Origin: Acidobacteriaceae bacterium
Lineage (GTDB): Bacteria; Acidobacteriota; Terriglobia; Terriglobales; Acidobacteriaceae
DNA length: 64,000 nt
NCBI GenBank assembly: GCA_003156805.1
Contig: PMHV01000034.1
Location: 45,565 to 109,564 of the forward strand
Direction of reading: 5' to 3'
The translations under genes were made by a program, and so were the position numbers. This document shows, piece by piece, positions 1-64,000 of this stretch. The number at the start of each line of letters is the position of its first letter. Positions within the stretch are counted from its first letter, which is position 1. The notes under the pieces are model-generated. The model ran no database searches, was not told the origin of the DNA, and saw nothing but the letters and a program-made list of their open reading frames with translations.

Positions 1-882
1 TCGGTTGCGGCGGTGCTGGTGGATCGCGCGCTGCGCGGCAAGAACGGCGCGTCGCGACTGACCTGCGTATTTGTGAACAACGGGGTGCTGCGCAAGAACG
101 AATTCGAGAAAGTGCAGCAGACGCTGCGCGGAAAGCTGGGCCTGCGTTTGGATGCAGTGGACGCCACGGATCGTTTTCTCAGCAAGCTGAAAGGGGTGAG
201 CGACCCCGAGAAGAAGCGCAAGATTATCGGCAACGAATTCATCAAAGTGTTCGAACGCGAAGCGCGCCGCATCGAAAAAAGCGAAGGCAAGGTCAACTGG
301 CTGGTGCAGGGCACGCTGTATCCGGATGTGATCGAGTCGCGCTCGGTGCGGGGGCCGTCGCAAGTGATCAAGTCGCACCATAACGTCGGTGGGCTGCCGG
401 AAAAGATGAAGCTCAAACTGATCGAGCCGCTGAAAGATTTGTTTAAGGATGAAGTGCGCAAGATCGGTCGCGACCTGGGCGTGCCGGACGAAATCTTGCA
501 GCGGCAGCCGTTTCCCGGTCCCGGGCTGGCGGTACGGGTGTTGGGAGAAATCACGCCGGAGCGCCTGTCGCTGCTGCGCGAGTGCGACGACATTGTGGTG
601 AGCGAAATCAAGAATGCCGGCCTCTACACAAAAATCTGGCAGTCGTTTGCGGTGCTGCTGCCTGTGATGTCGGTGGGCGTGATGGGCGACATGCGGACTT
701 ATGCTTACACATGCGCGGTGCGGGCGGTGAGTTCGGAGGACGGCATGACCGCGGACTGGGTTGCGCTGCCGCACGAAGTGCTGAAAAAAATCTCCACGCG
801 GGTGGTGAACGAAGTGAAAGGCGTGAACCGGGTTGTGTATGACATTACTTCCAAGCCTCCGGGGACGATTGAGTGGGAGTAG
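1..882 (+). CDS. guaA: GMP synthase (glutamine-hydrolysing), C-terminal part
   Basis: The gene is cut by the window start; the reading frame is open from base 1. GMP synthase aminates XMP to GMP, the last step of guanine nucleotide synthesis. What remains is the end of the ATP pyrophosphatase domain (the first residues [11 protein letters not shown] follow the PP-loop) and the complete C-terminal dimerisation domain. The family motif [18 protein letters not shown] and the C-terminal ending [11 protein letters not shown] are typical. The amidotransferase domain would lie upstream. Nothing looks damaged. A high-confidence assignment. Confidence 0.97.
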
Positions 883-888
883 AGATCG

Positions 889-919
889 GCCTCAGACCTC
901 GGACCTCAGACCTTGGACC
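889..919. repeat. Degenerate GGACCTC short-repeat tract
   Basis: Immediately after guaA the sequence runs through variants of CTCAGACCTCGGACC with a unit of about 7-8 bases. Similar tracts with the same GGACCT/GGACTT core occur at 2859-2912 and 4283-4330. No gene is present here. Confidence 0.7.
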
Positions 920-930
920 ATGGGCGAGGG

Positions 931-980
931 ATGAAGCAGATTCCTCACCGGGCTTTCGGCCCGGTTCGGAATGACAAGGA
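931..980. repeat. Palindromic interspersed repeat (REP-like)
   Basis: An element of about 50 bases with the core GCAGATTCCTC ... CGGAATGAC flanks a perfect 7-bp inverted repeat (ACCGGGC at 947-953, GCCCGGT at 959-965, loop TTTCG). A related sequence, GTCATCCTGAGCGAAGCGAAG, occurs at 57781. The hairpin lacks a following T-run, so it is not a classical terminator. From general knowledge, elements with this core are common between genes in many bacterial genomes. Confidence 0.55.
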
Positions 981-1104
981 TCTGTGATCGGACCTGGGTC
1001 CCGACAATCACTTCTTGGACGGCGGGAATTCTGCTATTTTTGGCGGCCTGCTATTTTGCGGCGATCGAGTTTAGGATGATCCGGTCCTGAACAGGAGGGA
1101 TGCG

Positions 1105-1926
1105 GTGAGGCGATGGATCTGGGCGTCGACTTGGCTGATGTTTGCGGCGACTATGTATTTGATCCTGGCGGAAGCGGTGTGGACGTGGGTGCGGCTGCCG
1201 ATGCTGGGCAATGTCGGATTTACGCTGGTGTTTGTGATGTTTGCGCTGCTGCACTGCGTCGCGATCGAAGGTGCGCGGCGCACGGCGGGGTTCTTCGCGA
1301 TCTCGGCGGTGGTTTCGTATCTGATGGAAGAGATGGGAGTGCGAACCGGCCTGATCTATGGAACCTACCACTACAGCGATCTGCTGGGCACGAAGCTGGG
1401 GCATGTGCCGGTGATCATACCGCTGGCGTGGTTCATGATGATTTATCCGTCATGGATGGTGAGTCGGGCGCTGGTGCGCGGCGTGGATACGCATTCGCTG
1501 TCCGGCCTTACGGCGCAAGCCGCGGTGGCTGCGTGGGTGATGACCGCGTGGGACGTGGTGATGGATCCCAGCATGTCGGCCGCGGGGAATTGGGTATGGG
1601 AGCATGGCGGAGTCTACTTCGGCGTGCCGCGGCGTAACTACCTGGGCTGGCTGCTTACTACTTTTCTGGTTTATTGGATCGTGGGTTGGCTGTGGCGGGG
1701 TGCGGAGCGCAAGACGGATGCGTCCAGGATATTCGAGGCGCTGCCAGTGATCGTCTATTCATTTTTTGCGGTTCGCTACTGCACGCCGAGCCGCTTCCCG
1801 GCGTTGCAGGTGGTTGCGCTGTTCGCCATGGGAATGCCGGCGCTGGTGGCCTTGATACAGGTTTGGCTGAACCGGAATAACGATGTGGGTGGGGCCGCGG
1901 CGGTCGTCGTCCGATCGGTTCGATAA
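1105..1926 (+). CDS. DUF422/CruF-like carotenoid biosynthesis membrane protein
   Basis: A 273-residue protein with about seven hydrophobic segments, from LMFAATMYLILAEAVW at the N-terminus to ALFAMGMPALVALIQVWL near the C-terminus. It resembles the DUF422 family, which includes the C50 carotenoid 1,2-hydratase CruF. Motifs such as GVRTGLIYGTYHYSD, AWDVVMDPSMS and YLGWLLTTFLVYW are typical of that family. The GTG start is chosen because AGGAGGG ends about 6 bases upstream. No other carotenoid gene is in view, so the exact substrate is unknown. Confidence 0.8.
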   Translation: MRRWIWASTWLMFAATMYLILAEAVWTWVRLPMLGNVGFTLVFVMFALLHCVAIEGARRTAGFFAISAVVSYLMEEMGVRTGLIYGTYHYSDLLGTKLGHVPVIIPLAWFMMIYPSWMVSRALVRGVDTHSLSGLTAQAAVAAWVMTAWDVVMDPSMSAAGNWVWEHGGVYFGVPRRNYLGWLLTTFLVYWIVGWLWRGAERKTDASRIFEALPVIVYSFFAVRYCTPSRFPALQVVALFAMGMPALVALIQVWLNRNNDVGGAAAVVVRSVR

Positions 1927-1986
1927 TTGCCGTTAGCTCAACTGGCGTCGATGAGTCGGCGTGAATCGCGGGGCTGCGGCGCGCTG

Positions 1987-1995
1987 TGCTACAAT
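1987..1995 (+). promoter_or_regulatory. Extended -10 promoter candidate
   Basis: TGCTACAAT is an extended -10 element (TGnTACAAT) about 90 bases upstream of the gene at 2084. I see no good -35 hexamer, which is acceptable for an extended -10. Confidence 0.4.
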
Positions 1996-2083
1996 CCGGC
2001 GTCGCAAGTCAGACAGAATCTGCTCCGCAACAGACCCCAGGGAACGCACGCAACGCACTCAATAACCCAAGGAGGATTCGAAT

Positions 2084-2416
2084 ATGCAGGTGCTGCAAAT
2101 TATCAATCAGGTGGGCCCCTTGCCGATCAAAGCTTCGTTCAATGCTCCGCTGGACGGGCCGGCGCTGCTGGTGGTGACCAGCAGCCTGTGGACAACTCAA
2201 ACCAATACGATGATGCAACTGAATGTCGGGCTGGACGGAACTCAAGTGGCGACGGGCCAGATGTTTTCCAACGCATCCAGCACTCACCGAGTTTTGCCGA
2301 CGCTGTTTATCGGCTGTTCTCTGAGCTATGGCCAGCATACACTTACCTTGACGCTGGCTGGGTCGGGTGTAACTTCCGATTACAACGACTCCTTCAGCGC
2401 TGCGATTCTGTACTGA
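2084..2416 (+). CDS. Hypothetical small beta-rich protein
   Basis: A 110-residue protein that I do not recognise. It has no signal peptide, no cysteine pair and no charged catalytic cluster. Alternating hydrophobic and Thr/Ser stretches (for example HTLTLTLAGSG) suggest a beta-sandwich. The start is well supported by AAGGAGG 8 bases before the ATG. It stands alone, with an extended -10 element upstream and a repeat tract directly after the stop. Confidence 0.7.
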   Translation: MQVLQIINQVGPLPIKASFNAPLDGPALLVVTSSLWTTQTNTMMQLNVGLDGTQVATGQMFSNASSTHRVLPTLFIGCSLSYGQHTLTLTLAGSGVTSDYNDSFSAAILY

Positions 2417-2482
2417 TCGTCTTGTGCTGATCGCAGGTGTACTGGCGTCCTTGTACTGATCGTCGTTTGTGATGATCGGCCG
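2413..2482. repeat. Degenerate TACTGATCGTC repeat tract
   Basis: Four or five imperfect copies of (TAC)TGATCGTCTTG with a period of about 14-15 bases fill the gap between the hypothetical gene and the cupin gene, starting over the stop codon of the first. Nothing else is seen here. Confidence 0.6.
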
Positions 2483-2484
2483 CG

Positions 2485-2850
2485 CTAGGCTTGGTCGCGG
2501 TGGACGGTTTCCAGGGAAAATGCGGGGAGGCAGACGGCGATGTATTCGGCTCCGCCTTCGCGGGGAGTGGAGTAGCGGATCCATTCGCCGGCATAGGCGA
2601 TGACGGCTTGTCCGGCGGCGACTTCGATGGTGCCGTTCTCGTGCTCGACTTGCAGCGTGCCTTTGAGGACGATGGTGAATTCGTCGAACTGGGGAGTTTG
2701 GCCGGGCTCGGCCCATCCCGCGGGGCTGCGCATGTGGGCGACGCTGAGCGACGAAGTCTTGGAATTGACGCGGCCGATGTATTCGTCGATGAGCTTGGGT
2801 TTGTTGCCAGCGGCAGTGATGCGCGTGGGTTGGGAGATGAGTGTGGGCAT
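2485..2850 (-). CDS. Cupin-domain protein
   Basis: A 121-residue single-domain cupin. The core FDEFTIVLKGTLQVEHENG and the later PREGGAEYIAVCLPAFS give the expected two cupin motifs. The first motif has Phe-Asp-Glu-Phe in place of the usual His-x-His, so the metal site looks incomplete. The pattern resembles cupins acting on small polar substrates, but the substrate cannot be read from the sequence. Monocistronic, between two repeat tracts. Confidence 0.8.
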   Translation of the reverse strand: MPTLISQPTRITAAGNKPKLIDEYIGRVNSKTSSLSVAHMRSPAGWAEPGQTPQFDEFTIVLKGTLQVEHENGTIEVAAGQAVIAYAGEWIRYSTPREGGAEYIAVCLPAFSLETVHRDQA

Positions 2851-2858
2851 GGTTTAAG

Positions 2859-2912
2859 TTCGGACTCCGGACTTCAGACCTTGGACCTCGGGCTTGAGGC
2901 TTCGGCCTTAGC
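2859..2912. repeat. Degenerate GGACTTC/GGCTTCG short-repeat tract
   Basis: Upstream of the cupin gene, variants of CGGACTTCAGACCTTGGACC grade into GGCTTGAGGCTTCGGCC. It is the same type of tract as at 889-919 and 4283-4330. Confidence 0.65.
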
Positions 2913-3061
2913 TTCCCGGCTATTTTGCTACGTCTACGAGTGTAACCCGGCTGGATTTGTTGGCGCTTGGATGGGAGCGCGCACTCCGCGAAGTGTGCGA
3001 TTACTCGCTCCCGTTCTCGGCCCACGGCTTGCGCCGTGGGCTGGTTTCGTCAGTAGATTGG

Positions 3062-3108
3062 CCGCTGATCCGCCGCCGTTGATCCCTGCTGCTGATCCGC
3101 TACTACGG
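3062..3108. repeat. Degenerate CTGATCCGC repeat tract
   Basis: Three imperfect copies of GCTGATCCGCTGC with a period of about 14 bases lie at the 3' end of the minus-strand gene at 3103-4098. The tract may extend slightly into its last codons. Confidence 0.5.
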
Positions 3109-4098
3109 GCAGGGATACGCGATGGGAGGAGTTGGTGGTGTTCCCGGAATGAAAGAGCCGGGCGTGCCGGGCGAGTTGCCGATGGGGGGCGTGCCGGGGA
3201 CGTAAGTTCCCGGAGTGCCGGGCGAACCGCCGGTGTAACAGGTGCCCGTGGACGAAAACGCGTAGGGCAGTGGGCGCGGAGCGGCCATGGGCGCGGGTAG
3301 TGGCGGAGCGTTGAGAGCGGCCGCGACTTGAGTTGTCTGCAGGGACAAAGGCTGCGGCAGAGTCATCTCCATGGGCGAGCCGACGTCGACGAAGAACTGG
3401 CGGGTGTGCAGGAGCAGGGCAAAGCCGATCACGCCGCCGATCGCTCCGCCGACTACGGCGCCGATGCCGGTGCTTTCCGCGCGGCTCACGTTGACCGTCA
3501 TTCCGTTGATGGTGGTTCCGGGCGAGCTGTTGGCGGCGTGACCGATGAGCAGGCCCAGGCCGAGTCCGGCGGCGGGAGCGGCTATGGCGGCGGCGATCCC
3601 GCCCTTGGTGGGCTGGCGCCAGGCTGTGTCTTCGTCGCTTTCGATGGTCATGGGCGCGGAAATGTTGGCGGTGTATCCGTTGGGAAAGATCACGGCAGCG
3701 GATTGCATTTGCAGTTCGCCGCGGGTGCCGTCGCGAGAGACTTTGTCAATGGCTCCTTGAATGAAAGTTCCGGCGGGGATTACGACCGCATTGCCCACCG
3801 TAACCGGCGAAGTCGTTTGAGCGTAGATTTCATCGCCACGACGCGTGGAGTGGCTCCAGATGGGATGCGTGAGCACAAGAGCAAGCCGGGTGCCGGCGGG
3901 AATTGTGACCGTTTCTTTTTCGGCCGCGGCCGCTTGCGAGGCTGCGGGCGGCTGATCTTGTGCCATGCAGGTTAAGGCTGCGAGAAGCAGCGCGATGAGG
4001 GTGAGCGTGGGAGTGATTCGTGTCCCGGCCAGAGGCAGAGAAGCAACTGTGGTCGAAACCGTGGGACAGCAGCGATGGTTCTGATGGTTGTTCGCCAC
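3103..4098 (-). CDS. Secreted protein with glycine-zipper segment and Pro/Gly/Thr-rich tail
   Basis: A 331-residue exported protein: the hydrophobic stretch LTLIALLLAALTCMA near residue 35 looks like a signal peptide. The middle section (VTIPAGTRLALVLTHPI ... VVIPAGTFIQGAI) resembles TrbI/VirB10-like or beta-barrel assembly folds found in many acidobacterial exported proteins. Two glycine-rich hydrophobic segments follow (around IAAPAAGLGLGLLIGHA and GAVVGGAIGGVIGFALLL). The C-terminus is a low-complexity tail of repeated GTPGTYVPGTPP-like units. No function is assigned. The start at 4098 gives an unusually long pre-signal segment; a later start is possible. Confidence 0.7.
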   Translation of the reverse strand: MANNHQNHRCCPTVSTTVASLPLAGTRITPTLTLIALLLAALTCMAQDQPPAASQAAAAEKETVTIPAGTRLALVLTHPIWSHSTRRGDEIYAQTTSPVTVGNAVVIPAGTFIQGAIDKVSRDGTRGELQMQSAAVIFPNGYTANISAPMTIESDEDTAWRQPTKGGIAAAIAAPAAGLGLGLLIGHAANSSPGTTINGMTVNVSRAESTGIGAVVGGAIGGVIGFALLLHTRQFFVDVGSPMEMTLPQPLSLQTTQVAAALNAPPLPAPMAAPRPLPYAFSSTGTCYTGGSPGTPGTYVPGTPPIGNSPGTPGSFIPGTPPTPPIAYPCP

Positions 4099-4282
4099 TT
4101 TGGTTCCTCCTGTGGAAAGCCCATTCTATGCTTTCCGGGTTGGGGTGCTTGGATGGCACATGGGAAAGAACAGAACGCTTTTCACAGTGTTCGACTGGCT
4201 TGTCAATAGAATGCCGGTATTGATTGGTGAAGATTTGCAAAAGTGGGTCGCGTTTTGTAAAGGGACGATGACGAAGGTAAGA

Positions 4283-4330
4283 CGGACCTTGGACTTCGGA
4301 CCTCGGACCTCGGACCTTAGATCCCTGGAC
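4283..4330. repeat. Degenerate GGACCTCGGACC short-repeat tract
   Basis: At least five units related to GGACCTC/GGACTTC lie between the minus-strand secreted protein and rph. This is the clearest of the GGACCTC tracts. There is no gene here. Confidence 0.7.
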
Positions 4331-4476
4331 TTGCTTGGCTGGGCGGAATCTGGGGTGAACTTCGGGTTCGGCGTCAAGTCCACGAAAGTAGAAACCTCCG
4401 TAGATTTCCGCAGGATTTCCGAGATTCCGGTGTGACGAATGTCCTTGCCATCCACAGGTTCGGTACAATCAGCCGC

Positions 4477-5214
4477 ATGTACTATCGTTCGGATAATCGC
4501 GCTCCCGATCAGCTCCGGCCGGTTACGATCACGCCGGAATTCATTACCACTGCCGAAGGTTCAGTTTTGATTGAGGTAGGAAACACGCGGGTGATCTGCA
4601 CCGCGTCGATCGAAGAATCGGTGCCGAAGTTTATGACCGGTTCGGGCAAAGGATGGGTTTCGAGCGAATACGCGATGCTGCCGCGCTCGACGCTGACGCG
4701 GACGCCGCGCGAAGTGAACAAAGGGCGGCAGAGTGGGCGGACGCACGAGATTCAGCGGCTGATCGGGCGATCGTTGCGAGCGGTGACCGACCTGCCGCGG
4801 TTGGGAGAACGCACCATCTGGATCGATTGCGATGTGATTCAGGCTGACGGCGGCACGCGCACGGCTTCGATTACGGGCGCGTTCGTTGCGCTGGGCCTGG
4901 CGCTGGAGAAACTGGTGGAAGCAGGGACGCTGACCTCGGTGCCGCTGAAGGATTTTGTCGCCGCCGTGAGCGTGGGCATGGTGGATGGAGAAATTCTGCT
5001 CGACCTCTGCTACGAAGAAGACTCGCGCGCCGACGTGGACATGAATTTTGTGTTGACCGCCGGACACAAGATGGTGGATGTGCAGGCCAGCGCCGAGCGC
5101 CAGGCCTTCGACGAGCATCAACTCAACAAGATGATGGCGTTCGCGCGGCAGGGCGTGCAGTCGCTGATTGCCAAGCAGCAGGCGGTGCTGAGCGGGATTA
5201 CGCTGCGCCAGTAA
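4477..5214 (+). CDS. rph: Ribonuclease PH
   Basis: A 245-residue phosphorolytic 3'-5' exoribonuclease that trims tRNA 3' ends. The N-terminus MYYRSDNRAPDQLRPV matches the family start, which is why the ATG at 4477 is preferred over an upstream one at 4432. Phosphate and RNA binding motifs are intact: RTPREVNKGRQSGRTHEIQR, GGTRTASITGAFVA and CYEEDSRADVDMNFV. Length is normal. The preceding 45 codons of the open frame do not look like coding sequence. Confidence 0.96.
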   Translation: MYYRSDNRAPDQLRPVTITPEFITTAEGSVLIEVGNTRVICTASIEESVPKFMTGSGKGWVSSEYAMLPRSTLTRTPREVNKGRQSGRTHEIQRLIGRSLRAVTDLPRLGERTIWIDCDVIQADGGTRTASITGAFVALGLALEKLVEAGTLTSVPLKDFVAAVSVGMVDGEILLDLCYEEDSRADVDMNFVLTAGHKMVDVQASAERQAFDEHQLNKMMAFARQGVQSLIAKQQAVLSGITLRQ

Positions 5215-5414
5215 TCATCGTCATCCGCTCTTCAAACTGGCTGCGCGGCCGCGAAGCAGGCCACACCAGGCGCAGCTAGGGCGGCGCCTCAAGTTCGAAG
5301 CCCTCCTCGATAACAAGAGTCTGCTGATGCCAGAACTGAGTTCTGCTCATTTTGTCTACTTCAGAGCTCTCGCGCTAGTTGGGGGTGAGGTACGGTTGAG
5401 CATCCTGTTTCGCG

Positions 5415-7202
5415 TCAGGAGCCGGAAGCGGATGCGGTCGCTTTTTGCGTGGCGACCCACTCGTGCACGCGGGTGGATAGGACATCCAGGGGTAGAGCGC
5501 CGGCGCCCAAGACTTCATCATGGAAATTACTCAGGTTGAACTTGTTGCCGAGTTGGTCTTTGGCGTATTGGCGCAACTTGAGGATCTCGAGCTGGCCGAT
5601 CTTGTAGCCGAGGGCCTGAGCTGGCCAAGCCATGTAGCGGTCGGTTTCGCTCTGCACTTCGGCTTCGTCGATGGCCGAGTGGTCGTGGAAAAAATCGACC
5701 ACCTGCTGTCGCGTCCAATGTTTGTGGTGGAAGCCGGTGTCGACGACTAAGCGGATGGCGCGGAGCATGTCGTCCTGCAGATGGCCGTAATAGCTGTAGG
5801 GATCCTGAAAGAATCCAACTTCTTTTCCCAGGCGCTCCGAGTAGAGAGCCCAACCTTCGGTGTAGGCGGTGTAATACTCGTTCTGGCGAAAGGGTGGAAG
5901 CTGCGGCAGTTCCTGGGCGATGGCGATCTGCAGGTGGTGGCCGGGGACGCCTTCGTGATACGCGGTGGTTTCAAAGTCGACGGTTGTGCCTTTCTCAAAG
6001 TTACTGGTGTTGACCATGATGTGAGCGGGGCGCGAGCCATCCTGAGCGCCCTGAACGTATGACGTGGAGGCTTCTTTCTCGCGGAACTCCTCGATGGGCA
6101 GGACTTGCAGCTTCGCTTTGGGAAGGCGGCCGAACATGGACGGCAGCTTCAAATACATTTGGTCGATGTATTTCTGGTAGAGGTCGAGGATTTCCTGGCG
6201 GGAGTGCACGTGAACTTTGGGGTTGGTCTGCAGGGAAGCGCTGAAGCTCTTGAGTTCTTTATAGCCGAGCTGATTGGCGACTTGCACCATGCGGACTTCG
6301 ATTTCTTTCACTTGAGCCAGGCCGATCTGGTGAATTTCTTCCGGCGAGAGATTGGTGGTGGTGCTCTCTTTCACGCGGAAGGCATAGTACTCGGGGCCGT
6401 TGGGAAGCGACCAAACGCCGGGCTCGGCGCGGCCTTTCGGGGCGTACTCTTCACGAACGAAGGTTGTGAACTTGACATAGGCAGGGATCACGGAATCGCG
6501 GATCGCGGCCAAGCCCTGCTCACGCAATCGTTTCTGGTCGGCGGCGGAGATGGAATCGGGAAACTTGTCGAAAGGTTGGGCGAACGGCGAGGCGTCGGGC
6601 GTTTTCGTGGCGATGCCGTTGGCCTGTTCGACAACTTTTTCCAGCAGGATGCGCGGCGGCATCAGGCCCTCGGCCATGCCTTTGCGCATCTGGATCACGT
6701 TCTCGTCGAAGTAGCGAGGCATTTGCTTCATCCGGGAAATGTAGTCGTCGTAATCCTTGACGCTCTGAAACGAAAGGATGGAGACGAGTTGCGGGAGATC
6801 GATGTGGACGCCACCGAACTGTGAGACCGGCATTTCCCAGGATTTGAAACGGGCGCCATCGAGAGCCATGTGAAGGTCGCGGACCATCAGGGTTTTGTTT
6901 AAGGCCTCCTGCTCGGGGAAGCCGGTAGTGTCGATGACTGCGAAGCGGACGAGGAATTTCCGGCTCTGCTCGAGATCGTTGTCAATCGCTTTCTGCGAGA
7001 AGTCGTCGAGTTTGTCGTTCCAGCGCTTGTCTCCGATGGCGGAAGCGAAGAGCGGGCTGGTGCGAAGCGTGTACTCCCAGCGTTCGGCGAGCAGATCGTT
7101 GAGGGATTTTCTGCGAGCGTCGAGGTCGGACTGCGGCGGCGCCGCGAAAACATTCAGGCACAGCAGGAGCGCCAGCAAGGCAAGCAGGACGAGAAATCGC
7201 AT
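5415..7202 (-). CDS. DUF885-family secreted metallohydrolase
   Basis: A 595-residue protein with a clear signal peptide (FLVLLALLALLLCLNVFA). It belongs to the DUF885 family, whose members resemble zinc carboxypeptidases. The HExxxHH-like signature is seen in AYHEGVPGHHLQIA, and the downstream YTEGWALYSERL supplies the expected glutamate. Length is typical. It is probably exported and acts on peptides or modified amino acids, but the substrate is not deducible. Monocistronic. Confidence 0.9.
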   Translation of the reverse strand: MRFLVLLALLALLLCLNVFAAPPQSDLDARRKSLNDLLAERWEYTLRTSPLFASAIGDKRWNDKLDDFSQKAIDNDLEQSRKFLVRFAVIDTTGFPEQEALNKTLMVRDLHMALDGARFKSWEMPVSQFGGVHIDLPQLVSILSFQSVKDYDDYISRMKQMPRYFDENVIQMRKGMAEGLMPPRILLEKVVEQANGIATKTPDASPFAQPFDKFPDSISAADQKRLREQGLAAIRDSVIPAYVKFTTFVREEYAPKGRAEPGVWSLPNGPEYYAFRVKESTTTNLSPEEIHQIGLAQVKEIEVRMVQVANQLGYKELKSFSASLQTNPKVHVHSRQEILDLYQKYIDQMYLKLPSMFGRLPKAKLQVLPIEEFREKEASTSYVQGAQDGSRPAHIMVNTSNFEKGTTVDFETTAYHEGVPGHHLQIAIAQELPQLPPFRQNEYYTAYTEGWALYSERLGKEVGFFQDPYSYYGHLQDDMLRAIRLVVDTGFHHKHWTRQQVVDFFHDHSAIDEAEVQSETDRYMAWPAQALGYKIGQLEILKLRQYAKDQLGNKFNLSNFHDEVLGAGALPLDVLSTRVHEWVATQKATASASGS

Positions 7203-7386
7203 TACGACTCCATGGCTTTGGTTAAGCGGAACGTTTGTTGTGAAAGGCGCGCGGCGGTTTTGATTTTACACCCGGTAGCGCGGCGTGGGGTCCGGTGCTG
7301 TTGAAGGCGGAATCTCCCGGTGGTTTCCTTGATGCAATGGGGACAGTTGCGCCGGATGGGTCAGGCCGCGACGGCCCCCGAGCCAT

Positions 7387-7415
7387 TTGACAGTGGTTTC
7401 GGGCGGAAGGATAAT
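7387..7415 (+). promoter_or_regulatory. Sigma-70 type promoter
   Basis: TTGACA at 7387-7392 and GATAAT at 7410-7415 are separated by exactly 17 bases, the best -35/-10 pair I found in the window. It lies 28 bases upstream of the ATG at 7443. Confidence 0.7.
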
Positions 7416-7442
7416 TGCGCCCGCGGGTGGGGAGGTTTTTCC

Positions 7443-8213
7443 ATGCGACGACCCACAGGGAAGTCTCGAAAAGCCGTCACGCTGTCCAAGCCGCTGCATC
7501 GCGATCTCACGCTCTATGCGCTTGCGGCCAGCGCGGCCGGAGTAAGTGTGCTGGTGTTGTCGCAGCCGGCGGAAGCACAGATCGTTTACACGCCGGCCCA
7601 CGAAGGCATTGGCCGTAACGGGAGGATGCTGATCGATCTCAATCACGACGAAATTCCGGACGTCGTCATCCGCGAGATTCCATGGAGCGAGGGGCCCGGC
7701 TTTAGTGGAAATTCCCTACAGGCTGTGCCCAGGGGCGGAGGAGGATTTAGGTTGGGCGGCTACACCGAATTCGCCGCTGCCATGGCGCCCGGCTCCAAGA
7801 TAGGAGCTTCCGATTTATTTTTTGCCGGAGCGGCCGTGATGGTCCAAGCGACGAGCTACGGGGGGTATTTCTACGGTTCGTGGTCGCCGCAGGCTACGAA
7901 CGGCTACCTCGGCATTCGATTTCGGATCGACGGAGAAACCCATTACGGCTGGGCGCGGCTGAACGTCAAGATTAATTTTGAAACGAAACAGATCGACGCG
8001 TTCTTGACGGGCTACGCCTACGAGACGGAGCCGAATGTGCCAATCCTGGCTGGGGATACGGGAGAGAATGACGCGGATCCTGGCGCGGCGAAGCAAATGA
8101 CGGTCCCGCTGGAGCCGGAGGAAAAGAGGCAATCGACCTTGGGCGCGTTGGCGCTTGGGACCTCCAACATTTCCGACTGGCGGAGCGGAGACTTGTTAGA
8201 GGGACGTCAGTAG
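7443..8213 (+). CDS. Exported hypothetical protein with a hydrophobic C-terminal tail motif
   Basis: A 256-residue protein. It begins with a basic segment (MRRPTGKSRKAV) and then a hydrophobic export segment (LTLYALAASAAGVSVLVLS) ending in an AEAQ-type cleavage site. The mature part contains an FG-GAP-like calcium-type stretch (LIDLNHDEIPDVVI) and a beta-rich body (YLGIRFRIDGETHYGWARL). The C-terminus carries STLGALALGTSNISDWR, reminiscent of the LGALALG...WRR tails that end many acidobacterial exported proteins. The start at 7443 follows GGGGAGG; the open frame continues upstream but overlaps the promoter. Function unknown. Confidence 0.75.
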   Translation: MRRPTGKSRKAVTLSKPLHRDLTLYALAASAAGVSVLVLSQPAEAQIVYTPAHEGIGRNGRMLIDLNHDEIPDVVIREIPWSEGPGFSGNSLQAVPRGGGGFRLGGYTEFAAAMAPGSKIGASDLFFAGAAVMVQATSYGGYFYGSWSPQATNGYLGIRFRIDGETHYGWARLNVKINFETKQIDAFLTGYAYETEPNVPILAGDTGENDADPGAAKQMTVPLEPEEKRQSTLGALALGTSNISDWRSGDLLEGRQ

Positions 8214-8305
8214 GCCGCCCGTGTCGGAGAACCGGCTTTTGGATTGGTTTACAATTGAGTGTCTCAAGCACTCATCTTCTTGCTGTGCAGTCCCGGAGGA
8301 ATTCT

Positions 8306-9313
8306 ATGAAGCTCACCCCTGGCAAACTTGCCGGTCTTAGAAAAGTCTCGAACGAACGCGGCATAATCGCGGCGGCTGCAATGGATCAGCGCGGCTCGTT
8401 GCAGAAATCGCTGGGCAAAGAAAAAGGCGGCGAAATCAGCGACGCCATGATGGAAGAATTCAAAACCCTGGTCACCGAAGTTCTGACTCCGCACGCGTCA
8501 GCCATTCTGCTGGACCCGGAGTGGGGGCTGCCGGCCTCGAAGCGCCGCGCCAAGAACGCCGGCCTGCTGCTGGCCTACGAAAAAACCGGATACGACAAGA
8601 CCGGCCCGGGACGATTGGGCGACCTGCTGGATCACTGGTCGGCGCGGCGATTGAAAGAAGCGGGCGCCGATTGCGTGAAGATTCTGCTTTACTACTCGCC
8701 GAACGATTCCAAAGACGTTAACGACAAGAAGCACGCGTGGGTGGAGCGCATCGGCGATGAATGCCGCGCCAATGACATCCCGTACTTTCTTGAGTTTGTG
8801 GGTTACGACGAGGGCGCGGACGAAAAAGGTCTTGAATATGCGAAGAAGAAACCGCACATCGTTACCGAGAGCATGCGGGAGTTCAGCAAAGACCGCTATG
8901 GAGTGGACGTGCTGAAGGTTGAAGTCCCGGTGAACATGAAATTCGTTGAAGGCACGAAGTCGTTTGGCGGAGAGAAGGCGTATTCCAAGAAAGAAGCGAT
9001 CGACCTGTTCCACAAAGCGGCGAGCGTGGCCACCAAGCCGTTTATTTATCTTTCGGCCGGGGTGAGCAACGCGGAATTCAGCGAGACGCTGGAACTGGCG
9101 GGGGAATCGGGAGTGAAGTTCAACGGCGTATTGTGCGGCCGTGCGACCTGGAAAGACGGTATCCCGGTGTACGCCAAGCAGGGAGCAGCGGCGTTCCGCA
9201 AGTGGCTGGAGACCGAAGGCGTGAAGAACATCAACAACGTGAACGACAAGCTGAAGGCGGCGACTTCGTGGCACTCGATCTACGGGGTTGAGTCGGCGTT
9301 GGTGGGCGCGTAA
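8306..9313 (+). CDS. Tagatose-1,6-bisphosphate aldolase family protein (LacD type)
   Basis: A 335-residue class I aldolase of the LacD family, which cleaves tagatose- or related ketose-bisphosphates to dihydroxyacetone phosphate and glyceraldehyde 3-phosphate. Recognisable parts are AAMDQRGSLQKSL, ILLDPEWGLPASKR, DCVKILLYYSP and the strand VDVLKVEVPVN with a candidate Schiff-base lysine. A GGAGGA site lies 5 bases before the ATG, and the upstream codons of the open frame are not conserved. No sugar operon surrounds it, so it may act in central metabolism rather than lactose or tagatose use. Confidence 0.9.
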   Translation: MKLTPGKLAGLRKVSNERGIIAAAAMDQRGSLQKSLGKEKGGEISDAMMEEFKTLVTEVLTPHASAILLDPEWGLPASKRRAKNAGLLLAYEKTGYDKTGPGRLGDLLDHWSARRLKEAGADCVKILLYYSPNDSKDVNDKKHAWVERIGDECRANDIPYFLEFVGYDEGADEKGLEYAKKKPHIVTESMREFSKDRYGVDVLKVEVPVNMKFVEGTKSFGGEKAYSKKEAIDLFHKAASVATKPFIYLSAGVSNAEFSETLELAGESGVKFNGVLCGRATWKDGIPVYAKQGAAAFRKWLETEGVKNINNVNDKLKAATSWHSIYGVESALVGA

Positions 9314-9344
9314 GTTTTCTCAGGACACTCTTGGGACACTGTCA

Positions 9345-9379
9345 GGGCGCGGGCATTTCTGTCCGCGCCCTTAGAGTTT
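9345..9379 (+). terminator. Rho-independent terminator
   Basis: GGGCGCGG (9345-9352) pairs with CCGCGCCC (9363-9370), giving 8 GC pairs, followed by TTAGAGTTT. It lies 31 bases after the aldolase stop, between convergent genes. The T-run is imperfect. Confidence 0.6.
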
Positions 9380-9426
9380 GTGCGCGTGTTTGCGCTCTTG
9401 TGCCGTATTCGCAGTATTCCGATGTT

Positions 9427-10461
9427 TCAGCGCGAGGCGGTGACATCGTGGGGTTCAGCGCTGGCGGCGTAGTATCCCGTTCTCGCATGTGCACGAAGTG
9501 ACTTCAAGCGCTTCGGCAGCTTCAACTTCACGCTGATCTTGTGCCATTTGCCATCGCGCGGGACTTGCTCGGGACGATAGCCGAGCACGTACTGGGTGCG
9601 GAGTTCGGTTCCGATGCGGCGGGCCAAGTCCGGCATGGCATTGGGGTTTTCCAGGACAAAAGCTCGTCCGCCGGTGACTTCCGCGAGGTTCGACAGCAGC
9701 TCCGGCCCCAAACTTTCTTCCTCGGTAGAAAAATAGCGGTCGAAGGTGCCAATGGCGTAAACCATTACGTCGGCTTCCTTGACGGCCGCTTTCAATTCGC
9801 CCTCGCCGTAGCGGCTGTGGTTATCGCCGCCGTCGGAAATGATGAGCAGGGCCTTCTTGCCATATTTCGCTTCGCGCATTTTTCGCAATCCCATATAGAT
9901 TGCATCGAGGAGGGCGGTTTGACCGCCAGCACGCGCAAACAAAAGCTGCTGCTCGATTTCTTCGGGGCGGGTGAAATCGGTGACGAGGTGAGGCTGGTTG
10001 GAAAACGTGATCAGAAAAAACTCATCCTGCAGGTTGGCTTCCTCGCAGAACTGGGTGACGGCTTCGCGGGCGCGGTCTATTTTGTTTTTCATGCTGCCGC
10101 TCAAGTCGACGATGATGCCGACCGAGAGGGGAGCATCTTCGCGGGAGAAGTGCTTGATTTGCTGGGCCTGCTTGCCGTCAAGGACGCTAAAGTTTTCCTG
10201 GCGGAGGCCGATCACCAGACGTTCCATGGCGTCGGTAACGCTAACCGGAACCAGAACCAGATCTACGCTCTGGCGAATCAGCGGGGCGGCAGCGCCCAGA
10301 CTGGCGGTGGCCAAGGCGGCGCCGGTGCGAGGCGTGATATGAACATCATTCATATGTGCAGCATCCAGCGCGGTTTGGGCGACGGCAGCGGGAAGCAGCA
10401 GGCTGGAGAGCAGGAACAGAGCTACTTGCGGAGAAAAAAACGCCGTTCGACCCACTGACAT
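9427..10461 (-). CDS. VWFA-related acidobacterial protein
   Basis: A 344-residue exported protein with a signal peptide (LFLLSSLLLPAAVAQ) and a von Willebrand factor A domain. The metal-ion-dependent adhesion site DLSGS starts at residue 119, followed by TALLDAIY and ISDGGDNHS. It belongs to the VWFA-related family expanded in Acidobacteria and is closely similar to the gene at 16453, sharing ALLDAIYMG and KKALLIISDGGDNHSRY. The start at 10461 is chosen because it directly precedes the signal peptide; the 72 codons upstream run through a repeat tract. Role unknown, probably surface or periplasmic. Confidence 0.88.
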   Translation of the reverse strand: MSVGRTAFFSPQVALFLLSSLLLPAAVAQTALDAAHMNDVHITPRTGAALATASLGAAAPLIRQSVDLVLVPVSVTDAMERLVIGLRQENFSVLDGKQAQQIKHFSREDAPLSVGIIVDLSGSMKNKIDRAREAVTQFCEEANLQDEFFLITFSNQPHLVTDFTRPEEIEQQLLFARAGGQTALLDAIYMGLRKMREAKYGKKALLIISDGGDNHSRYGEGELKAAVKEADVMVYAIGTFDRYFSTEEESLGPELLSNLAEVTGGRAFVLENPNAMPDLARRIGTELRTQYVLGYRPEQVPRDGKWHKISVKLKLPKRLKSLRAHARTGYYAASAEPHDVTASR

Positions 10462-10596
10462 AAGATCACCAATGCATCTATCGGCTGCGATCCGGGAGTT
10501 GAAGATGCGATGCCGGCAGTTTTTGATGGGAGAAATCGACTCCGCAATCGGTTCGGCACTGCACGTCGAATCGGGACATGTGGGACGGGCCGTGCA

Positions 10597-10645
10597 GGCT
10601 TCGGGCTTTGGGCTTCTTGCTTCGGCTTTCGGGTTTTGGGATTCT
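10597..10645. repeat. Degenerate GGCTTCGGGCTT repeat tract
   Basis: Imperfect 7-8 base units (GGCTTCGGGCTTTGGGCTTCTTGCTTCGG) fill the space between the divergent VWFA and SDR genes. Confidence 0.6.
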
Positions 10646-10671
10646 CCGTTTAGGATACTCAGAGGTTGGCT

Positions 10672-11463
10672 ATGCAATCCTCAAACCAAACTGCTCTCAT
10701 CACCGGTGCGTCCGGCGGCATCGGATACGAACTGGCAAAACTTTTGGCTCGTGACCATTGCAACCTGCTGCTGGTGGCTCGCAGCGGCGACAAACTCGGT
10801 CGAATTGCGGCTGAACTTGAAGGCCAGTTCGGAGTCCGGGTGAAGACGTATGCGCTGGATCTGGCCGAAGCTGGGGCGGCGAAGGTTCTGTTCGATCGGC
10901 TGCAGCGCGAGGGCATGGCGGTCGAGATGCTGATCAACAACGCCGGCTTCGGCGCATTCGGAGAATTTTCCGCCATGGCCGAGAACGAAATCCTGGGGCA
11001 GATCCAGCTCAACATTACGGCGCTCACGCACCTGACCGGGCTGTTGCTTCCGCCGATGCTGGCGCGGCGCAGCGGGCGGATCATGAATGTGGCTTCCACG
11101 GCGGCATTTCAGCCGGGGCCGCTGATGGCCGTGTACTACGCGACCAAGGCTTACGTGCTTTCGTTCTCCGAGGCGCTGGCCAATGAGGTGAGCGGATCGG
11201 GCGTGACCGTAACCTGCTTTTGTCCCGGCGCGACCGATACCGGCTTCCAGAAACGGGCCAATATGGAGAGCTCGCGCCTGTTCAAGAAAATCGGCGCGAT
11301 GAAGGCGGAGACCGTGGCTCGAGATGGCTATCGCGGAATGATGGCAGGGCGAACCTTGGTGATCTCTGGAGCGCGTAACTGGCTGGTGGCGGAATCGATT
11401 CGCTTTACCCCGCGCAAGCTGGCAACGGCGGTGTCGAGGTGGGTAGCCGAGAAGGTGGATTAG
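10672..11463 (+). CDS. Short-chain dehydrogenase/reductase
   Basis: A 263-residue classical SDR. It has the NAD(P)-binding TGASGGIGYELA near residue 12, the NNAG motif and the catalytic Ser (NVASTAAF) with YYATKAY. The arginine of LLLVARSGDKL after the second strand suggests NADP preference. The sequence is closest in feel to the DltE/YqjQ-like SDRs; the substrate is unknown. The ATG at 10672 is preferred to a TTG two codons earlier, as AGAGG lies 6 bases upstream of it. Confidence 0.9.
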   Translation: MQSSNQTALITGASGGIGYELAKLLARDHCNLLLVARSGDKLGRIAAELEGQFGVRVKTYALDLAEAGAAKVLFDRLQREGMAVEMLINNAGFGAFGEFSAMAENEILGQIQLNITALTHLTGLLLPPMLARRSGRIMNVASTAAFQPGPLMAVYYATKAYVLSFSEALANEVSGSGVTVTCFCPGATDTGFQKRANMESSRLFKKIGAMKAETVARDGYRGMMAGRTLVISGARNWLVAESIRFTPRKLATAVSRWVAEKVD

Positions 11464-11537
11464 TCGGGCGGCCTCACGTCAGAATTCCGTAACCCTCCGC
11501 ACTTCGGCGTCGTAAGCGTATATAGAGGGCCAAGAAA

Positions 11538-12086
11538 ATGATGACGAATGCGCAGTCTACGAGTGCTCCAGCGGCCGGCCATGGCAATCGCTGGCTGACG
11601 GCGGTCGCCTCGCTGGCAGTGGGCGCGGCGTTTCTCGCCTTGTGGTTCTGGCTGTTGCCGCAATGGCTCGGTCTCAGAGTGGAAATGGCGGGTGCGGCAC
11701 GTTGGCGATGGCTGGCAGCGGTTCCGTCAGTGCTGGGATTTGCCGTTGCCCTGCGTTGCATTTGGGATTTCGGTTGGACGGGACACGGAACGCCTGTGCC
11801 GGTTGCCCCGCCACAGCGATTGGTGGTGGTGGGTTTCTACCGCTACGTGCGGAACCCCATGTACGTGGGCTTCGCATCGGGGTGGATCGGGCTGTGGGTA
11901 ATTTTAGGTCACGCCGACCCGGTAGCGATCGCGGCCATTGCAGCGGTTGCCTTCGGCGTACATCTGTTTGTGGTCTTTTACGAAGAGCCGACGTTGCGCA
12001 AGAAATTCGGAGCGGACTACGAAGCGTATTGCCGGAACGCGAGGCGTTGGTGGCCGCGAGTGCGAGGCTGGGACAAACCTCAGTAG
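11538..12086 (+). CDS. Isoprenylcysteine carboxyl methyltransferase-like membrane protein
   Basis: A 182-residue integral membrane protein with about four hydrophobic helices. The C-terminal half carries the ICMT/phospholipid methyltransferase signature: GFYRYVRNPMYVGF, then FYEEPTLRKKFGADYEAYCRN. In this family the Arg-Asn-Pro-x-Tyr and Glu-Glu-Pro residues bind S-adenosylmethionine and the target. The start is one of two consecutive ATG codons. The substrate is unknown; bacterial members may methylate lipids or small molecules. Confidence 0.85.
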   Translation: MMTNAQSTSAPAAGHGNRWLTAVASLAVGAAFLALWFWLLPQWLGLRVEMAGAARWRWLAAVPSVLGFAVALRCIWDFGWTGHGTPVPVAPPQRLVVVGFYRYVRNPMYVGFASGWIGLWVILGHADPVAIAAIAAVAFGVHLFVVFYEEPTLRKKFGADYEAYCRNARRWWPRVRGWDKPQ

Positions 12087-12238
12087 CAACGCCGTCCCGC
12101 GGCGGATCGCCGCTATGGCACCGTTTCTGGAGGACCCTGCCCTGACCGGCCCGTCTCGCAAAGACCTTCCTCGATATTCCCGCTCATGGCATAATTCCGC
12201 CCGTCGCTAACGTTCAAGCGCGGAATAGGAGGGTTCAT

Positions 12239-12772
12239 ATGCAGTCGCCTGAACACTTACGCATAGTTGTAGAAGTCGCGATCGCTGCCGGGAGCGTTGT
12301 AGCTGGTGGGGCCGTCACGTACGCGGTAGAGCGCTGGAAGCAGCGACGGGAGCAAAGAGCGAAAGCGTCGCGAGACGCTTATTCGGCCTGCCTGCAGCTT
12401 CGGAAGACTCTTGAGGGTTGGATGAACGAAATAGCGGACGCTACGCGAGAGGGGCAGTCGTCTGAGGAGGTCTTGCGGCGCCTGCTGGCAGAATTCGAGC
12501 ACAAGAAATTCCAGGAAAAAATCGGGGACCGTTTCTACGATCTTAAGGGCGAGCCGCTCTGCGAGGGGCTGCGCGAAAAAACAAACGCATTCACTCTCCA
12601 AGCCTTCGAGAGCAAGGGACTGATTGCGATGGCACTCGTCCGTGGAGATTTCGCGCGGGACTACCCACGGCACAGGAATGATGCTTATAGAGCTTTGGAG
12701 AGGGTATACGGCGATTTCAAGAATGAACTGGACAGGGTGATCCCGCTATTGCAGCGAAAAGCGCAGCAGTGA
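12239..12772 (+). CDS. Hypothetical membrane-anchored protein
   Basis: A 177-residue protein with one N-terminal membrane helix (VVEVAIAAGSVVAGGAVTYAV) followed by a basic, mostly alpha-helical region (ERWKQRREQRAKASRDAYSA) that may be coiled coil. I do not recognise the family. A GGAGGG site precedes the ATG. Its composition (more Lys/Glu, less Ala/Gly) differs a little from that of its neighbours. It is convergent with the GerMN gene. Confidence 0.7.
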   Translation: MQSPEHLRIVVEVAIAAGSVVAGGAVTYAVERWKQRREQRAKASRDAYSACLQLRKTLEGWMNEIADATREGQSSEEVLRRLLAEFEHKKFQEKIGDRFYDLKGEPLCEGLREKTNAFTLQAFESKGLIAMALVRGDFARDYPRHRNDAYRALERVYGDFKNELDRVIPLLQRKAQQ

Positions 12773-12791
12773 CGGTGCGCTGTAAAAGGCC

Positions 12792-12809
12792 GGGCGGGCC
12801 GCTCCGCCC
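12792..12809 (-). terminator. Possible terminator hairpin between convergent genes
   Basis: GGGCGG pairs with CCGCCC around a GCCGCT loop. On the minus strand the hairpin is followed by GGCCTTTTAC, a weak T-run, just after the GerMN gene end. Confidence 0.35.
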
Positions 12810-12813
12810 AAGA

Positions 12814-13413
12814 TTACGGCGTCGACTGCAGCTGCGAGGTAAGCTGGTTCACCGACGAGACTTCGAAGAAGTTGCTCAAGTCGGCGTGGCCGGCGAGGGT
12901 TTCGCGTTCTTTTCCTTCCACCAGAATTTTCACTCTGAGAATGCCGGGGAGATTGGCCGAGAGCGTGCGAATCAGAGACGCGACGGTCAACTCCTCGACC
13001 AGCACGCCGGAGCGGTGACCGTCGGCAAAGGCGGCGTTGACGTCGATGACGGCAAGTCCGGGGTCGACGAGATAGACGCTGCGTACTTCCGAACCGGGCG
13101 CGAGACGGTGAGGCGAAGATTTGTCGAGATAAATCGCCAACAGGGCACGCAGCAATTCTTCAGCGCGCTGTTGCCGGCCGGAGGGCAGCGGAATCTGCGC
13201 TGCCTGCGAGTTGAGTACACCCACATCGTCGTAGGCCACGAATAAAGAAATGTTCTCGGTAGGTCCGGCAACGGGAGCGACTACGGGGCGCGTGTCGCTG
13301 GAGGTGACCGGGACGGCGGCGGCGCGTCCGCGCATGTTCCAGACATAAAGGCTCATGCCCAGCGCGGCCAGGAGCAGGACGGCAACACCGATAAAAAGAT
13401 GGCGGGGAATCAT
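12814..13413 (-). CDS. GerMN-domain lipoprotein-like protein
   Basis: A 199-residue protein with an N-terminal membrane anchor (LFIGVAVLLLAALGMSLYV) and a GerMN domain. Features of that domain are QQRAEELLRALLAIY, DPGLAVIDVNAAFADG and SLIRTLSANLPGILRVKILVEGKE. GerMN domains bind cell-wall material in spore-formers and occur next to amidases elsewhere. The gene overlaps the amidase gene by 4 bases (ATGA), so the two are translationally coupled and probably work together on peptidoglycan. Confidence 0.88.
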   Translation of the reverse strand: MIPRHLFIGVAVLLLAALGMSLYVWNMRGRAAAVPVTSSDTRPVVAPVAGPTENISLFVAYDDVGVLNSQAAQIPLPSGRQQRAEELLRALLAIYLDKSSPHRLAPGSEVRSVYLVDPGLAVIDVNAAFADGHRSGVLVEELTVASLIRTLSANLPGILRVKILVEGKERETLAGHADLSNFFEVSSVNQLTSQLQSTP

Positions 13414-14927
13414 GGCGTGGCTCCCAGCTTGTCGCGCACGGCGGCGATGCCGTTGGCCACGGCGCTGACGACGAGTTGCTGATAATCGGGAGACATGAGT
13501 TGCGCGACGTCCGATGCCTGGGGTGCCACTTCGACGGCGATGGCGGCGGTGACCACGCTGTTTAAGGGGCGAAGAGGCGCGCTCAGCGCGCGAACCGGAA
13601 CATTTTGCTTTTTTAGTTCTGTGGCCACGCTGGCCGCGGCGGTTTCACTGACGGGGAGATAGGACGACTGCGCCGTAGTCCAGGAACGGAAGGGACCGCG
13701 ATCGTCGCTGCCGTAGGGAATCAGCGCGGTATAGACGCGTACTCCGTGGCCGCTGGAAGCTGCGTGCAGAGCGACGTAAACGGCAGCGTGGAACGAGTTA
13801 GCATAGAAAGCACGATCGTCGAGAGAAACGTTGGCGTCGGAATCGCGCAGGACGAGAGTGGAGATGCCTCGATTTTCGAGCTCCTGGCGCAGGCGGCGCG
13901 CGAAGGCGACAGTGACGTCCTTTTCAGCAAGCGTAGTGCTGAGAGTTTCGCCGCGGTCGTCGCCGCCGTGGCTGGCGTCGATGACGGCGAAGTAGCGGCG
14001 CGCGATGGCAGGCGCGGAAGCGGACGCAGCAGCCGCTTGAGGCGGAATCACGGTGCTGGTCTGCGGCGCAGCGGAGTTGGCGGTTGGTTGGGCTGCTATA
14101 GAACCTCTGGTTGCCGTTGCTGCGGTCTGCTGGACGGACGCTGGGCCAAGGGTGATGGTGCGGCCATTGTTGCTGAAGCTGGCCATTAGTGGCAGGGTGG
14201 TGCTGACGGTAATTTCGGCGGCGCCGTTGTTCTCTGAGTAAGTTGCCGAAGGAAAGCTCGTACTGCCGAAGGTGAGCGTGGGCGACGCGGGCGCGGTGAG
14301 CGGCTCGCGGGTGAAGGTCATGCGCAGTTTGCCGGGTTCGGCGGCGATGGTCGGATTGACCGGCGAAGTAAAGCGAAATACCAGATGCGAGGGATCGTCC
14401 CCGGCGACCGAGGCGGTGAAGTGCGTAGCAATGTTGCCGATGAAGAGACGTGCCGAATCTTCGTGCAGGGTTACGGGACCACCGAGAATGCGCGGCAAAA
14501 GGGAAGCCAGCGAAGCGACGGGAACCAGGCCACGTCCGTTATCGAGTTCGAATCTTGCCGAGAGATCAAAATCGCGTCCCTGGATGCGGGCGTGGCTCTG
14601 GCCGGCGGTGAACTCGCCGAAAACGTTGTTGTAACGCAGACGCCAGCGCGGCCCGACGGCCTTGGCATTGACCGCGCCCAGCGGATCGAGAAGTTCGAGC
14701 AAGCCGACGTAATCGCGGCCGTCGCGCTGCACGACGGGCAGCGAATAATTGGCGGCGGTGGAATAGACCGCGAGCCGCTTCTCGGAAGAAGCCCCGTGCA
14801 GGAGAAACGCAGTCAGCAGGATGAGAGAGCTGACGCGCAGAGGCAGTCTCCCGCGAATCCGGCTGCGGCCCATCCGGCTCCCGCTAATCCATCGCCCGTT
14901 AACCCGGCTCCAGCTAATCCAGCGCAT
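13410..14927 (-). CDS. N-acetylmuramoyl-L-alanine amidase (Amidase_3) with N-terminal beta domain
   Basis: A 505-residue exported cell-wall amidase. After a signal peptide (LILLTAFLLHGASS) comes a copper-amine-oxidase-like/AMIN-type region (about residues 50-290), an Ala/Ser/Thr/Gln linker, and a C-terminal Amidase_3 domain. The zinc ligands and catalytic Glu are visible: His in VIDASHGGDDRG, Glu in TLAEKDVTVAF, His in VALHAASSGHG, and Glu in AIAVEVAP. It should cleave the amide between MurNAc and L-Ala. The first 19 codons lie in a repeat tract, so the real start may be the Met at 14873. Confidence 0.9.
   Translation of the reverse strand: MRWISWSRVNGRWISGSRMGRSRIRGRLPLRVSSLILLTAFLLHGASSEKRLAVYSTAANYSLPVVQRDGRDYVGLLELLDPLGAVNAKAVGPRWRLRYNNVFGEFTAGQSHARIQGRDFDLSARFELDNGRGLVPVASLASLLPRILGGPVTLHEDSARLFIGNIATHFTASVAGDDPSHLVFRFTSPVNPTIAAEPGKLRMTFTREPLTAPASPTLTFGSTSFPSATYSENNGAAEITVSTTLPLMASFSNNGRTITLGPASVQQTAATATRGSIAAQPTANSAAPQTSTVIPPQAAAASASAPAIARRYFAVIDASHGGDDRGETLSTTLAEKDVTVAFARRLRQELENRGISTLVLRDSDANVSLDDRAFYANSFHAAVYVALHAASSGHGVRVYTALIPYGSDDRGPFRSWTTAQSSYLPVSETAAASVATELKKQNVPVRALSAPLRPLNSVVTAAIAVEVAPQASDVAQLMSPDYQQLVVSAVANGIAAVRDKLGATP
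14851..14925. repeat. Degenerate CCGGCTnnnGCTAATCC repeat tract
   Basis: About five imperfect copies of a 15-base unit (CCGGCTCCCGCTAATCCATCGCCCG type) cover the first codons of the amidase gene and reach the 3' end of the DUF1015 gene. Confidence 0.65.
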
Positions 14928-16251
14928 AGATGGTCAGTCCGCTCAGGAGCTTGGGATAGAAATCGGTGGATTTCTGCGGCAGAACTTCGCCGGCGAAAGC
15001 AACGTCGCGCACCTGCGCCATGCGGCAGGGATTCATCAGGAAGGCGATATCGGCGCGGGCGCCGTTGCTGGCACGCACCCGCGATAAGGCCTCGGCGGCG
15101 TCGCGCACATAAGAAATGTTCTGCTGATTGCGGATGGATTCTTCCGAAAGGTGCAGCACTCCCTGCAGCAAACACTGATGCAGTTGCACCACGTCGAGCG
15201 CTTGCTGGCGCAGCGAGAAGCCGGAAAACACCGGCGATCCCGTGGCATGAGGCTTGTGCAGCAGGAAGGCGCGGTTGGCGGCAACGGCCAGCAACGCGGT
15301 TCCGCAGCGGCCGGCCTCGCGCAGGATGACGGCAGCATGGGCCGCGTCCACCGACGGGTCAGCCTCTTCTACATCGAAGAAGGTGCGGCTGGAGGCGCGA
15401 AAGTCCTCCGGGGAGAACGAACTCAGGCCATGCACGACGCGGTGCGTAGGAAGAATGACCAAGCCTGGGCTGTTCATGTTGATGAAGGTCATCATCGCGA
15501 ACTCGAACGGAGGTTGCGATTGATCCGAAGTGGATTTTGCCATGGACTTGGGCGAAGACGGTTCGGCGGCGCGGCGCTCCTTGGCATAGGTGAGCGCGGT
15601 TTCGTAGCGGTGATGGCCGTCGGCGATGATGAGCTTCTTATCGCGCATTTTTTCGCGAACGGAATCGATCACGCCGGAATCGGAGATTGGCCAGACGCGG
15701 TGAAGCACCCCGTATTCATCCGTGACGGAAATGGCGGGATCGCCGCTGGGTGAAAGCAGAGAATCGATCTCTCCGGAGTCCTCATAAACCATGAAAAGCT
15801 GGCCGAAATGGGCGCGGGTGGCGCGGAGCAGGTCGAGGCGGTCGGCCTTGGGTTTGGCCAGAGTTTGCTCGTGGCGGAAGATCACACCGGCGGAATAATC
15901 TTCGAGGCGGCCCAAGGCGATGAAGCCGCGGCGTTCGAGTTCAGCGTTCGCGCCGGGGGCAGTGAACCGCTGGGAGTAGGCGTAGATCGCAGGCAGTAAA
16001 TCCTGGCGAAGGATGCCCTTTTGCCGCCACTCGCGGAAGCCGGCGGCCGCGCGGGAATATACATTGTTTGCCCTATTGTCAGCATTTTCGCTTCGGCCCA
16101 AGATGATCCGCACCAGATTGTAAGGGCTGGCCGCGTAGTAGCGATCCTGCATCGCGGAAGTGATCTTGTCATAGGGTTGGGTCACGGCCTGGGCAGGCAA
16201 GACCTGTTGGGGATCGTAACGGAAGGCGCGAAAGGGAAGAATCTGAGCCAT
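14914..16251 (-). CDS. DUF1015 family protein (SerK/SbnI-related)
   Basis: A 445-residue protein of the DUF1015 family. Characteristic pieces are MAQILPFRAFRYDP at the start, QPYDKIT, IADGHHRYETALTYAKER near the middle and the ending LPQKSTDFYPKLLSGLTIYALD. Characterised relatives include free-serine kinases (SerK, SbnI), so an ATP/ADP-dependent serine phosphorylation role is possible but not shown. The start at 16251 is preferred to one 7 codons upstream because it matches the family N-terminus. It overlaps the downstream amidase gene by 14 bases, in the same operon. Confidence 0.9.
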   Translation of the reverse strand: MAQILPFRAFRYDPQQVLPAQAVTQPYDKITSAMQDRYYAASPYNLVRIILGRSENADNRANNVYSRAAAGFREWRQKGILRQDLLPAIYAYSQRFTAPGANAELERRGFIALGRLEDYSAGVIFRHEQTLAKPKADRLDLLRATRAHFGQLFMVYEDSGEIDSLLSPSGDPAISVTDEYGVLHRVWPISDSGVIDSVREKMRDKKLIIADGHHRYETALTYAKERRAAEPSSPKSMAKSTSDQSQPPFEFAMMTFINMNSPGLVILPTHRVVHGLSSFSPEDFRASSRTFFDVEEADPSVDAAHAAVILREAGRCGTALLAVAANRAFLLHKPHATGSPVFSGFSLRQQALDVVQLHQCLLQGVLHLSEESIRNQQNISYVRDAAEALSRVRASNGARADIAFLMNPCRMAQVRDVAFAGEVLPQKSTDFYPKLLSGLTIYALD

Positions 16252-16422
16252 GGGAAGTTTTGATTGTAACAAGTGCGCAGCAAGAAACTGGGTGGAAGCG
16301 AGTGATCAGGCCCGCGATGGGACTCAGAGCTTAGATCTTTGCAAGATAATGCAACCTGTTTCTTAAATGAGACCGCGTGACACAGTTTTGACAAATATTG
16401 TGGCAATGCGCGCGCAAAGCTG

Positions 16423-16431
16423 TGGTACTAT
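16423..16431 (+). promoter_or_regulatory. Extended -10 promoter candidate
   Basis: TGGTACTAT (TGn plus TACTAT) lies 22 bases before the VWFA gene start at 16453. A TTGACA at 16388 is too far upstream to be its -35. Confidence 0.4.
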
Positions 16432-16452
16432 CCGCCCAAGATGAGGTGATCC

Positions 16453-17631
16453 ATGACCCGCCTGAATCGTCGGCGTCGGTCTCCCCGATCCCCGGCCTTG
16501 GTCGTCGCTTTTGTTCGCAGATCCTCGTTGGTTCAAACCTGGGAACCACGTCCCACATCGTTGCGCAAGATGGCCACTCGTCATTTTCTCTGGACGGTCT
16601 CTGGCCGGGCGTTCCTGTGCTGGCTTTTTTCTCTTTGTCTGCTGAACGGTCTAACGACAGCGGCCTGGGCGCAGACCGACGTCAATGACGTTCACGTCGT
16701 GCCCCGCGACGCCGCGAAGGATGCGGCGAACGGCTCGGCGGCCGATGAGGTCGCGAAGCAGAGCTTAGTGACGCCGGCTTCGCTGAGCACCCGCGTCCGC
16801 CCCATGAAAGTGGATGTGGACCTGGTGCTGGTGCCGGTCACCATCACGGACCCGCTGAATCGCCTGGTAACCGGACTGGAGAAGCAGAACTTTCAGCTCT
16901 TCGAAGGCAGCGCGGCACAGGAGATCAGGACATTTTCGAGCGAGGATGCTCCCGTATCGCTGGGAGTGATCTTCGACTCCAGCGGCAGCATGAGCAGCAA
17001 GATGGAGCGCGCCAAAGACGCGGTGGTTGAGTTCTTCAAGACCGCGAATCCGCAAGATGAATTTTTCATGATCACGTTCTCCGATGAGCCCGAAGAAGTG
17101 AGCGATTTCACCAGTTCGGTGGATGAGATCCAGAACAAGCTCATCTACGCGGTCCCGAGGAAGCGGACTGCGCTGCTGGATGCGATCTACATGGGCGTCA
17201 GCAAAATGAGGCAGGCCAAGTACGCCAAGAAGGCGCTGCTTATCATCTCCGATGGAGGCGACAATCACAGCCGCTACACCGAAGGCGAGATCAAGGCCAT
17301 GGTGAAGGAAGCGGATGTAATGGTCTATGCCATCGGCATTTACGACCGTTACTTCGCTTCCCAGGAAGAGCGGCTGGGTCCGGAATTGCTGAGCGAAATC
17401 ACGGAGTTGACGGGCGGGCGGGCCTTCACTATTGATAATCCCAACGACCTGGCCGACGTGGCCACCAAGATCGGCATCGAACTGCGCAACCAATATGTGC
17501 TGGGCTACCGTCCAACTAAGGTAGTGCGGGACGGCAAATGGCGTAAGATAAAAGTGAAGTTACTTCCGCCGAAAGGATTGCCGCCTCTACGGGTGTATGC
17601 CAGGACGGGATACTACGGGCCACAGGAATAA
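16453..17631 (+). CDS. VWFA-related acidobacterial protein
   Basis: A 392-residue paralogue of the gene at 9427. It has a basic leader, then a hydrophobic export segment around residues 52-73 and a VWA domain with the MIDAS motif DSSGS at residue 175. NPQDEFFMITFSDEP, ALLDAIYMGVSKMRQAKY and IISDGGDNHSRY follow, and it ends in the family tail VLGYRP...GYYGPQE. The start is the ATG after GAGGTGA; the long basic leader may mean a later start at 16570. It overlaps the next VWFA gene by 35 bases. Confidence 0.87.
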   Translation: MTRLNRRRRSPRSPALVVAFVRRSSLVQTWEPRPTSLRKMATRHFLWTVSGRAFLCWLFSLCLLNGLTTAAWAQTDVNDVHVVPRDAAKDAANGSAADEVAKQSLVTPASLSTRVRPMKVDVDLVLVPVTITDPLNRLVTGLEKQNFQLFEGSAAQEIRTFSSEDAPVSLGVIFDSSGSMSSKMERAKDAVVEFFKTANPQDEFFMITFSDEPEEVSDFTSSVDEIQNKLIYAVPRKRTALLDAIYMGVSKMRQAKYAKKALLIISDGGDNHSRYTEGEIKAMVKEADVMVYAIGIYDRYFASQEERLGPELLSEITELTGGRAFTIDNPNDLADVATKIGIELRNQYVLGYRPTKVVRDGKWRKIKVKLLPPKGLPPLRVYARTGYYGPQE

Positions 17632-18733
17632 GCGGGCCGCAGTCGTTTTTCTCCTTCTGATGTGGGCTACCTGGGCTGGGGTGCGACTCCCCGTCCCCGC
17701 GTCGGCGCAATCGGCTGAGCCCCATCTGTCGCAGCCTTCGGACGCTCAGTTTCCAGCCACGCCGTCTTCTTACGCGCAATTCTGGAATCTCCAGGCCGCT
17801 AACTCACAAGCGGGTTCACAAATGGGTGCCAGTGCGGAACCTGGTGCCGGCAGCGGCCATCAGCAGGCTCCCAGCGACAACGGTACGTTTGTTATCCGCA
17901 AGGATGTGGACGAGGTTTTGCTGCACGCGACCGTGATCGACGACAAGCAGCGCATTGTGACTGACCTCGATAAGAATGCCTTCACCGTGTTCGAGGATGG
18001 CAAACCCCAGAGCATCGTTTCGTTTCGCCACGAGGACATTCCCGTGGCCATGGGCATCGTGATCGACAATTCGGGATCCATGCGGGAAAAGCGTGCCAAG
18101 GTCAACCAGGCGGCGCTGAACCTGGTGCGCTCGAGCAATCCGCAGGACGAAGTGTTCGTCGTGAATTTCAACGACGAGTACTATCTGGACCAGGACTTCA
18201 CCAACGATTTGTTGAAGTTGAAGGATGCCCTGGAGAAAATCGACGCCAAAGGCGGAACGGCGCTTTACGAAGCCGTGGTGGCTTCGGCCGAGAACCTTAA
18301 GAACGCCAAGCTGGAAAGGAAAGTCCTGTTCGTGGTGACCGACGGAGAAGATAACGCCAGCCGCGAGACTTTGGAACAGGCGGTGAAGCAGTTGCAAGTG
18401 GAAAACGGTCCCTCGGTATATGCCATTGGAATTCTGGGCGACGAAGAGCATCCCAAGCGTGCTCGGCGGGCCTTGGAACTGATCGCGCAGCGAACCGGCG
18501 GCCTGGCATTTTTTCCCAAGACCCTCGATGAAGTGGACGAGATCAGCCGGCAAGTGGCGCACGACATCCGCAACCAGTACACCATCGGCTACAAGGCGAC
18601 CAATCCCAAAGGCGCAGGCGACTTCCGCACCATTCGGTTGGAGGCAAAGGCGAAAGGGCACGGCAAGATGGTAGTGCGGACCAAGAGCGGCTACTATGCC
18701 GGTCCCCAACCGACGGCATCAGGAAGCAGGTAA
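17597..18733 (+). CDS. VWFA-related acidobacterial protein
   Basis: A 378-residue exported protein whose ATG lies inside the end of the preceding VWFA gene (35-base overlap), so the two form one operon. It has a signal peptide (VVFLLLMWATWAGVRLPVPASAQS), a Gln/Ala/Ser-rich linker (residues 40-95) and a VWA domain with the MIDAS motif DNSGS at residue 157. Further motifs are GGTALYEAV, FVVTDGEDNAS and the ending GYKATNP...GYYAGPQ. It is more diverged than the other two VWFA proteins here. Function unknown. Confidence 0.87.
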   Translation: MPGRDTTGHRNKRAAVVFLLLMWATWAGVRLPVPASAQSAEPHLSQPSDAQFPATPSSYAQFWNLQAANSQAGSQMGASAEPGAGSGHQQAPSDNGTFVIRKDVDEVLLHATVIDDKQRIVTDLDKNAFTVFEDGKPQSIVSFRHEDIPVAMGIVIDNSGSMREKRAKVNQAALNLVRSSNPQDEVFVVNFNDEYYLDQDFTNDLLKLKDALEKIDAKGGTALYEAVVASAENLKNAKLERKVLFVVTDGEDNASRETLEQAVKQLQVENGPSVYAIGILGDEEHPKRARRALELIAQRTGGLAFFPKTLDEVDEISRQVAHDIRNQYTIGYKATNPKGAGDFRTIRLEAKAKGHGKMVVRTKSGYYAGPQPTASGSR

Positions 18734-18759
18734 GAGTCAGGCAGCGTCAGACAGCGTTT

Positions 18760-19446
18760 TCAGGGGTGCGAACCGAATAGGATACTTTCCTCCACCGTGA
18801 TGCGCGAATGGCCGGCGGTATAAACCCATTGCTTTACGGCGGATATGGCAGACTCGGCTAGAATTGGATTGCCTCCTAGCACCTCGACCTTCTCGACGTT
18901 GCCCTTGGCCGAAATGGTTACCTGCAGGCGCACAGTTCCGCCGATGTTGAGGTATTTCAGAGTCTCCGGATATTCCGGCTCGACGCGCGTAATCAGGGTT
19001 CGATGGGCGGCATTCCCGGCGGGGACGATGGCCAAAATCTTCACCCCTTCCACGCTGGTTGCCGTGCTTACATAGCCGAGCGCGCCTCTGGTTTTGGCTA
19101 CGTAGGCCACGACTTCAGCATCGGAGTCGAGCTCTTTCGGCATGGATCCTCTGCCCGTGAACACCAGCGCGCGGTAATACGTCTGCAAGTCGTCGTCGGT
19201 TCTGCCCAGGAACTCTTGCAGGAAGGCTTCATGGACGGGCCCATCCTTCTCGAGTACCGGTTCGACATGGGTTCCGTCGCCAAGCGAGTTGTTCTGCTCC
19301 AGAAAGACTCTTTTGAGTTCCACTGCGGTAATCACATCCGCCTTCACGCTGGAATTGGCGATCACCTTGATGTCGCCAGCCAGGGCGTCGGCTGACGCGA
19401 AGCGCATCAACCCGGCGCCAACGAGGAGTAAGGTTAGGCATTTCAT
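18760..19446 (-). CDS. PstS-like phosphate-binding domain fused to a TonB C-terminal domain
   Basis: A 228-residue exported protein made of two domains not normally joined. Residues about 25-130 match the short PstS-like substrate-binding family (VELKRVFLEQ, EFLGRTDDDLQTYYRALVF, DAEVVAYVAKTRGALGYV). Residues about 148-228 are a TonB C-terminal domain (RVEPEYPETLKYLNIGGTVR, then SAISAVKQWVY). It has a signal peptide. It lies 5 bases downstream of a porin gene on the same strand, so they should form one operon. The logic suggests a periplasmic partner of the outer-membrane porin. The substrate is inferred only from the family name. Confidence 0.8.
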   Translation of the reverse strand: MKCLTLLLVGAGLMRFASADALAGDIKVIANSSVKADVITAVELKRVFLEQNNSLGDGTHVEPVLEKDGPVHEAFLQEFLGRTDDDLQTYYRALVFTGRGSMPKELDSDAEVVAYVAKTRGALGYVSTATSVEGVKILAIVPAGNAAHRTLITRVEPEYPETLKYLNIGGTVRLQVTISAKGNVEKVEVLGGNPILAESAISAVKQWVYTAGHSRITVEESILFGSHP

Positions 19447-19451
19447 TCTGC

Positions 19452-20687
19452 TTAGAAGTACACACTGGTCCTCACCACCAGAGCATTGGTATCGGTCTTG
19501 AAACCCTGGGGGTTCACCTGCGTGTAGAATCCGTTCGGGTACGGGCCGCTGCCATAGCCATTCATGAAGTGACCTTCAATTTTCACGTTCCAGAATTTGT
19601 TCAGGTCGACCCGCCCCGTGATGACTTTATCGTAATCGTGATCGGCGGGCAGACTGGTGTCAGTTGCCGGAGGATAAAAGGCTGAGAGGGCGCCAGCCAC
19701 GACGTTCGTGACCGTGTAGCGAGAGTAGTAGGACCCGATTTGAAGCCGTTTGCAAATCCGGTATGCGCCGGAGACGTACCAACCGCGAACGTCGGCGAAG
19801 CTTTCAGAGGTGCCGCTGAAGAGTTCCTGATTGCGCCAGTAACGGCGATACTCCGAGTCGATCCGCAATCTGCCCACGGTGTACTCGCCGTAAAACTGAT
19901 TGATCCAGTCGGCTTTCGAGGCCTCAGAGTAGGGCACTAACCCTGCCCCGGGATTAAAGGCGTTTATCGCTGAGCCCTTGCCGGTGATGTCTTCATTCAT
20001 CCGCGATGCTCCAATTAGAAGACCCTTGAGCGGAGTGTTCCAGCGAAGATCCGCGCCGTACTGCAGCCCACCATAGCTCGTAATATGAGCTCCGAAACTG
20101 CTGAAGTAATACGGATAGCCGCTATAGATACTGTCGCTGCGATGCCCGGCATAGGCCGTGTAGAGAAATTCGCCCAGATGGCGCTTGAGGGAAAGCCTGC
20201 CATAGATATCGCCGCCGAGGTGCGCGATCGTGGCCTCTCTCAGATCGGTGGGATAAACGCTTTGCGGAAGCAGGGCAAAGACGCGGAGGAAATCCTCGTC
20301 CTGAGTGTCGGTATAGAGACCCAGTGTGGTTTTCACTTTGCCTCCACGAACCCCGAACCAGCTCTTGAATCGGTAATCCACGACCGCCCAGTCCAGAGAG
20401 GGATGGTATTGGCCGAGTTGTCCGAGGTTGCGGTCGTAGACTTGCGCGCCCACGCGCAGCTTATCGGTTACCGGGGCGGACACATTCAGCCCGAAATCAG
20501 TGAAAGCCGCACTCCCTTGGCTGGTGTCCATGGTCAGCCAATTGTTGTCATTTGTGTAGACAAATCCCTGGGAGACGAATCCGTGGACCTGCACCGTGCG
20601 GTCAAACAGCTTGAATTCCTGCGCGTTCGATAAGACCTGTCCTGCACCCAGACAGACGAAAACCACTACGACGGTTCGCCGCCACAT
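19452..20687 (-). CDS. Outer-membrane porin-like beta-barrel protein
   Basis: A 411-residue exported protein with a signal peptide and an amphipathic beta-strand pattern rich in Tyr/Gly. It ends in Phe (VVRTSVYF), the usual outer-membrane barrel signature. The N-terminal FDRTVQVHGFVSQGFVYTNDNNWL resembles porins that pair with PstS-like proteins in other bacteria. It is the first gene of a two-gene minus-strand operon with the PstS/TonB fusion. Confidence 0.85.
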   Translation of the reverse strand: MWRRTVVVVFVCLGAGQVLSNAQEFKLFDRTVQVHGFVSQGFVYTNDNNWLTMDTSQGSAAFTDFGLNVSAPVTDKLRVGAQVYDRNLGQLGQYHPSLDWAVVDYRFKSWFGVRGGKVKTTLGLYTDTQDEDFLRVFALLPQSVYPTDLREATIAHLGGDIYGRLSLKRHLGEFLYTAYAGHRSDSIYSGYPYYFSSFGAHITSYGGLQYGADLRWNTPLKGLLIGASRMNEDITGKGSAINAFNPGAGLVPYSEASKADWINQFYGEYTVGRLRIDSEYRRYWRNQELFSGTSESFADVRGWYVSGAYRICKRLQIGSYYSRYTVTNVVAGALSAFYPPATDTSLPADHDYDKVITGRVDLNKFWNVKIEGHFMNGYGSGPYPNGFYTQVNPQGFKTDTNALVVRTSVYF

Positions 20688-20845
20688 GCCAGTCCCTTCG
20701 ATTGCTCTCTTAACTTTGCAATCGGCAAGTTGGGCCAGACCTTGAACTGCAAGAAGGTCAAGAATGACGAAAGCGAGTGTGACGATGGTAACCGCGAACG
20801 TGCGATGCGATTGACGATTGAGAACTTTCCCGCTTACGCTGTAAT

Positions 20846-21799
20846 GTGCTCACCAAGAATTCTGAAGTGTCGCTCCTGCGCGTTGCCGACGACATTACTC
20901 AACTGGTCGGCGACACTCCTATGTTGCAGCTCAAGCGGCTGGTTCCACCCGGCTCGGCGGACGTATTTGCCAAGCTCGAGTATCTGAATCCGGGCGGCAG
21001 CGTGAAAGACCGCGCTGCGATTGGCATCATCCGGCGGGCGGAGCAGGAAGGCAAGCTGGCGCCGGGCGGCACCATTGTGGAAGCGACCGCGGGAAACACC
21101 GGCATTGGCCTGGCCCTGATCGGAGTGAACCGTGGTTACAAGGTGAAGCTTTTCGTGCCCGAGGGCTTTTCTCAGGAGAAAGTGATCATCATGCGAGCCC
21201 TGGGAGCGGTGGTGGAGCGCACCCCCGACGATGAGGGTATGCGGGGCGCAATTCGGCGCGCCAAAGAGCTTGTGGCCGGCGATCCGGAAGCATTTATGGC
21301 TGGACAGTTTGAGAATCCCGCCAATCCTGACTATCACTACGAAACCACCGCCCGCGAAATCTTCGAACAAATGGATGGAAGAATCGATGCCGTGGCCATC
21401 GGTTGCGGCACCTGCGGAACCTTCACCGGAGTCGCCCGCTATATGAAGAAATATGCTCCCGGAGTGCAAACCTTCGCCGTGGAAACCCAGGGTTCGGTGC
21501 TCGGCGGCGGCCCGGCAGGTCCGCACAAGGTGGAAGGAATTGGCAACAGCTTTATTCCGAAGACGTTTGACGGTTCGGTATGCGACGAGGTGATCATGGC
21601 CAATGATGAGCAGGCCTTCGACACCGTGAAACAATTGGCCGCGCTGGAAGGCGTGCTGTCTGGGTCCAGCGGAGGAGCTGCGGTGTTCGGAGCCTTGCAG
21701 GTAGCGCGGCGGCTTGGAGCCGGCAAGCGCGTGGTCACGATCATTCCCGATTCAGCCGAGCGCTATTTGTCGAAGAAAATTTTTGAGGGCGGGATTTGA
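20846..21799 (+). CDS. cysK: Cysteine synthase (O-acetylserine sulfhydrylase)
   Basis: A 317-residue PLP enzyme of the cysteine synthase/cystathionine beta-synthase fold. The PLP lysine lies in LNPGGSVKDRAA (Lys54), followed by ATAGNTGIGLA, the phosphate-binding loop AIGCGTCGTFTG and LSGSSGGAAVFG near the end. The phosphate loop reads Gly-Cys-Gly-Thr-Cys-Gly-Thr rather than the usual Gly-Thr-Gly-Gly-Thr. The GTG start is uncertain; an in-frame GTG at 20867 is an alternative. The adjacent cystathionine gamma-synthase suggests sulphur amino acid metabolism. It could instead be a cystathionine beta-synthase. Confidence 0.88.
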   Translation: MLTKNSEVSLLRVADDITQLVGDTPMLQLKRLVPPGSADVFAKLEYLNPGGSVKDRAAIGIIRRAEQEGKLAPGGTIVEATAGNTGIGLALIGVNRGYKVKLFVPEGFSQEKVIIMRALGAVVERTPDDEGMRGAIRRAKELVAGDPEAFMAGQFENPANPDYHYETTAREIFEQMDGRIDAVAIGCGTCGTFTGVARYMKKYAPGVQTFAVETQGSVLGGGPAGPHKVEGIGNSFIPKTFDGSVCDEVIMANDEQAFDTVKQLAALEGVLSGSSGGAAVFGALQVARRLGAGKRVVTIIPDSAERYLSKKIFEGGI

Positions 21800-22048
21800 A
21801 CAGGTAATTGCGGAGTCTTGGCCAATTGCCCTTGACTCCAACCTCAATGAGGTGAAATCCTTTTGTTAGCCGCCAAGCGGCGCAAGAACTTGCCGCTGAG
21901 GTCGAGTAAGTCCTTTGTTAATAATATTTTACCCGTAACTCGTTGAGCCCATTGGATCATTTCGCGTTTTCCCGCTAAGTCGATGATTCTAATATACCGG
22001 GGGGTGGGGGGGGTATCCGATCCCATAACTTCCCAAATCAGAACACAT

Positions 22049-23206
22049 ATGAAAGCCACCAAGCAGCCCGGTTTCGCCACGCGCGCCATTCACCATGGGC
22101 AAGAGCCCGATCCTTTGACCGGCGCAGTCACCGTTCCCATCTACGCAACGTCGACCTATGTGCAGCAGGGGATTGGCGAGCACAAGGGCTACGAATACTC
22201 GCGCGTGTCGAACCCCACCCGCACCCGCCTCGAGCAGAATTTGGCGTCGCTCGAAGGCGGTATCGCCGCTCCCGTGTTTGCCAGCGGAATGGCGGCCATC
22301 CATGCCGTTGCGACCATGCTCAAGGCGGGCGATCACGTGGTCTGCGGCAACGATCTTTATGGCGGAACGCCGCGCCTGTTCAACCAGGTTCTGACCGGAT
22401 TCGGCCTGGAATTTTCCTACGTCGATACGTCGGATGCGAACAATGTGGAGCGTGCCCTGCGCAAGAATACGCGCATGGTGTATGTGGAAACTCCGACGAA
22501 TCCGCTGATGAGGCTAAGCGACCTCGCCGCGATCGGCAAGATTTGCCGCCGCAAAAATGCCCAGCTCGTCGTCGACAATACTTTCATGTCTCCTTACTTC
22601 CAGCAGCCGATTGCGCTGGGCGCGGATCTGGTGGTGCACTCGACCACGAAATTTCTGAACGGGCACAGCGACGGGCTGGGCGGTGTCGTGGTCTGCACCA
22701 GGCCGGAGCAAGCTGAGAAGCTCGCCTTCTTGCAAAAAGCGGTGGGAGCGATTCTTTCTCCTTTTGAGTGCTGGCTGGTGCTGCGCGGCGTCAAGACCTT
22801 GGCTGCGCGCATGGAGATCCACGGCCGCAGCGGGCGCGTAGTTGCCGATTTTCTGGCTCAGCACAAAAAAGTGAAGCAAGTGTTTTATCCGGGACTGCCG
22901 GACCATCCACAGCACGAGTTGGCCAAGCGGCAGATGAGCGGCTTCGGAGCGATGATCACGTTTGAAACCGGCTCGCTCAAAAACGCGAACCGGATGCTCA
23001 AGAAGCTGAGCGTGTGCTCGCTCGGAGAGTCGCTTGGCGGAGTGGAGACTTTGATCTCTCATCCCGCGACCATGACCCATGCGGCGCTGGGCGAAAAAGG
23101 ACGCAAAGCCATCGGCCTCACCGACGGATTGGTGCGCATCTCGGTGGGCATCGAGGACGTCAACGATATTCTTGAGGATCTGGATCAGGCGCTGGCCGCG
23201 ATCTGA
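22049..23206 (+). CDS. metB: Cystathionine gamma-synthase/lyase (trans-sulphuration PLP enzyme)
   Basis: A 385-residue Cys/Met metabolism PLP enzyme. It has FATRAIHHGQEPDP at the start, YEYSRVSNPTR, the PLP lysine in VVHSTTKFLNGHSD, and SLGGVETLISHPATMTH near the C-terminus. The start at 22049 is preferred because upstream codons in the open frame are not conserved. A run of six and then eight G bases (21999-22013) lies about 36 bases upstream. Synthase and lyase cannot be told apart safely by eye; MetB is the more likely role next to a cysteine synthase. Confidence 0.9.
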   Translation: MKATKQPGFATRAIHHGQEPDPLTGAVTVPIYATSTYVQQGIGEHKGYEYSRVSNPTRTRLEQNLASLEGGIAAPVFASGMAAIHAVATMLKAGDHVVCGNDLYGGTPRLFNQVLTGFGLEFSYVDTSDANNVERALRKNTRMVYVETPTNPLMRLSDLAAIGKICRRKNAQLVVDNTFMSPYFQQPIALGADLVVHSTTKFLNGHSDGLGGVVVCTRPEQAEKLAFLQKAVGAILSPFECWLVLRGVKTLAARMEIHGRSGRVVADFLAQHKKVKQVFYPGLPDHPQHELAKRQMSGFGAMITFETGSLKNANRMLKKLSVCSLGESLGGVETLISHPATMTHAALGEKGRKAIGLTDGLVRISVGIEDVNDILEDLDQALAAI

Positions 23207-23231
23207 ACTAACTTCGTAGCCGCGGATTTCC

Positions 23232-23558
23232 CTACTCCTCAATGGAAACTGATTCCGCGATCCAGGCCAGATAGTCCTCAGATCCATCTTCAATGGGCAG
23301 GCAGATGCATTCCGGAAGTTCGTAGGAATGAATTTCCATGATTGCTTCGCGGACCTGGCCGAAAGCCGCGGCCGTTGTCTTGACGATCAGCATCCACTCG
23401 CGGCCTTCTTCTATTTTGTCTTTCCAGCGATAAATCGAATGCACCGGCGAGAGAATGTTTACGCAGGCGGCGAGTTGCCGCTCCACGAGGCGGCGTGCGA
23501 TTTTGCGGGCTTCGTCTTCAGAGCCTGCCGTGGTGAGGACGATTCGTTTGTCGGTCAT
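23232..23558 (-). CDS. cutA: Divalent cation tolerance protein CutA
   Basis: A 108-residue protein of the trimeric CutA1 family. The signatures are VERQLAACVNILSPVHSIYRWKDKIEE (split by the family's strand pattern) and IHSYELPECICLPI. CutA proteins bind divalent metals; the cellular role remains debated. Full length, convergent with metB. Confidence 0.95.
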   Translation of the reverse strand: MTDKRIVLTTAGSEDEARKIARRLVERQLAACVNILSPVHSIYRWKDKIEEGREWMLIVKTTAAAFGQVREAIMEIHSYELPECICLPIEDGSEDYLAWIAESVSIEE

Positions 23559-23649
23559 ATAGAATCAGCCTTCGGCTCTCAGCCGTCAGCGAGGCCGAAC
23601 TTCCGGGACTTACGCAGACGTAGACGCGACGCCTGAGAGGTGTCTTCAC

Positions 23650-25080
23650 ATGCTAACGCAGATCAAGTTTGGCACATCGGGCTGGCGGGCGGTGATGGCG
23701 GAAGAGTTTACCTTCGCCAACGTGCGCCGCGCGGTCTGTGGAATCGCACGCTACGTCGTCTCGCAGAAGCCGCGCGGCGCGCGAGTGATCGTGGGGCGCG
23801 ATCCCAGGTTTCTCGGCGAGATTTTCTGTTCCATGGCCGCGGAGATTCTGGCGAGTCATGGGATTATCCCGCTGGTGGTCGCCGAAGCCGCGCCCACTCC
23901 GGCATTCGCTTATGCCGTCGTCCAAACCAAGGCAGACGGGGTCATCAACTTTACTGCTTCGCACAATCCGCCGGAGTACAACGGCATCAAGTTCTCGACG
24001 CCCGACGGCTGCCCGGCTCTGCCCGAGGTAACGAAGAAGATCGAGGCAGAGATTGCGGCCGGAGATCAAAGCGATCCGGCGGGTGACGCGATGAAAGACA
24101 CGCCGGCGCAGAAAGGCGCGGAAGACGGCGGAGAAATTCTCGACCCCAAGCCGATGTACTTGAAGCGGCTGCGCGAGATCGTGGATCTCGATGTGATCCG
24201 CAAGGCCAATCTGCGCGTGGCGTTCGATCCCATGTGGGGCGCGGCGCGGGGATATTCAGACGAGCTTTTGCGCGAGGCCGGGGTTCAGGTCGCCACCGTG
24301 CACGATTGCCGCGATGTGCTTTTCGGCGGCCACGCGCCCGAGCCGGACGATCACCTACTGGAGGACTTGCGCGCGAAAATGCGGGAGACGAATGCGCAAA
24401 TCGGCATTGCTACCGACGGCGACGCCGACCGTTTTGGCATCGTAGATGCGGACGGAACTTTCCTGCAGCCGAATTACATCATTGCGCTGCTGTTCGATTA
24501 CCTTGTGGAGAGCCGCGGCTGGAAAAACGGTGTGGCAAAATCGGTTGCGACCACGAACTTGATCAACGCAATCGCCAAAGCGCGCGGCGTTGAACTTTAC
24601 GAAACGCCGGTAGGTTTCAAGTACATTGGCGAATTGATCATGCAGGATAAGATCGCGATCGGCGGCGAGGAGAGCGCGGGACTGTCGATCCGCCATCACG
24701 TGCCGGAAAAAGACGGGGTTCTGGCCGGATTGCTGTGTTGCGAGATGGTCGCGCGCCGGGGCAAATCTCTGGGAGAGCAATTGAAGGCGGTGTGTAACCA
24801 TGTTGGTTCCTTTTATCCGCAGCGGGAGAACTTCCGCTTGACGCCCGAGGTGAAGGCCAAGTTCACTGAAAAGGTACGGTCTGATCCGCGCGAATTCTCG
24901 GGACGCGCGGTGCGCGGGGTGGTTCGCACCGACGGATTGAAACTAATCTTCGACGACGGCTCCTGGGTGTGTTACCGGCTTTCTGGAACGGAACCCGTGG
25001 TACGAGTGTATTCAGAAGCGCGCAGTGAACAAGATTTGGAAAAATTGAGCGCGACAGCCAAGCAATGGATTTTCGAGTAA
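23650..25080 (+). CDS. Phosphoglucomutase/phosphomannomutase family protein
   Basis: A 476-residue alpha-D-phosphohexomutase. The catalytic phosphoserine loop is NFTASHNPPEYNGIKF (about residue 102), the metal loop is ATDGDADRFGIVDAD, the sugar-binding loop is GGEESAGLSIRHH and the phosphate-binding loop is RLSGTEPVVRVY. All four are intact. Substrate (glucose, mannose or glucosamine phosphate) is not clear, but the length and SHNPPEYNG loop favour a glucomutase/mannomutase rather than GlmM. It overlaps the FtsB-like gene downstream by 16 bases. Confidence 0.92.
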   Translation: MLTQIKFGTSGWRAVMAEEFTFANVRRAVCGIARYVVSQKPRGARVIVGRDPRFLGEIFCSMAAEILASHGIIPLVVAEAAPTPAFAYAVVQTKADGVINFTASHNPPEYNGIKFSTPDGCPALPEVTKKIEAEIAAGDQSDPAGDAMKDTPAQKGAEDGGEILDPKPMYLKRLREIVDLDVIRKANLRVAFDPMWGAARGYSDELLREAGVQVATVHDCRDVLFGGHAPEPDDHLLEDLRAKMRETNAQIGIATDGDADRFGIVDADGTFLQPNYIIALLFDYLVESRGWKNGVAKSVATTNLINAIAKARGVELYETPVGFKYIGELIMQDKIAIGGEESAGLSIRHHVPEKDGVLAGLLCCEMVARRGKSLGEQLKAVCNHVGSFYPQRENFRLTPEVKAKFTEKVRSDPREFSGRAVRGVVRTDGLKLIFDDGSWVCYRLSGTEPVVRVYSEARSEQDLEKLSATAKQWIFE

Positions 25081-25610
25081 AAAACATTTCCCGGATCAAG
25101 AACTTCGCGCGACCGAAGGATGGGCTGCGCGCGGTCGCTGGGAAAGGTCCGCAGGACGAGGCGCTGGCCTGGTCCTCGATCAAGACTTGGATTGGGACTC
25201 GGATCATGATTTGGATCAGGAAGCTGATTGCTTCGTGGATCGCGCCTTGTGTTGAAACCGTGCGACCGGTCTGGCTGCGGATATATACCTTGCGGCGGCG
25301 CATCGCGACTACCGCCGTCGCCCTGCTGGCCGGCTCACTGTTGGTGCATGTTATGTTTGGCGCCAACGGCATGGTCGTCTACCGGCAAAAGCGGGCCGAA
25401 TACCATGGGTTACAAAAGCAAATCGGCCAGATGCAGATGGAAAACGGCCGCTACACACAGCAGATTCAGGGATTGAAGACGGACGAAAAAGCGATCGAGA
25501 AGGAAGCCCGCGAGCAATTGCACTACGCGCGGCCAGGCGAGTATGTGTATGTTCCGCCCACCCCCGCAAATCCTCCTCCAGCGCCGAACAATCGTTCCGC
25601 CCGGAAGTGA
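25065..25610 (+). CDS. FtsB/DivIC-like septum formation protein with repetitive N-terminal extension
   Basis: A 181-residue protein whose C-terminal part looks like FtsB/DivIC: a membrane helix (TTAVALLAGSLLVHVMFG), then a coiled coil (YRQKRAEYHGLQKQIGQMQM) and the family element EKEAREQLHYARPGEYVYV. The division protein would act in the divisome with FtsL and FtsQ partners. The N-terminal 80 residues are unusual: Trp-Ile/Arg-Ile-rich, encoded by a degenerate repeat (25170-25240). A later start near 25206 is possible, though the overlap with the upstream gene supports coupling. Confidence 0.82.
   Translation: MDFRVKNISRIKNFARPKDGLRAVAGKGPQDEALAWSSIKTWIGTRIMIWIRKLIASWIAPCVETVRPVWLRIYTLRRRIATTAVALLAGSLLVHVMFGANGMVVYRQKRAEYHGLQKQIGQMQMENGRYTQQIQGLKTDEKAIEKEAREQLHYARPGEYVYVPPTPANPPPAPNNRSARK
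25170..25240. repeat. Degenerate GACTTGGATTGGGAC repeat tract inside the FtsB-like gene
   Basis: Imperfect units of about 12-15 bases (TTGGATTGGGACTCGGATCATG type) encode a Trp-Ile-Arg-Ile-rich stretch. Confidence 0.55.
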
Positions 25611-25884
25611 AAGTTTCCGTTCCCAGTATGCCCGCGCGGCGAAAGCTTCGGAGCACTCGCTTCAGCTCCGTCGCCGCCTTGACAACACCCGCAGTTTCCC
25701 TGTGGTATAGTTCCGTTGCATCTTTCACAATCAGGCACAGAGATGTGATTTCCAACGGGTCGCAGAAGAACGTTGCGGGCTCGCGGTGAGCCGCGGACGG
25801 AGACGATCCCACCAAGAACTCGCGGCTCGAAGCCGCAGCCTGAATAACCAGTTTCTGAATAACCAGTCAAGGAGAAAACCGCCC

Positions 25885-26214
25885 ATGAGAAAAGTGCTGC
25901 TGATCTGCATCCTGTTGTGTTTTGTTTGTGCGATAACGGTGATGGCGTTCGACGATATGGGGAAAGCCACCACTGTTAATGGCTATGTGGTCGACGACAA
26001 ATGCGCCGCGAAGGGCGCGAACGCCAGCGCCGAGGCCTGCACCAAGAAGTGCCTTGCCGCAGGTGCGAAGATGGTGGTCGTGACCGACGGCGATCAAAAA
26101 GTTTTGACCGTGTCGAATCCCGATGCGCTCAAAGGGCATGAAGGACACCACGTGGCCGTGACTGGGCATGTGGACGCCAGTTCCATCCACGTCGAAAACG
26201 TGAAGATGCTCTGA
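25885..26214 (+). CDS. Small exported protein, DUF5818-like
   Basis: A 109-residue protein with a signal peptide (VLLICILLCFVCAITVMA). The mature part has three Cys in DDKCAAKG, ACTKKCLAAGAKMVVVTDG and a small beta-barrel-like pattern (HHVAVTGHVDASSIHVENVKML). The pattern resembles DUF5818-type proteins common in Acidobacteria. The start at 25885 is fixed by AAGGAG 11 bases upstream and by the signal peptide. A duplicated TGAATAACCAG lies just before it (about 25838-25868). It ends at a strong terminator. Confidence 0.8.
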   Translation: MRKVLLICILLCFVCAITVMAFDDMGKATTVNGYVVDDKCAAKGANASAEACTKKCLAAGAKMVVVTDGDQKVLTVSNPDALKGHEGHHVAVTGHVDASSIHVENVKML

Positions 26215-26241
26215 GGTTTCCGTAACAGTTGGCAGTGACGC

Positions 26242-26267
26242 GGGCGGCCGATTGGCCGCCCTTTTTT
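26242..26267 (+). terminator. Strong Rho-independent terminator
   Basis: GGGCGGCC (26242-26249) and GGCCGCCC (26254-26261) form an 8-bp GC stem with a 4-base loop, followed by TTTTTT. It sits 27 bases after the DUF5818-like gene. Confidence 0.9.
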
Positions 26268-26322
26268 GTTGCGTGGAAAATTCTGGATTCCGCAAGTCCT
26301 TGAGCTGCCGCACCCCGCCGAG

Positions 26323-27096
26323 CTAGCGCACCACGCCCTCCAGCGGAGAACTGGCAGTGGCGTAGAGTTTTTTCGCCATGCGGCCCGCAAGATACGCTTG
26401 GCGACCAGCCAGCACCGCGTGGTGCATGGCTTCGGCCATGAGAACGGGATCTTGCGCGCCAGCGATGCCCGTGTTCATAAGGACCGCGTCGGCGCCGAGT
26501 TCCATCGCGATGGCCGCATCGGAGGCCGTGCCCACGCCCGCGTCCACGATGAGCGGAACGCCGGTGACCACCTCTCGCAGGATGCGAATGCTGGCCTGAT
26601 TCTGGATGCCCAGACCGCTTCCAATCGGAGCGCCGAGCGGCATGATGGCAGCCGCACCAGCATCGAGCAATCGCTTGGCATAGACCACATCGTCGGAAGT
26701 GTAAGGGAGCACGGTGAAGCCTTCTTTTACCAGCACGCGCGTGGCTTCGAGCGTGGCTTGCACGTCGGGATAAAGCGTGGCCTGATCGCCGATCACTTCG
26801 AGCTTCACCCAATCGGAAAGGCCGACTTCGCGGCCCAGGCGAGCGGCACGGATGGCTTCGTCGGCGGTGTAGCAGCCGGCGGTGTTGGGCAAGAGAAAAT
26901 ATTTCTTGGGATCGATGTAGTCGAGAAGAGATTCCTTGCTGCGGTCGAGGTTGACGCGGCGGACGGCGACGGTGACCATTTCAGCTCCGCTGGCTTCGAG
27001 AGCGCGCGCGGTTTCCTGAAAAGACTTGTACTTTCCCGTGCCGACGATCAGGCGGGAGCGGAAGGTGCGGCCGGCGATAATGAGTGGGTCGTTCAT
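26323..27096 (-). CDS. thiG: Thiazole synthase
   Basis: A 257-residue TIM-barrel enzyme that builds the thiazole phosphate moiety of thiamine from 1-deoxyxylulose 5-phosphate, dehydroglycine and ThiS-thiocarboxylate. Family motifs: [12 protein letters not shown] near residue 15, [22 protein letters not shown] with the Schiff-base lysine, and [15 protein letters not shown]. The start at 27096 ([10 protein letters not shown]) fits the family; the longer open frame is not conserved. ThiS, ThiF and ThiH genes are not in view, and no TPP riboswitch fits the short upstream gap. Confidence 0.96.
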
Positions 27097-27142
27097 AGTG
27101 ACTTCCATTGTAATGAAAACAGCGTCTCCTCGGCATGGCCTG

Positions 27143-28951
27143 CTATGGCACGGTCGTCTCGGCCTGGGCATAGAGTTCGTCGATCTGGCGGCGATAACGT
27201 TCTTCGACGACGCGGCGGCGCAGCTTCATCGTCGGGGTAAGAACGCCGTTCTCGGCAGAGAATTCCTCGGCCACCAGCAGGACGCGCTTCAGCTTTTCGA
27301 AACGCGCCAGGCGCTGGTTGACTTCGTCCACAATTTTTTCGTAAAGAGCTTGCACTTCGGGATGCGACACAAGATCGGCTCGCGATGAAAACGCAACGCT
27401 GTTCGTGCGCGCCCAATCTTCGAGCAGAGAAAAATTCGGCGAGATAATGACAAAAGGAAACTTGCGCTTATCCCCCAGGATGGCTGCTGCGCCGACCAAA
27501 GGATTGAGCTTCAGCGAATTTTCGATCGGCTGCGGAGCGATGAACTTGCCGCCCGAAGTCTTGATGAGTTCCTTCTTGCGGTCGGTGACGGAGAGAAAAC
27601 CGTCGGCGTCCATATTGCCGATGTCGCCGGTCAGAAACCAGCCATCCTGGAACGCTTTCTGGGTTTCATCCGCTCGATTCCAATAACCCTTGAAGACGGA
27701 AGGACCGCGCACCAGGATTTCACCATCTTCGGCGATGCGGACTTCGAGATTGGGAAGGGTCTTGCCCACGGTGCCGATGCGGTGATGGATGGGCGTGTTC
27801 ACCGCGATAACGGGCGAAGTTTCGGTAAGTCCGTAGCCTTCGTGAATACGAATGCCGACGGTGGCGTACCACTCGGCGAGCTCGCGGCCCAGCGGCGCGC
27901 CGCCGGAGATGAAGGTCTTGACGCGGCCTCCGACGCCATCGCGAATTTTCGAGAACACGAGTTTGTTGGCGAGCTTCCAGCCTGGCGAAGTTGGAACGCG
28001 GCCTGCGAGAATCTCCGGCTTGTGCGCCTCACCTACAGAAAGCGCCCAGCGGTAGATGGAATGCTTGGGAAAGCCCCGCGCTTTGCGTTCCGTCTGAGCG
28101 TAGATTTTTTCGTAGACTCTGGGCACGGCCACGCACAGCGTGGGGCGCACCTCGAGCAGCGTCTCGGCAAGATCCTCGATGAATGGGCAATAGGCCAGAG
28201 TGACGCCGTGGTAGAGCAGAGAAAAGTCCACATGGCGCGCAGTGACGTGCGAAAGGGGAAGAAACGAAACGCTGATCTCGCCGGGGCCGACCTCGAAGCC
28301 GAGAAGAGAATAGGCGATGTTCGAGGCAATGTTGCCGTGGGTGAGCATTGCGCCTTTGGAGGTTCCGGTGGTGCCGGAAGTGTAGATGATGGTGGCGAGA
28401 TCGTTGGGCTGGACGGATCGGGCGAGGGATTCGAGTTGCGGATCAGGAGACGATGAGGCTTGCGCGGTGATGCGATCCATCGTCACGTAATTGGCGGCGG
28501 AGTTGCTGGACGAGTTGTCAGCCTTGTTGATCAAGTTGTTTATGTGGTCCATGACCACTATTTTTCGCACCTGCGTCTGGGGAAGAATTGCCAGCGCTTT
28601 GCGCAGTTGATTTTCAGTGGACACAAAAAGGATGCAGGAGCCGGAATCGCGCAGAGTATAAGCGGTTTGCTCCGCTGTCAGCGTCGAGTAGACGGGCACG
28701 GTCACCGCGCCCAGCAGGAGCGTGGCAAAGTCGGCGATCGCCCACTCGGGGCGATTTTCGCTGAGAATGGCAACCCGGTTGCCCTTGCGTATACCCCATT
28801 CCTGTAGTGCGTGCGCGGTTGCCGTGACTTTGCGGCGCAAGTCCTGTGAGGAAATGGGCAGCCACTTTCCGGCTTCGCGGCGCAACATGAGGCTGTCGAG
28901 ATTATGCTCGACTGCGGCGAAAAAGACGTCGTTCAGCGTAGTCAGACTCAT
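27143..28951 (-). CDS. Long-chain acyl-CoA synthetase (AMP-forming)
   Basis: A 602-residue adenylate-forming enzyme. The AMP-binding P-loop is [21 protein letters not shown], followed by GYGLTETSP and the hinge [20 protein letters not shown]. This is the pattern of eukaryote-like, FadD15-type long-chain fatty acyl-CoA ligases. It should activate fatty acids for beta-oxidation or lipid synthesis. It is upstream of thiG on the same strand with a 46-base gap, so co-transcription is possible, but the functional link is not obvious. Confidence 0.93.
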
Positions 28952-29070
28952 GGGTCGCTCATTGCGCGCGGAACAGGCATGGAACTGAATCTACTGGTTT
29001 ACGATGGGGTTCGGCAATGCGAAACGCGTACGGACAGGGTACTGCTGTGCATGATCGCGTTCGCCATCGC

Positions 29071-30516
29071 TTAAGTGGCGGGCAGTTCGAACCAGAACAC
29101 GGAACCGTGGCCGGGCTGGCTGGTGACGCCGATGGCGCCGTTGTGAGCCTCGACGATGGCTTTGGCGATGGCCAGTCCCATGCCCGTGCCCTGGACGCGG
29201 TAGCGCTGATCGCGGCCGCGGTAGAACTTGTCGAAGACCAGCGACTGCTCGAGTTCGTCGATGCCGGCGCCGCGGTCGGTAACGCTGGTGATGATGCGGT
29301 TTTCGCGCACCTCAACCGTGACGGTGATGGGCGAGTCGGCGGGAGAATATTTGGCCGCGTTTTCCAGCAACTGCTTGAGCACTTCCGCGATGCGATCGAA
29401 ATCCGCGCGCATCCTGGGCAGCGACGCAGGTACGCGCAGTTCGACCGGGTGCTGTCCCAGAACTGTTTTTGATTCCTGCACGGCGGATTCAATGACGTCG
29501 GAGATGTCGAGCGAAGCGGCGTGCAACTCGACTTTGCGGGCGTCGAGTTGAGCCATTTCCGTGGCCTCGCCTACGAGGCGGTCGAGGCGGTCGGTTTCCT
29601 CGTTGATGACGGTCAGCAATTCCCGCCGCTGAGTTGCATCGAGGTTGTAATCGGAGAGCAAGCCGGTAACCGCGGCCTTGATGCCGGTGAGTGGCGTGCG
29701 TAGTTCGTGGGTGACCGAATCCAGCAGAACCGAACGCAGGTTCTCGCCCTGGCGCGCGGCTTCGGTTTGCGAAAGCTTTTCCATTGCGCCGGCACGTTCG
29801 ATGGCAATGGCGATCATGCTGCCGAGGGCTTCGAGCGTGGCGCGCGAGACCGCGGGGCCGGCGATTCCTACCGCTCCGGTGGTGCGCGTACCCATGCGCA
29901 AAGGAGCCAGCGAAATGCCGCGCTGCACATCGATCACGGGCTCGCCGCGCGAGCTCACCATCTGCAGATCCTCGGAGACCAGAGCCGTCGCTCTGGGGTC
30001 TGTGCGGTAGACCTGGCGGGAACTGAGCAGGTAGACGGCGGCCGCGGTGCCGCCGAATCCGTCACGGATGTAGGCTGGAACCGCATTCAGCAATTCGGCG
30101 ACGTTGTCGGTCGCGAGCAGGCGCTGGCTGAAGCTGTAAAGCCGCTCAACATCGCGGCGGCGTTGAACCGCGTCGGCGGTTTGCCTGCGGGCGCGATCGG
30201 CGAGTTGGCTGGCGATGCCGGCGGTCACCAGAAAAGCGAAGAGCGCAACCCAGTTCTGCGGGTCGGCGACGGTGAAGGTTCCGATGGGCGGAAGAAAATA
30301 ATAGTTGAAGGCCAGGGTAGCGAGAATGGCAAGAAAAACAGAGTAACGAAATCCCCAGAAGGCCGCGGCCAGCAGCACCATGAGCAAGAACGTTAAAGCG
30401 ACTGTCGTAGGATTTACGTGGATGAAGTGACGATAAACTTGCGCGGCCAGCTCAATGAGCACAGCACACGCAACAAAGCGGAATAGCTGCCGGGGCCAGG
30501 GCGCTCTCACGCGCAC
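29071..30516 (-). CDS. KdpD C-terminal half: DUF4118-GAF-histidine kinase
   Basis: A protein of about 481 residues, equivalent to the second half of KdpD. Domains in order: four closely packed membrane helices (DUF4118, about residues 10-105, FLLMVLLAAAFWGFRYSVFL), a GAF-like domain (about 125-255), HisKA with phospho-acceptor His in DSVTHELRTPLTGI, and HATPase (LLENAAKYSPAD, DRGAGIDE, GTGMGLAI). The N-terminal KdpD/USP domains are missing here and are encoded divergently at 30589. GTG codons at 30516 and 30510 are possible starts. A TACAAT at 30518-30523 abuts them, suggesting a leaderless or near-leaderless mRNA. The longer open frame upstream is antisense to the other gene and is rejected. 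Confidence 0.87.
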   Translation of the reverse strand: MRVRAPWPRQLFRFVACAVLIELAAQVYRHFIHVNPTTVALTFLLMVLLAAAFWGFRYSVFLAILATLAFNYYFLPPIGTFTVADPQNWVALFAFLVTAGIASQLADRARRQTADAVQRRRDVERLYSFSQRLLATDNVAELLNAVPAYIRDGFGGTAAAVYLLSSRQVYRTDPRATALVSEDLQMVSSRGEPVIDVQRGISLAPLRMGTRTTGAVGIAGPAVSRATLEALGSMIAIAIERAGAMEKLSQTEAARQGENLRSVLLDSVTHELRTPLTGIKAAVTGLLSDYNLDATQRRELLTVINEETDRLDRLVGEATEMAQLDARKVELHAASLDISDVIESAVQESKTVLGQHPVELRVPASLPRMRADFDRIAEVLKQLLENAAKYSPADSPITVTVEVRENRIITSVTDRGAGIDELEQSLVFDKFYRGRDQRYRVQGTGMGLAIAKAIVEAHNGAIGVTSQPGHGSVFWFELPAT

Positions 30517-30588
30517 GATTGTACGCGGATTGGCCGGCGGTTCGCCGCCGATTCGACAATTTCCGGCTGGGCGTGGAGAATAGCGGCG

Positions 30589-31704
30589 ATGAGCAAGACT
30601 CCGGAAGAATGGCTGGCGGAAGTAGACACAACGGCGCGGGCGGCGGTCTTTAAGTTGTTTCTCGGTTACGCGCCGGGCGTAGGCAAGACCTATGCCATGC
30701 TGAGCGAGGGCGTACGGCGGGCCAGCCGCGGTGAGGAAGTGGTGATCGGCGTGGTGGAAACGCACGGGCGCAAGCCGATCGTAGAGCTTTCTTCCCGGCT
30801 GGAGACGGTTCCGCGCAAGAAGCTGGAATACAAAGGAACCACTTTCGAAGAAATGGATGTCGACGCCATTTTGGAGCGCAAGCCTCGCGTGGTGCTGGTG
30901 GATGAACTGGCGCACACGAACATTGAAGGCAGCAAGCACGCCAAGCGATACGAGGATGTTTTCGAGCTGCTGGACGCGGGCATCGATGTTGTTTCCACGC
31001 TGAACGTGCAACATATCGAAAGCTTGTCGCCGACGGTGCGGGAGATTACCGGGGTGCAAGTGAGAGAAACGGTGCCGGACTGGGTGATCCGGCGGGCGGG
31101 CGAGATCGTGATGGCCGATCTCACGCCGCAGGCGCTGCAAACCCGCATGAAGCGCGGAGATATTTATCCGCTGGAACGGGCCGAGCGCGCGCTCTCGAAT
31201 TTTTTCCGCAACACGAATCTGGTTGCATTGCGGGAGCTGGCATTGCGCCAGGTGACGCAGGCCGTCGACCGCACGCTTTCAGAATTGAAGACGGAAGATG
31301 GACATCTGTTGCAAGTGCGGGAACGGATTGCGGTGTGCATCAGCTCGAATCCGGCAGCGCAGTACTTGATTGCGCGCGGGGCGCGCATGGCGCAGGCGCT
31401 GGATGGGGAGCTGTTTGTGCTCTATGTGGACACGGGCGCAGACGAGAGCGACGAGAATCAGAAGACACTGGCCGACAACGTTCGCTTCGCGGAAAGCGTG
31501 GGTGCGAAGGTGGTGAAGACTGAAGGCAAGGTAGTGGCCGAAGCGGTTGCGGAGTTCGTGCGCGGGAATCACGTTACACAGGTGGTTTTCGGCCGGTCGG
31601 CGACGAAAGGATGGAAGAGATATTTCTATCTTTCCGCGATTCACAAGTTCTTGCGGGATACTCCGGCGGTCGATGTGCACATTGTGACCCAGGAGATGCG
31701 CTAG
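30589..31704 (+). CDS. KdpD N-terminal half: KdpD sensor domain plus universal-stress domain
   Basis: A 371-residue soluble protein. The KdpD domain carries the Walker A-like FLGYAPGVGKTYAML near residue 25, VVETHGRKP, VVLVDELAHTNIEGSKH and TLNVQHIESL. A USP-like domain follows (about residues 240-371, HLLQVRERIAVCIS ... TQVVFGRSATKGW). In the family, this part senses potassium or second messengers and controls the kinase half. It stops exactly where the membrane helices of normal KdpD would start; that half is the divergent gene at 29071. It leads an apparent operon with KdpE, 44 bases downstream. Confidence 0.93.
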   Translation: MSKTPEEWLAEVDTTARAAVFKLFLGYAPGVGKTYAMLSEGVRRASRGEEVVIGVVETHGRKPIVELSSRLETVPRKKLEYKGTTFEEMDVDAILERKPRVVLVDELAHTNIEGSKHAKRYEDVFELLDAGIDVVSTLNVQHIESLSPTVREITGVQVRETVPDWVIRRAGEIVMADLTPQALQTRMKRGDIYPLERAERALSNFFRNTNLVALRELALRQVTQAVDRTLSELKTEDGHLLQVRERIAVCISSNPAAQYLIARGARMAQALDGELFVLYVDTGADESDENQKTLADNVRFAESVGAKVVKTEGKVVAEAVAEFVRGNHVTQVVFGRSATKGWKRYFYLSAIHKFLRDTPAVDVHIVTQEMR

Positions 31705-31748
31705 GCGGCGATGGGCAGGCAACATGCCCAGCCGGCGAGCGGCCAATC

Positions 31749-32444
31749 ATGACCAATGAGCACCGGCGAATCCTGGTGGTGGATGACGAGCCGCAGATTA
31801 CGCGGGTGCTGCGCACCACGCTTTCGGCGCAGGGGTACGACATTCGTGTGGCAAACGACGGCGAAATGGCGCTCGAACTGATGAAGAACTGGACGCCGCA
31901 CGTGGTCGTCACGGATCTGGCCATGCCGAATCTCGATGGAGTGGGATTGTGCCGACGCATTCGGCAAGCGTCCACTGTGCCCATCATTGTGCTCTCGGTA
32001 CGCGGGCAAGACCGGACGAAAGTTGAGGCTTTGGATGCCGGCGCCGATGACTACGTCACCAAGCCCTTCAGCATGAATGAACTGCTGGCGCGCATTCGCG
32101 CGCAATTGCGGCGCAGCCCGGTTGCAGAGGCCGAGCCCAGTACGATTGCCGCAGGCGATTTTTCCATCGATCTGGATGCGCGATCGGTTGCGGTTTCAGG
32201 CCGGGAGGTTCACCTGACGCCGAAAGAATTCGACTTGCTGGTTTATTTGGCGCGGCGTGCGGGAAAGGTCGTGACCCATCGCACTCTGCTGGCCGCTATC
32301 TGGGGACCGAACAGCACCGAGCAACCGGAGTATCTTCGCGTTTTCGTGGGGCAACTGCGCAAGAAGATCGAGACGGACCCTTCCACGCCGAAGTATTTGC
32401 TGACCGAGCCCTGGGTGGGCTACCGCTTCGAACCAGGTTCGTAA
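31749..32444 (+). CDS. kdpE: Response regulator KdpE
   Basis: A 231-residue OmpR/PhoB-type regulator. The receiver has the acidic pair VVDDE, the phospho-Asp in VVTDLAMPN, and ADDYVTKPF. The winged-helix domain has LTPKEFDLLVYLARRAGKVVTH and RVFVGQLRKKIE; the ending YLLTEPWVGYRFEP is characteristic of KdpE. The ATG at 31749 matches the family N-terminus; the upstream open frame overlaps the previous gene. It should be phosphorylated by the divergent kinase half and bind the 11-bp repeat operators downstream. Confidence 0.95.
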   Translation: MTNEHRRILVVDDEPQITRVLRTTLSAQGYDIRVANDGEMALELMKNWTPHVVVTDLAMPNLDGVGLCRRIRQASTVPIIVLSVRGQDRTKVEALDAGADDYVTKPFSMNELLARIRAQLRRSPVAEAEPSTIAAGDFSIDLDARSVAVSGREVHLTPKEFDLLVYLARRAGKVVTHRTLLAAIWGPNSTEQPEYLRVFVGQLRKKIETDPSTPKYLLTEPWVGYRFEPGS

Positions 32445-32471
32445 TTCCTTCCGTTTGTTTGCCTTGCAGTT

Positions 32472-32504
32472 TTTATAAACATCTTACGAATCTTTTATCC
32501 GGAC
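32472..32504 (+). promoter_or_regulatory. Candidate KdpE operator, three 11-bp direct repeats
   Basis: Three consecutive 11-base units, each with TTA at positions 2-4: TTTATAAACAT, CTTACGAATCT and TTTATCCGGAC. The period suits tandem binding by an OmpR-family regulator. The TTTATA and TTTA half-sites resemble the T-rich KdpE site known from E. coli. It lies between kdpE and the small gene at 32580. Confidence 0.65.
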
Positions 32505-32579
32505 CTTTCGCATTGTTGTGTCCAATGGTTATGGCGGTCAAACAGCCAGACGATGCAGCAAGTCATGGAGGTTAAAGGT

Positions 32580-32831
32580 ATGTGGATTCATGAGGTGGCA
32601 CCTGAGCGGTTGGCGGAAGTTCTTCATCACTATCACCACGCATTGGCGCTGGAATCTTCCGGCGCGCGCAGCGACGCCCGGCATTTATGGAAAGAAGTTC
32701 CGGCCCAAGAGAAGAGCCGCCTCGTAGCGGCGGCGCGCCTAGCGTTGCTGGAACTTGAGTCGACGAAGAACGAGTTGGTGAAGTCGAGGCCATACTTTGC
32801 GCAGCCTGGCGAAGCCGAATGGGGCTGCTAG
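32580..32831 (+). CDS. Small hypothetical protein in the Kdp locus
   Basis: An 83-residue, mostly helical soluble protein of unknown family (APERLAEVLHHYHHALALE, WKEVPAQEKSRLVAAARLAL). The ATG at 32580 is preferred, with GGAGG 8 bases upstream; the frame could start at 32553. It ends 62 bases before the large receptor gene and is downstream of the candidate KdpE operator, so it may be in that regulon. No known domain can be named. Confidence 0.65.
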   Translation: MWIHEVAPERLAEVLHHYHHALALESSGARSDARHLWKEVPAQEKSRLVAAARLALLELESTKNELVKSRPYFAQPGEAEWGC

Positions 32832-32893
32832 GGGCGAGCCGCGGGCAAGTACCGGTGAGCAGAGTTCAACAATGTATCTCGCGGAGGAGAAAG

Positions 32894-35800
32894 ATGCGGG
32901 GGATGTTTGCAGGCGTTGCAATTGCGGTTGTGTTCACGGTTTGTTCGGCCGCAGGGCAGTCCACGTTCGGCAGCATCGTCGGCGTGGTGCATGACACCAC
33001 ACAGGCTGTTGTGCCCGACGCGTCAGTCAAGATACGGAGTTTGGAAGACAACAGCATTCGCTCCACCACATCGGACCAGAACGGATCATTTGAATTTGTG
33101 AACCTCAAGCCGGGCAACTATTCCCTGTCCGCTCAGGCCGAAGGATTTGCCGAGTTCCAAGTTCGATCCGCGGAACTGACTTCCAGGCAGACGCTAAGGA
33201 TTGACGTCACTTTGGGGATCAAGAGTCAATCCGAGACGGTGGAAGTTGCAGATACGGTGGCTGTGATTAATACCGAGAATGCGGTGATCAGCGATTCAAT
33301 AAACAATTTGCAGATCACCCAACTTCCGCTGAACAATCGCGCCACCACGACGAGCCCTCTGGGAGCGCTGGCGGTTTCGCCGAACGTGCAAGAGGACAGT
33401 TCCGGAAACATCGCGCTGGGCGGCGCGAGTTCGGCGATGGTGAACTTCTCTGTCGACGGCATCTCGACAGCGAACGTGCGGCAGAACGGCGCGCTGCAGG
33501 ACGCTTATCCATCGCAGGAGGGAATCTCTGCTGTAAGAGTAACGTCGTTTAACAACAGCGCAGAATTTTCGCAGGTAGGCGATGTCACCTTCACCACTAA
33601 AAGCGGCACGAGCCAGTATCACGGCAGCCTGTTTGAGTATTTGCAAAACGACGCGCTCGATGCCGACCCTTACGGCTTCAATGGTAAGGCGCCAAAACAC
33701 TTCAATACCTTTGGCGGATCGCTCGGCGGCCCACTGAGCATTCCGCATCTCTACAACGGCAAGAACAAGACGTTCTTCTTCCTCGATTACGAGGGAAATC
33801 GCCGCTCGACCGCGGTTGCTGAGCAGTTCCTTGTTCCCACACAGGCTGAGCGCAACGGTAACCTGACCGCGCTCAGCGTCACTACTCCGATTACGAACAT
33901 CAATCCCACCGCCGTCGCGCTGCTGAACTACTATCCGCTTCCTAACGTCACAGGCCAGGAGAACTATAACTACGAAAATTTCCAATCCACGCCTGCGCGC
34001 ACGGACGGAGCCGATCTCCGCATCGACCAGACCATCAATTCCAAGCAGTCGGTCTACGCGCGCTTCAGCCGCAAGAACATCACCGAAGACTATGCCAACC
34101 CTCTTCTGCCGGATGACTCCGACAGCGTGCACAATCGCAGCCTGCTGGTCTCGCATACGTGGGTCCTCACACCGCGTCTCCTGAACGAGTTCCGCTTTGG
34201 CTTCACGAACGTCGTCACTAGCGTTGGCTTTCCCATCGAAGGCGCAGACGCGCTCTCGCAACTCGGTCTGACCGGGGTGAACATCAGCCAGCACCCCACC
34301 ACGCACGCCTTTCCTACCTTTAATTTCAGCGCCGGAACCGGGTTCACTCCCATTGGCCGCGACAAGACTGGAGTGACGCAGTCGAAAACGATCCAGTTCA
34401 CCGACAACCTGAGCTGGACACGCGGCAAACACACCTTCAAGGCTGGCATCGACGCGCGCAGGGAACGCTATGCCGACATCGAGACCTTTCTGCCTTCCGA
34501 TGATTTTGGGCAATTCACTTTCCAGCCCACCTTCACGGGCAACGCTTTCGGCGACTTTCTTGAAGGGCTGCCCACAACCATTTTCTTCGCGGTTTCTAGC
34601 CCCGACGTCGCCGGAACCGCTTGGGAGTACAGCCTATTCGGCCAGGATGAATACCAGGTCACCAGCAGGCTCACGCTGAGTTACGGCCTGCGCTGGCAGA
34701 TCCTTCCAGGTTTTACGGAAGACGGCGGCAACCTGGCAAACTTCGATGAGCGAAACAACTCCATCGTCGTGCCGGACAATCTCGCCGCCTATCTGGCGCA
34801 GCAGAACATCCAGGTCTCAAATCTGGGCTTCCAGCAGTCGTTCAACGCCTGCAACCTCGGATATACTGCTCTGCCATGCACCAGCTACGTCACCGCCAGC
34901 CAGGATCACTTGCCGCAGTCACTCCGCAACATCTATAAGGGCAATTTCCAGCCGCGGGTCTCCCTCGCCTACCGTCCCTTCAACGATACAAAGACGGTCA
35001 TTCGCGCCGGCTTCGGGGTCTTTACGGTAACCAATCTTGGCCCGCTGTCCTTCAACAGCAGCGGTAATCCAACCTCCGCGCTGCATACTTATACCAACAG
35101 CGTGACCAATGGCACGCCCCTCATCCAGTTTCCCAACACCGCGCCGCCCACGGTTGGCGTGCAATATGGCGGCGGCGGACTCGATCAGGGTGTCGATCCC
35201 AATTACCGCGACCCGCAAGCCAATCAGTGGAACTTCACAGTGGAGCGCCAACTGACCAGCAACGACAGCCTACGCGTGAGCTATGTCGGCATGCACACTT
35301 ACCGACTGAACATCACCGAAGACCTCAATCAGATTCCCGCCGGCACTATGCCGTATCAGACGACGGCGGCGAGTACCTACGTCGATCCGCGCGCACCCTA
35401 TCACAACTGGTTCGAGCTTTACAGTACCTTCAACGCCGGCGAGGCCAACTACAACGGCCTTGAGGTCGAGGAGAGCCATAAGACGTCACACGGGTTCTAT
35501 CTCGACGCCAACTACACGCTGGCGAAGAACCTCGCCGACAATCAGGGCGACACTCCTACGGCCTTCGCCGGTGAAGTCAACTATGGTGTTCCCATTGCCG
35601 ACCGCTTCAATATCCATAGCGATTACGGCAACGTCGAAGGAACTCGCCGTCAGCGCTTTCTTTTCACCGGTCTCTACCAGTTGCCCATCGGTCAAGGCCG
35701 CACTTTCCTGAATACCTGCGGCTGGATGAACGCTGTGCTGGGCGGTTGGGAGCTGACCAGCGTGACTGTGCTTGAAACGGGCCCGTGGCTCACGCCCAGC

Positions 35801-36214
35801 ATCAGCGATTCGTACGACCAGTCCAATACCAACGTCGTCAATCGTGGCGCTTACCTGCGTCCCGATCAGGTCTCGACGAATTTCTATCAGGGGCAGTCAC
35901 GCGCGCAATACTTCAATCTGGCGGCGTTTTCGGCGACTCCAGTCGGCGCTGGCCGCTTCGGCAACGCCGGAGTCGGTATCCTACAGGGACCGGGCACAGC
36001 CGCGGCCAGCCTGGGTCTTGCCAAAGTCTTCAACGTCAGTGAGAGAGTAAGAGTGCGCTTTGAGTCCACATTTACCAACGTGCTCAACCACACTAACTTC
36101 GCTCCTCCCGCCACGCAGATCGATAACCCGACCTTCGGTGTTCTCAGCGCTCCGCAAACAGCAGAGAACGCTGGAAACCGTACCGGGCAACTGGCGCTAC
36201 GGGTCGACTTCTAA
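32894..36214 (+). CDS. Oar-like TonB-dependent outer-membrane receptor
   Basis: A 1,106-residue outer-membrane protein. It has a signal peptide (MFAGVAIAVVFTVCSAAGQS), a carboxypeptidase-regulatory-like beta domain (residues about 25-105: GSIVGVVHDTTQAVVPDASV), a TonB plug and a large beta-barrel ending in LALRVDF. The size and NTRYNGLEV-type patterns fit the Oar-like receptors that are abundant in Acidobacteria. The start is fixed by GGAGGAGA just upstream. Its position between kdpE and kdpFABC is unusual and suggests a link to potassium or osmotic stress. Confidence 0.9.
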   Translation: MRGMFAGVAIAVVFTVCSAAGQSTFGSIVGVVHDTTQAVVPDASVKIRSLEDNSIRSTTSDQNGSFEFVNLKPGNYSLSAQAEGFAEFQVRSAELTSRQTLRIDVTLGIKSQSETVEVADTVAVINTENAVISDSINNLQITQLPLNNRATTTSPLGALAVSPNVQEDSSGNIALGGASSAMVNFSVDGISTANVRQNGALQDAYPSQEGISAVRVTSFNNSAEFSQVGDVTFTTKSGTSQYHGSLFEYLQNDALDADPYGFNGKAPKHFNTFGGSLGGPLSIPHLYNGKNKTFFFLDYEGNRRSTAVAEQFLVPTQAERNGNLTALSVTTPITNINPTAVALLNYYPLPNVTGQENYNYENFQSTPARTDGADLRIDQTINSKQSVYARFSRKNITEDYANPLLPDDSDSVHNRSLLVSHTWVLTPRLLNEFRFGFTNVVTSVGFPIEGADALSQLGLTGVNISQHPTTHAFPTFNFSAGTGFTPIGRDKTGVTQSKTIQFTDNLSWTRGKHTFKAGIDARRERYADIETFLPSDDFGQFTFQPTFTGNAFGDFLEGLPTTIFFAVSSPDVAGTAWEYSLFGQDEYQVTSRLTLSYGLRWQILPGFTEDGGNLANFDERNNSIVVPDNLAAYLAQQNIQVSNLGFQQSFNACNLGYTALPCTSYVTASQDHLPQSLRNIYKGNFQPRVSLAYRPFNDTKTVIRAGFGVFTVTNLGPLSFNSSGNPTSALHTYTNSVTNGTPLIQFPNTAPPTVGVQYGGGGLDQGVDPNYRDPQANQWNFTVERQLTSNDSLRVSYVGMHTYRLNITEDLNQIPAGTMPYQTTAASTYVDPRAPYHNWFELYSTFNAGEANYNGLEVEESHKTSHGFYLDANYTLAKNLADNQGDTPTAFAGEVNYGVPIADRFNIHSDYGNVEGTRRQRFLFTGLYQLPIGQGRTFLNTCGWMNAVLGGWELTSVTVLETGPWLTPSISDSYDQSNTNVVNRGAYLRPDQVSTNFYQGQSRAQYFNLAAFSATPVGAGRFGNAGVGILQGPGTAAASLGLAKVFNVSERVRVRFESTFTNVLNHTNFAPPATQIDNPTFGVLSAPQTAENAGNRTGQLALRVDF

Positions 36215-36346
36215 TTCGGTTCGAGGGCAAGGATCGAAGACAATGACGGGAGCGTCTTGGCATTTTGTGACGATTGTTTCGCTGGCAACTCCGTGAACTG
36301 TGCCGCTTTGACTCCGACATACCAGTCTGAAAATGAAATGTACGAC

Positions 36347-36390
36347 TTTACGAAATCTTTAGGAATTCCTTAACCCGCCCTTACACCTGA
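36347..36390 (+). promoter_or_regulatory. Candidate KdpE operator, four 11-bp direct repeats
   Basis: Four 11-base units in a row, each with TTA at positions 2-4: TTTACGAAATC, TTTAGGAATTC, CTTAACCCGCC and CTTACACCTGA. The array matches the one at 32472 in period and motif, and TTTACG...TTTA and TTACACC recall the E. coli KdpE site. It lies 50 bases before the small membrane gene at 36440. Confidence 0.68.
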
Positions 36391-36439
36391 AATAGTTAAA
36401 TGAAATGTTTGCTCCGGGCAAAAGCATAGGAGGCAGGAT

Positions 36440-36790
36440 ATGTGGGCAGCAGGGGTGGTTGCAGCCGTCGCTGTGGCAGCGGCCGCATTCATGCTCAGGT
36501 TTCTGATTGCCTTGCTGCGTGAGGGTGCGCCATCGGTCTGCTACTGGGTTGCGCCAGTCCGCCAGGAGCCGCGAAGAGACACTCTTGCGGCCCTGAGCAG
36601 GAGCTCTGTCGACGACGATTGCCGCGCAACGGAAAGCGGCCGCGGCGACTACCGCCTGGAAGTATTGGAGAGCGAAAATCATGCGAAAGAGTGCGATTCA
36701 GGTCTCATTGTTCTCGATGTTGGTTTTTCTTCTGCCAGTCTGGGCTTGCGCTCAATCGACAAAGGAATCTACGATCAACACCGGCTCTAG
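36440..36790 (+). CDS. Small membrane protein overlapping the porin gene
   Basis: A 116-residue open frame with a strong AGGAGG 7 bases before the ATG and a clear membrane helix (AAGVVAAVAVAAAAFMLRFLIALL), followed by a charged soluble tail. It overlaps the start of the next gene by 110 bases in another frame. The helix and ribosome site make the N-terminal half credible; the last 35 codons are shared with the porin signal peptide and may be a chance read-through of an altered stop. Family unknown. Confidence 0.5.
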   Translation: MWAAGVVAAVAVAAAAFMLRFLIALLREGAPSVCYWVAPVRQEPRRDTLAALSRSSVDDDCRATESGRGDYRLEVLESENHAKECDSGLIVLDVGFSSASLGLRSIDKGIYDQHRL

Positions 36791-38423
36791 TTCGGTTCAG
36801 CAAACGGAACAGCAGGAAATGAGGGACGAATTGAAAGCCCTGCGAGCCGAAGTGGAGCGCTTGCGGATGGAAGTGGAACAGCACAGGGGCGCTGTGACTG
36901 CCGAGGAGCGGAGCGAACCAATGTCGGCGCCGACTGGAGCGGGACCAAGTTTGCCTGCCGTGACGGCCGCGACCAGCGCTGGGCCTGCGACGGGCAGGCC
37001 GGCGGGGTGGCTTGAGCAAACGCCGAGTCCATCTTCTCCGGTTACGTCTACCGATGCCGCGGCGGCGAAAAAGGAAAAGATCGCCCCATTCTCCGATTGG
37101 GACTGGACCTGGCTAAACGGCAGCCCGCGCACCAAGGACGCGGCCTTCGATTCGAAATTCTTCACCCCGGAAATCCGGGCCGATGTCACCTACACCTACG
37201 ATTTCAATAAACCGCAAGACGATTCGATCAGCGGATCGAGCGAAATATTTCGCTCCAACGAAATCCAGCTGGAGCAACTCGGCATCGGCGGAGATTTTCA
37301 TTTCGATAACGTTCGCGCCAGATTTATGACGCAGTTCGGCATGTATTCTACCACCACGCCACGCAATGACCCCAGTCCGGCGAAGGGCCAATGGGACCTG
37401 AGCGATGCCTACCGTTACGTCTCGGAAGCCTATGGCGGTTATCACATCAATGCGTTGAACGGGATTAACATCGACGCGGGAATCTTCATGTCGTACATCG
37501 GCCTATTCAGCTATTACAACTTCGACAACTGGGCCTATCAACCCTCGTATGTTTCCTCCAACACGCCGTGGTTTTTCAACGGTTTGAGAGTTCAAATTTT
37601 TCCCACACCCCATTTGAAGATCGAGCCGTGGTTCATCAATGGATGGCAATCGTACGGATCGTCCAATTCGAGAAAAGGCTTGGGCGGGCAAATTAAGTGG
37701 ACTCCGTATCCCTGGATGAACATTGTCTCCAACAATTACGGACTGGGCCACGATGACCTGTACATTCCGCAGCGCGGGCGCATCCATACCGACGACAGCA
37801 TCGAGATCAAGTATTACGATAAACCCCAGAAGGCGCTCGACAAGATGGCGTTTACCTTCACCGGAGATATGGGTTGTGAATTTGGCGGGGGAGTTAGTTG
37901 CCACGGCGATGCCGCGGGCGGACCCAAACAGAGCTTTATCGGCTACATGCTTTACAACCGCATGTGGTTCAAGAAAGACCTATACGCATTGACGATCGGC
38001 GGCGGGCAGATCAATAATCCTGGACGCTATCTGGTTCTGGATCCTCCCATCAACGGAGAGACGGCGGCATCGGCGGCAATTAATGCGCCATACTTTACAG
38101 GAAATCCAGGAGATCCCTTTAAGGCCTGGGACACGTCGGTCACATTTGACTATATGCCCCGGCAGTACATCACGTTCCGCTGGGAATACGACTATCGCCA
38201 CGCCAGTGTGCCATATTGGTCGGGCGCGGGCGGAGTTACGCCGCCTCCCGGCAGTAACAATGGATTTCCCCAATACTACGCGTGCAGCAGCGGAGCGACG
38301 TCCATGCAAGAGACCCTCAGCGCCGCGGAAACGGCCTGTGGCGGCGGACTCAGCAGCGTATGGTTTCCCGATCTGCGCAGAGACGAGCAGTTGGTCGATA
38401 TCGATATCATGGTGAAGTTTTGA
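36681..38423 (+). CDS. BBP2-type outer-membrane porin
   Basis: A 580-residue exported protein. A signal peptide (VSLFSMLVFLLPVWACAQS) is followed by a short coiled coil (MRDELKALRAEVERLRMEV), a Pro/Thr/Ala linker and a barrel of the putative beta-barrel porin-2 family (PEIRADVTYTYDFNKPQDD, GYHINALNGINIDAGIFMSY, FFNGLRVQIFPTPHLKIEPW). It ends in Phe (DIDIMVKF). It sits just before kdpF and downstream of a candidate KdpE operator, so it may supply outer-membrane passage of potassium or other small solutes. Confidence 0.85.
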   Translation: MRKSAIQVSLFSMLVFLLPVWACAQSTKESTINTGSSSVQQTEQQEMRDELKALRAEVERLRMEVEQHRGAVTAEERSEPMSAPTGAGPSLPAVTAATSAGPATGRPAGWLEQTPSPSSPVTSTDAAAAKKEKIAPFSDWDWTWLNGSPRTKDAAFDSKFFTPEIRADVTYTYDFNKPQDDSISGSSEIFRSNEIQLEQLGIGGDFHFDNVRARFMTQFGMYSTTTPRNDPSPAKGQWDLSDAYRYVSEAYGGYHINALNGINIDAGIFMSYIGLFSYYNFDNWAYQPSYVSSNTPWFFNGLRVQIFPTPHLKIEPWFINGWQSYGSSNSRKGLGGQIKWTPYPWMNIVSNNYGLGHDDLYIPQRGRIHTDDSIEIKYYDKPQKALDKMAFTFTGDMGCEFGGGVSCHGDAAGGPKQSFIGYMLYNRMWFKKDLYALTIGGGQINNPGRYLVLDPPINGETAASAAINAPYFTGNPGDPFKAWDTSVTFDYMPRQYITFRWEYDYRHASVPYWSGAGGVTPPPGSNNGFPQYYACSSGATSMQETLSAAETACGGGLSSVWFPDLRRDEQLVDIDIMVKF

Positions 38424-38512
38424 GTGGGACCATGCGCGGGAAGACGTCTTCACGCGCGGTCTGACAAACGCGAGTCCGGGAACGCAACTCGGACGGCGTA
38501 CGGAAGGAAGTT

Positions 38513-38602
38513 GTGATACAAGATGCAATCTTCATTGCCGTGACCATCCTGTTCTTTGTGGTGTCGGTGGCTTACGTGCGCTTTTGCGAACGAATCCGGT
38601 GA
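38513..38602 (+). CDS. 29-residue membrane peptide upstream of kdpF
   Basis: A tiny open frame, GTG to TGA, encoding a single membrane helix (DAIFIAVTILFFVVSVAYVR) and a short charged tail (FCERIR). A good AAGGAAG site lies just before the GTG, and kdpF starts 10 bases after its stop. The peptide is similar in size and shape to KdpF. Short peptides of this look, ending in AYVRxCDRL-like residues, occur next to kdpF in other bacteria from memory. It is likely a real accessory peptide of the Kdp complex. Confidence 0.72.
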   Translation: MIQDAIFIAVTILFFVVSVAYVRFCERIR

Positions 38603-38611
38603 GGGAAGAAC

Positions 38612-38701
38612 ATGAGTGCTGAACCCGTCATCATGCTGATCATTTGTGTGGCACTCATGGTGTATCTGGTCTACGCCATGCTGCGTCCGGAGAAATTCTG
38701 A
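38612..38701 (+). CDS. kdpF: Potassium-transporting ATPase small subunit KdpF
   Basis: A 29-residue single-helix peptide, MSAEPVIMLIICVALMVYL with the tail VYAMLRPEKF. KdpF stabilises the KdpABC complex in the inner membrane. The end LRPEKF is the classic KdpF C-terminus. GAGGGAAGAAC precedes the ATG. Its stop overlaps the kdpA start (TGATG). Confidence 0.92.
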   Translation: MSAEPVIMLIICVALMVYLVYAMLRPEKF

Positions 38702-40566
38702 TGACGGCGAACGGCTGGCTGCAAATTCTGCTTCTGCTGCTGGTGGTACTGCTCATCACCAAGCCGCTGGGCGCGTTTATGGCGAGGGTGTTCAGCCGCG
38801 AGCGTACCTGGCTCGATCCGGTCATGCGGCCGGTGGAGCGGTTGATTTACCGGCTCACCGCGGTGGATGAAGACCATGAAATGGAATGGCCGGAGTACGC
38901 GCTGTCGCTGATTCTGTTCAGCGCGGTCTCCATGCTTGTCCTTTACGTGATGGAACGCGTGCAGCAATGGCTGCCGTGGAATCCGCAGAAGTTGGCCGGC
39001 GTCGCTCCCGCTCTGGCTTTCAATACCGCAGCTTCGTTCACCACCAATACCAACTGGCAATCGTACGTGCCCGAGACCACTATGAGCTATCTGACGCAGA
39101 TGGCCGGTCTGGCTTACCACAACTGGGTTTCGGCGGCGGCCGGCATCGCGCTGGCGGTGGCCTTTATTCGCGGCATCGCGCGGCGCGAGCAGAAGACCAT
39201 CGGCAACTTCTGGGTAGACATGGTGCGCGGCACGTTGTGGATTTTAGCTCCTCTGTGTCTGGTGGGAGCGCTTGTTCTCGTATCGCAGGGAGTGGTGCAG
39301 AACCTGAAGGCATACGATACCGTTCAGCTTGTTGATCCTTACCAGACGCCGCAGCTCGGCGCCGACGGCAAGCCCGTGAACGGAGTTGACGGCAAACCGG
39401 CGATGCAGACGGTGACGCAGCAAATGATCGCGCAAGGTCCGACTGCTTCGCAGGAGATTATCAAAGAACTCGGCACGAACGGCGGCGGTTTCTTCAATGC
39501 GAACAGCGCGCATCCCTTTGAGAATCCCACGCCGCTCACGAACTTCCTGGAGATGGTTTGTATTTTGGCCATTCCTTCGGCGTTCACTTACACGCTCGGC
39601 AAGATGACCGGTTCACCGCGCCATGGATGGGCGGTTTGGGCGGCGATGGTGGTGCTGCTTCTGGCTGGGGTGACGACTGCGTACTGGGCTGAAGCGCGCG
39701 GCAATCCGTTGGTGACGGCGGCAGCGCAACATGGTTCACAACAAAATAGCTCGTTGCAGCAAGGTTCGCTACAACTCGATTCCCTGAAGTACGCTTCGTC
39801 CCACGCGGCGGGGCAATCCATTGGCAACCTGGAAGGGAAAGAAGTGCGCTTCGGTGTGGCGAATTCAGTGCTCTGGGCCACCATCACAACCGACACAAGC
39901 TGCGGCGCTATCAATGCCCAGCACGATTCGTTTACTCCGCTGGGCGGAATGGTGCCGATGATCAACCTCATGCTCAGCGAAGTGATCTTCGGCGGTGTGG
40001 GCGCTGGCATGTACGGAATGCTGGTCTTTGTCATTCTCTCGGTGTTCATCGCCGGATTGATGGTGGGGCGCACGCCCGAATATCTGGGCAAGAAAATTGA
40101 AGCCTACGACGTGAAGATGGCCATGCTGGTGATCCTCATTTTTCCGCTGGTGATTCTGGTGCTCACCGCTATTTCTGTTTTGTTTAATTTCGGCACTTCT
40201 TCCATGGCCAATGCCGGACCGCACGGCTTCAGCGAAGTCCTGTATGCCTTTAGCTCGGCAGTAGCAAATAACGGCTCCGCCTTTGGCGGCATCAACGCCA
40301 ACACGCCCTGGTACAACATCTCGATGGGCATCGCCATGCTGCTGGGGCGCTTCATGATGATTCTTCCCATGCTGGCGATTGCGGGAAATCTTGCCGGCAA
40401 GAAACATGTACCGGCGTCGCTGGGAACTTTTCCTGTGACCGGGCCGCTGTTCACGGTGTTGCTGATCAGCGTTGTGCTGATCGTGGGTGCGCTTACATTT
40501 TTTCCGGCCCTCAGCTTGGGGCCGATCCTTGAGCATCTGCTAATGCAGGCGGGCAAAACTTTTTAG
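38701..40566 (+). CDS. kdpA: Potassium-transporting ATPase subunit A
   Basis: A 621-residue channel-like subunit that binds and moves K+ across the inner membrane. Selectivity-loop sequences are visible, including NTAASFTTNTNWQSY (about residue 108), GTNGGGFFNANSAHPFENP (about 258) and the later ANNGSAFGGINANTPWYN. The ATG is taken at the TGATG overlap with kdpF. The protein is longer than usual because of a Gln/Ser/Leu-rich insertion of about 30 residues (about 342-374) just before the conserved GNLEGKEVRFG. The DNA there is repetitive. Confidence 0.97.
   Translation: MTANGWLQILLLLLVVLLITKPLGAFMARVFSRERTWLDPVMRPVERLIYRLTAVDEDHEMEWPEYALSLILFSAVSMLVLYVMERVQQWLPWNPQKLAGVAPALAFNTAASFTTNTNWQSYVPETTMSYLTQMAGLAYHNWVSAAAGIALAVAFIRGIARREQKTIGNFWVDMVRGTLWILAPLCLVGALVLVSQGVVQNLKAYDTVQLVDPYQTPQLGADGKPVNGVDGKPAMQTVTQQMIAQGPTASQEIIKELGTNGGGFFNANSAHPFENPTPLTNFLEMVCILAIPSAFTYTLGKMTGSPRHGWAVWAAMVVLLLAGVTTAYWAEARGNPLVTAAAQHGSQQNSSLQQGSLQLDSLKYASSHAAGQSIGNLEGKEVRFGVANSVLWATITTDTSCGAINAQHDSFTPLGGMVPMINLMLSEVIFGGVGAGMYGMLVFVILSVFIAGLMVGRTPEYLGKKIEAYDVKMAMLVILIFPLVILVLTAISVLFNFGTSSMANAGPHGFSEVLYAFSSAVANNGSAFGGINANTPWYNISMGIAMLLGRFMMILPMLAIAGNLAGKKHVPASLGTFPVTGPLFTVLLISVVLIVGALTFFPALSLGPILEHLLMQAGKTF
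39725..39795. repeat. Repeat tract inside kdpA
   Basis: Degenerate units around CAAGGTTCGCTACAA (about 15 bases) encode HGSQQNSSLQQGSLQLDSL, an insertion in an external loop of KdpA. Confidence 0.55.
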
Positions 40567-40598
40567 GCTGGGTTCTTAGGCAAAGATCTTAAGCAAAT

Positions 40599-42641
<2,043 letters not shown>

Positions 42642-42703
42642 ACGCGAAAAAAGAAGAAGTCACAACACGAAGGAGACTCGCTCGTGAAGAAAAAGAGGCG
42701 ACC

Positions 42704-43279
42704 GTGAAGAAGAATCTGATCACGTCTGTACTCATGACCGTAGTGACGACGTTGTTGTTCGGATTGCTTTTCCCGCTGGCCGTCACCGGACTTGCCCAGG
42801 TCCTGTTCCCCAAGCAGGCGAATGGAGAACTCTTAACCCGCAACGGAAGTTTTATCGGCTCACAGTTGATCGGCCAGCCATTTTCCTCGTCCGGATATTT
42901 CCACTCGCGTCCTTCGGCAGCCGGCACCGGCTACGATGCGGGCAATTCCGGCGGATCGAACCTTGGCCCAACGAATCAATCTTTGATCGCTCGCGTGCAG
43001 GGCGATGCCGATCGTCTGCAAGCCGAGAATCCCAAGTTTCCTATCCCGCCGGATCTGCTGACCACTTCGGGTTCCGGCCTTGATCCTCACATATCTCCGG
43101 AAGCGGCAGAATTTCAGGTGCCGCGCATCGCCAAAGAGCGCGGCCTGAGCGAAGATCGAGTTCGCGAAATCGTGCGCCAGCACACTGAGTCGCGCCAGTT
43201 CGGTTTCCTCGGCGAGCCTCGCGTCAACGTCCTGCAATTGAATCTTGACTTGGATCAGATCGCGCCCAAGCGCCCGTGA
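42704..43279 (+). CDS. kdpC: Potassium-transporting ATPase subunit C
   Basis: A 191-residue subunit with one N-terminal membrane helix (LITSVLMTVVTTLLFGLLFP) and a periplasm-facing soluble part: NGSFIGSQLIGQPF, YFHSRPSAAG, NLGPTNQSLIARV, VNVLQLNLDL. KdpC assists ATP binding to KdpB. The GTG start is the only in-frame choice; an upstream GTG at 42684 runs into a stop after seven codons. It closes the kdp operon. Confidence 0.97.
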   Translation: MKKNLITSVLMTVVTTLLFGLLFPLAVTGLAQVLFPKQANGELLTRNGSFIGSQLIGQPFSSSGYFHSRPSAAGTGYDAGNSGGSNLGPTNQSLIARVQGDADRLQAENPKFPIPPDLLTTSGSGLDPHISPEAAEFQVPRIAKERGLSEDRVREIVRQHTESRQFGFLGEPRVNVLQLNLDLDQIAPKRP

Positions 43280-43343
43280 TTGCAGATTTGACTTCCGAAG
43301 ACGACCTAGCCCCAAGAAATAAATGAGACCTCCATCTGATCAC

Positions 43344-43364
43344 TTTCAGCCACCATGGCTGAAA
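43344..43364. promoter_or_regulatory. 8-bp inverted repeat upstream of the first FecR gene
   Basis: TTTCAGCC and GGCTGAAA flank a 5-base loop (ACCAT). No T-run follows on either strand, so an operator or enhancer site is more likely than a terminator. The half-site GGCTGAAAA recurs at about 48839, upstream of the second FecR gene. Confidence 0.4.
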
Positions 43365-43464
43365 AGAGCCACGTATGCTGTCGGAAACTAATACGTAACT
43401 TCCGGGTTTACCCGCTTGTGGATAGAATTAGCGAACAACTCTACCCAAGCATGGGGCTAAAAGG

Positions 43465-45483
43465 ATGAAAGCTAGCAAACAGTGGTGTGTGTGGCTGTTT
43501 CTACTGGCGAGTTTTGTATGGCTGTTCCAAGCGTCGCAGGCGATTGCGCAAGATCAAGCGCAACCTCCGCAGCAGCAAGTTGCGCAGGATCAGGATGGTC
43601 AGAATCAGACCGCGGATGACCAGGATCCTCCCGGCCGTGTAGCGCGGCTCAATTTCTCGCAAGGTTCGGTTTCGTTTCAGCCGGGCGGAGAAAATGACTG
43701 GGTCACTGCCGTGCCCAACCGCCCCATGGTGACGGGCGATAATCTCTGGGCTGACGAGGATTCGCGCGCCGAGGTACACGTCGGTTCGACAGCCATTCGT
43801 CTTGGTCCGAAAACCGGCATTACTTTTCTCGAAGTCGGCGACCAGGCAACTCAGATTCGCCTGGCGCAGGGCTCGCTCATCGTGCGCGTGCGCCACGTGG
43901 ATGACGACGATAGCTATGAGATCGACACGCCAAACGTGGCGTTCACTTTGCTGCAACCGGGTGAGTACCGCCTGGACGTCGATCCCGATGGCAATCACAC
44001 CGACATCACGGTGTGGCATGGCCGTGGCGAAGTTACCGGCGGCGGGTTCTCTTATACCGTTGTGGCGAATCAGCGCGCCACCTTCACCGGAACTGATCAT
44101 TTGGACTATGACTTGGGGCAGGTTGCCGGAAACGATGACTTCGATAGCTGGGTTTTCGAACGTGACCAGCGCGAAGATCAGTCCGATTCGGCGGATTACG
44201 TTTCTCGGGAAATGACCGGCTACGAAGACCTCGACGAGTACGGCAGTTGGAGCTACGTCGCCGGTTACGGACCGTGCTGGCGGCCGGTGGGCGTGGCTGT
44301 TGGTTGGGCGCCGTATCGCTTTGGCCACTGGGTGTGGATTGGTCCGTGGGGCTGGACGTGGGTGGAAGATGAGCCTTGGGGCTTCGCTCCATTTCACTAC
44401 GGACGCTGGGCTTTTGCCGGAGGCGGCTGGTTCTGGGTGCCGGGACCGGTTGTCGTGCGGCCGATGTGGGCTCCGGCGCTGGTGGGCTTCGTCGGCGGCG
44501 GACCTGGGTTTCACTTTTCGGTTGCGATCGGTGGCGGAGGCGGAGTGGGATGGTTTCCGCTGGCGCCGGGAGAAGTTTTTGTCCCCGGCTACCGCGTGAG
44601 CCGCACTTACGTCAACAATGTGAACCTTACCAATACGAGGGTGAACGTCAGCCGAATCACGAACGTATACAACACGGTCGTAATCAACCGCAGCACCACC
44701 GTCAACAACATCATCTACGCAAACCAGCACGTCGATGGCGGTGTCACTGTGGTTTCGCACGACACGTTTGTGAATGCACAGCCGGTGGCGCGCAACATCG
44801 TGCAAGTGCCGTCGAGAGAAATCGAAAGTGCGCCGGTGACGCACGTGGTTGCGGCGGAACCGGTGCGGGCCAGCGTGTTCGGCGCAGGAAGACCCGTGGC
44901 TAATCGGCCGCCGGCAGCCGTTCTTTCCCGCCAGGTAGTGGCGCGAAGAACTCCGGCTCCAATGCCACGATCCTTCGATCAGAAGGTCGCGCAGGCGGGC
45001 GGACACTTGAATCAGCAGCCATTGGTACGTCAGGAACCTGCGGGCCGTCCCGCTCCCGTGAACCAGAGTAGGTTGAATCAGGCTACGTCGAATCAGGCTG
45101 GATCGAATCAGGGTGCGTCGAATCAAGCTGCGCGACAGCCTCAGCCGCAGGAGGGCTTCCATTCATTCGGCCAGCCTAACAGTGGAACCAACCAGGCGAA
45201 GCCGCTGCCTCGCGTGTGGGAGGCACAAGGAACTCCCGAACCTGAAAACCGGAACACCCAGCCGTCGAGCGGCACGCGGCCACAGCAGCCAATCGAGCAA
45301 CAGCCAGCGCAGCAGTGGTCGCATCCGCTGGCCAAGCCGGCGCCGGCGGTACAGGAGAGGAATCCAGAGCAGGAACAGCAGCAGGCGCAGAAGTTTAACA
45401 GTTGGCAGCAACAGCGGCCCGCGCCTGCACCGAAGCCAGCGCCGCGTTACTCTCCGCCGCCTCCCCCTCCACCTAAGAAGTGA
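43465..45483 (+). CDS. FecR-domain and DUF6600-like secreted protein
   Basis: A 672-residue exported protein with a signal peptide (WLFLLASFVWLFQASQAIAQ). A FecR-like beta domain comes first (about residues 55-210: VARLNFSQGSVSFQPGG, AEVHVGSTAIRLGPKTGITF), then the DUF6600 core of aromatic repeats (VGWAPYRFGHWVWIGPWGW, FAPFHYGRWAFAGGGW). A long Gln/Pro/Asn-rich tail contains a 15-base repeat. The paralogue is at 49044. Function unknown; the domain mix suggests a surface or periplasmic structural role. It has its own 185-base leader after kdpC. Confidence 0.85.
   Translation: MKASKQWCVWLFLLASFVWLFQASQAIAQDQAQPPQQQVAQDQDGQNQTADDQDPPGRVARLNFSQGSVSFQPGGENDWVTAVPNRPMVTGDNLWADEDSRAEVHVGSTAIRLGPKTGITFLEVGDQATQIRLAQGSLIVRVRHVDDDDSYEIDTPNVAFTLLQPGEYRLDVDPDGNHTDITVWHGRGEVTGGGFSYTVVANQRATFTGTDHLDYDLGQVAGNDDFDSWVFERDQREDQSDSADYVSREMTGYEDLDEYGSWSYVAGYGPCWRPVGVAVGWAPYRFGHWVWIGPWGWTWVEDEPWGFAPFHYGRWAFAGGGWFWVPGPVVVRPMWAPALVGFVGGGPGFHFSVAIGGGGGVGWFPLAPGEVFVPGYRVSRTYVNNVNLTNTRVNVSRITNVYNTVVINRSTTVNNIIYANQHVDGGVTVVSHDTFVNAQPVARNIVQVPSREIESAPVTHVVAAEPVRASVFGAGRPVANRPPAAVLSRQVVARRTPAPMPRSFDQKVAQAGGHLNQQPLVRQEPAGRPAPVNQSRLNQATSNQAGSNQGASNQAARQPQPQEGFHSFGQPNSGTNQAKPLPRVWEAQGTPEPENRNTQPSSGTRPQQPIEQQPAQQWSHPLAKPAPAVQERNPEQEQQQAQKFNSWQQQRPAPAPKPAPRYSPPPPPPPKK
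45060..45133. repeat. 15-bp repeat tract encoding Asn-Gln-Ala-x-Ser
   Basis: About five imperfect units of AATCAGGCTGGATCG encode NQATSNQAGSNQGASNQA in the tail of the FecR/DUF6600 protein. Confidence 0.75.
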
Positions 45484-45578
45484 CGTGGCCGGGCAGTGGT
45501 TGACGGAGAATGGTTGGGTGCGGTCTGATAAGGTTCGCATGGCGATCATGAGCGGGCCTATTGCAAGCAACAACCGCA

Positions 45579-45623
45579 GCGCCGGGAAGCAGGCAGATCG
45601 CCCGCTCCCGGCGCAATTATTTT
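45579..45623 (+). terminator. Rho-independent terminator
   Basis: GCGCCGGGA (45579-45587) pairs with TCCCGGCGC (45606-45614), a 9-bp stem with an 18-base loop, followed by AATTATTTT. It lies between the FecR gene and the histidine kinase gene. Confidence 0.65.
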
Positions 45624-45693
45624 CCGGAGTTTCTACACGAGCGAAATAATTCCCGCGAGCCAGGCATGAGTAAGGCCGTATGAGCGAAACCGC

Positions 45694-46992
45694 ATGAGCG
45701 AACCCAAGCGCCCCGCCGTCAATTGGATGGACGTTCTCTGGCTCCTGTTTCTGGCCGGGCTGGCGGCGCTGCCGCCGGTGGGCGAGATTCACAAACAACT
45801 CACGCTTCTGGCAATTGGAATTGTGCAGCTTAGCGAAGGCTGGCTGCTGGGGCGCGCTCCCCGGCGCGGCGCAACTTACATCGTTCTGCTCAAGATCGCT
45901 CTCGCGACCCTGCTCATCGATCACACCGGCGAACTCAGCATCAACAGCAGTTACTATCCCATCTATTATTTGCCGGTGGTCAGCGCCGCCGAATATTTTG
46001 GCCCCTGGGCTACGCTGGGCTGGACCGCTCTCGCTTCGGCTGCCTATTGTTCATATCTTTATCCCGCGCTGCAGGAATATGAAATCCCGGCAGAGGGTTA
46101 CGGTCTGCTCGCCATCCGCATTCTTTTCTTTTTTCTGGCGGCCATGGTAGTCAACCGCTTTGTCGTGGAGAACCGCCGTCAAACCAGGCGCTATCAGGAA
46201 CTGGCGGAAACGCTTGCCGAAACCAATCGCAAGCTGGAGCAGGCCCAGGCTGAGGCGCGGCGCTCCGAACGCCTGGCCGCTCTGGGCCAGCTCTCCGCCG
46301 GACTGGCGCATGAGATTCGCAATCCTCTCGGCGTGATCAAGGGATCGGCCGAAATGCTCACGCAGAAGCTCCACGATGCCAATCCTTTGGCGTGCGAACT
46401 TGCGGGCTACATCTCAACCGAAACCAACCGCCTGAGCGCGCTGGTCACGCGCTTTCTCGATTTTGCCCGTCCCCTGCATGCCGATTTAGCGCCCCGGGAA
46501 ATCACCGCCGTGCTCAATCACGCGCTACACTCCGTAGCCCTGCTGCACAAAGATGCGCCGGTCCGCGTGGAGCGGCAGTACCACCAGGACTTGCCGCTTG
46601 TCCCCTTGGACGAAAGTCTGTGCGAGCAGGCCTTCGTGAACCTTATGCAGAATGCTTATGATGCGATGGGCAATGATGGAGGAACGTTGCGGGTCACGGC
46701 CGCGAGATCGAAGGCTGCGGATCGCGATGGAGTCGAAGTCCGAATCGAAGATACAGGTCCGGGAATTCCGGCGGAGCTGCGGGAACAGATTTTCAACCCC
46801 TTCGTGACCACCAAGAAAACCGGTGTGGGACTCGGTCTATCGATCGTGTCGCAGATCATTGACGGGCACCACGGATCGATTCGCGTCGCCGGTGGTGGCG
46901 AGAGCCCGGGGCCAGGAGCGTGCTTCACCATCTTTTTTCCCTCCGCCGGAGAGTCTGCCGCCAAGTCAGCATCTGAATTGGTAGTCTCTTAG
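45694..46992 (+). CDS. NtrB/AtoS-type sensor histidine kinase
   Basis: A 432-residue kinase. The N-terminus has about six membrane helices (VLWLLFLAGLAALPPVG, YGLLAIRILFFFLAAMVV). A coiled coil follows, then HisKA with the phospho-acceptor His in LSAGLAHEIRNPLGVIKG and HATPase boxes (NLMQNAYDAMGN, EDTGPGIP, GVGLGLSIVSQI). The Leu-Ala-His-Glu-Ile-Arg-Asn pattern is typical of kinases paired with sigma-54 activators; that partner starts 44 bases downstream. Confidence 0.92.
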   Translation: MSEPKRPAVNWMDVLWLLFLAGLAALPPVGEIHKQLTLLAIGIVQLSEGWLLGRAPRRGATYIVLLKIALATLLIDHTGELSINSSYYPIYYLPVVSAAEYFGPWATLGWTALASAAYCSYLYPALQEYEIPAEGYGLLAIRILFFFLAAMVVNRFVVENRRQTRRYQELAETLAETNRKLEQAQAEARRSERLAALGQLSAGLAHEIRNPLGVIKGSAEMLTQKLHDANPLACELAGYISTETNRLSALVTRFLDFARPLHADLAPREITAVLNHALHSVALLHKDAPVRVERQYHQDLPLVPLDESLCEQAFVNLMQNAYDAMGNDGGTLRVTAARSKAADRDGVEVRIEDTGPGIPAELREQIFNPFVTTKKTGVGLGLSIVSQIIDGHHGSIRVAGGGESPGPGACFTIFFPSAGESAAKSASELVVS

Positions 46993-47036
46993 CTGGTCTG
47001 CGAATCCTCGACTCGCAAAAAGGAAACTCCGAACCA

Positions 47037-48407
47037 ATGGCAAGAGTTCTAATTGTTGAAGACGAAGCGAAAATGCGCCGCCTGCTGGAGTTGAATCTCG
47101 GCGAGGACGGCTTCACCACATTTTCCGCCGGAGACGCCGAGACTGGCCTGAAACTTCTGCGCGAGAATTCCATCGACCTCGTGGTTACCGACCTGAAGCT
47201 GCCGGGCATTGACGGTCTGGAATTCCTGCAAGCCGTGAAGCGTCAAAATGTCGCGCTGCCTGTTGTGGTGATGACCGCATTCGGCACGGTCGAGACCGCG
47301 GTCGAGGCCATGAAGGCCGGGGCCAGCGACTATGTGCTGAAGCCGTTCTCCCTGGCCGAGATGCGCATGGTCATTCACAAAGAATTGGATGTGCATAACC
47401 TGCGCGAGGAGAATCGCTCGCTTCGCGAGGCGCTGGGCAAGCGTTATGAGCATCCCAATGTGGTCGCACGCAGCTCGAAGATGCAGGAGGTTCTTTCCAC
47501 AGTGGATCGCGTCGCTCCCACAAATTCGACAGTGCTGCTGGGCGGAGAAAGCGGCGTAGGCAAGGATTTGATCGCACGCGCCATTCATGAAAGGTCGCGG
47601 CGCGCTTCCGGTCCATTCATCAAGATCAACAGCACCGCGATTCCGGAAAACCTGCTGGAGAGCGAATTGTTCGGCTACGAGAAAGGCGCGTTCACCGGCG
47701 CCGTCGCCAGCAAACCAGGCAAGTTTGAACTGGCCGACAAGGGCACGTTGTTCCTCGACGAAATCGGCGATGTTCCTCCCGTCACGCAAGTTAAACTGTT
47801 GCGCGTTTTGCAGGAGCGCGAGTTCGAACGCCTGGGCGGCACACGCACGGTGAAAGTGGACGTGCGTCTCATCGCCGCCACCAACCGCGATCTGCGCGAG
47901 GCGCTCGAGCAGGGAACTTTTCGCGAAGATCTCTACTACCGCTTGAATGTTGTGCCCATTGACATTGCTCCGCTGCGCCAGCGCAAGGAAGACATTCCCG
48001 ACCTGGTGAATCTTTTCATCGCGCGTTTTCGCGGAGACTCGGGCAAGCCGGTTGAGGGCATTTCGCCGCTGGCCATGCAGGTTCTGGTCAACTACCACTG
48101 GCCGGGGAACGTTCGCGAATTGCAGAACATCATCGAGCGCGCCTGCGCTTTGGCCAAGGGGACAGTAATTGATGCGCCTGACATTCACCTCGACCTGCGC
48201 GCGGCCAAGACTGCGAACGGCGCCGGCAACTTTCTTCCCGAAGGCCTGACGCTCGAACAATGGGAAGACGAAATGATCCGCGAATCTTTGCGGCGCGCTC
48301 ACGGCAACAAGAGCCAGGCCGCGCGCCTGCTCGGCTTGTCGCGCAATGCGCTGCGCTATCGGCTGTCGAAGATTGGAATCGCGGATGAAGGCGAGAAAGA
48401 ACTTTAG
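47037..48407 (+). CDS. Sigma-54-dependent response regulator (NtrC family)
   Basis: A 456-residue regulator in three parts. The receiver has phospho-Asp in DLVVTDLKLPG and ASDYVLKPFS. The AAA+ domain has the Walker A GESGVGKDLIARAI, the sigma-54 contact loop KGAFTGAV and Walker B GTLFLDEIGDVPP. The Fis-type helix-turn-helix is NKSQAARLLGLSRNALRYRL. It should activate sigma-54 promoters on signal from the adjacent kinase. A good candidate promoter of that type is found downstream at 48966. Confidence 0.96.
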   Translation: MARVLIVEDEAKMRRLLELNLGEDGFTTFSAGDAETGLKLLRENSIDLVVTDLKLPGIDGLEFLQAVKRQNVALPVVVMTAFGTVETAVEAMKAGASDYVLKPFSLAEMRMVIHKELDVHNLREENRSLREALGKRYEHPNVVARSSKMQEVLSTVDRVAPTNSTVLLGGESGVGKDLIARAIHERSRRASGPFIKINSTAIPENLLESELFGYEKGAFTGAVASKPGKFELADKGTLFLDEIGDVPPVTQVKLLRVLQEREFERLGGTRTVKVDVRLIAATNRDLREALEQGTFREDLYYRLNVVPIDIAPLRQRKEDIPDLVNLFIARFRGDSGKPVEGISPLAMQVLVNYHWPGNVRELQNIIERACALAKGTVIDAPDIHLDLRAAKTANGAGNFLPEGLTLEQWEDEMIRESLRRAHGNKSQAARLLGLSRNALRYRLSKIGIADEGEKEL

Positions 48408-48483
48408 AGTGATCAACGTCCCGAATCAGAACAGTTCCGCATCGGAAACGAAAAATACCTTAGCGGTCCACTCATGCGGCCAC

Positions 48484-48489
48484 TACAAT
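48484..48489 (+). promoter_or_regulatory. -10 candidate for the tRNA gene
   Basis: TACAAT lies 20 bases before the tRNA 5' end, so a start near 48496 would give a short 5' leader. A weak TTAGCG is 18 bases upstream of it. Confidence 0.35.
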
Positions 48490-48509
48490 CATGGCGACGG
48501 ACAGCGTCT

Positions 48510-48598
48510 GGAGAGTCTTGCCAGTGGGTACTGGACACTGTCTTTCACACAGTCGAGTGGCTTAGTCAGCCACTAGGGTTCGACTCCCTCGCTCTCCG
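48510..48598 (+). tRNA. Non-canonical (allo-)tRNA with UUC anticodon and 8/4-like acceptor branch
   Basis: An 89-base tRNA-like gene. Acceptor stem: GGAGAGT (48510-48516) pairs with GCTCTCC (48591-48597), with a C.C mismatch at the eighth pair. D-stem CCAGT/ACTGG has a 4-base loop GGGT. The anticodon stem ACTGT/ACAGT closes the 7-base loop CTTTCAC, anticodon TTC at 48544-48546 with T33 in place. The long variable arm is a 7-bp stem (48556-48562 with 48568-48574). The T-stem is only 4 bp (AGGG/CCCT) with loop TTCGACT. The discriminator base is G; CCA is not encoded. The body is serine/selenocysteine-like but the anticodon reads glutamate codons. Confidence 0.85.
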
Positions 48599-48624
48599 CA
48601 AGTCACTCGACGACATAAAAGTGC

Positions 48625-48652
48625 TTGACAACGCTGCTGTTGGAGCTATGCT
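48625..48652 (+). promoter_or_regulatory. Sigma-70 type promoter candidate downstream of the tRNA
   Basis: TTGACA (48625-48630), a 16-base spacer and TATGCT (48647-48652). The predicted start near 48659 would give a short RNA ending at the terminator at 48699-48726. Confidence 0.5.
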
Positions 48653-48658
48653 TAAATT

Positions 48659-48726
48659 GTGTGAAGGACAGCGTCCGGTACCAAGTGCTTCAGATCCAAG
48701 CCCCGACTGACTATCGGGGCTTTCGT
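48659..48726 (+). ncRNA. Possible small RNA after the non-canonical tRNA
   Basis: About 68 bases lie between a TTGACA-16-TATGCT promoter and a Rho-independent hairpin. No open frame of note is present. It contains GGACAGCGTC (48666-48675), the same 10 bases found directly before the tRNA (48499-48508), and AAGTGCTT, which also occurs just downstream of the tRNA at 48619. It may instead be the 3' part of a longer tRNA transcript. Confidence 0.35.
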
Positions 48727-48729
48727 GTT
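48699..48729 (+). terminator. Rho-independent terminator
   Basis: AGCCCCGA (48699-48706) pairs with TCGGGGCT (48714-48721), 8 bp with a 7-base loop, followed by TTCGTGTT. It ends the tRNA/small-RNA unit. Confidence 0.75.
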
Positions 48730-48965
48730 GCTGGGGCTTCGCCGAATCTGTAGCGCGAGGTGCGCGCGTCTAATTGCACCACCCAGGGCCGACTTTGGAC
48801 AGCTTGGAAACCTTCGGTCCCGTCATTCCGACTGTATTGGCTGAAAACCACCAGCTTGGCTGAGAGCGGCCACCGGGTCTACATCCTGCCCTCCGCATTC
48901 GGTTGAAAAGCATAACTCCGGCTCTGAAAACAAATGAGTTACTGGATTTTCCCCCGCGCTGCTTT

Positions 48966-48981
48966 TGGTACGGCAGTTGCT
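48966..48981 (+). promoter_or_regulatory. Sigma-54 promoter
   Basis: TGGTAC, five bases, TTGCT: the -24 GG and -12 GC are separated by exactly 10 bases, as in TGGCAC-N5-TTGCW, with one mismatch. It lies about 63 bases upstream of the ATG at 49044 and directly downstream of an NtrC-type activator gene. Confidence 0.65.
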
Positions 48982-49043
48982 TTACACATGGCGCATCAAT
49001 CCTTCAGATTTCGGGTTTAGGTAGATATTGGGAGAGGTGGGCT

Positions 49044-51410
49044 ATGAAGACCAGATTTCTTAAAGCGTTTCTTGCAACGAGCTTCGCGATTCTCGCGTGG
49101 ATCGTCGCGGGCGCCGCCAACCTAAACGCGCAGCAAGCGCCGACGGATAAGCCGAGCGCCGCAGTCGACGCGCAACAAGCGCAGTCGCCCGATGCAGGGG
49201 CGCCGCCGGCGCCGTCGGCAGAACCGCCGCAAGGTCCCGGTGACCATCCCGAAAATTCCATGGAAATGCCGCAAGGCCCGGGCGGCCCGAACGCAGCGCC
49301 GCAAGGGCCCGGTAGCGCGAACGCCCCGAATACCGGTAACGAAAACGGCGGCAACGAAAACGCCGAGATGGAGAATAAGCAGGGCGTCGGCCGCATCAGC
49401 ATGATCCATGGCGAGGTATCGACCCAGCGCGGAGACTCCGGCGACTGGTCGGCGGCGGTGCTGAACCAACCGCTTGTCGGCGGCGACAAAGTTTCCACCG
49501 GCTCGGGTGGGCGCGCCGAAGTCCAGCTCGATTACGCCAACATTCTTCGCTTGAGCTCGAACGCCCAAGCCACTATCGGGGATTTCACTCGCCAGCGCGT
49601 CCAGGTTCAGATCGGTCAGGGTCTGGCAAATTACACCGTTTTCGGTGAGAGCGAGGCTGAGCCTGAAATCGACACGCCGAACGTTGCGATTCATCCCGCG
49701 CACCGCGATGGCGCGTTCCGCATTGAAGTGCGTCCCGACGGCGACACGATTGTGATCGTGCGCAAGGGCGAGGCCCAGATCTCCACTCCGAAGGGCATTG
49801 CGGAAATCAAGCAGGGAGAAATGGCTACGGTGCGTGGTTCGACCGAGAATGCGCAATACAAGATCAGCCCGGCTTCCGAAAGCGACGATTGGGATCGCTG
49901 GAACAGCGACCGCGACCACATGATTCACAGCGCAAACTCATGGCAGCACACTAATCGCTACTACGTTGGATCGGAGGATCTGGATAAGTACGGGCAATGG
50001 GAGAACGTTCCCGATTACGGCCAGGTTTGGGTTCCGTCTGAAACGAGTGACTGGGCGCCATACCGTGATGGCAACTGGGTGTATGAGCCTTACTACGGTT
50101 GGACTTGGGTTGGGTATGAGCCGTGGGGCTGGGCTCCGTATCACTACGGACGCTGGCTCTCGTACGGCGGCTCGTGGGCGTGGTGGCCCGGTCCGGTGTG
50201 GGGCGCGGGTTTCTACCGTCCCTTCTGGGCGCCGGCGTATGTCTCGTTCTTTGGGTTCGGAGGCGGCTGGGGCTTTGGCTTCGGCCTGGGATGGGGCGGT
50301 TGGGGCGGGTTTGGCTGGTTGCCGCTAGGTCCGTGTGACTGGTTTCACCCGTGGTGGGGCGGATTCCGCGGACGCTTCGGCGTTGTCAATGTTGCGCGTG
50401 GCGGCTTTGATCGCTCCGGTGGCGTCGCGCCCCTGCACGGTGGAACCCGCTTCTCGAACCTGGCGCACATGAACGATGCCCACATCGGCCGTGGATTGTC
50501 GACCGTGCCCGCCGGGCGTTTTGGCGCCGGTCATGTAACCGCGGTGGCGGCGAACCGCTCGCAGTTGAGCAGCGCTCGCATGATGACCGGGAACATGCCG
50601 GTGGTGCCAAGTCGCGCCAGTTTGTCGGCCAGCGGACGTGCGGCCGCGCCTTCCACTATTCACAGCGGGGCTGCGCAGCACTTCTTCGGCACGCAGAGCA
50701 CGGCGCATGCGGAATCGTTCCAGCAGGAGACCGCGCACTTGCAGCAGTCCATGCAACAGAACCACTTTTCGCCCGTGGCTGCGGGAGGACGCGAAACTTC
50801 GGCGGGTGCGGGGGAATCTCGCGGCACTGCGCTGGCAGGAACTGGCAAGTCGAGTACAGGTACGCCTTCGGCCAACAGCAAAGCTCGTTCCGGCAGCGTG
50901 CCCGAACGGTCGATCAATTCGCTGGGTTCCGAGAATCGTGCTTCTGAGAATCGTGGTTCGGAGAATCATGGTTCAGAGAATAATGGTTCGGCGAATCTAG
51001 GTACCGAGAATCACATGCAGTCCCTGGCGCCGTCGCCGGCGAACCGCAGTGAGCCCAACCGTGGCGAGTGGAAAACCTTCACTCCGCCCTCACACAGCAC
51101 GGATTCTGCGAGCCGCGCAGCGGGAAATGGAGCAGGCAATGCCGGGGTCTCTGGCCGCGGCGAAACAGGCAACTACTGGAGCCGCACGGCGCCCAGCTCA
51201 AACTACTCGCGCGGATCTGCCGCGGGCAGCTATGACCGCGGCGGCAGTTACTCCCGTCCGCAACTCAATATGCGGCAGCCCATCGTGCAGCCGCGTTCTT
51301 ATGGCGGCTACCGTGGAGGCTATAGCGGCGGTACGCACAGCGCGCCCAGCAACAGCGGAGGCGGCCACTCCTCGGGAGGCGGAGGCCACTCCGGCGGCGG
51401 TCACCACTAG
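49044..51410 (+). CDS. FecR-domain and DUF6600-like secreted protein, paralogue
   Basis: A 788-residue exported protein: signal peptide (FLATSFAILAWIVAGAANLNA), a Gln/Pro/Gly/Asn-rich linker, a FecR-like domain (about residues 115-270: VGRISMIHGEVSTQRGD, AEVQLDYANILRLSSNAQ) and the DUF6600 aromatic core (WAPYRDGNWVYEPYYGW, WAPYHYGRWLSYGGSW). The tail is rich in Gly/Ser/His and contains a 15-base repeat; it ends in SGGGHSSGGGGHSGGGHH. The ATG at 49044 follows GGAGAGG and starts the signal peptide; the open frame upstream overlaps the sigma-54 promoter. Likely under control of the NtrB/NtrC pair. The His-rich end could bind metal. Confidence 0.85.
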   Translation: MKTRFLKAFLATSFAILAWIVAGAANLNAQQAPTDKPSAAVDAQQAQSPDAGAPPAPSAEPPQGPGDHPENSMEMPQGPGGPNAAPQGPGSANAPNTGNENGGNENAEMENKQGVGRISMIHGEVSTQRGDSGDWSAAVLNQPLVGGDKVSTGSGGRAEVQLDYANILRLSSNAQATIGDFTRQRVQVQIGQGLANYTVFGESEAEPEIDTPNVAIHPAHRDGAFRIEVRPDGDTIVIVRKGEAQISTPKGIAEIKQGEMATVRGSTENAQYKISPASESDDWDRWNSDRDHMIHSANSWQHTNRYYVGSEDLDKYGQWENVPDYGQVWVPSETSDWAPYRDGNWVYEPYYGWTWVGYEPWGWAPYHYGRWLSYGGSWAWWPGPVWGAGFYRPFWAPAYVSFFGFGGGWGFGFGLGWGGWGGFGWLPLGPCDWFHPWWGGFRGRFGVVNVARGGFDRSGGVAPLHGGTRFSNLAHMNDAHIGRGLSTVPAGRFGAGHVTAVAANRSQLSSARMMTGNMPVVPSRASLSASGRAAAPSTIHSGAAQHFFGTQSTAHAESFQQETAHLQQSMQQNHFSPVAAGGRETSAGAGESRGTALAGTGKSSTGTPSANSKARSGSVPERSINSLGSENRASENRGSENHGSENNGSANLGTENHMQSLAPSPANRSEPNRGEWKTFTPPSHSTDSASRAAGNGAGNAGVSGRGETGNYWSRTAPSSNYSRGSAAGSYDRGGSYSRPQLNMRQPIVQPRSYGGYRGGYSGGTHSAPSNSGGGHSSGGGGHSGGGHH
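50924..51014. repeat. 15-bp repeat tract encoding Ser-Glu-Asn-x-Gly
   Basis: Six imperfect units of GAGAATCGTGGTTCG encode SENRASENRGSENHGSENNG in the tail of the second FecR/DUF6600 protein. Confidence 0.8.
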
Positions 51411-51500
51411 TCCGCATCTGTAGTTTCGCTTGCGACGTTTCGCGCCGGCGAAAAGTGTTGTACCAGCAGGTGGATGTACACGAAGTGAAGGTCAGAGGCG

Positions 51501-51528
51501 AAAAAGGGCGCGCTGAAACGGCGCGCCC
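51501..51528 (-). terminator. Rho-independent terminator for the minus-strand operon
   Basis: GGGCGCGC (51506-51513) and GCGCGCCC (51521-51528) form an 8-bp stem with a 7-base loop. On the minus strand it is followed by TTTTT, about 95 bases after the cupredoxin gene. On the plus strand it may also help to end the FecR gene. Confidence 0.75.
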
Positions 51529-51621
51529 ATTCTCTCATGATCACGTGGACTCTTCGTCGACCGGAAGGACAAACCGGAGTGACAAACGTTCACCGCGCGA
51601 CAAGTCGAACCGCAACCGCTT

Positions 51622-52386
51622 CTACGGTCGCGCGTAGGCGGGATTCTCGGGATCTGGAGGGTCGTAATCGCGGCCATACTTGTTCTTGTGTGCCACTTCC
51701 AGACTCGACTCGGCGAGGGAGATTGTCCCCAGAAAAGTCTCGCCCGGCGAAACCGTAATCTCACGCTCCGCGGCGCGCAGTACTTCCGGCGAAACCGCCG
51801 GATGAAAGACATGCATTTGATAACGGCCGGGGAGCACCTCGTGCAGCACGACTTCGCCATGCACATCTGACATGGCGTAGTGGGGAGTGTCCACGGCGAT
51901 GATGACCGCGCTCATCTGGGCGTGAATGTTGCAAAAAATGTAGGAGATGCCCGGCTTGTCGAACTGCACAAATCGAGTGGTGCCGCTCTCATACAGTCCC
52001 AGATCGAAGCGCTTGCCTTCGAAAAGAGAGAAGACGTTGTGAAAAAACGGATCCTGGTTGGGGAACTCAACTTTTCCTCCCACCGGAATCACCAGCAGTG
52101 ACGGCTGGAAGCTCTTGTTTTTCTGCGTGAGCTTCGGGATCTCCGAAGCCTTCTGCGGTCGTGCAGCCTCAATCGGCATGTTGCTCAGGGGCGTCAGCCA
52201 GACCACTGTTTTCGAATCGTCCCTAACGTGGTGTCCGCTATTGGTAAGCTCCACCTTGCCTTTGAGATCGAGGCCCGTGGGATCGAGGCCTTTGACATCG
52301 AGCGTCTGCGCGGCCGCAGGCAGACAAGACGCCGGCAACATGCAGAAAACGACGATGCGGCAAAAGGCTAAGCGGCTCATCCTCAC
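51622..52386 (-). CDS. Exported cupredoxin-like protein
   Basis: A 254-residue protein with a signal peptide (IVVFCMLPASCLPAAAQ). The central fold is cupredoxin-like: VIPVGGKVEFPNQDPFFHNVFSL supplies a first His, and ISYIFCNIHAQMSAV gives the Cys, His and Met expected at a type 1 copper site. The C-terminal part (DVHGEVVLHEVLPGRYQMHVFH) is a carboxypeptidase-regulatory-like beta domain. It resembles methylamine-utilisation-type cupredoxins. It is the last gene of the regulator-kinase-porin operon, 12 bases after the porin. An electron-transfer or copper-related role is inferred. Confidence 0.85.
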   Translation of the reverse strand: MRMSRLAFCRIVVFCMLPASCLPAAAQTLDVKGLDPTGLDLKGKVELTNSGHHVRDDSKTVVWLTPLSNMPIEAARPQKASEIPKLTQKNKSFQPSLLVIPVGGKVEFPNQDPFFHNVFSLFEGKRFDLGLYESGTTRFVQFDKPGISYIFCNIHAQMSAVIIAVDTPHYAMSDVHGEVVLHEVLPGRYQMHVFHPAVSPEVLRAAEREITVSPGETFLGTISLAESSLEVAHKNKYGRDYDPPDPENPAYARP

Positions 52387-52398
52387 GAAAAAAACTCC

Positions 52399-53988
52399 CT
52401 AGAAAAGCACTCCCACGGCCAGATTCACCTGGTTGGTCACGCTGCTGCTCTCGTAGACGGGGAAACTGCGCAAGCGCCTGATTTCAGCGGAAAGCAGCAG
52501 GTCTGACCGTGGCCGATAGACCAGGTTGCTCAATGCTCCCCGGTTGCGTCCCAGGATGGTTGTGAAGTTATTGGCGTCGATGGCAAAGCCGCGCACGTCG
52601 CCGGCAAACGCATTGTCTTCCGCGAAAGTTCCGTTCAACTCCAGCTTCGGACTGAGTTGCAATTTTAGCTGTGTCCATCCGCCTGCGGAATCGAGTCCGC
52701 GAATGCTTGTGGTCGAATCGTACGGACTTCCCCCAAACAGCACCGCCCGGCCGACGCCCGCGCCAAGACCTCCCACTCCGCGGCCACGGTAGAACTCGCC
52801 CGAAAGAATCAGCCGGCGCGCGATCGGAATCTGCCAATCGGCTAGCCCCGCCCAGGCGAAGACGTAGCGGTCCCACGACCAATCCTGTTTCCCATAGTAG
52901 CCCGCCACGGCAAAGCTGAGCGGATGGTCGAACACCGGCTTCGCCCACGCCGTACGAAGGGCATAGGCAGGCTGCCCCGTGCGTTCGCCCGCCTGCGCCG
53001 CGCGGTCGTACGAGTTGAAAGGAGGTTCCCAATCGAGATTGTCCAGAACTCCTCCCTGCACAGTGATCGTCTGCTGATCGGCAAGATCGAAACGGTGCTC
53101 CACGCGAATTTGTGGCGTCCAGCCCCACAGATTTCCTGCATAAGCAAATGCCGGAGTCGCCAGCGAGGCGAAAGAAGTCGGCGAAAGCGGCGAGATAAAC
53201 AGCGAATCCTGCCCCGCGATCACCGACGTGTGTTCCCAGTCCAGCCGCAAGCTTGCCGTTTGCAGCCGCGCGATGCCAAAATTTACTCCGTTGTTCGTCT
53301 CGGGAAAACCCCCGGCAAAATCGAACTGCACATTTGCCGAACTCTTCGCGCCCGCTACGCTGGGCCCAAAAATCTCCAGCCCGAGTTCGGTTTGCCGCAT
53401 GGTCGCTCCGAAACTTACCTGGGTCGCGCCCGGAATCGGCGGCACGGCGAAGTCGGGAAGGTCCAGATTGTCGGAGGCTCCCACGTTGCGAAAAGCATTC
53501 ATCAGCACAATTCCGGACAGCCGCGCTCTATACTTGCCTGCCGTTTCAACTTTGGTCTGGTACTGCTCGTCGATCTTCGAGCCCAGCAATTGCGCGGATT
53601 CTTCCAGCTTCTGCACACGCTCTTCCAGCGGAGAAGCTATCGGCCCCGCGGAAGCCGGCTCCGCGCTGGTCCCCGCCGAAGCGCTCGCTTCCCCGGAGGA
53701 CGCACCCCCTGCGATCGGAGCGAGAAGCTCGCGAGTATCCCGCAATTCCTTGCGCAGTTCCTGCATCTCAGCGCGCGACTCCGTGTTCTCGGCCCGCATT
53801 TGCTCCACCAGGCCGCGCAACTCGCGCACCTGCTGCTCTAGGTCTTCCATAGCGGCATTGCGCTGCGCCGAAGCTGGCTGCGCAGGCGCGCTCCCTTGCG
53901 CCACGCTGCCGATGCTCAACAACAGGAAAACGCCCGCGTTTGCCATTACTGCCGCTGCACGCACCGAAACCATCCCCAGGTTCTTCAC
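52399..53988 (-). CDS. Outer-membrane beta-barrel protein with N-terminal coiled coil
   Basis: A 529-residue exported protein: a hydrophobic leader (AGVFLLLSIGSVAQ), a coiled coil (residues 45-90: MEDLEQQVRELRGLVEQM, RAEMQELRKEL), an Ala/Ser/Gly linker and a barrel region (GARTGKYRARLSGIVLM-like start at about 150; strands such as SLRLDWEHTSVIAGQDSLF). It ends with NLAVGVLF. The layout is that of a trimeric, coiled-coil-tethered porin. The partner cupredoxin gene follows after 12 bases. Confidence 0.85.
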   Translation of the reverse strand: MKNLGMVSVRAAAVMANAGVFLLLSIGSVAQGSAPAQPASAQRNAAMEDLEQQVRELRGLVEQMRAENTESRAEMQELRKELRDTRELLAPIAGGASSGEASASAGTSAEPASAGPIASPLEERVQKLEESAQLLGSKIDEQYQTKVETAGKYRARLSGIVLMNAFRNVGASDNLDLPDFAVPPIPGATQVSFGATMRQTELGLEIFGPSVAGAKSSANVQFDFAGGFPETNNGVNFGIARLQTASLRLDWEHTSVIAGQDSLFISPLSPTSFASLATPAFAYAGNLWGWTPQIRVEHRFDLADQQTITVQGGVLDNLDWEPPFNSYDRAAQAGERTGQPAYALRTAWAKPVFDHPLSFAVAGYYGKQDWSWDRYVFAWAGLADWQIPIARRLILSGEFYRGRGVGGLGAGVGRAVLFGGSPYDSTTSIRGLDSAGGWTQLKLQLSPKLELNGTFAEDNAFAGDVRGFAIDANNFTTILGRNRGALSNLVYRPRSDLLLSAEIRRLRSFPVYESSSVTNQVNLAVGVLF

Positions 53989-54047
53989 ACCCGTCCTCCC
54001 TGTGCGGCATGTCAGATCTCGATGAAAGCAAAGCGTGCGTACGAGGA

Positions 54048-55934
54048 CTAACGATCCGGATGCCGAATTGAGTTCTCACTGTTGCGGTCCCCGCTTATCG
54101 GCGCCAGGGACGCGCCCGTCAGATTGATTCCGTCGTCGGAGGAGCGTTGCGGAGAGCGGTCGGGGAGCACGATCCGAAAGACCGTTCGCGCGTCCACCGT
54201 TCGTTCCACAAATACCTCGCCGCCGTGATCTTGCACAATCTTCTGCACCACCGTGAGTCCAAGGCCCGTGCCGTTTTCCTTGCCGTGACTCACAAAGGGA
54301 TGAAACAACTTGTCGCGAATCGGCTCCGCAATGCCGGGCCCATTGTCAGCCACGGCAACCGTAACCGCGCCGCCCGCCTGGCTGAGCGTGACTTCCACTC
54401 TGCCGCCCGCGGCGGGAGCGGCCTCGCAAGCGTTCAGCAGCAGGTTGTAGAGCGCGCGCTCCAGCTTGCGCGAATCGAACCAGGCTGCGTTTTGGCCATG
54501 GCTGTGAACCGCGATCAATGTGCCGTGATGACGAGGGTGGAGGCGAACCGCCTGCATCGCCCGCTGCACCGCATCGGAGAGGCTGGAGTAGGTCGGGTTC
54601 AACGACTCCCTCGTCCGGGCAAACTCGAGCAGGGAATCGATGAGGTCGGTCATCTGATTCACTCCTGTTCGCACTTCCTGGTACAACTCCTCGCGCTGCG
54701 CGCCGGTGAGATGGCCGTCGCACAAAAATTCGGAGTTGGCCACAATCGCCGCCAGCGAATGCCGCAGGTCGTGCGAAATGGAACTGGCCATGCGTCCAAT
54801 TGTCGCCAGCCGCTCGGACTCCAGCAGCGCGTCCTGGGTTTTGAGCAGGCTGGCGCGCATCCGGTCGAAAGCCACGGTGAGTTCCGCGATTTCATCCGTG
54901 CCCCGGGGATCGAGCGGATGGTGAAAATCTCCATGCTCCAGCGCCCGCACTCCTTTCACCAGGCTGGCCAGCGGACGCGTGAAGGTGTGAGAAACCAGGT
55001 ACACCAGTCCGCTGCCCACTACCACCGCGGCGCAGCCCAGCAAAAGCAGCAGGCGATTCAGATTGTCCAGGAATCTTGCTGCCTGGTCGTACGATCCCAG
55101 CACGCTCAAGCGAACCGGTGCGCTCGGCTGATCCGACAGATCGAGCGAAGTCGCGAGAAAATGCTCGTTGCCCACTTCCACATCGCGCGGTTCGCTCCTG
55201 GCAGACGCCGCCAACTGGCTGAGGCTCGCAATCTGCGCCTGCAGCGCCGGCAGCGTCGTGGCCACCAGCTCGTCGCCATATGAGAACGCAACCTGGCTGG
55301 CGGAAACTTTGCCCACTTCGCGCGCCAGTTGATCGTCAATCGCAGAGCCGATCACGAGAAATCCCAGCAAATGTCCGTCGGCCGCGGAACCCGCGTAAAT
55401 AGGCTGAAGAAAGGTCTGGTAGAGATGGTGGGCGCCGAACCACCAATGGCTGGAATTTTCTTCATCCAGCGACTGCTGGAAATAGCGTGCTGCCGATTCG
55501 CGGGTGAACCCCGGCGACTTCGTGTGCAGAGCCACTATGGCATCGTCAGGTTTAATCAGCACAAAAAGATCGCTGCCGGCAAGCTGCCAAACATCGCGCG
55601 ACGCATCCTGAATCGTGGCCGGATCGGGTGCGGTCATGATGGCCCGTGTAATGGGAAGATCCGCCACCAACTCGGCTGAGCGCGTCAGCATGATTTCCCG
55701 CTCGCGCTGAAAGTTCTGGAACGTGGTTACGGAGTTGTGCAGATTCTCCACGATGCCTTCCCGCACGTGGTTGCGCACAGCGTGGCGCACCACCAGCAGG
55801 CTGGTGGCTGTGAGCCCCGCCGTAATCAGCAGCATCGAGAGCAGAAAACGAGTGCGCAAGCTGGTGCTGTGCACCAGATCGCTTCCTGCAGGTTTCGGGA
55901 AAGCTTGCAACGCGGATTCAGGCGATGTGGCCAA
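54048..55934 (-). CDS. Sensor histidine kinase with periplasmic sensor and HAMP domain
   Basis: A 628-residue kinase. Membrane helix 1 is FLLSMLLITAGLTATSLLVV (about 31-50). A periplasmic sensor region of about 240 residues follows, then membrane helix 2 (LLLLLGCAAVVVGSGLVYLV), a HAMP linker, HisKA with His in SSISHDLRHSLAAIVANSE, and HATPase boxes (NLLLNACEAAPAAGG, DNGPGIAEP, GTGLGLTVVQKI). It starts 6 bases after the response regulator gene, in one operon. The downstream gap to the porin is 59 bases. The signal is unknown. Confidence 0.93.
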   Translation of the reverse strand: MATSPESALQAFPKPAGSDLVHSTSLRTRFLLSMLLITAGLTATSLLVVRHAVRNHVREGIVENLHNSVTTFQNFQREREIMLTRSAELVADLPITRAIMTAPDPATIQDASRDVWQLAGSDLFVLIKPDDAIVALHTKSPGFTRESAARYFQQSLDEENSSHWWFGAHHLYQTFLQPIYAGSAADGHLLGFLVIGSAIDDQLAREVGKVSASQVAFSYGDELVATTLPALQAQIASLSQLAASARSEPRDVEVGNEHFLATSLDLSDQPSAPVRLSVLGSYDQAARFLDNLNRLLLLLGCAAVVVGSGLVYLVSHTFTRPLASLVKGVRALEHGDFHHPLDPRGTDEIAELTVAFDRMRASLLKTQDALLESERLATIGRMASSISHDLRHSLAAIVANSEFLCDGHLTGAQREELYQEVRTGVNQMTDLIDSLLEFARTRESLNPTYSSLSDAVQRAMQAVRLHPRHHGTLIAVHSHGQNAAWFDSRKLERALYNLLLNACEAAPAAGGRVEVTLSQAGGAVTVAVADNGPGIAEPIRDKLFHPFVSHGKENGTGLGLTVVQKIVQDHGGEVFVERTVDARTVFRIVLPDRSPQRSSDDGINLTGASLAPISGDRNSENSIRHPDR

Positions 55935-55940
55935 GGGAAC

Positions 55941-56684
55941 TCAGCGCACGAACTTGTAGCCCATGCCATGCACTGTGCGGAAGTGTACGGGACTGGCCGG
56001 GTCTCTTTCCAGCTTCTGCCTCAGCTTGAGAATGTGGTTGTCCACGGTGCGTGTCGAAGGATAATTCTGATAGCCCCACACTTCGTTCAGCAATTCATCC
56101 CGGCTGATGACGCGATCCGCATTTTGCACCAGAAAATGAAGCGTCTTGAATTCCTGCGCGGTCAGGATCACGGGATTCCCGTCGCGCAGCACTTCCATTT
56201 TCTTGAAGTCCGCCGAGATGCCGTCAAAACTGACCAGATTCACGTTCGGAGTCCGGGCCGTGTGGCGCAGCGCGGCGCGCACTCGCGCCAGCAATTCTCT
56301 GGGGCTGAAGGGCTTGGTCACGTAATCGTCCGCGCCCAACTCCAGCAGCAGCACCTTGTCGGAAACATCGCTGGTCGCGCTGAGCACAACGATCGGCAGC
56401 GTCGGCGCGTGCGCCTTCACTTCTTTGCAAAGATCCCGGCCTGAAAGCTTGGGCAGGCGCAGATCGAGAATGATGACGGCCGGAGCAGCGCCGTGAAAAC
56501 TTTCCAGCGCCGATTTTCCGTCCGCCTGCACTTCCACCCGGTAACCTTCCGTTTCAAAAAGGCGCTTCAGAGCCTTCTGCACCGCGGGATCGTCCTCAAC
56601 CACCAGGATTCGCCCCGCCGGATGCGCTGAATTCGTCGGATCAGCCGATGCGGCTGCGCTGAGCGGTGTCACAACCTGAGCCAT
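55941..56684 (-). CDS. OmpR-family response regulator
   Basis: A 247-residue regulator. The receiver has the acidic pair VVEDD, phospho-Asp in VIILDLRLPKLSG and ADDYVTKPFSP. The winged helix has VILTAQEFKTLHFLVQNA, RTVDNHILKLRQKLE and the ending FRTVHGMGYKFVR. It has an extra Ala/Ser/Pro-rich leader of about 22 residues before the receiver; a later start is possible. It heads the operon with kinase, porin and cupredoxin genes. Tandem 11-bp repeats upstream may be its own operator. Confidence 0.94.
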   Translation of the reverse strand: MAQVVTPLSAAASADPTNSAHPAGRILVVEDDPAVQKALKRLFETEGYRVEVQADGKSALESFHGAAPAVIILDLRLPKLSGRDLCKEVKAHAPTLPIVVLSATSDVSDKVLLLELGADDYVTKPFSPRELLARVRAALRHTARTPNVNLVSFDGISADFKKMEVLRDGNPVILTAQEFKTLHFLVQNADRVISRDELLNEVWGYQNYPSTRTVDNHILKLRQKLERDPASPVHFRTVHGMGYKFVR

Positions 56685-56837
56685 GGAATTGATCCTTACC
56701 TAATCTCGAGACATAGTCCTGGGACCAGACTCTGGAGCCAGACTCGTAACCTGAACCCACTGGATGCAGACCAGCGGTACCCGGCCCTGTTTGCCAGTAA
56801 CAAGGGCAGCTTACACTGTTTTCCGCCCATTCTTGGC

Positions 56838-56870
56838 CCACCGACAAGCCTTTGACAATTTTTTTACAAT
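56838..56870 (-). promoter_or_regulatory. Candidate operator, three 11-bp direct repeats
   Basis: On the minus strand the units read ATTGTAAAAAA, ATTGTCAAAGG and CTTGTCGGTGG, each with TTGT at positions 2-5. The 11-base period fits tandem binding of the OmpR-family regulator encoded about 150 bases downstream. The rest of this 306-base gap (56685-56990) holds the long leader of that operon and the short upstream region of the methyltransferase gene; nothing else is seen. Confidence 0.55.
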
Positions 56871-56990
56871 TTCGATACATCTGGAAAAGGTCTTGCGGCC
56901 CGTTCCTTGCTGGGAGATTCCTCTTCAAATGGAGGGCTCGTGAGTTAGCGATCCCACCGGCGTCCGACCTTCACGTAAAATTGCTGCCGC

Positions 56991-57755
56991 GTGCTCCCTA
57001 AGAACAACTCCGCGCGTCTGCGCGTCGTGCTGGTGAACGCTCGCAATCCTCTGAACATCGGCGCTGCGGCTCGCGCCATGAGCAACTTTGGATTTCTTAG
57101 TCTGCGCCTGGTCACCCCCTACGATGTGGCCTTCCGCCGAGCTCGCTCAGCCGTGGGTGCGGCCGACGTGCTTCTTAACGCCGAGGTCTTTCCGAGCGTC
57201 GCCGAGGCGGTTTCCGATTGCGCGCTCGTGGTTGGAACCACAGCCGTCGGCCATCGCGTCCCGCTGCATCCGTTGAAGGGTCTGCAGGAAGGCGCTCGCA
57301 TCCTTCGCAAGCAGCTGGCGGCCCGTCCGGTGGCGCTGTTATTTGGATCGGAAAGATTCGGGCTTTCGAACGCGGATCTCTCGCACTGTCACTGGCTGAT
57401 GCGCATTCCCACGCGAGAGGAAAACATTTCCATGAATCTGGGGCAGGCCGTGGCGGTATGTCTGTACGAACTGGGGCGCGAGCGCGCGGCGAAGACAACC
57501 GCCAAGCGAACAGCAGCGGACCAAGGACGCCCAGCTTCTTCCGGCGAAATCGAGCGAGTTACAACCATTCTGCTCGAAGCGCTGCGCACCAGCGGTTATG
57601 AGAAGCCGAACTCTTCCGCATCGCTGGAGGAAAAAGTCCGCCGCTTCACTCGGCGCATCAACTTGCGCGAAGCCGACCTTCCGCTCTGGCTGGGAATGCT
57701 GCGCCAGGTTCTCTGGAAGTTGCGGAATCCGAATGCTCCGGAACGGCAGGCCTGA
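56991..57755 (+). CDS. SpoU-family RNA methyltransferase (TrmJ-like)
   Basis: A 254-residue SPOUT methyltransferase that should methylate a ribose 2'-OH in tRNA or rRNA. Motif 1 is VLVNARNPLNIGAAARAMSNFG, motif 2 is ALLFGSERFGLSN and motif 3 is IPTREENISMNLGQAVAVCLYEL. The order and C-terminal helical extension resemble TrmJ (Cm32/Um32 of tRNA). The GTG start is used. The enzyme is alone on the plus strand here. Confidence 0.9.
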   Translation: MLPKNNSARLRVVLVNARNPLNIGAAARAMSNFGFLSLRLVTPYDVAFRRARSAVGAADVLLNAEVFPSVAEAVSDCALVVGTTAVGHRVPLHPLKGLQEGARILRKQLAARPVALLFGSERFGLSNADLSHCHWLMRIPTREENISMNLGQAVAVCLYELGRERAAKTTAKRTAADQGRPASSGEIERVTTILLEALRTSGYEKPNSSASLEEKVRRFTRRINLREADLPLWLGMLRQVLWKLRNPNAPERQA

Positions 57756-57780
57756 TGCGCTCTTTTCGTCCTGTGGAGAG

Positions 57781-57806
57781 TGTCATCCTGAGCGAAGCGA
57801 AGGACC
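57781..57806. repeat. Short interspersed repeat (GTCATCCTGAGCGAAG)
   Basis: TGTCATCCTGAGCGAAGCGAAGGACC is related to the element at 931-980 and sits between convergent genes. From memory this core is a common intergenic repeat in several phyla. Confidence 0.5.
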
Positions 57807-57856
57807 CCATGTCCGCCTCCGCCGCGAATGACTCCGCAGGGAGTTCTCTCATCCTC

Positions 57857-59377
57857 TCACTCCCCTCTTGCTTCTGTCGGATAGACCTGGGTCGCACTCC
57901 GGCTGAACTGAAATCGCAGATTCCACGCGCTGGGCGCGCCTTCGCCATGCACTTGCTCAGGGGTGAACTTCCAGCGGCGCGCCGCGGCCAGCGCCAGGTT
58001 GGCAAAATACTGACTCGGTCCCGCGGAGATCAGCTTCGCCTCCGAAACCTCGCCCGAGGGGCTGACCTCGACTCGCACCACGACTTTTATCTTTCCCGTG
58101 ATGGTGTTGCGCGCACTCTGCGGCACGGTCGGCAAAACCTGCTCGAGCACTGCGCCGCGTGACGTTCCGCTGGCGGCCGGCTTCGCGGCGGCAAAGGGCG
58201 GCGGAGATTTCTCCGGAGACTGTGCCGGAGATTCTTTTGCAGCTTGCGGCGAAGAAGCTTGCGGCGAAGTTTGTGGCGGAGTTTGCGGCGGAGTTTGCGG
58301 CGGAGTGTGCGGCGGAGTTTGCGGAGAAGACGGTTGCGCCGAGCCGCCGGAATCGGCGGATGAATTCACCTGCGCCGCTTGCGGTGGTGGAATGTTGGGA
58401 TTTCTTCCCGCGAACCTGCTCTTCAAGAACATGGCAAGCAAGGCCATGGCTACCACGACGATGGCGATCGTGATCCATCTTGCCGAATACAGGCGTGCCG
58501 AATGCCGGGGTGCAGAATACAGGGGCGCCGAATCCGTGTCCTCCGAATCCGCGTGCGCCGAATGCGGCTTCGCGGCTGTCGCGCCGGAATCGGCCGCGAC
58601 CGGAATTCCGGCCGGTTGCAACTGATTCAGAATGTCGCTTACGCTGCAGCGCCGCTGCGGATCGGCCTCCAGGCAGCCGCGGACAATTTCGTGAAACGGC
58701 CGCGGCAATTCGTCCGGCACCACGGCTTGCCGAGGATCGGCGTTGCCGAACTCAGGCGGGTGTTGCGTGAGCGCGGTCACCAGCGTCGCTCCCACCGACC
58801 AAACGTCGGCTGCGGGGGAGATGCCGGCGGCAGCCACTTCGGGCGCGTCATAGGCGCTGGGCCGGTAGTCGCCGTTGCGCTCTCCGGCGCGGCTCAGCGT
58901 GTCCACCGAAATCTTGAGCTGGTTGTCGGAGGCCATGATGTTCGAGGGCTTCACGTGGCCATGAACGAAGCCGGCCCGGTGCAGATAAGCCAAGGCCTCG
59001 GCTGTGGGCCGCAGCACATCGGCGGTTTCGGCGGCCGAGAGCGGACGCTCGGGAAGAACCTGCGACAAATCTTCCTCCGCCTGCTCCATCACCACATAAA
59101 GCAGCGGCGTGCCCTCGAGTTCGCAGCGCCCGCCGCCAAACAAGCGTATCAAGTGAGGGTGAGAGATTTTAGCGGCCGCTTCCCAGCGCGACAGTTGCGC
59201 TTCTTCGTCGCCTTCTGCGGGAATCAGTTTGATTGCCACCTTCTGCGATTCGCTTCCGCCCAGCTCCGTCAGGAAAACGCCGCTTCTCTCCGAGCCGCCA
59301 AGCCATTGACGCAACGGAAATCTTCCGTCGAGCACCTGGCCTTCCCATTTTCTCCACACTTCGTGCGCGTTGCTCAT
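57857..59377 (-). CDS. Protein pseudokinase fused to a TonB C-terminal domain
   Basis: A 506-residue protein. The kinase-like domain (residues about 20-255) keeps the VAIK lysine (Lys50), the APE segment (YDAPEVA) and DVWSVG. However, the HRD motif is HGH (139-141, FVHGHVKPSN) and the DFG motif is replaced by VDT (158-160); the glycine loop is also poor. It is therefore probably a pseudokinase. A membrane helix follows (301-318), then a Pro/Thr/Gln repeat (351-372) and a TonB C-terminal domain (about 412-500: GKIKVVVRVEVSPSGEVSEA, RRWKFTPEQV). It would link a cytoplasmic sensor to a periplasmic TonB-like module. Length and domain order are unusual. Confidence 0.85.
   Translation of the reverse strand: MSNAHEVWRKWEGQVLDGRFPLRQWLGGSERSGVFLTELGGSESQKVAIKLIPAEGDEEAQLSRWEAAAKISHPHLIRLFGGGRCELEGTPLLYVVMEQAEEDLSQVLPERPLSAAETADVLRPTAEALAYLHRAGFVHGHVKPSNIMASDNQLKISVDTLSRAGERNGDYRPSAYDAPEVAAAGISPAADVWSVGATLVTALTQHPPEFGNADPRQAVVPDELPRPFHEIVRGCLEADPQRRCSVSDILNQLQPAGIPVAADSGATAAKPHSAHADSEDTDSAPLYSAPRHSARLYSARWITIAIVVVAMALLAMFLKSRFAGRNPNIPPPQAAQVNSSADSGGSAQPSSPQTPPHTPPQTPPQTPPQTSPQASSPQAAKESPAQSPEKSPPPFAAAKPAASGTSRGAVLEQVLPTVPQSARNTITGKIKVVVRVEVSPSGEVSEAKLISAGPSQYFANLALAAARRWKFTPEQVHGEGAPSAWNLRFQFSRSATQVYPTEARGE
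58238..58330. repeat. 12-bp repeat tract encoding Thr-Pro-Pro-Gln
   Basis: Seven or so units of GGCGGAGTTTGC (plus strand) encode the TPPQTPPQTPPHTPPQ linker of the pseudokinase-TonB protein. Confidence 0.8.
58479..58567. repeat. 15-bp degenerate repeat tract in the pseudokinase gene
   Basis: Units related to GCCGAATACAGGCGT with a period near 15 bases encode the linker with SAPLYSAPRHSARLYSA just before the membrane helix. Confidence 0.65.
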
Positions 59378-59808
59378 AAGCTAAGCCGCTGACAGCCGAG
59401 CGCTATTCTAATCAGCACGCGCCATTCTATGCCAACGCCAATCTATTCCAGCACGAATCTATTCCACGCCGACCCAGTCCACACCGAACCAGTCGCTGCC
59501 TGAAACTTTGCGCGTCGATTGGACATCCAGCCCGGCGCCGGAGATGCCCCGCAAACGCAATTGGGAGCAGCAAGCTGCGACTTTGGTTCCGGTTCTGACC
59601 CTCAGGATGGGTCCCGGTTCGAGGCTTCAGGCGAGCTTGTTAAATCGATTTAAATGAAGGATTTAAGTCATTCAAACGAAAGAAGTTAGACCGGCGTTTT
59701 TCCACAGAAATCCCGTGTTTTCCACAGTTTTGTGCAGAATCAACAACATACGGCTCGGCACCAAGCATCTCAAACGGTGCATCTCTCTCCCGACGCCGGG
59801 GCACGGCT
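59378..59808. other. 431-base intergenic region with repeats, palindrome and two DnaA-box-like sites
   Basis: No credible gene is present. From 59405 to 59500 there are degenerate repeats (AATCTATTCCAGCACG type, period about 13-15). At 59640-59653 lies a perfect 14-base AT-rich palindrome, TTAAATCGATTTAA. At 59698-59706 and 59718-59726 are two copies of TTTTCCACA, one base different from the DnaA box TTATCCACA, in the same orientation 20 bases apart. Confidence 0.6.
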
Positions 59809-61467
59809 TCACTTCGCGCCCAGCAAACCAAACACGGCCACTGACGTTGTAGTTCCAACGTAGATCTTGCCATTGACGATCATCGGAGTTCCGAAGTGAC
59901 TGGCTTGTCCGAACTGGTCGCGTCCATTTGCGGCCTGGTTGGAAGTGTAGAGCTCGGTTGCGAGAGTGCTGGCTCTGTAGGCATGCAGCACGTCGATCGG
60001 GTCGCTGTGTTCGATGGCCCAGACAATTCCGTTGCCGGTTCCGTTGGAGGAGATGCTGGGCGTGGTTCCGGGATAGGCAAACGATTCTGCGCTCTTCGAC
60101 AACGGCGAAGTGGAAAGCTTGGCTTGCGTGAAGTGGAATTGCAACACGTTGTTTCCCACCGGACCGAAGTAGACCGAGCCATTGTAGAAAGCCGGCATCG
60201 ACCATAGGCCGCCAGCCAAAGCTCCATCGAGTTCCTGGTAGATGGTGGTGTCGCCGTTGGGGTTGAACTTGCCCAGGTTGGTGCGGTCGACAATGTAGAT
60301 GTTCGAATCTTTTCCGCCGCCGAGCGCGAGCGAGCGCGTCGTCCCGGTAGAGTCTTTCATGGCCGGCAGGATCAGAACTCCACCGGAGCCGAGATCCTGA
60401 TCCGCGTCGGACTCCTGGACGGTGTTGTACATCTCGAAATAATCCGCCACTTTCAGGTTGTTGTTGGTGGTTGAGACTTTGATAAAGCCATTGCCGTAGT
60501 CTCCATTGATGGGGAAGCCTTTGGCGTTCAGGGTTGTGTCGAAGGTGCCATTGGCGTCGAGAAAGAAAATATTGCTTCCCGAGGAAGCCAATCCCGCTCC
60601 CGCCTGCCAAATCGAGCCTTCACTGCCGTTGGGAGTGAGGTTCAGGACGCTGGTCTGAGCGAGAGTGCTTTCGCTGTAGCCGATGAGCCAGCCGGTGTAG
60701 GGGCCGGCGTCGCAGTGCGAGGTCCAGCCCGTATAGACGACACCGTTCAACAACAGAAGTCCGGCGCGTTCGGCGTACTGGCTGGGATCGAAAACCACAA
60801 AACCGTTTTGACTGTTGGCTCCGGTGCCGGGATATTGCGCAGCCACGGCCACCGGTCCGCCGAACTCTTCCGCGCCGGTGGTGATGTCGAGCGCGTGAAT
60901 GCGCTGGAAGTAGGTGGAGGAAGAATTCTTGCTCATGGCCACCGCGTAGATGGTTCCATCGGGGCCGCTGCTGCGGTCGATCACGGGAGTGGAAGTGATT
61001 CCGATCTGCGGACTGATCTGGCTGCAGCCGTGGTCGTCCGACGGTACTTCGCCCGAACCGAGCAACGAAACTTTCCAGAGCAACGTGCCGGAGTCGGCGT
61101 CGAAGGCATAAACGCTGTCATTTTCAGTGACCGCATACAACACGTTGTGAACCACCCCAGAGATGGTAAGTGCCGACAAGTAAAGAGGTTGGGCATCGAT
61201 GATGCCGTCTACGGGAAGCGAAAACAGCAGCCCGAACGTGGTGGATTTGACATTGGTGAGCTTGAGAATTGTCTCTTGCGAATTCAGGCCGGTGCGCGAG
61301 TTGTTGTTGTGATAGGTGGTCACGTCAGTGGCGGCGGCGTCGGCGAGCGCGCAGGCCAAAGAGAGCACCATCATCACCCAAAGGGTGGACAACCGAGGGC
61401 GGGCATTTTCATGCCGGGGCTGCTGGAGCAGAGCGCAGATGGATTGTTCACGCAGAATGTTCGACAT
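59809..61467 (-). CDS. Exported PQQ-like beta-propeller protein
   Basis: A 552-residue exported protein. The leader contains a hydrophobic segment (LWVMMVLSLACALADAA). The mature part is a propeller of PQQ/outer-membrane-protein-BamB type: VLYAVTENDSVYAFDADSGTLLWKV shows the blade pattern, followed by similar blades ending in GTPMIVNGKIYVGTTTSVAVFG. Asn/Ser/Thr content is high. The N-terminal basic region may place the real start a few codons later. Substrate or partner unknown. Monocistronic, with divergent low-complexity DNA upstream. Confidence 0.85.
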   Translation of the reverse strand: MSNILREQSICALLQQPRHENARPRLSTLWVMMVLSLACALADAAATDVTTYHNNNSRTGLNSQETILKLTNVKSTTFGLLFSLPVDGIIDAQPLYLSALTISGVVHNVLYAVTENDSVYAFDADSGTLLWKVSLLGSGEVPSDDHGCSQISPQIGITSTPVIDRSSGPDGTIYAVAMSKNSSSTYFQRIHALDITTGAEEFGGPVAVAAQYPGTGANSQNGFVVFDPSQYAERAGLLLLNGVVYTGWTSHCDAGPYTGWLIGYSESTLAQTSVLNLTPNGSEGSIWQAGAGLASSGSNIFFLDANGTFDTTLNAKGFPINGDYGNGFIKVSTTNNNLKVADYFEMYNTVQESDADQDLGSGGVLILPAMKDSTGTTRSLALGGGKDSNIYIVDRTNLGKFNPNGDTTIYQELDGALAGGLWSMPAFYNGSVYFGPVGNNVLQFHFTQAKLSTSPLSKSAESFAYPGTTPSISSNGTGNGIVWAIEHSDPIDVLHAYRASTLATELYTSNQAANGRDQFGQASHFGTPMIVNGKIYVGTTTSVAVFGLLGAK

Positions 61468-61851
61468 GGGACCCTCCCTGGGGATGGATAAGCTGTTGGA
61501 TCGATGAGTCGCGCGCGGCCACGACAGTCAACATGGTTCCGCCGGCCAGAGAGCGATTTCAGTGACGAAGTGTTTGAAAATTTGGAACGAACAAATACTT
61601 TTAGCACTCCCTTGAGAATGAAACCAGTAGCCAAAAGGACATGGAGCATTCCCTAAAAAGAAAGGCTACGAGGACCACCGAATCGTTGAACGGCTTCGAT
61701 CGTTGTCGTTTCGATCATGGTCGTTTCGATCATGGTTGTTTCGATCGTTGGCGTTTCGATCATTGCTGTTCCGATGATGATTGTTCGATCATGGAGGATT
61801 GCGTTAGCGATGTAAATACAGCGAAGACAGGAGACTGGAGCGGCTGGCGTC
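61468..61851. other. 384-base intergenic region containing a 15-bp tandem repeat
   Basis: The region between the propeller gene and the PEGA gene holds no credible gene. A short plus-strand open frame (61641-61865) is made of the repeat itself. The main content is the 15-base repeat array described at 61696. Confidence 0.6.
61696..61795. repeat. 15-bp tandem repeat array (GTTTCGATCATGGTC)
   Basis: About six or seven imperfect copies of GTTTCGATCATGGTC in a row, with an exact 15-base period in most units. Both strands stay open through the array, encoding RFDHG-type or TMIET-type repeats. Unlike a CRISPR there are no spacers. Confidence 0.85.
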
Positions 61852-64000
61852 CTATCGCGGGGTGAGATCGGAGTAGTGGCCGAAGCTGGTAAGAACCACC
61901 TGATCGTTGCCGGGAATGTAAAAACCGAACTTGCCGAGAGTGAGGTTGCCGCCGGGCTGCGTCCAACGGTCGAGAACCACCCAGGTGTCGCCCAGCTTGA
62001 TCGAGTGGGTGATCTCATTGGGTTCGACGCGAATCTGCACGGTGCGGGACCCTTTTTTCTCGCCTTTGTGCGGAACTTTGGCTTCGTCAGTTTTCTGGCC
62101 GTTGCGGATCACGGTGCGGTAGAGGAAGTTGTCGTCCATCTGGAAGAGCACGTGGTTGTTGGCATCGGTGTAGTTCACGAACCATTGCAGGCGATGACCT
62201 TTGCCCAGAATGCTCGAGCCTTTCACGGCCGCGGAAAATACAAACGCTCCAGTGGTGGGCGAGACGCCGTACAAAACGAAATCGCCGCCTTTGTGAACGA
62301 ATGTGTTGTTCTCCTGCTGCCAGGCCGAGGCGTCGTCCCACTTCGACATGCCGTCGGGAGCTAGAGAGAGATCGAAAGCTTTTGTCTGGCCGGCAATCAC
62401 GGCGACGGTGGAGGTTCGAGTGAGAATATCGGCCGTGCGCGCCGTCAGCGTATAGGAACCGGCAGGCAGGCTGAGCGCGTTCCCGCTCGTTAACTTCACG
62501 GGAGATTCGCCCGCTTTGGTTAGAGTGACCTGCGCGTCGGCGGGAGTGAAAGTAATTTTCAACTCGCCGGGAGCGGCTTCGAGAGACATGTCGGCCGCCG
62601 AAAGCGCCACTGCCGCGCCGGCGACGAAATGTTTCTTGATCTGCCTGGGCTTGAAGCGGTCTTTGCGCAGTTCGACTATGTGGTCGCCGGGATTCACCGT
62701 GGAAATATTGAGGGTTCCATCCTGCTGCACGGTTCCAACCGAAGTCTGATCGACGAGGACTGTGGTTCCGGGAACTCCGCCCTGGATCGAGAGCGCAGCG
62801 AAATGCGGGACGGGCTGCAAATTGAAAACTACTTTGTGCTGTTCGCCTTTGCGAACGCGAATCTTCTGATCGGGAACTTCCTGGAAACCGTTTTGCGAAA
62901 CTCGAATCGTATAGTCTTTCGGCTCGAGGTTGGCGATGCGCAGTTGACCGCCTCGCGTGAACTGATCGATGAGCTTGCCGTTGAGAAAGACCTTCGAATG
63001 GTCCTGGCCGGTGACGACCACCAGAGTGCCGACGTTTTGTCCGGTCTCGAGGAACGTGGTGAGCGCCGGTGCCGCGCCGACATCGATGGGAAGTTTGTAT
63101 TGGTCGCTGCCCTGGGTGAGCGTTAATTCGTGAGGGCCGGCGGGGACGGGAGGAAGATCGACGCCCTCCTGAGGCACATCGACCGCGGGCTGACCATCGA
63201 GGCTGAGCTTGGTGTTGCGGTCACTCGCATAGACGTGAACCGCGTCGCCCATGCTGCCTACGAGGACGGCGAGAACTCCTTTGGTGGTGATGGGCAGTTT
63301 GACCACGGGCGCCGCGCCGTCCGCAGCGGTGAAGTTGAAGGACGCACTGCCGTGAGGGCCTTCGAATTTCAGCGAGTGATCTCCGGGCGTAAGCTGGTCG
63401 AGCGTCCACTGAGCATCCTGCAGGTCGGCGGGCGGCTGATCGTCGAAGGAGACTTTGCCCGAGCCGGTATCGGAAGAAAGTTTCAGCGCAGGCGCCGGGA
63501 GCAGCACGGGTTCGGGAGCCGCGGGCGGCGGAGTACTGACAGGAGCCGAAGCGACCTGGGGCGGTGGTGGCGGAACCGGTTTGTGTCTGCCCGCAAAAGC
63601 GAAGATCAACACGACCAGCAGTACGGCAGCGGCGCCGGCCAGGATCAGATTCTGGTTGCTCGAAGAGAGCGGCGACGATTTGGCTGCGGGAGCTGGGATT
63701 TTCTTTGCGGCTGGAGGGATTGGCGGCGGAGGCGCGGCACCAGGTCGCTGCGCAAGCGCAGCGGCGGCGAGCGGCGCGGCCGGTAAATCTGTTTTGCTCT
63801 TCGCCACAGGTAGATCTGTCTTTGTTTTTGTCTCGGTCTTTGTCTTTGTCTCGGTCTTTGTCTCGGTCTTTGTCTCGGTCTTCGTCTCAGCCTTGGTCTT
63901 GCTTGTGGCAACTGGCGCGGCGCGGTTCTCCGCAGTTGAGGTTGAGGGTTTCTCCGCAGAAACTACTGGCGGCGCGGCTTCTAGAGCAGGCGCTTCAACC
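61852..64000 (-). CDS. PEGA-domain protein with Lys-Thr repeats, cut by the window end
   Basis: The frame is open from its stop at 61852 to base 64000, so the start lies outside. The visible part, from the N-terminal side: Ala/Pro/Glu-rich sequence, a (KTET)n repeat encoded by a 12-base unit (63812-63903), Pro-rich linker, one membrane helix (LILAGAAAVLLVVLIFAFAG), then several PEGA-like beta domains (SVGTVQQDGTLNISTVNPGD, VFLNGKLIDQF) and a C-terminal jelly-roll-like domain (FVHKGGDFVLYGVSPTTGAF ... LGKFGFYIPGNDQVVL). It may be the C-terminal part of a Ser/Thr kinase, as in similar acidobacterial proteins; the GTG at 63805 is only an internal codon. Confidence 0.8.
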   Translation of the reverse strand, partial: VEAPALEAAPPVVSAEKPSTSTAENRAAPVATSKTKAETKTETKTETKTETKTKTETKTKTDLPVAKSKTDLPAAPLAAAALAQRPGAAPPPPIPPAAKKIPAPAAKSSPLSSSNQNLILAGAAAVLLVVLIFAFAGRHKPVPPPPPQVASAPVSTPPPAAPEPVLLPAPALKLSSDTGSGKVSFDDQPPADLQDAQWTLDQLTPGDHSLKFEGPHGSASFNFTAADGAAPVVKLPITTKGVLAVLVGSMGDAVHVYASDRNTKLSLDGQPAVDVPQEGVDLPPVPAGPHELTLTQGSDQYKLPIDVGAAPALTTFLETGQNVGTLVVVTGQDHSKVFLNGKLIDQFTRGGQLRIANLEPKDYTIRVSQNGFQEVPDQKIRVRKGEQHKVVFNLQPVPHFAALSIQGGVPGTTVLVDQTSVGTVQQDGTLNISTVNPGDHIVELRKDRFKPRQIKKHFVAGAAVALSAADMSLEAAPGELKITFTPADAQVTLTKAGESPVKLTSGNALSLPAGSYTLTARTADILTRTSTVAVIAGQTKAFDLSLAPDGMSKWDDASAWQQENNTFVHKGGDFVLYGVSPTTGAFVFSAAVKGSSILGKGHRLQWFVNYTDANNHVLFQMDDNFLYRTVIRNGQKTDEAKVPHKGEKKGSRTVQIRVEPNEITHSIKLGDTWVVLDRWTQPGGNLTLGKFGFYIPGNDQVVLTSFGHYSDLTPR
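63812..63903. repeat. 12-bp repeat tract encoding Lys-Thr-Glu-Thr
   Basis: Six or more units of TCTCGGTCTTTG (plus strand) encode the KTETKTETKTKT stretch of the PEGA protein. Confidence 0.8.

Follow-up and report, generated by a model that had tools for sequence, protein, structure and literature searches.

The window analyzed here, a 64,000-nucleotide stretch of DNA from an Acidobacteriaceae bacterium, carries an allo-tRNA gene with a serine-type body and a glutamate anticodon and, downstream of it, a promoter-like site, a segment complementary to the anticodon arm of the same tRNA, and a terminator-like hairpin. The complementarity is cognate-specific across related cassettes, as is that of two further elements in the leader and trailer of the tRNA, and the pairing of tRNA with antisense segment recurs on a second, alanine-type scaffold. 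From these sequence comparisons, we consider it likely that the cassette encodes a missense tRNA together with a dedicated antisense RNA that keeps the tRNA silent, in the manner of hok/sok loci.

Results

An 8/4 Allo-tRNA with a UUC Anticodon

ARAGORN called a single tRNA in the window, at 48510-48599, with anticodon TTC. The 48510-48598 body folds (-34.8 kcal/mol, z -2.25) with a 7-bp acceptor stem, a 5-bp D-stem closed by a 4-nt loop, a 5-bp anticodon stem with the loop CTTTCAC, a 7-bp variable arm, and a 4-bp T-stem; call and fold reproduce the arms of the noncanonical tRNA described in the original prediction. The features of the locus are listed in Table 1.

Table 1. Features of the allo-tRNA cassette and its neighbors (window coordinates)
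Feature	Position	Strand	Remarks
NtrC-type response regulator, upstream neighbor	47037..48407	+	context only
Degenerate near-palindrome TTCCCRAWTYGGGAA, 11/15	48434..48448	+	possible activator site of P1
P1 -10-like box TACAAT of the tRNA transcript	48484..48489	+	no recognizable -35
Leader element u, GGACAGCGTC	48499..48508	+	complementary to the anticodon stem 5' strand, same transcript
8/4 allo-tRNA	48510..48598	+	anticodon UUC at 48544-48546; G73; CCA not encoded; acceptor stem tRNA-Ser-like
Trailer element v, GTCACTCGAC	48602..48611	+	complementary to the variable arm 5' strand
Promoter-like P2, TTGACA-16-TATGCT	48625..48652	+	lone promoter-like site in 48400-49050; shuffles expect 0.2
Antisense segment d, GTGTGAAGGACAGCGTCCGGTACC	48659..48682	+	complementary to tRNA 48527-48550, one mismatch
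Intrinsic-terminator-like hairpin GCCCCGA-CTGACTA-TCGGGGC plus T-rich tail	48700..48729	+	sequence, fold, alignment; similar in relatives
FecR/DUF6600 protein, downstream neighbor	48903..51410	+	context only; start codon per ORF tool

The gene is an 8/4 allo-tRNA. Among 25 aligned copies of the same genus, 15 have G-C as the eighth acceptor pair, 8 have A-U, and 1 has G-U; C.C is confined to the window copy. Since this pair is standard in 24/25 copies, the class is truly 8/4, with a 12-bp acceptor domain (8 + 4). The long variable arm is conserved across the alignment, and a nonserine anticodon (UUC) is combined with SerRS identity features (G73 and an acceptor like that of host tRNA-Ser). Compensatory changes at 13 of 29 consensus pairs, located in the acceptor, anticodon, and T stems, bear out the stem conservation in relatives on which the original prediction had made its class assignment depend. 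Such allo-tRNAs occur in Acidobacteria, Clostridia, and Proteobacteria (Mukai et al. 2017, as cited in PMC7609411) and, as far as they are described in the available text of PMC7609411, share with the present copies the 8-bp acceptor, 4-bp T stem, long variable arm, Ser identity features, and diverse non-Ser anticodons. UAU, GCG, and GUC predominate among the anticodons given there and UUC was found once, in a list that is not fully consistent.

Other tRNA identities were set aside. The tRNA-Sec model, proposed earlier as a check, was the single Rfam match between 46000 and 51000 (E up to 1), at 44.5 bits against a cut-off of 47; the anticodon is UUC instead of UCA, and the genuine selC(UCA) lies elsewhere in the genome (L024), so the earlier statement that the gene is not selC holds. 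It is likewise no standard tRNA-Glu, as had been proposed from its long variable arm: the body is neither 7/5 nor of the short-variable-loop kind, and a canonical tRNA-Glu(UUC) with an identical anticodon loop, CTTTCAC, is encoded separately (L109). The transposon-linked allo-tRNA(UAU) group is excluded for the window copy by its UUC anticodon and by the presence of an antisense segment. Two further Ser-type copies lie on other contigs of the same genome, C11 (GUC) and C66 (GCC).

A Promoter-Like Site and Antisense Segment Follow the tRNA

About 60 nt downstream of the tRNA, P2 should start a terminated RNA of ~65 nt. Segment d begins seven bases past P2, at the predicted sRNA 5' end, and its target comprises the 3' strand of the D-stem, the 5' strand of the anticodon stem, and the whole anticodon loop. 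A simple terminator scan did not list the hairpin at 48700-48729. The order of promoter, d, and terminator is common to the 28 cassettes kept from our first alignment, in some of which an extended -10 TATAAT replaces the TTGACA box. Scored by consensus match only, P2 has a -35 with at least 5 consensus matches in 24/47 cassettes (one of them doubtful) and a perfect TATAAT in 11; the script gave no P2 for L041 and doubtful matches at L049, L057, L059, L123, L126, L132, and L150. The original prediction had recognized the tRNA; P2, the covarying antisense segment, and the complementary leader and trailer were absent from it.

The idea that d is a leader of the downstream gene was rejected, given the terminator-like hairpin after d and the flanks that differ among cassette groups. 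L038 shows a second TATAAT with an antisense-like segment (TTGAAAGGTAGCGTA) some 250 nt past the tRNA, as though its sRNA gene had been duplicated.

Complementarity Is Specific to the Cognate tRNA

We compared duplexes (RNAduplex) of each tRNA with its own and with exchanged antisense segments. For the 28 cassettes, d was defined as the 45 nt that precede the terminator, a placement independent of pairing; own pairs reached -40.6 kcal/mol and mixed pairs -26.3 kcal/mol, and 0/20,000 permutations attained the observed sum. The own sRNA ranked first for 14 of the 28 and never worse than seventh; it was not always first because near relatives share arms. In a nonredundant set of 12, whose variable arms differ at ≥5/16 positions, the energies were -39.3 (own) vs. 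-23.6 kcal/mol (mixed), with 0/100,000 permutations as good, and the own partner was best in 10/12 with independent placement, compared with 12/12 when d was placed by its own pairing.

The analysis was then extended to 49 cassettes from Ca. Sulfotelmatobacter and relatives, that is, 51 distinct tRNA bodies minus L113 (degenerate) and L154 (no antisense segment); a false match in L043 and copies too near contig ends were left out, and L146, which has a variable-arm insert, was also omitted from the precursor, promoter, and palindrome sets. When d was positioned by the best duplex with its own tRNA, cognate energies were -28.2 vs. -15.9 for mixed pairs, matched by 0/20,000 re-pairings. A stretch of 14 adjacent positions, which starts 2 nt ahead of the anticodon stem and runs to the end of the loop, is Watson-Crick paired at each position in 40-47 of the 49 cassettes, with several pair types at most of them, and pairing drops after the loop. 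Over positions 9-25, 695/833 cells are paired, compared with 565 ± 9 after permutation (10,000; maximum 601); L150 and L033 have low scores in this register, which allows no gaps. Both this register and the best-own-duplex placement were chosen on the own pair and so favor it, a bias of which the 28- and 12-cassette tests are free. The permutations ignore phylogeny; three negative controls on the 49-cassette loci, which share that phylogeny, were null: leader against variable arm (18,765/20,000), trailer against anticodon arm (5,594/20,000), and P2 region against anticodon arm (3,588/20,000). At one syntenic site (L039, L040, L043, L045, L153, L154, and L167), the anticodon is GCG, GUC, or GCC depending on the genome, and the antisense follows the anticodon in all six loci that have one.

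Ordinary tRNA genes served as a further control. The scan covered 34 tRNA loci of the window's genome, two of which proved to be of the Ala type and are treated below. None of the remaining 32 has an antisense run of ≥12 nt, and three reach 11; duplex energy alone is less specific, as 4/32 and selC L196 also reach -30. Among the strong matches L220-L240, in contrast, 18/21 have a run of ≥12 nt, 19/21 one of ≥11 nt, and 20/21 a duplex of -30 or better; for the 13 on contigs not sampled before, the run is ≥12 nt in 12. That an ordinary allo-tRNA merely has some complementarity nearby by chance would suit the tRNA, which alone fits a known class, but the permutation results (0/20,000 and 0/100,000) and these controls lead us to reject it as extremely improbable. 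Segment d does resemble an antisense copy of the tRNA half from D-arm to anticodon loop, and it might be a relic or recombination substrate left by an inverted duplication of the tRNA 5' half. We regard such a DNA-level origin as very unlikely: in the aligned copies, d sits between a promoter-like site and a terminator-like hairpin, and complementarity is kept across arms that differ at ≥5/16 positions and also on the second scaffold. Together, these comparisons provide strong sequence evidence for cognate-specific pairing between d and its tRNA.

Leader and Trailer Elements May Occlude the Precursor

Two elements of the tRNA transcript itself are also complementary to the tRNA. For u, cognate and mixed energies across the 49 cassettes were -17.7 and -12.8 kcal/mol (0/20,000 permutations); for v they were -18.0 and -16.4 kcal/mol (0/20,000), a small and only mildly cognate-specific effect. 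The predicted minimum of the window precursor consists of two hairpins (-45.7 kcal/mol) and lacks the acceptor stem; the 89-nt mature sequence is predicted to adopt the cloverleaf. Both helices form in 23/48 precursors, vs. 12.9% of 480 with swapped leader and trailer. Thus, 23 of the 48 precursors, that of the window included, are predicted to fold as two hairpins that exclude the cloverleaf; in about half, this fold is not the predicted minimum.

A P1 -10-like box was found in 40/48 cassettes. In 34 of these it lies 20-26 nt upstream of the tRNA; the other 6 boxes, at a distance of only 6-7 nt, are probably spurious. No -35 with at least 5 consensus matches accompanies any of the 40. The near-palindrome TTCCCRAWTYGGGAA, some 78 nt ahead of the tRNA, scores ≥12/15 in 27/47 upstream regions, compared with 0.7% of shuffles. 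With up to 2 mismatches, it has no match anywhere in the window; with ≤1 mismatch, the window's genome holds 13 sites (L210-L219 and three more; control matches, 0), none at the genome's own three cassettes. A palindrome regulon was rejected, as the 10 inspected sites adjoin unrelated genes and the search found no regulator.

A Second, Ala-Type Scaffold Carries the Same Arrangement

The two loci set apart above, L077 (G000:C2:11450-11520; GUC) and L107 (G000:C27:23055-23125; GCC), have antisense runs of 12 and 16 nt, respectively. ARAGORN labels them as ordinary tRNA-Asp and tRNA-Gly, but their acceptors carry G3:U70 and A73, and the L107 stem is identical to that of host tRNA-Ala(GGC). A pattern search for this type returned 25 places (L254-L278), 23 of them distinct, in 18/45 genus genomes. 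G3:U70 with A73 is present in 19/21 parsable tRNAs (L271 and L273 apparently have insertions), and most precede a promoter-like site and an antisense segment. The antisense run is ≥12 nt in 19/23 and ≥11 nt in 21/23, the exceptions being L267, an incomplete locus, and L278. When the -35 box was used to position d, cognate duplexes reached -28.8 vs. -16.8 for mixed ones (n = 22; 0/20,000). The anticodons are GUC (13), GCG (6), GCC (3), and GCA (1), so that GUC, GCG, and GCC are shared by both scaffolds. Anticodon stems are weak, with 3/5 pairs in 15/23.

Distribution, Flanking Genes, and Decay

Ser-type matches occur in 26/45 genus genomes. Wider searches matched 19/299 class genomes (R1), 56/399 class genomes (R2), and 47/300 family genomes, counts that include weak matches, the inspected ones being ordinary tRNA-Ser, selC, or UAU-type; the inspected weak class matches L241-L253 are tRNA-Ser-like. 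The large runs were filtered more strictly and may have missed copies, and R2 is a poor structural model, built from an alignment with two misplaced rows. Across 396 phylum genomes, R1 gave four weak matches beyond the own genus (L206-L209), which are selC-like or ordinary tRNAs and lack the motif. Runs of ≥15 were found at L181, L182, L188, L189, L191, L192, L194, L195, and L204, which are copies from other families or divergent copies of the genus. In the 20 genus genomes with completeness of ≥90% and contamination of ≤5%, the Ser type is found in 12 and the Ala type in 7, so the cassette is dispensable.

Allo-tRNA-like genes with a UAU anticodon (L187, L190, L193, L197, and L201, in other Terriglobia) show no clear downstream antisense. 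Their downstream duplexes are no better than -22, reaching up to -27.4 (some lie at -25 to -27.4) when a wider range including upstream sequence is searched; L201 has one longer run, of 12 nt and G-U-rich. These loci probably represent the separate transposon-linked group described in the available text of PMC7609411.

The original prediction had linked the tRNA to stress sensed by the neighboring NtrC and FecR genes. We reject this link, because other cassette groups have other flanks: the neighborhood is one of several syntenic sites, and the C11 and C66 copies lie on other contigs. In the window, two DUF6600 proteins (43465-45483 and 48903-51410, one with a FecR domain) flank a histidine kinase and the NtrC-type regulator. 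A mobile-element origin was rejected on two grounds: for several groups, the flanks keep their synteny from genome to genome, and viral contigs, searched once with an exact pattern, gave 0 matches.

Some copies are in decay. Among those with intact acceptor and T arms, 49/50 have an antisense, the exception being L154, which has an acceptor mismatch; our script scored 47/50, and two of its three misses (L044 and L120) clearly bear an antisense position-wise. The antisense persists in eight copies that the script counted as damaged; some of these are parsing shifts, but the damage is real in L041, which has lost the T-arm, and in L139, whose acceptor is altered. Four are scored as both damaged and below threshold: L113, L146, which has an antisense position-wise, L180, which has one needing a gap, and L254, a loosely matched Ala-type locus. 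The 49/50 pattern is weak evidence that an unguarded tRNA may be harmful. A short repeat is inserted in the tRNA of L143, L144, L146, and the Ala-type L262, in the variable arm or on the T side, and antisense-like sequence remains downstream.

Charging and Decoding

The serine-like identity originally proposed is retained, in contrast to the stress link: the allo-tRNA acceptor, GGAGAG...CTCTCC-G73, is that of host tRNA-Ser. The allo-tRNA stems match the two host tRNA-Ser genes (L069, GGAGAG...CTCTCC-G; L061, GGAGGG...CCCTCC-G), which is consistent with serine charging and with Glu-to-Ser missense. For serine and alanine identities, the anticodon is no major component, according to the available text of PMC6316282.

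Anticodons of the 49 Ser-type copies are GUC (14), GCG (10), GCC (10), UUC (6), and AUC (6), with three others found once each. A37 is present in 47, and position 33 is U in 33, C in 15, and G in 1. Replacement of U33 (C in 15/49 and G in 1/49; C in 7/23 Ala-type copies) should weaken decoding. The discriminator, parsed in 46 copies, is G in 29, T in 16, and C in 1, and the full 4-pair anticodon-stem core is missing in 9/49. C33 and T73, each in about a third of copies, may mean that decoding or charging is weak in some.

An alternative is a purely regulatory RNA pair, in which an undecoded tRNA-like RNA sponges the sRNA, or vice versa, and anticodon diversity reflects antisense specificity alone. 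C33 in 15/49 fits this reading, as do L032, L033, and L034, whose anticodon stems are damaged while their antisense duplexes are still strong, and the inability of E. coli synthetases to charge some allo-tRNA-like RNAs, mentioned in the accessible part of PMC7609411. However, the acceptor, T, and anticodon stems are maintained by compensatory changes, the acceptors match host tRNA-Ser and, on the second scaffold, carry G3:U70 as in host tRNA-Ala, and the same GUC, GCG, and GCC anticodons occur on both. The sRNA seed, moreover, varies among copies, unlike a seed with conserved mRNA targets. We therefore think a pure RNA pair unlikely, if worth keeping in mind, and continue to favor a missense tRNA held silent by its antisense.

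The codons cognate to these anticodons are frequent, with GGC, CGC, GAA, GAC, and GAU ranking 1, 6, 9, 11, and 16 in the 39 ORFs of the window. Canonical tRNA-Asp(GUC) and tRNA-Gly(GCC) are absent among the 38 tRNA matches of the draft genome; because tRNA-Ile and tRNA-Tyr are likewise missing from the 38, the draft is incomplete for tRNA genes. A missense tRNA tuned by its antisense might also diversify the proteome under stress without killing. The same sequence evidence fits such regulated, beneficial mistranslation; two Silvibacterium allo-tRNAs support efficient Ser incorporation in E. coli (PMC7609411, available text), and several cassette groups occupy syntenic sites, unlike addiction modules on mobile DNA. 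Yet with codons this frequent, substitution would be global, and the antisense in 49/50 intact copies suggests that an unguarded tRNA is harmful. We judge beneficial tuning improbable, though hardly negligible, beside a harmful missense tRNA kept silent.

Discussion

How a guarded missense tRNA might work can be outlined as follows. P1, presumably weak and perhaps activator-dependent, would yield a precursor composed of leader, allo-tRNA, and trailer, in which leader and trailer would trap the anticodon and variable arms as two hairpins, exclude the cloverleaf, and leave the nascent RNA inert. End processing would then release a stable tRNA able to accept serine and to read one of the frequent sense codons (GAA for the window copy; GAC, CGC, GGC, or GAU for other cassettes). 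From P2, presumably the stronger promoter, a short sRNA would be transcribed whose 5' end begins on the anticodon loop and opens the anticodon stem and D-arm, and the resulting duplex would keep the tRNA off the ribosome. If the sRNA supply fell or P1 were induced, free tRNA would be decoded and put Ser at Glu (elsewhere at Asp, Arg, or Gly), and this misinsertion would slow or kill the cell, the tRNA taking the place of the toxin mRNA of hok/sok. We infer transcription, serylation, decoding, duplex formation, and toxicity from the features described above.

A more tentative proposal, which we hold somewhat short of an even balance, is that these cassettes form an RNA-only class of toxin-antitoxin system. 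The toxin would be the mistranslating tRNA and the antitoxin an antisense RNA to its decoding arm; at least two scaffolds would be used, with a self-occluding precursor in the Ser type, and Ser- and Ala-type scaffolds would both be aimed at Asp, Arg, and Gly codons, the anticodon mattering little for either identity. Type VIII systems, such as CreTA, use RNA for both partners, as here; the present target differs in being a whole tRNA with its own synthetase identity.

As in the type I loci hok/sok and tisB/IstR-1, an antisense RNA faces a partner RNA (PMC4147584, available text), and the likeness, that of an antisense specifically complementary to its own partner, is one of complementarity. 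According to the same text, hok mRNA is stable and Sok unstable, and full-length tisB needs cleavage before it is active or bound. The targets there are mRNAs; here, the target is a tRNA, the sRNA lies in tandem downstream instead of overlapping on the opposite strand, and toxicity would follow from missense. Closer to the tRNA side is tRNA-ProX of Streptomyces and Kitasatospora, which likewise joins one identity to another amino acid's anticodon, has an atypical position 33, and is thought to serve mistranslation (PMC11415595, available text). It differs in that a dedicated synthetase, ProRSx, is co-encoded, and antisense RNA is not mentioned in that text. Among 8/4 allo-tRNAs, the antisense RNA, leader, and trailer seen here set these cassettes apart; the main text of PMC7609411, so far as available, contains none of the words "antisense," "sRNA," and "complementary," and the available text of PMC7590224 does not contain "antisense." At title and abstract level, the open literature, in a search that did not cover Mukai et al. 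2017, yielded no antisense RNA to a tRNA anticodon arm in such a role.

The comparisons reported here suggest that the anticodon arm and its antisense evolve together. Allo-tRNAs should corrupt the proteome, yet they are kept with many anticodons, and we know of no established purpose for them. A covarying antisense RNA, leader, and trailer offer an explanation for the retention of these genes, namely that the tRNAs are held silent. If confirmed, this would be, to our knowledge, the first antisense control aimed at a tRNA anticodon arm and a new kind of RNA-RNA control over the fidelity of the genetic code, and the cassettes might provide a natural source of switchable missense tRNAs useful in code engineering.
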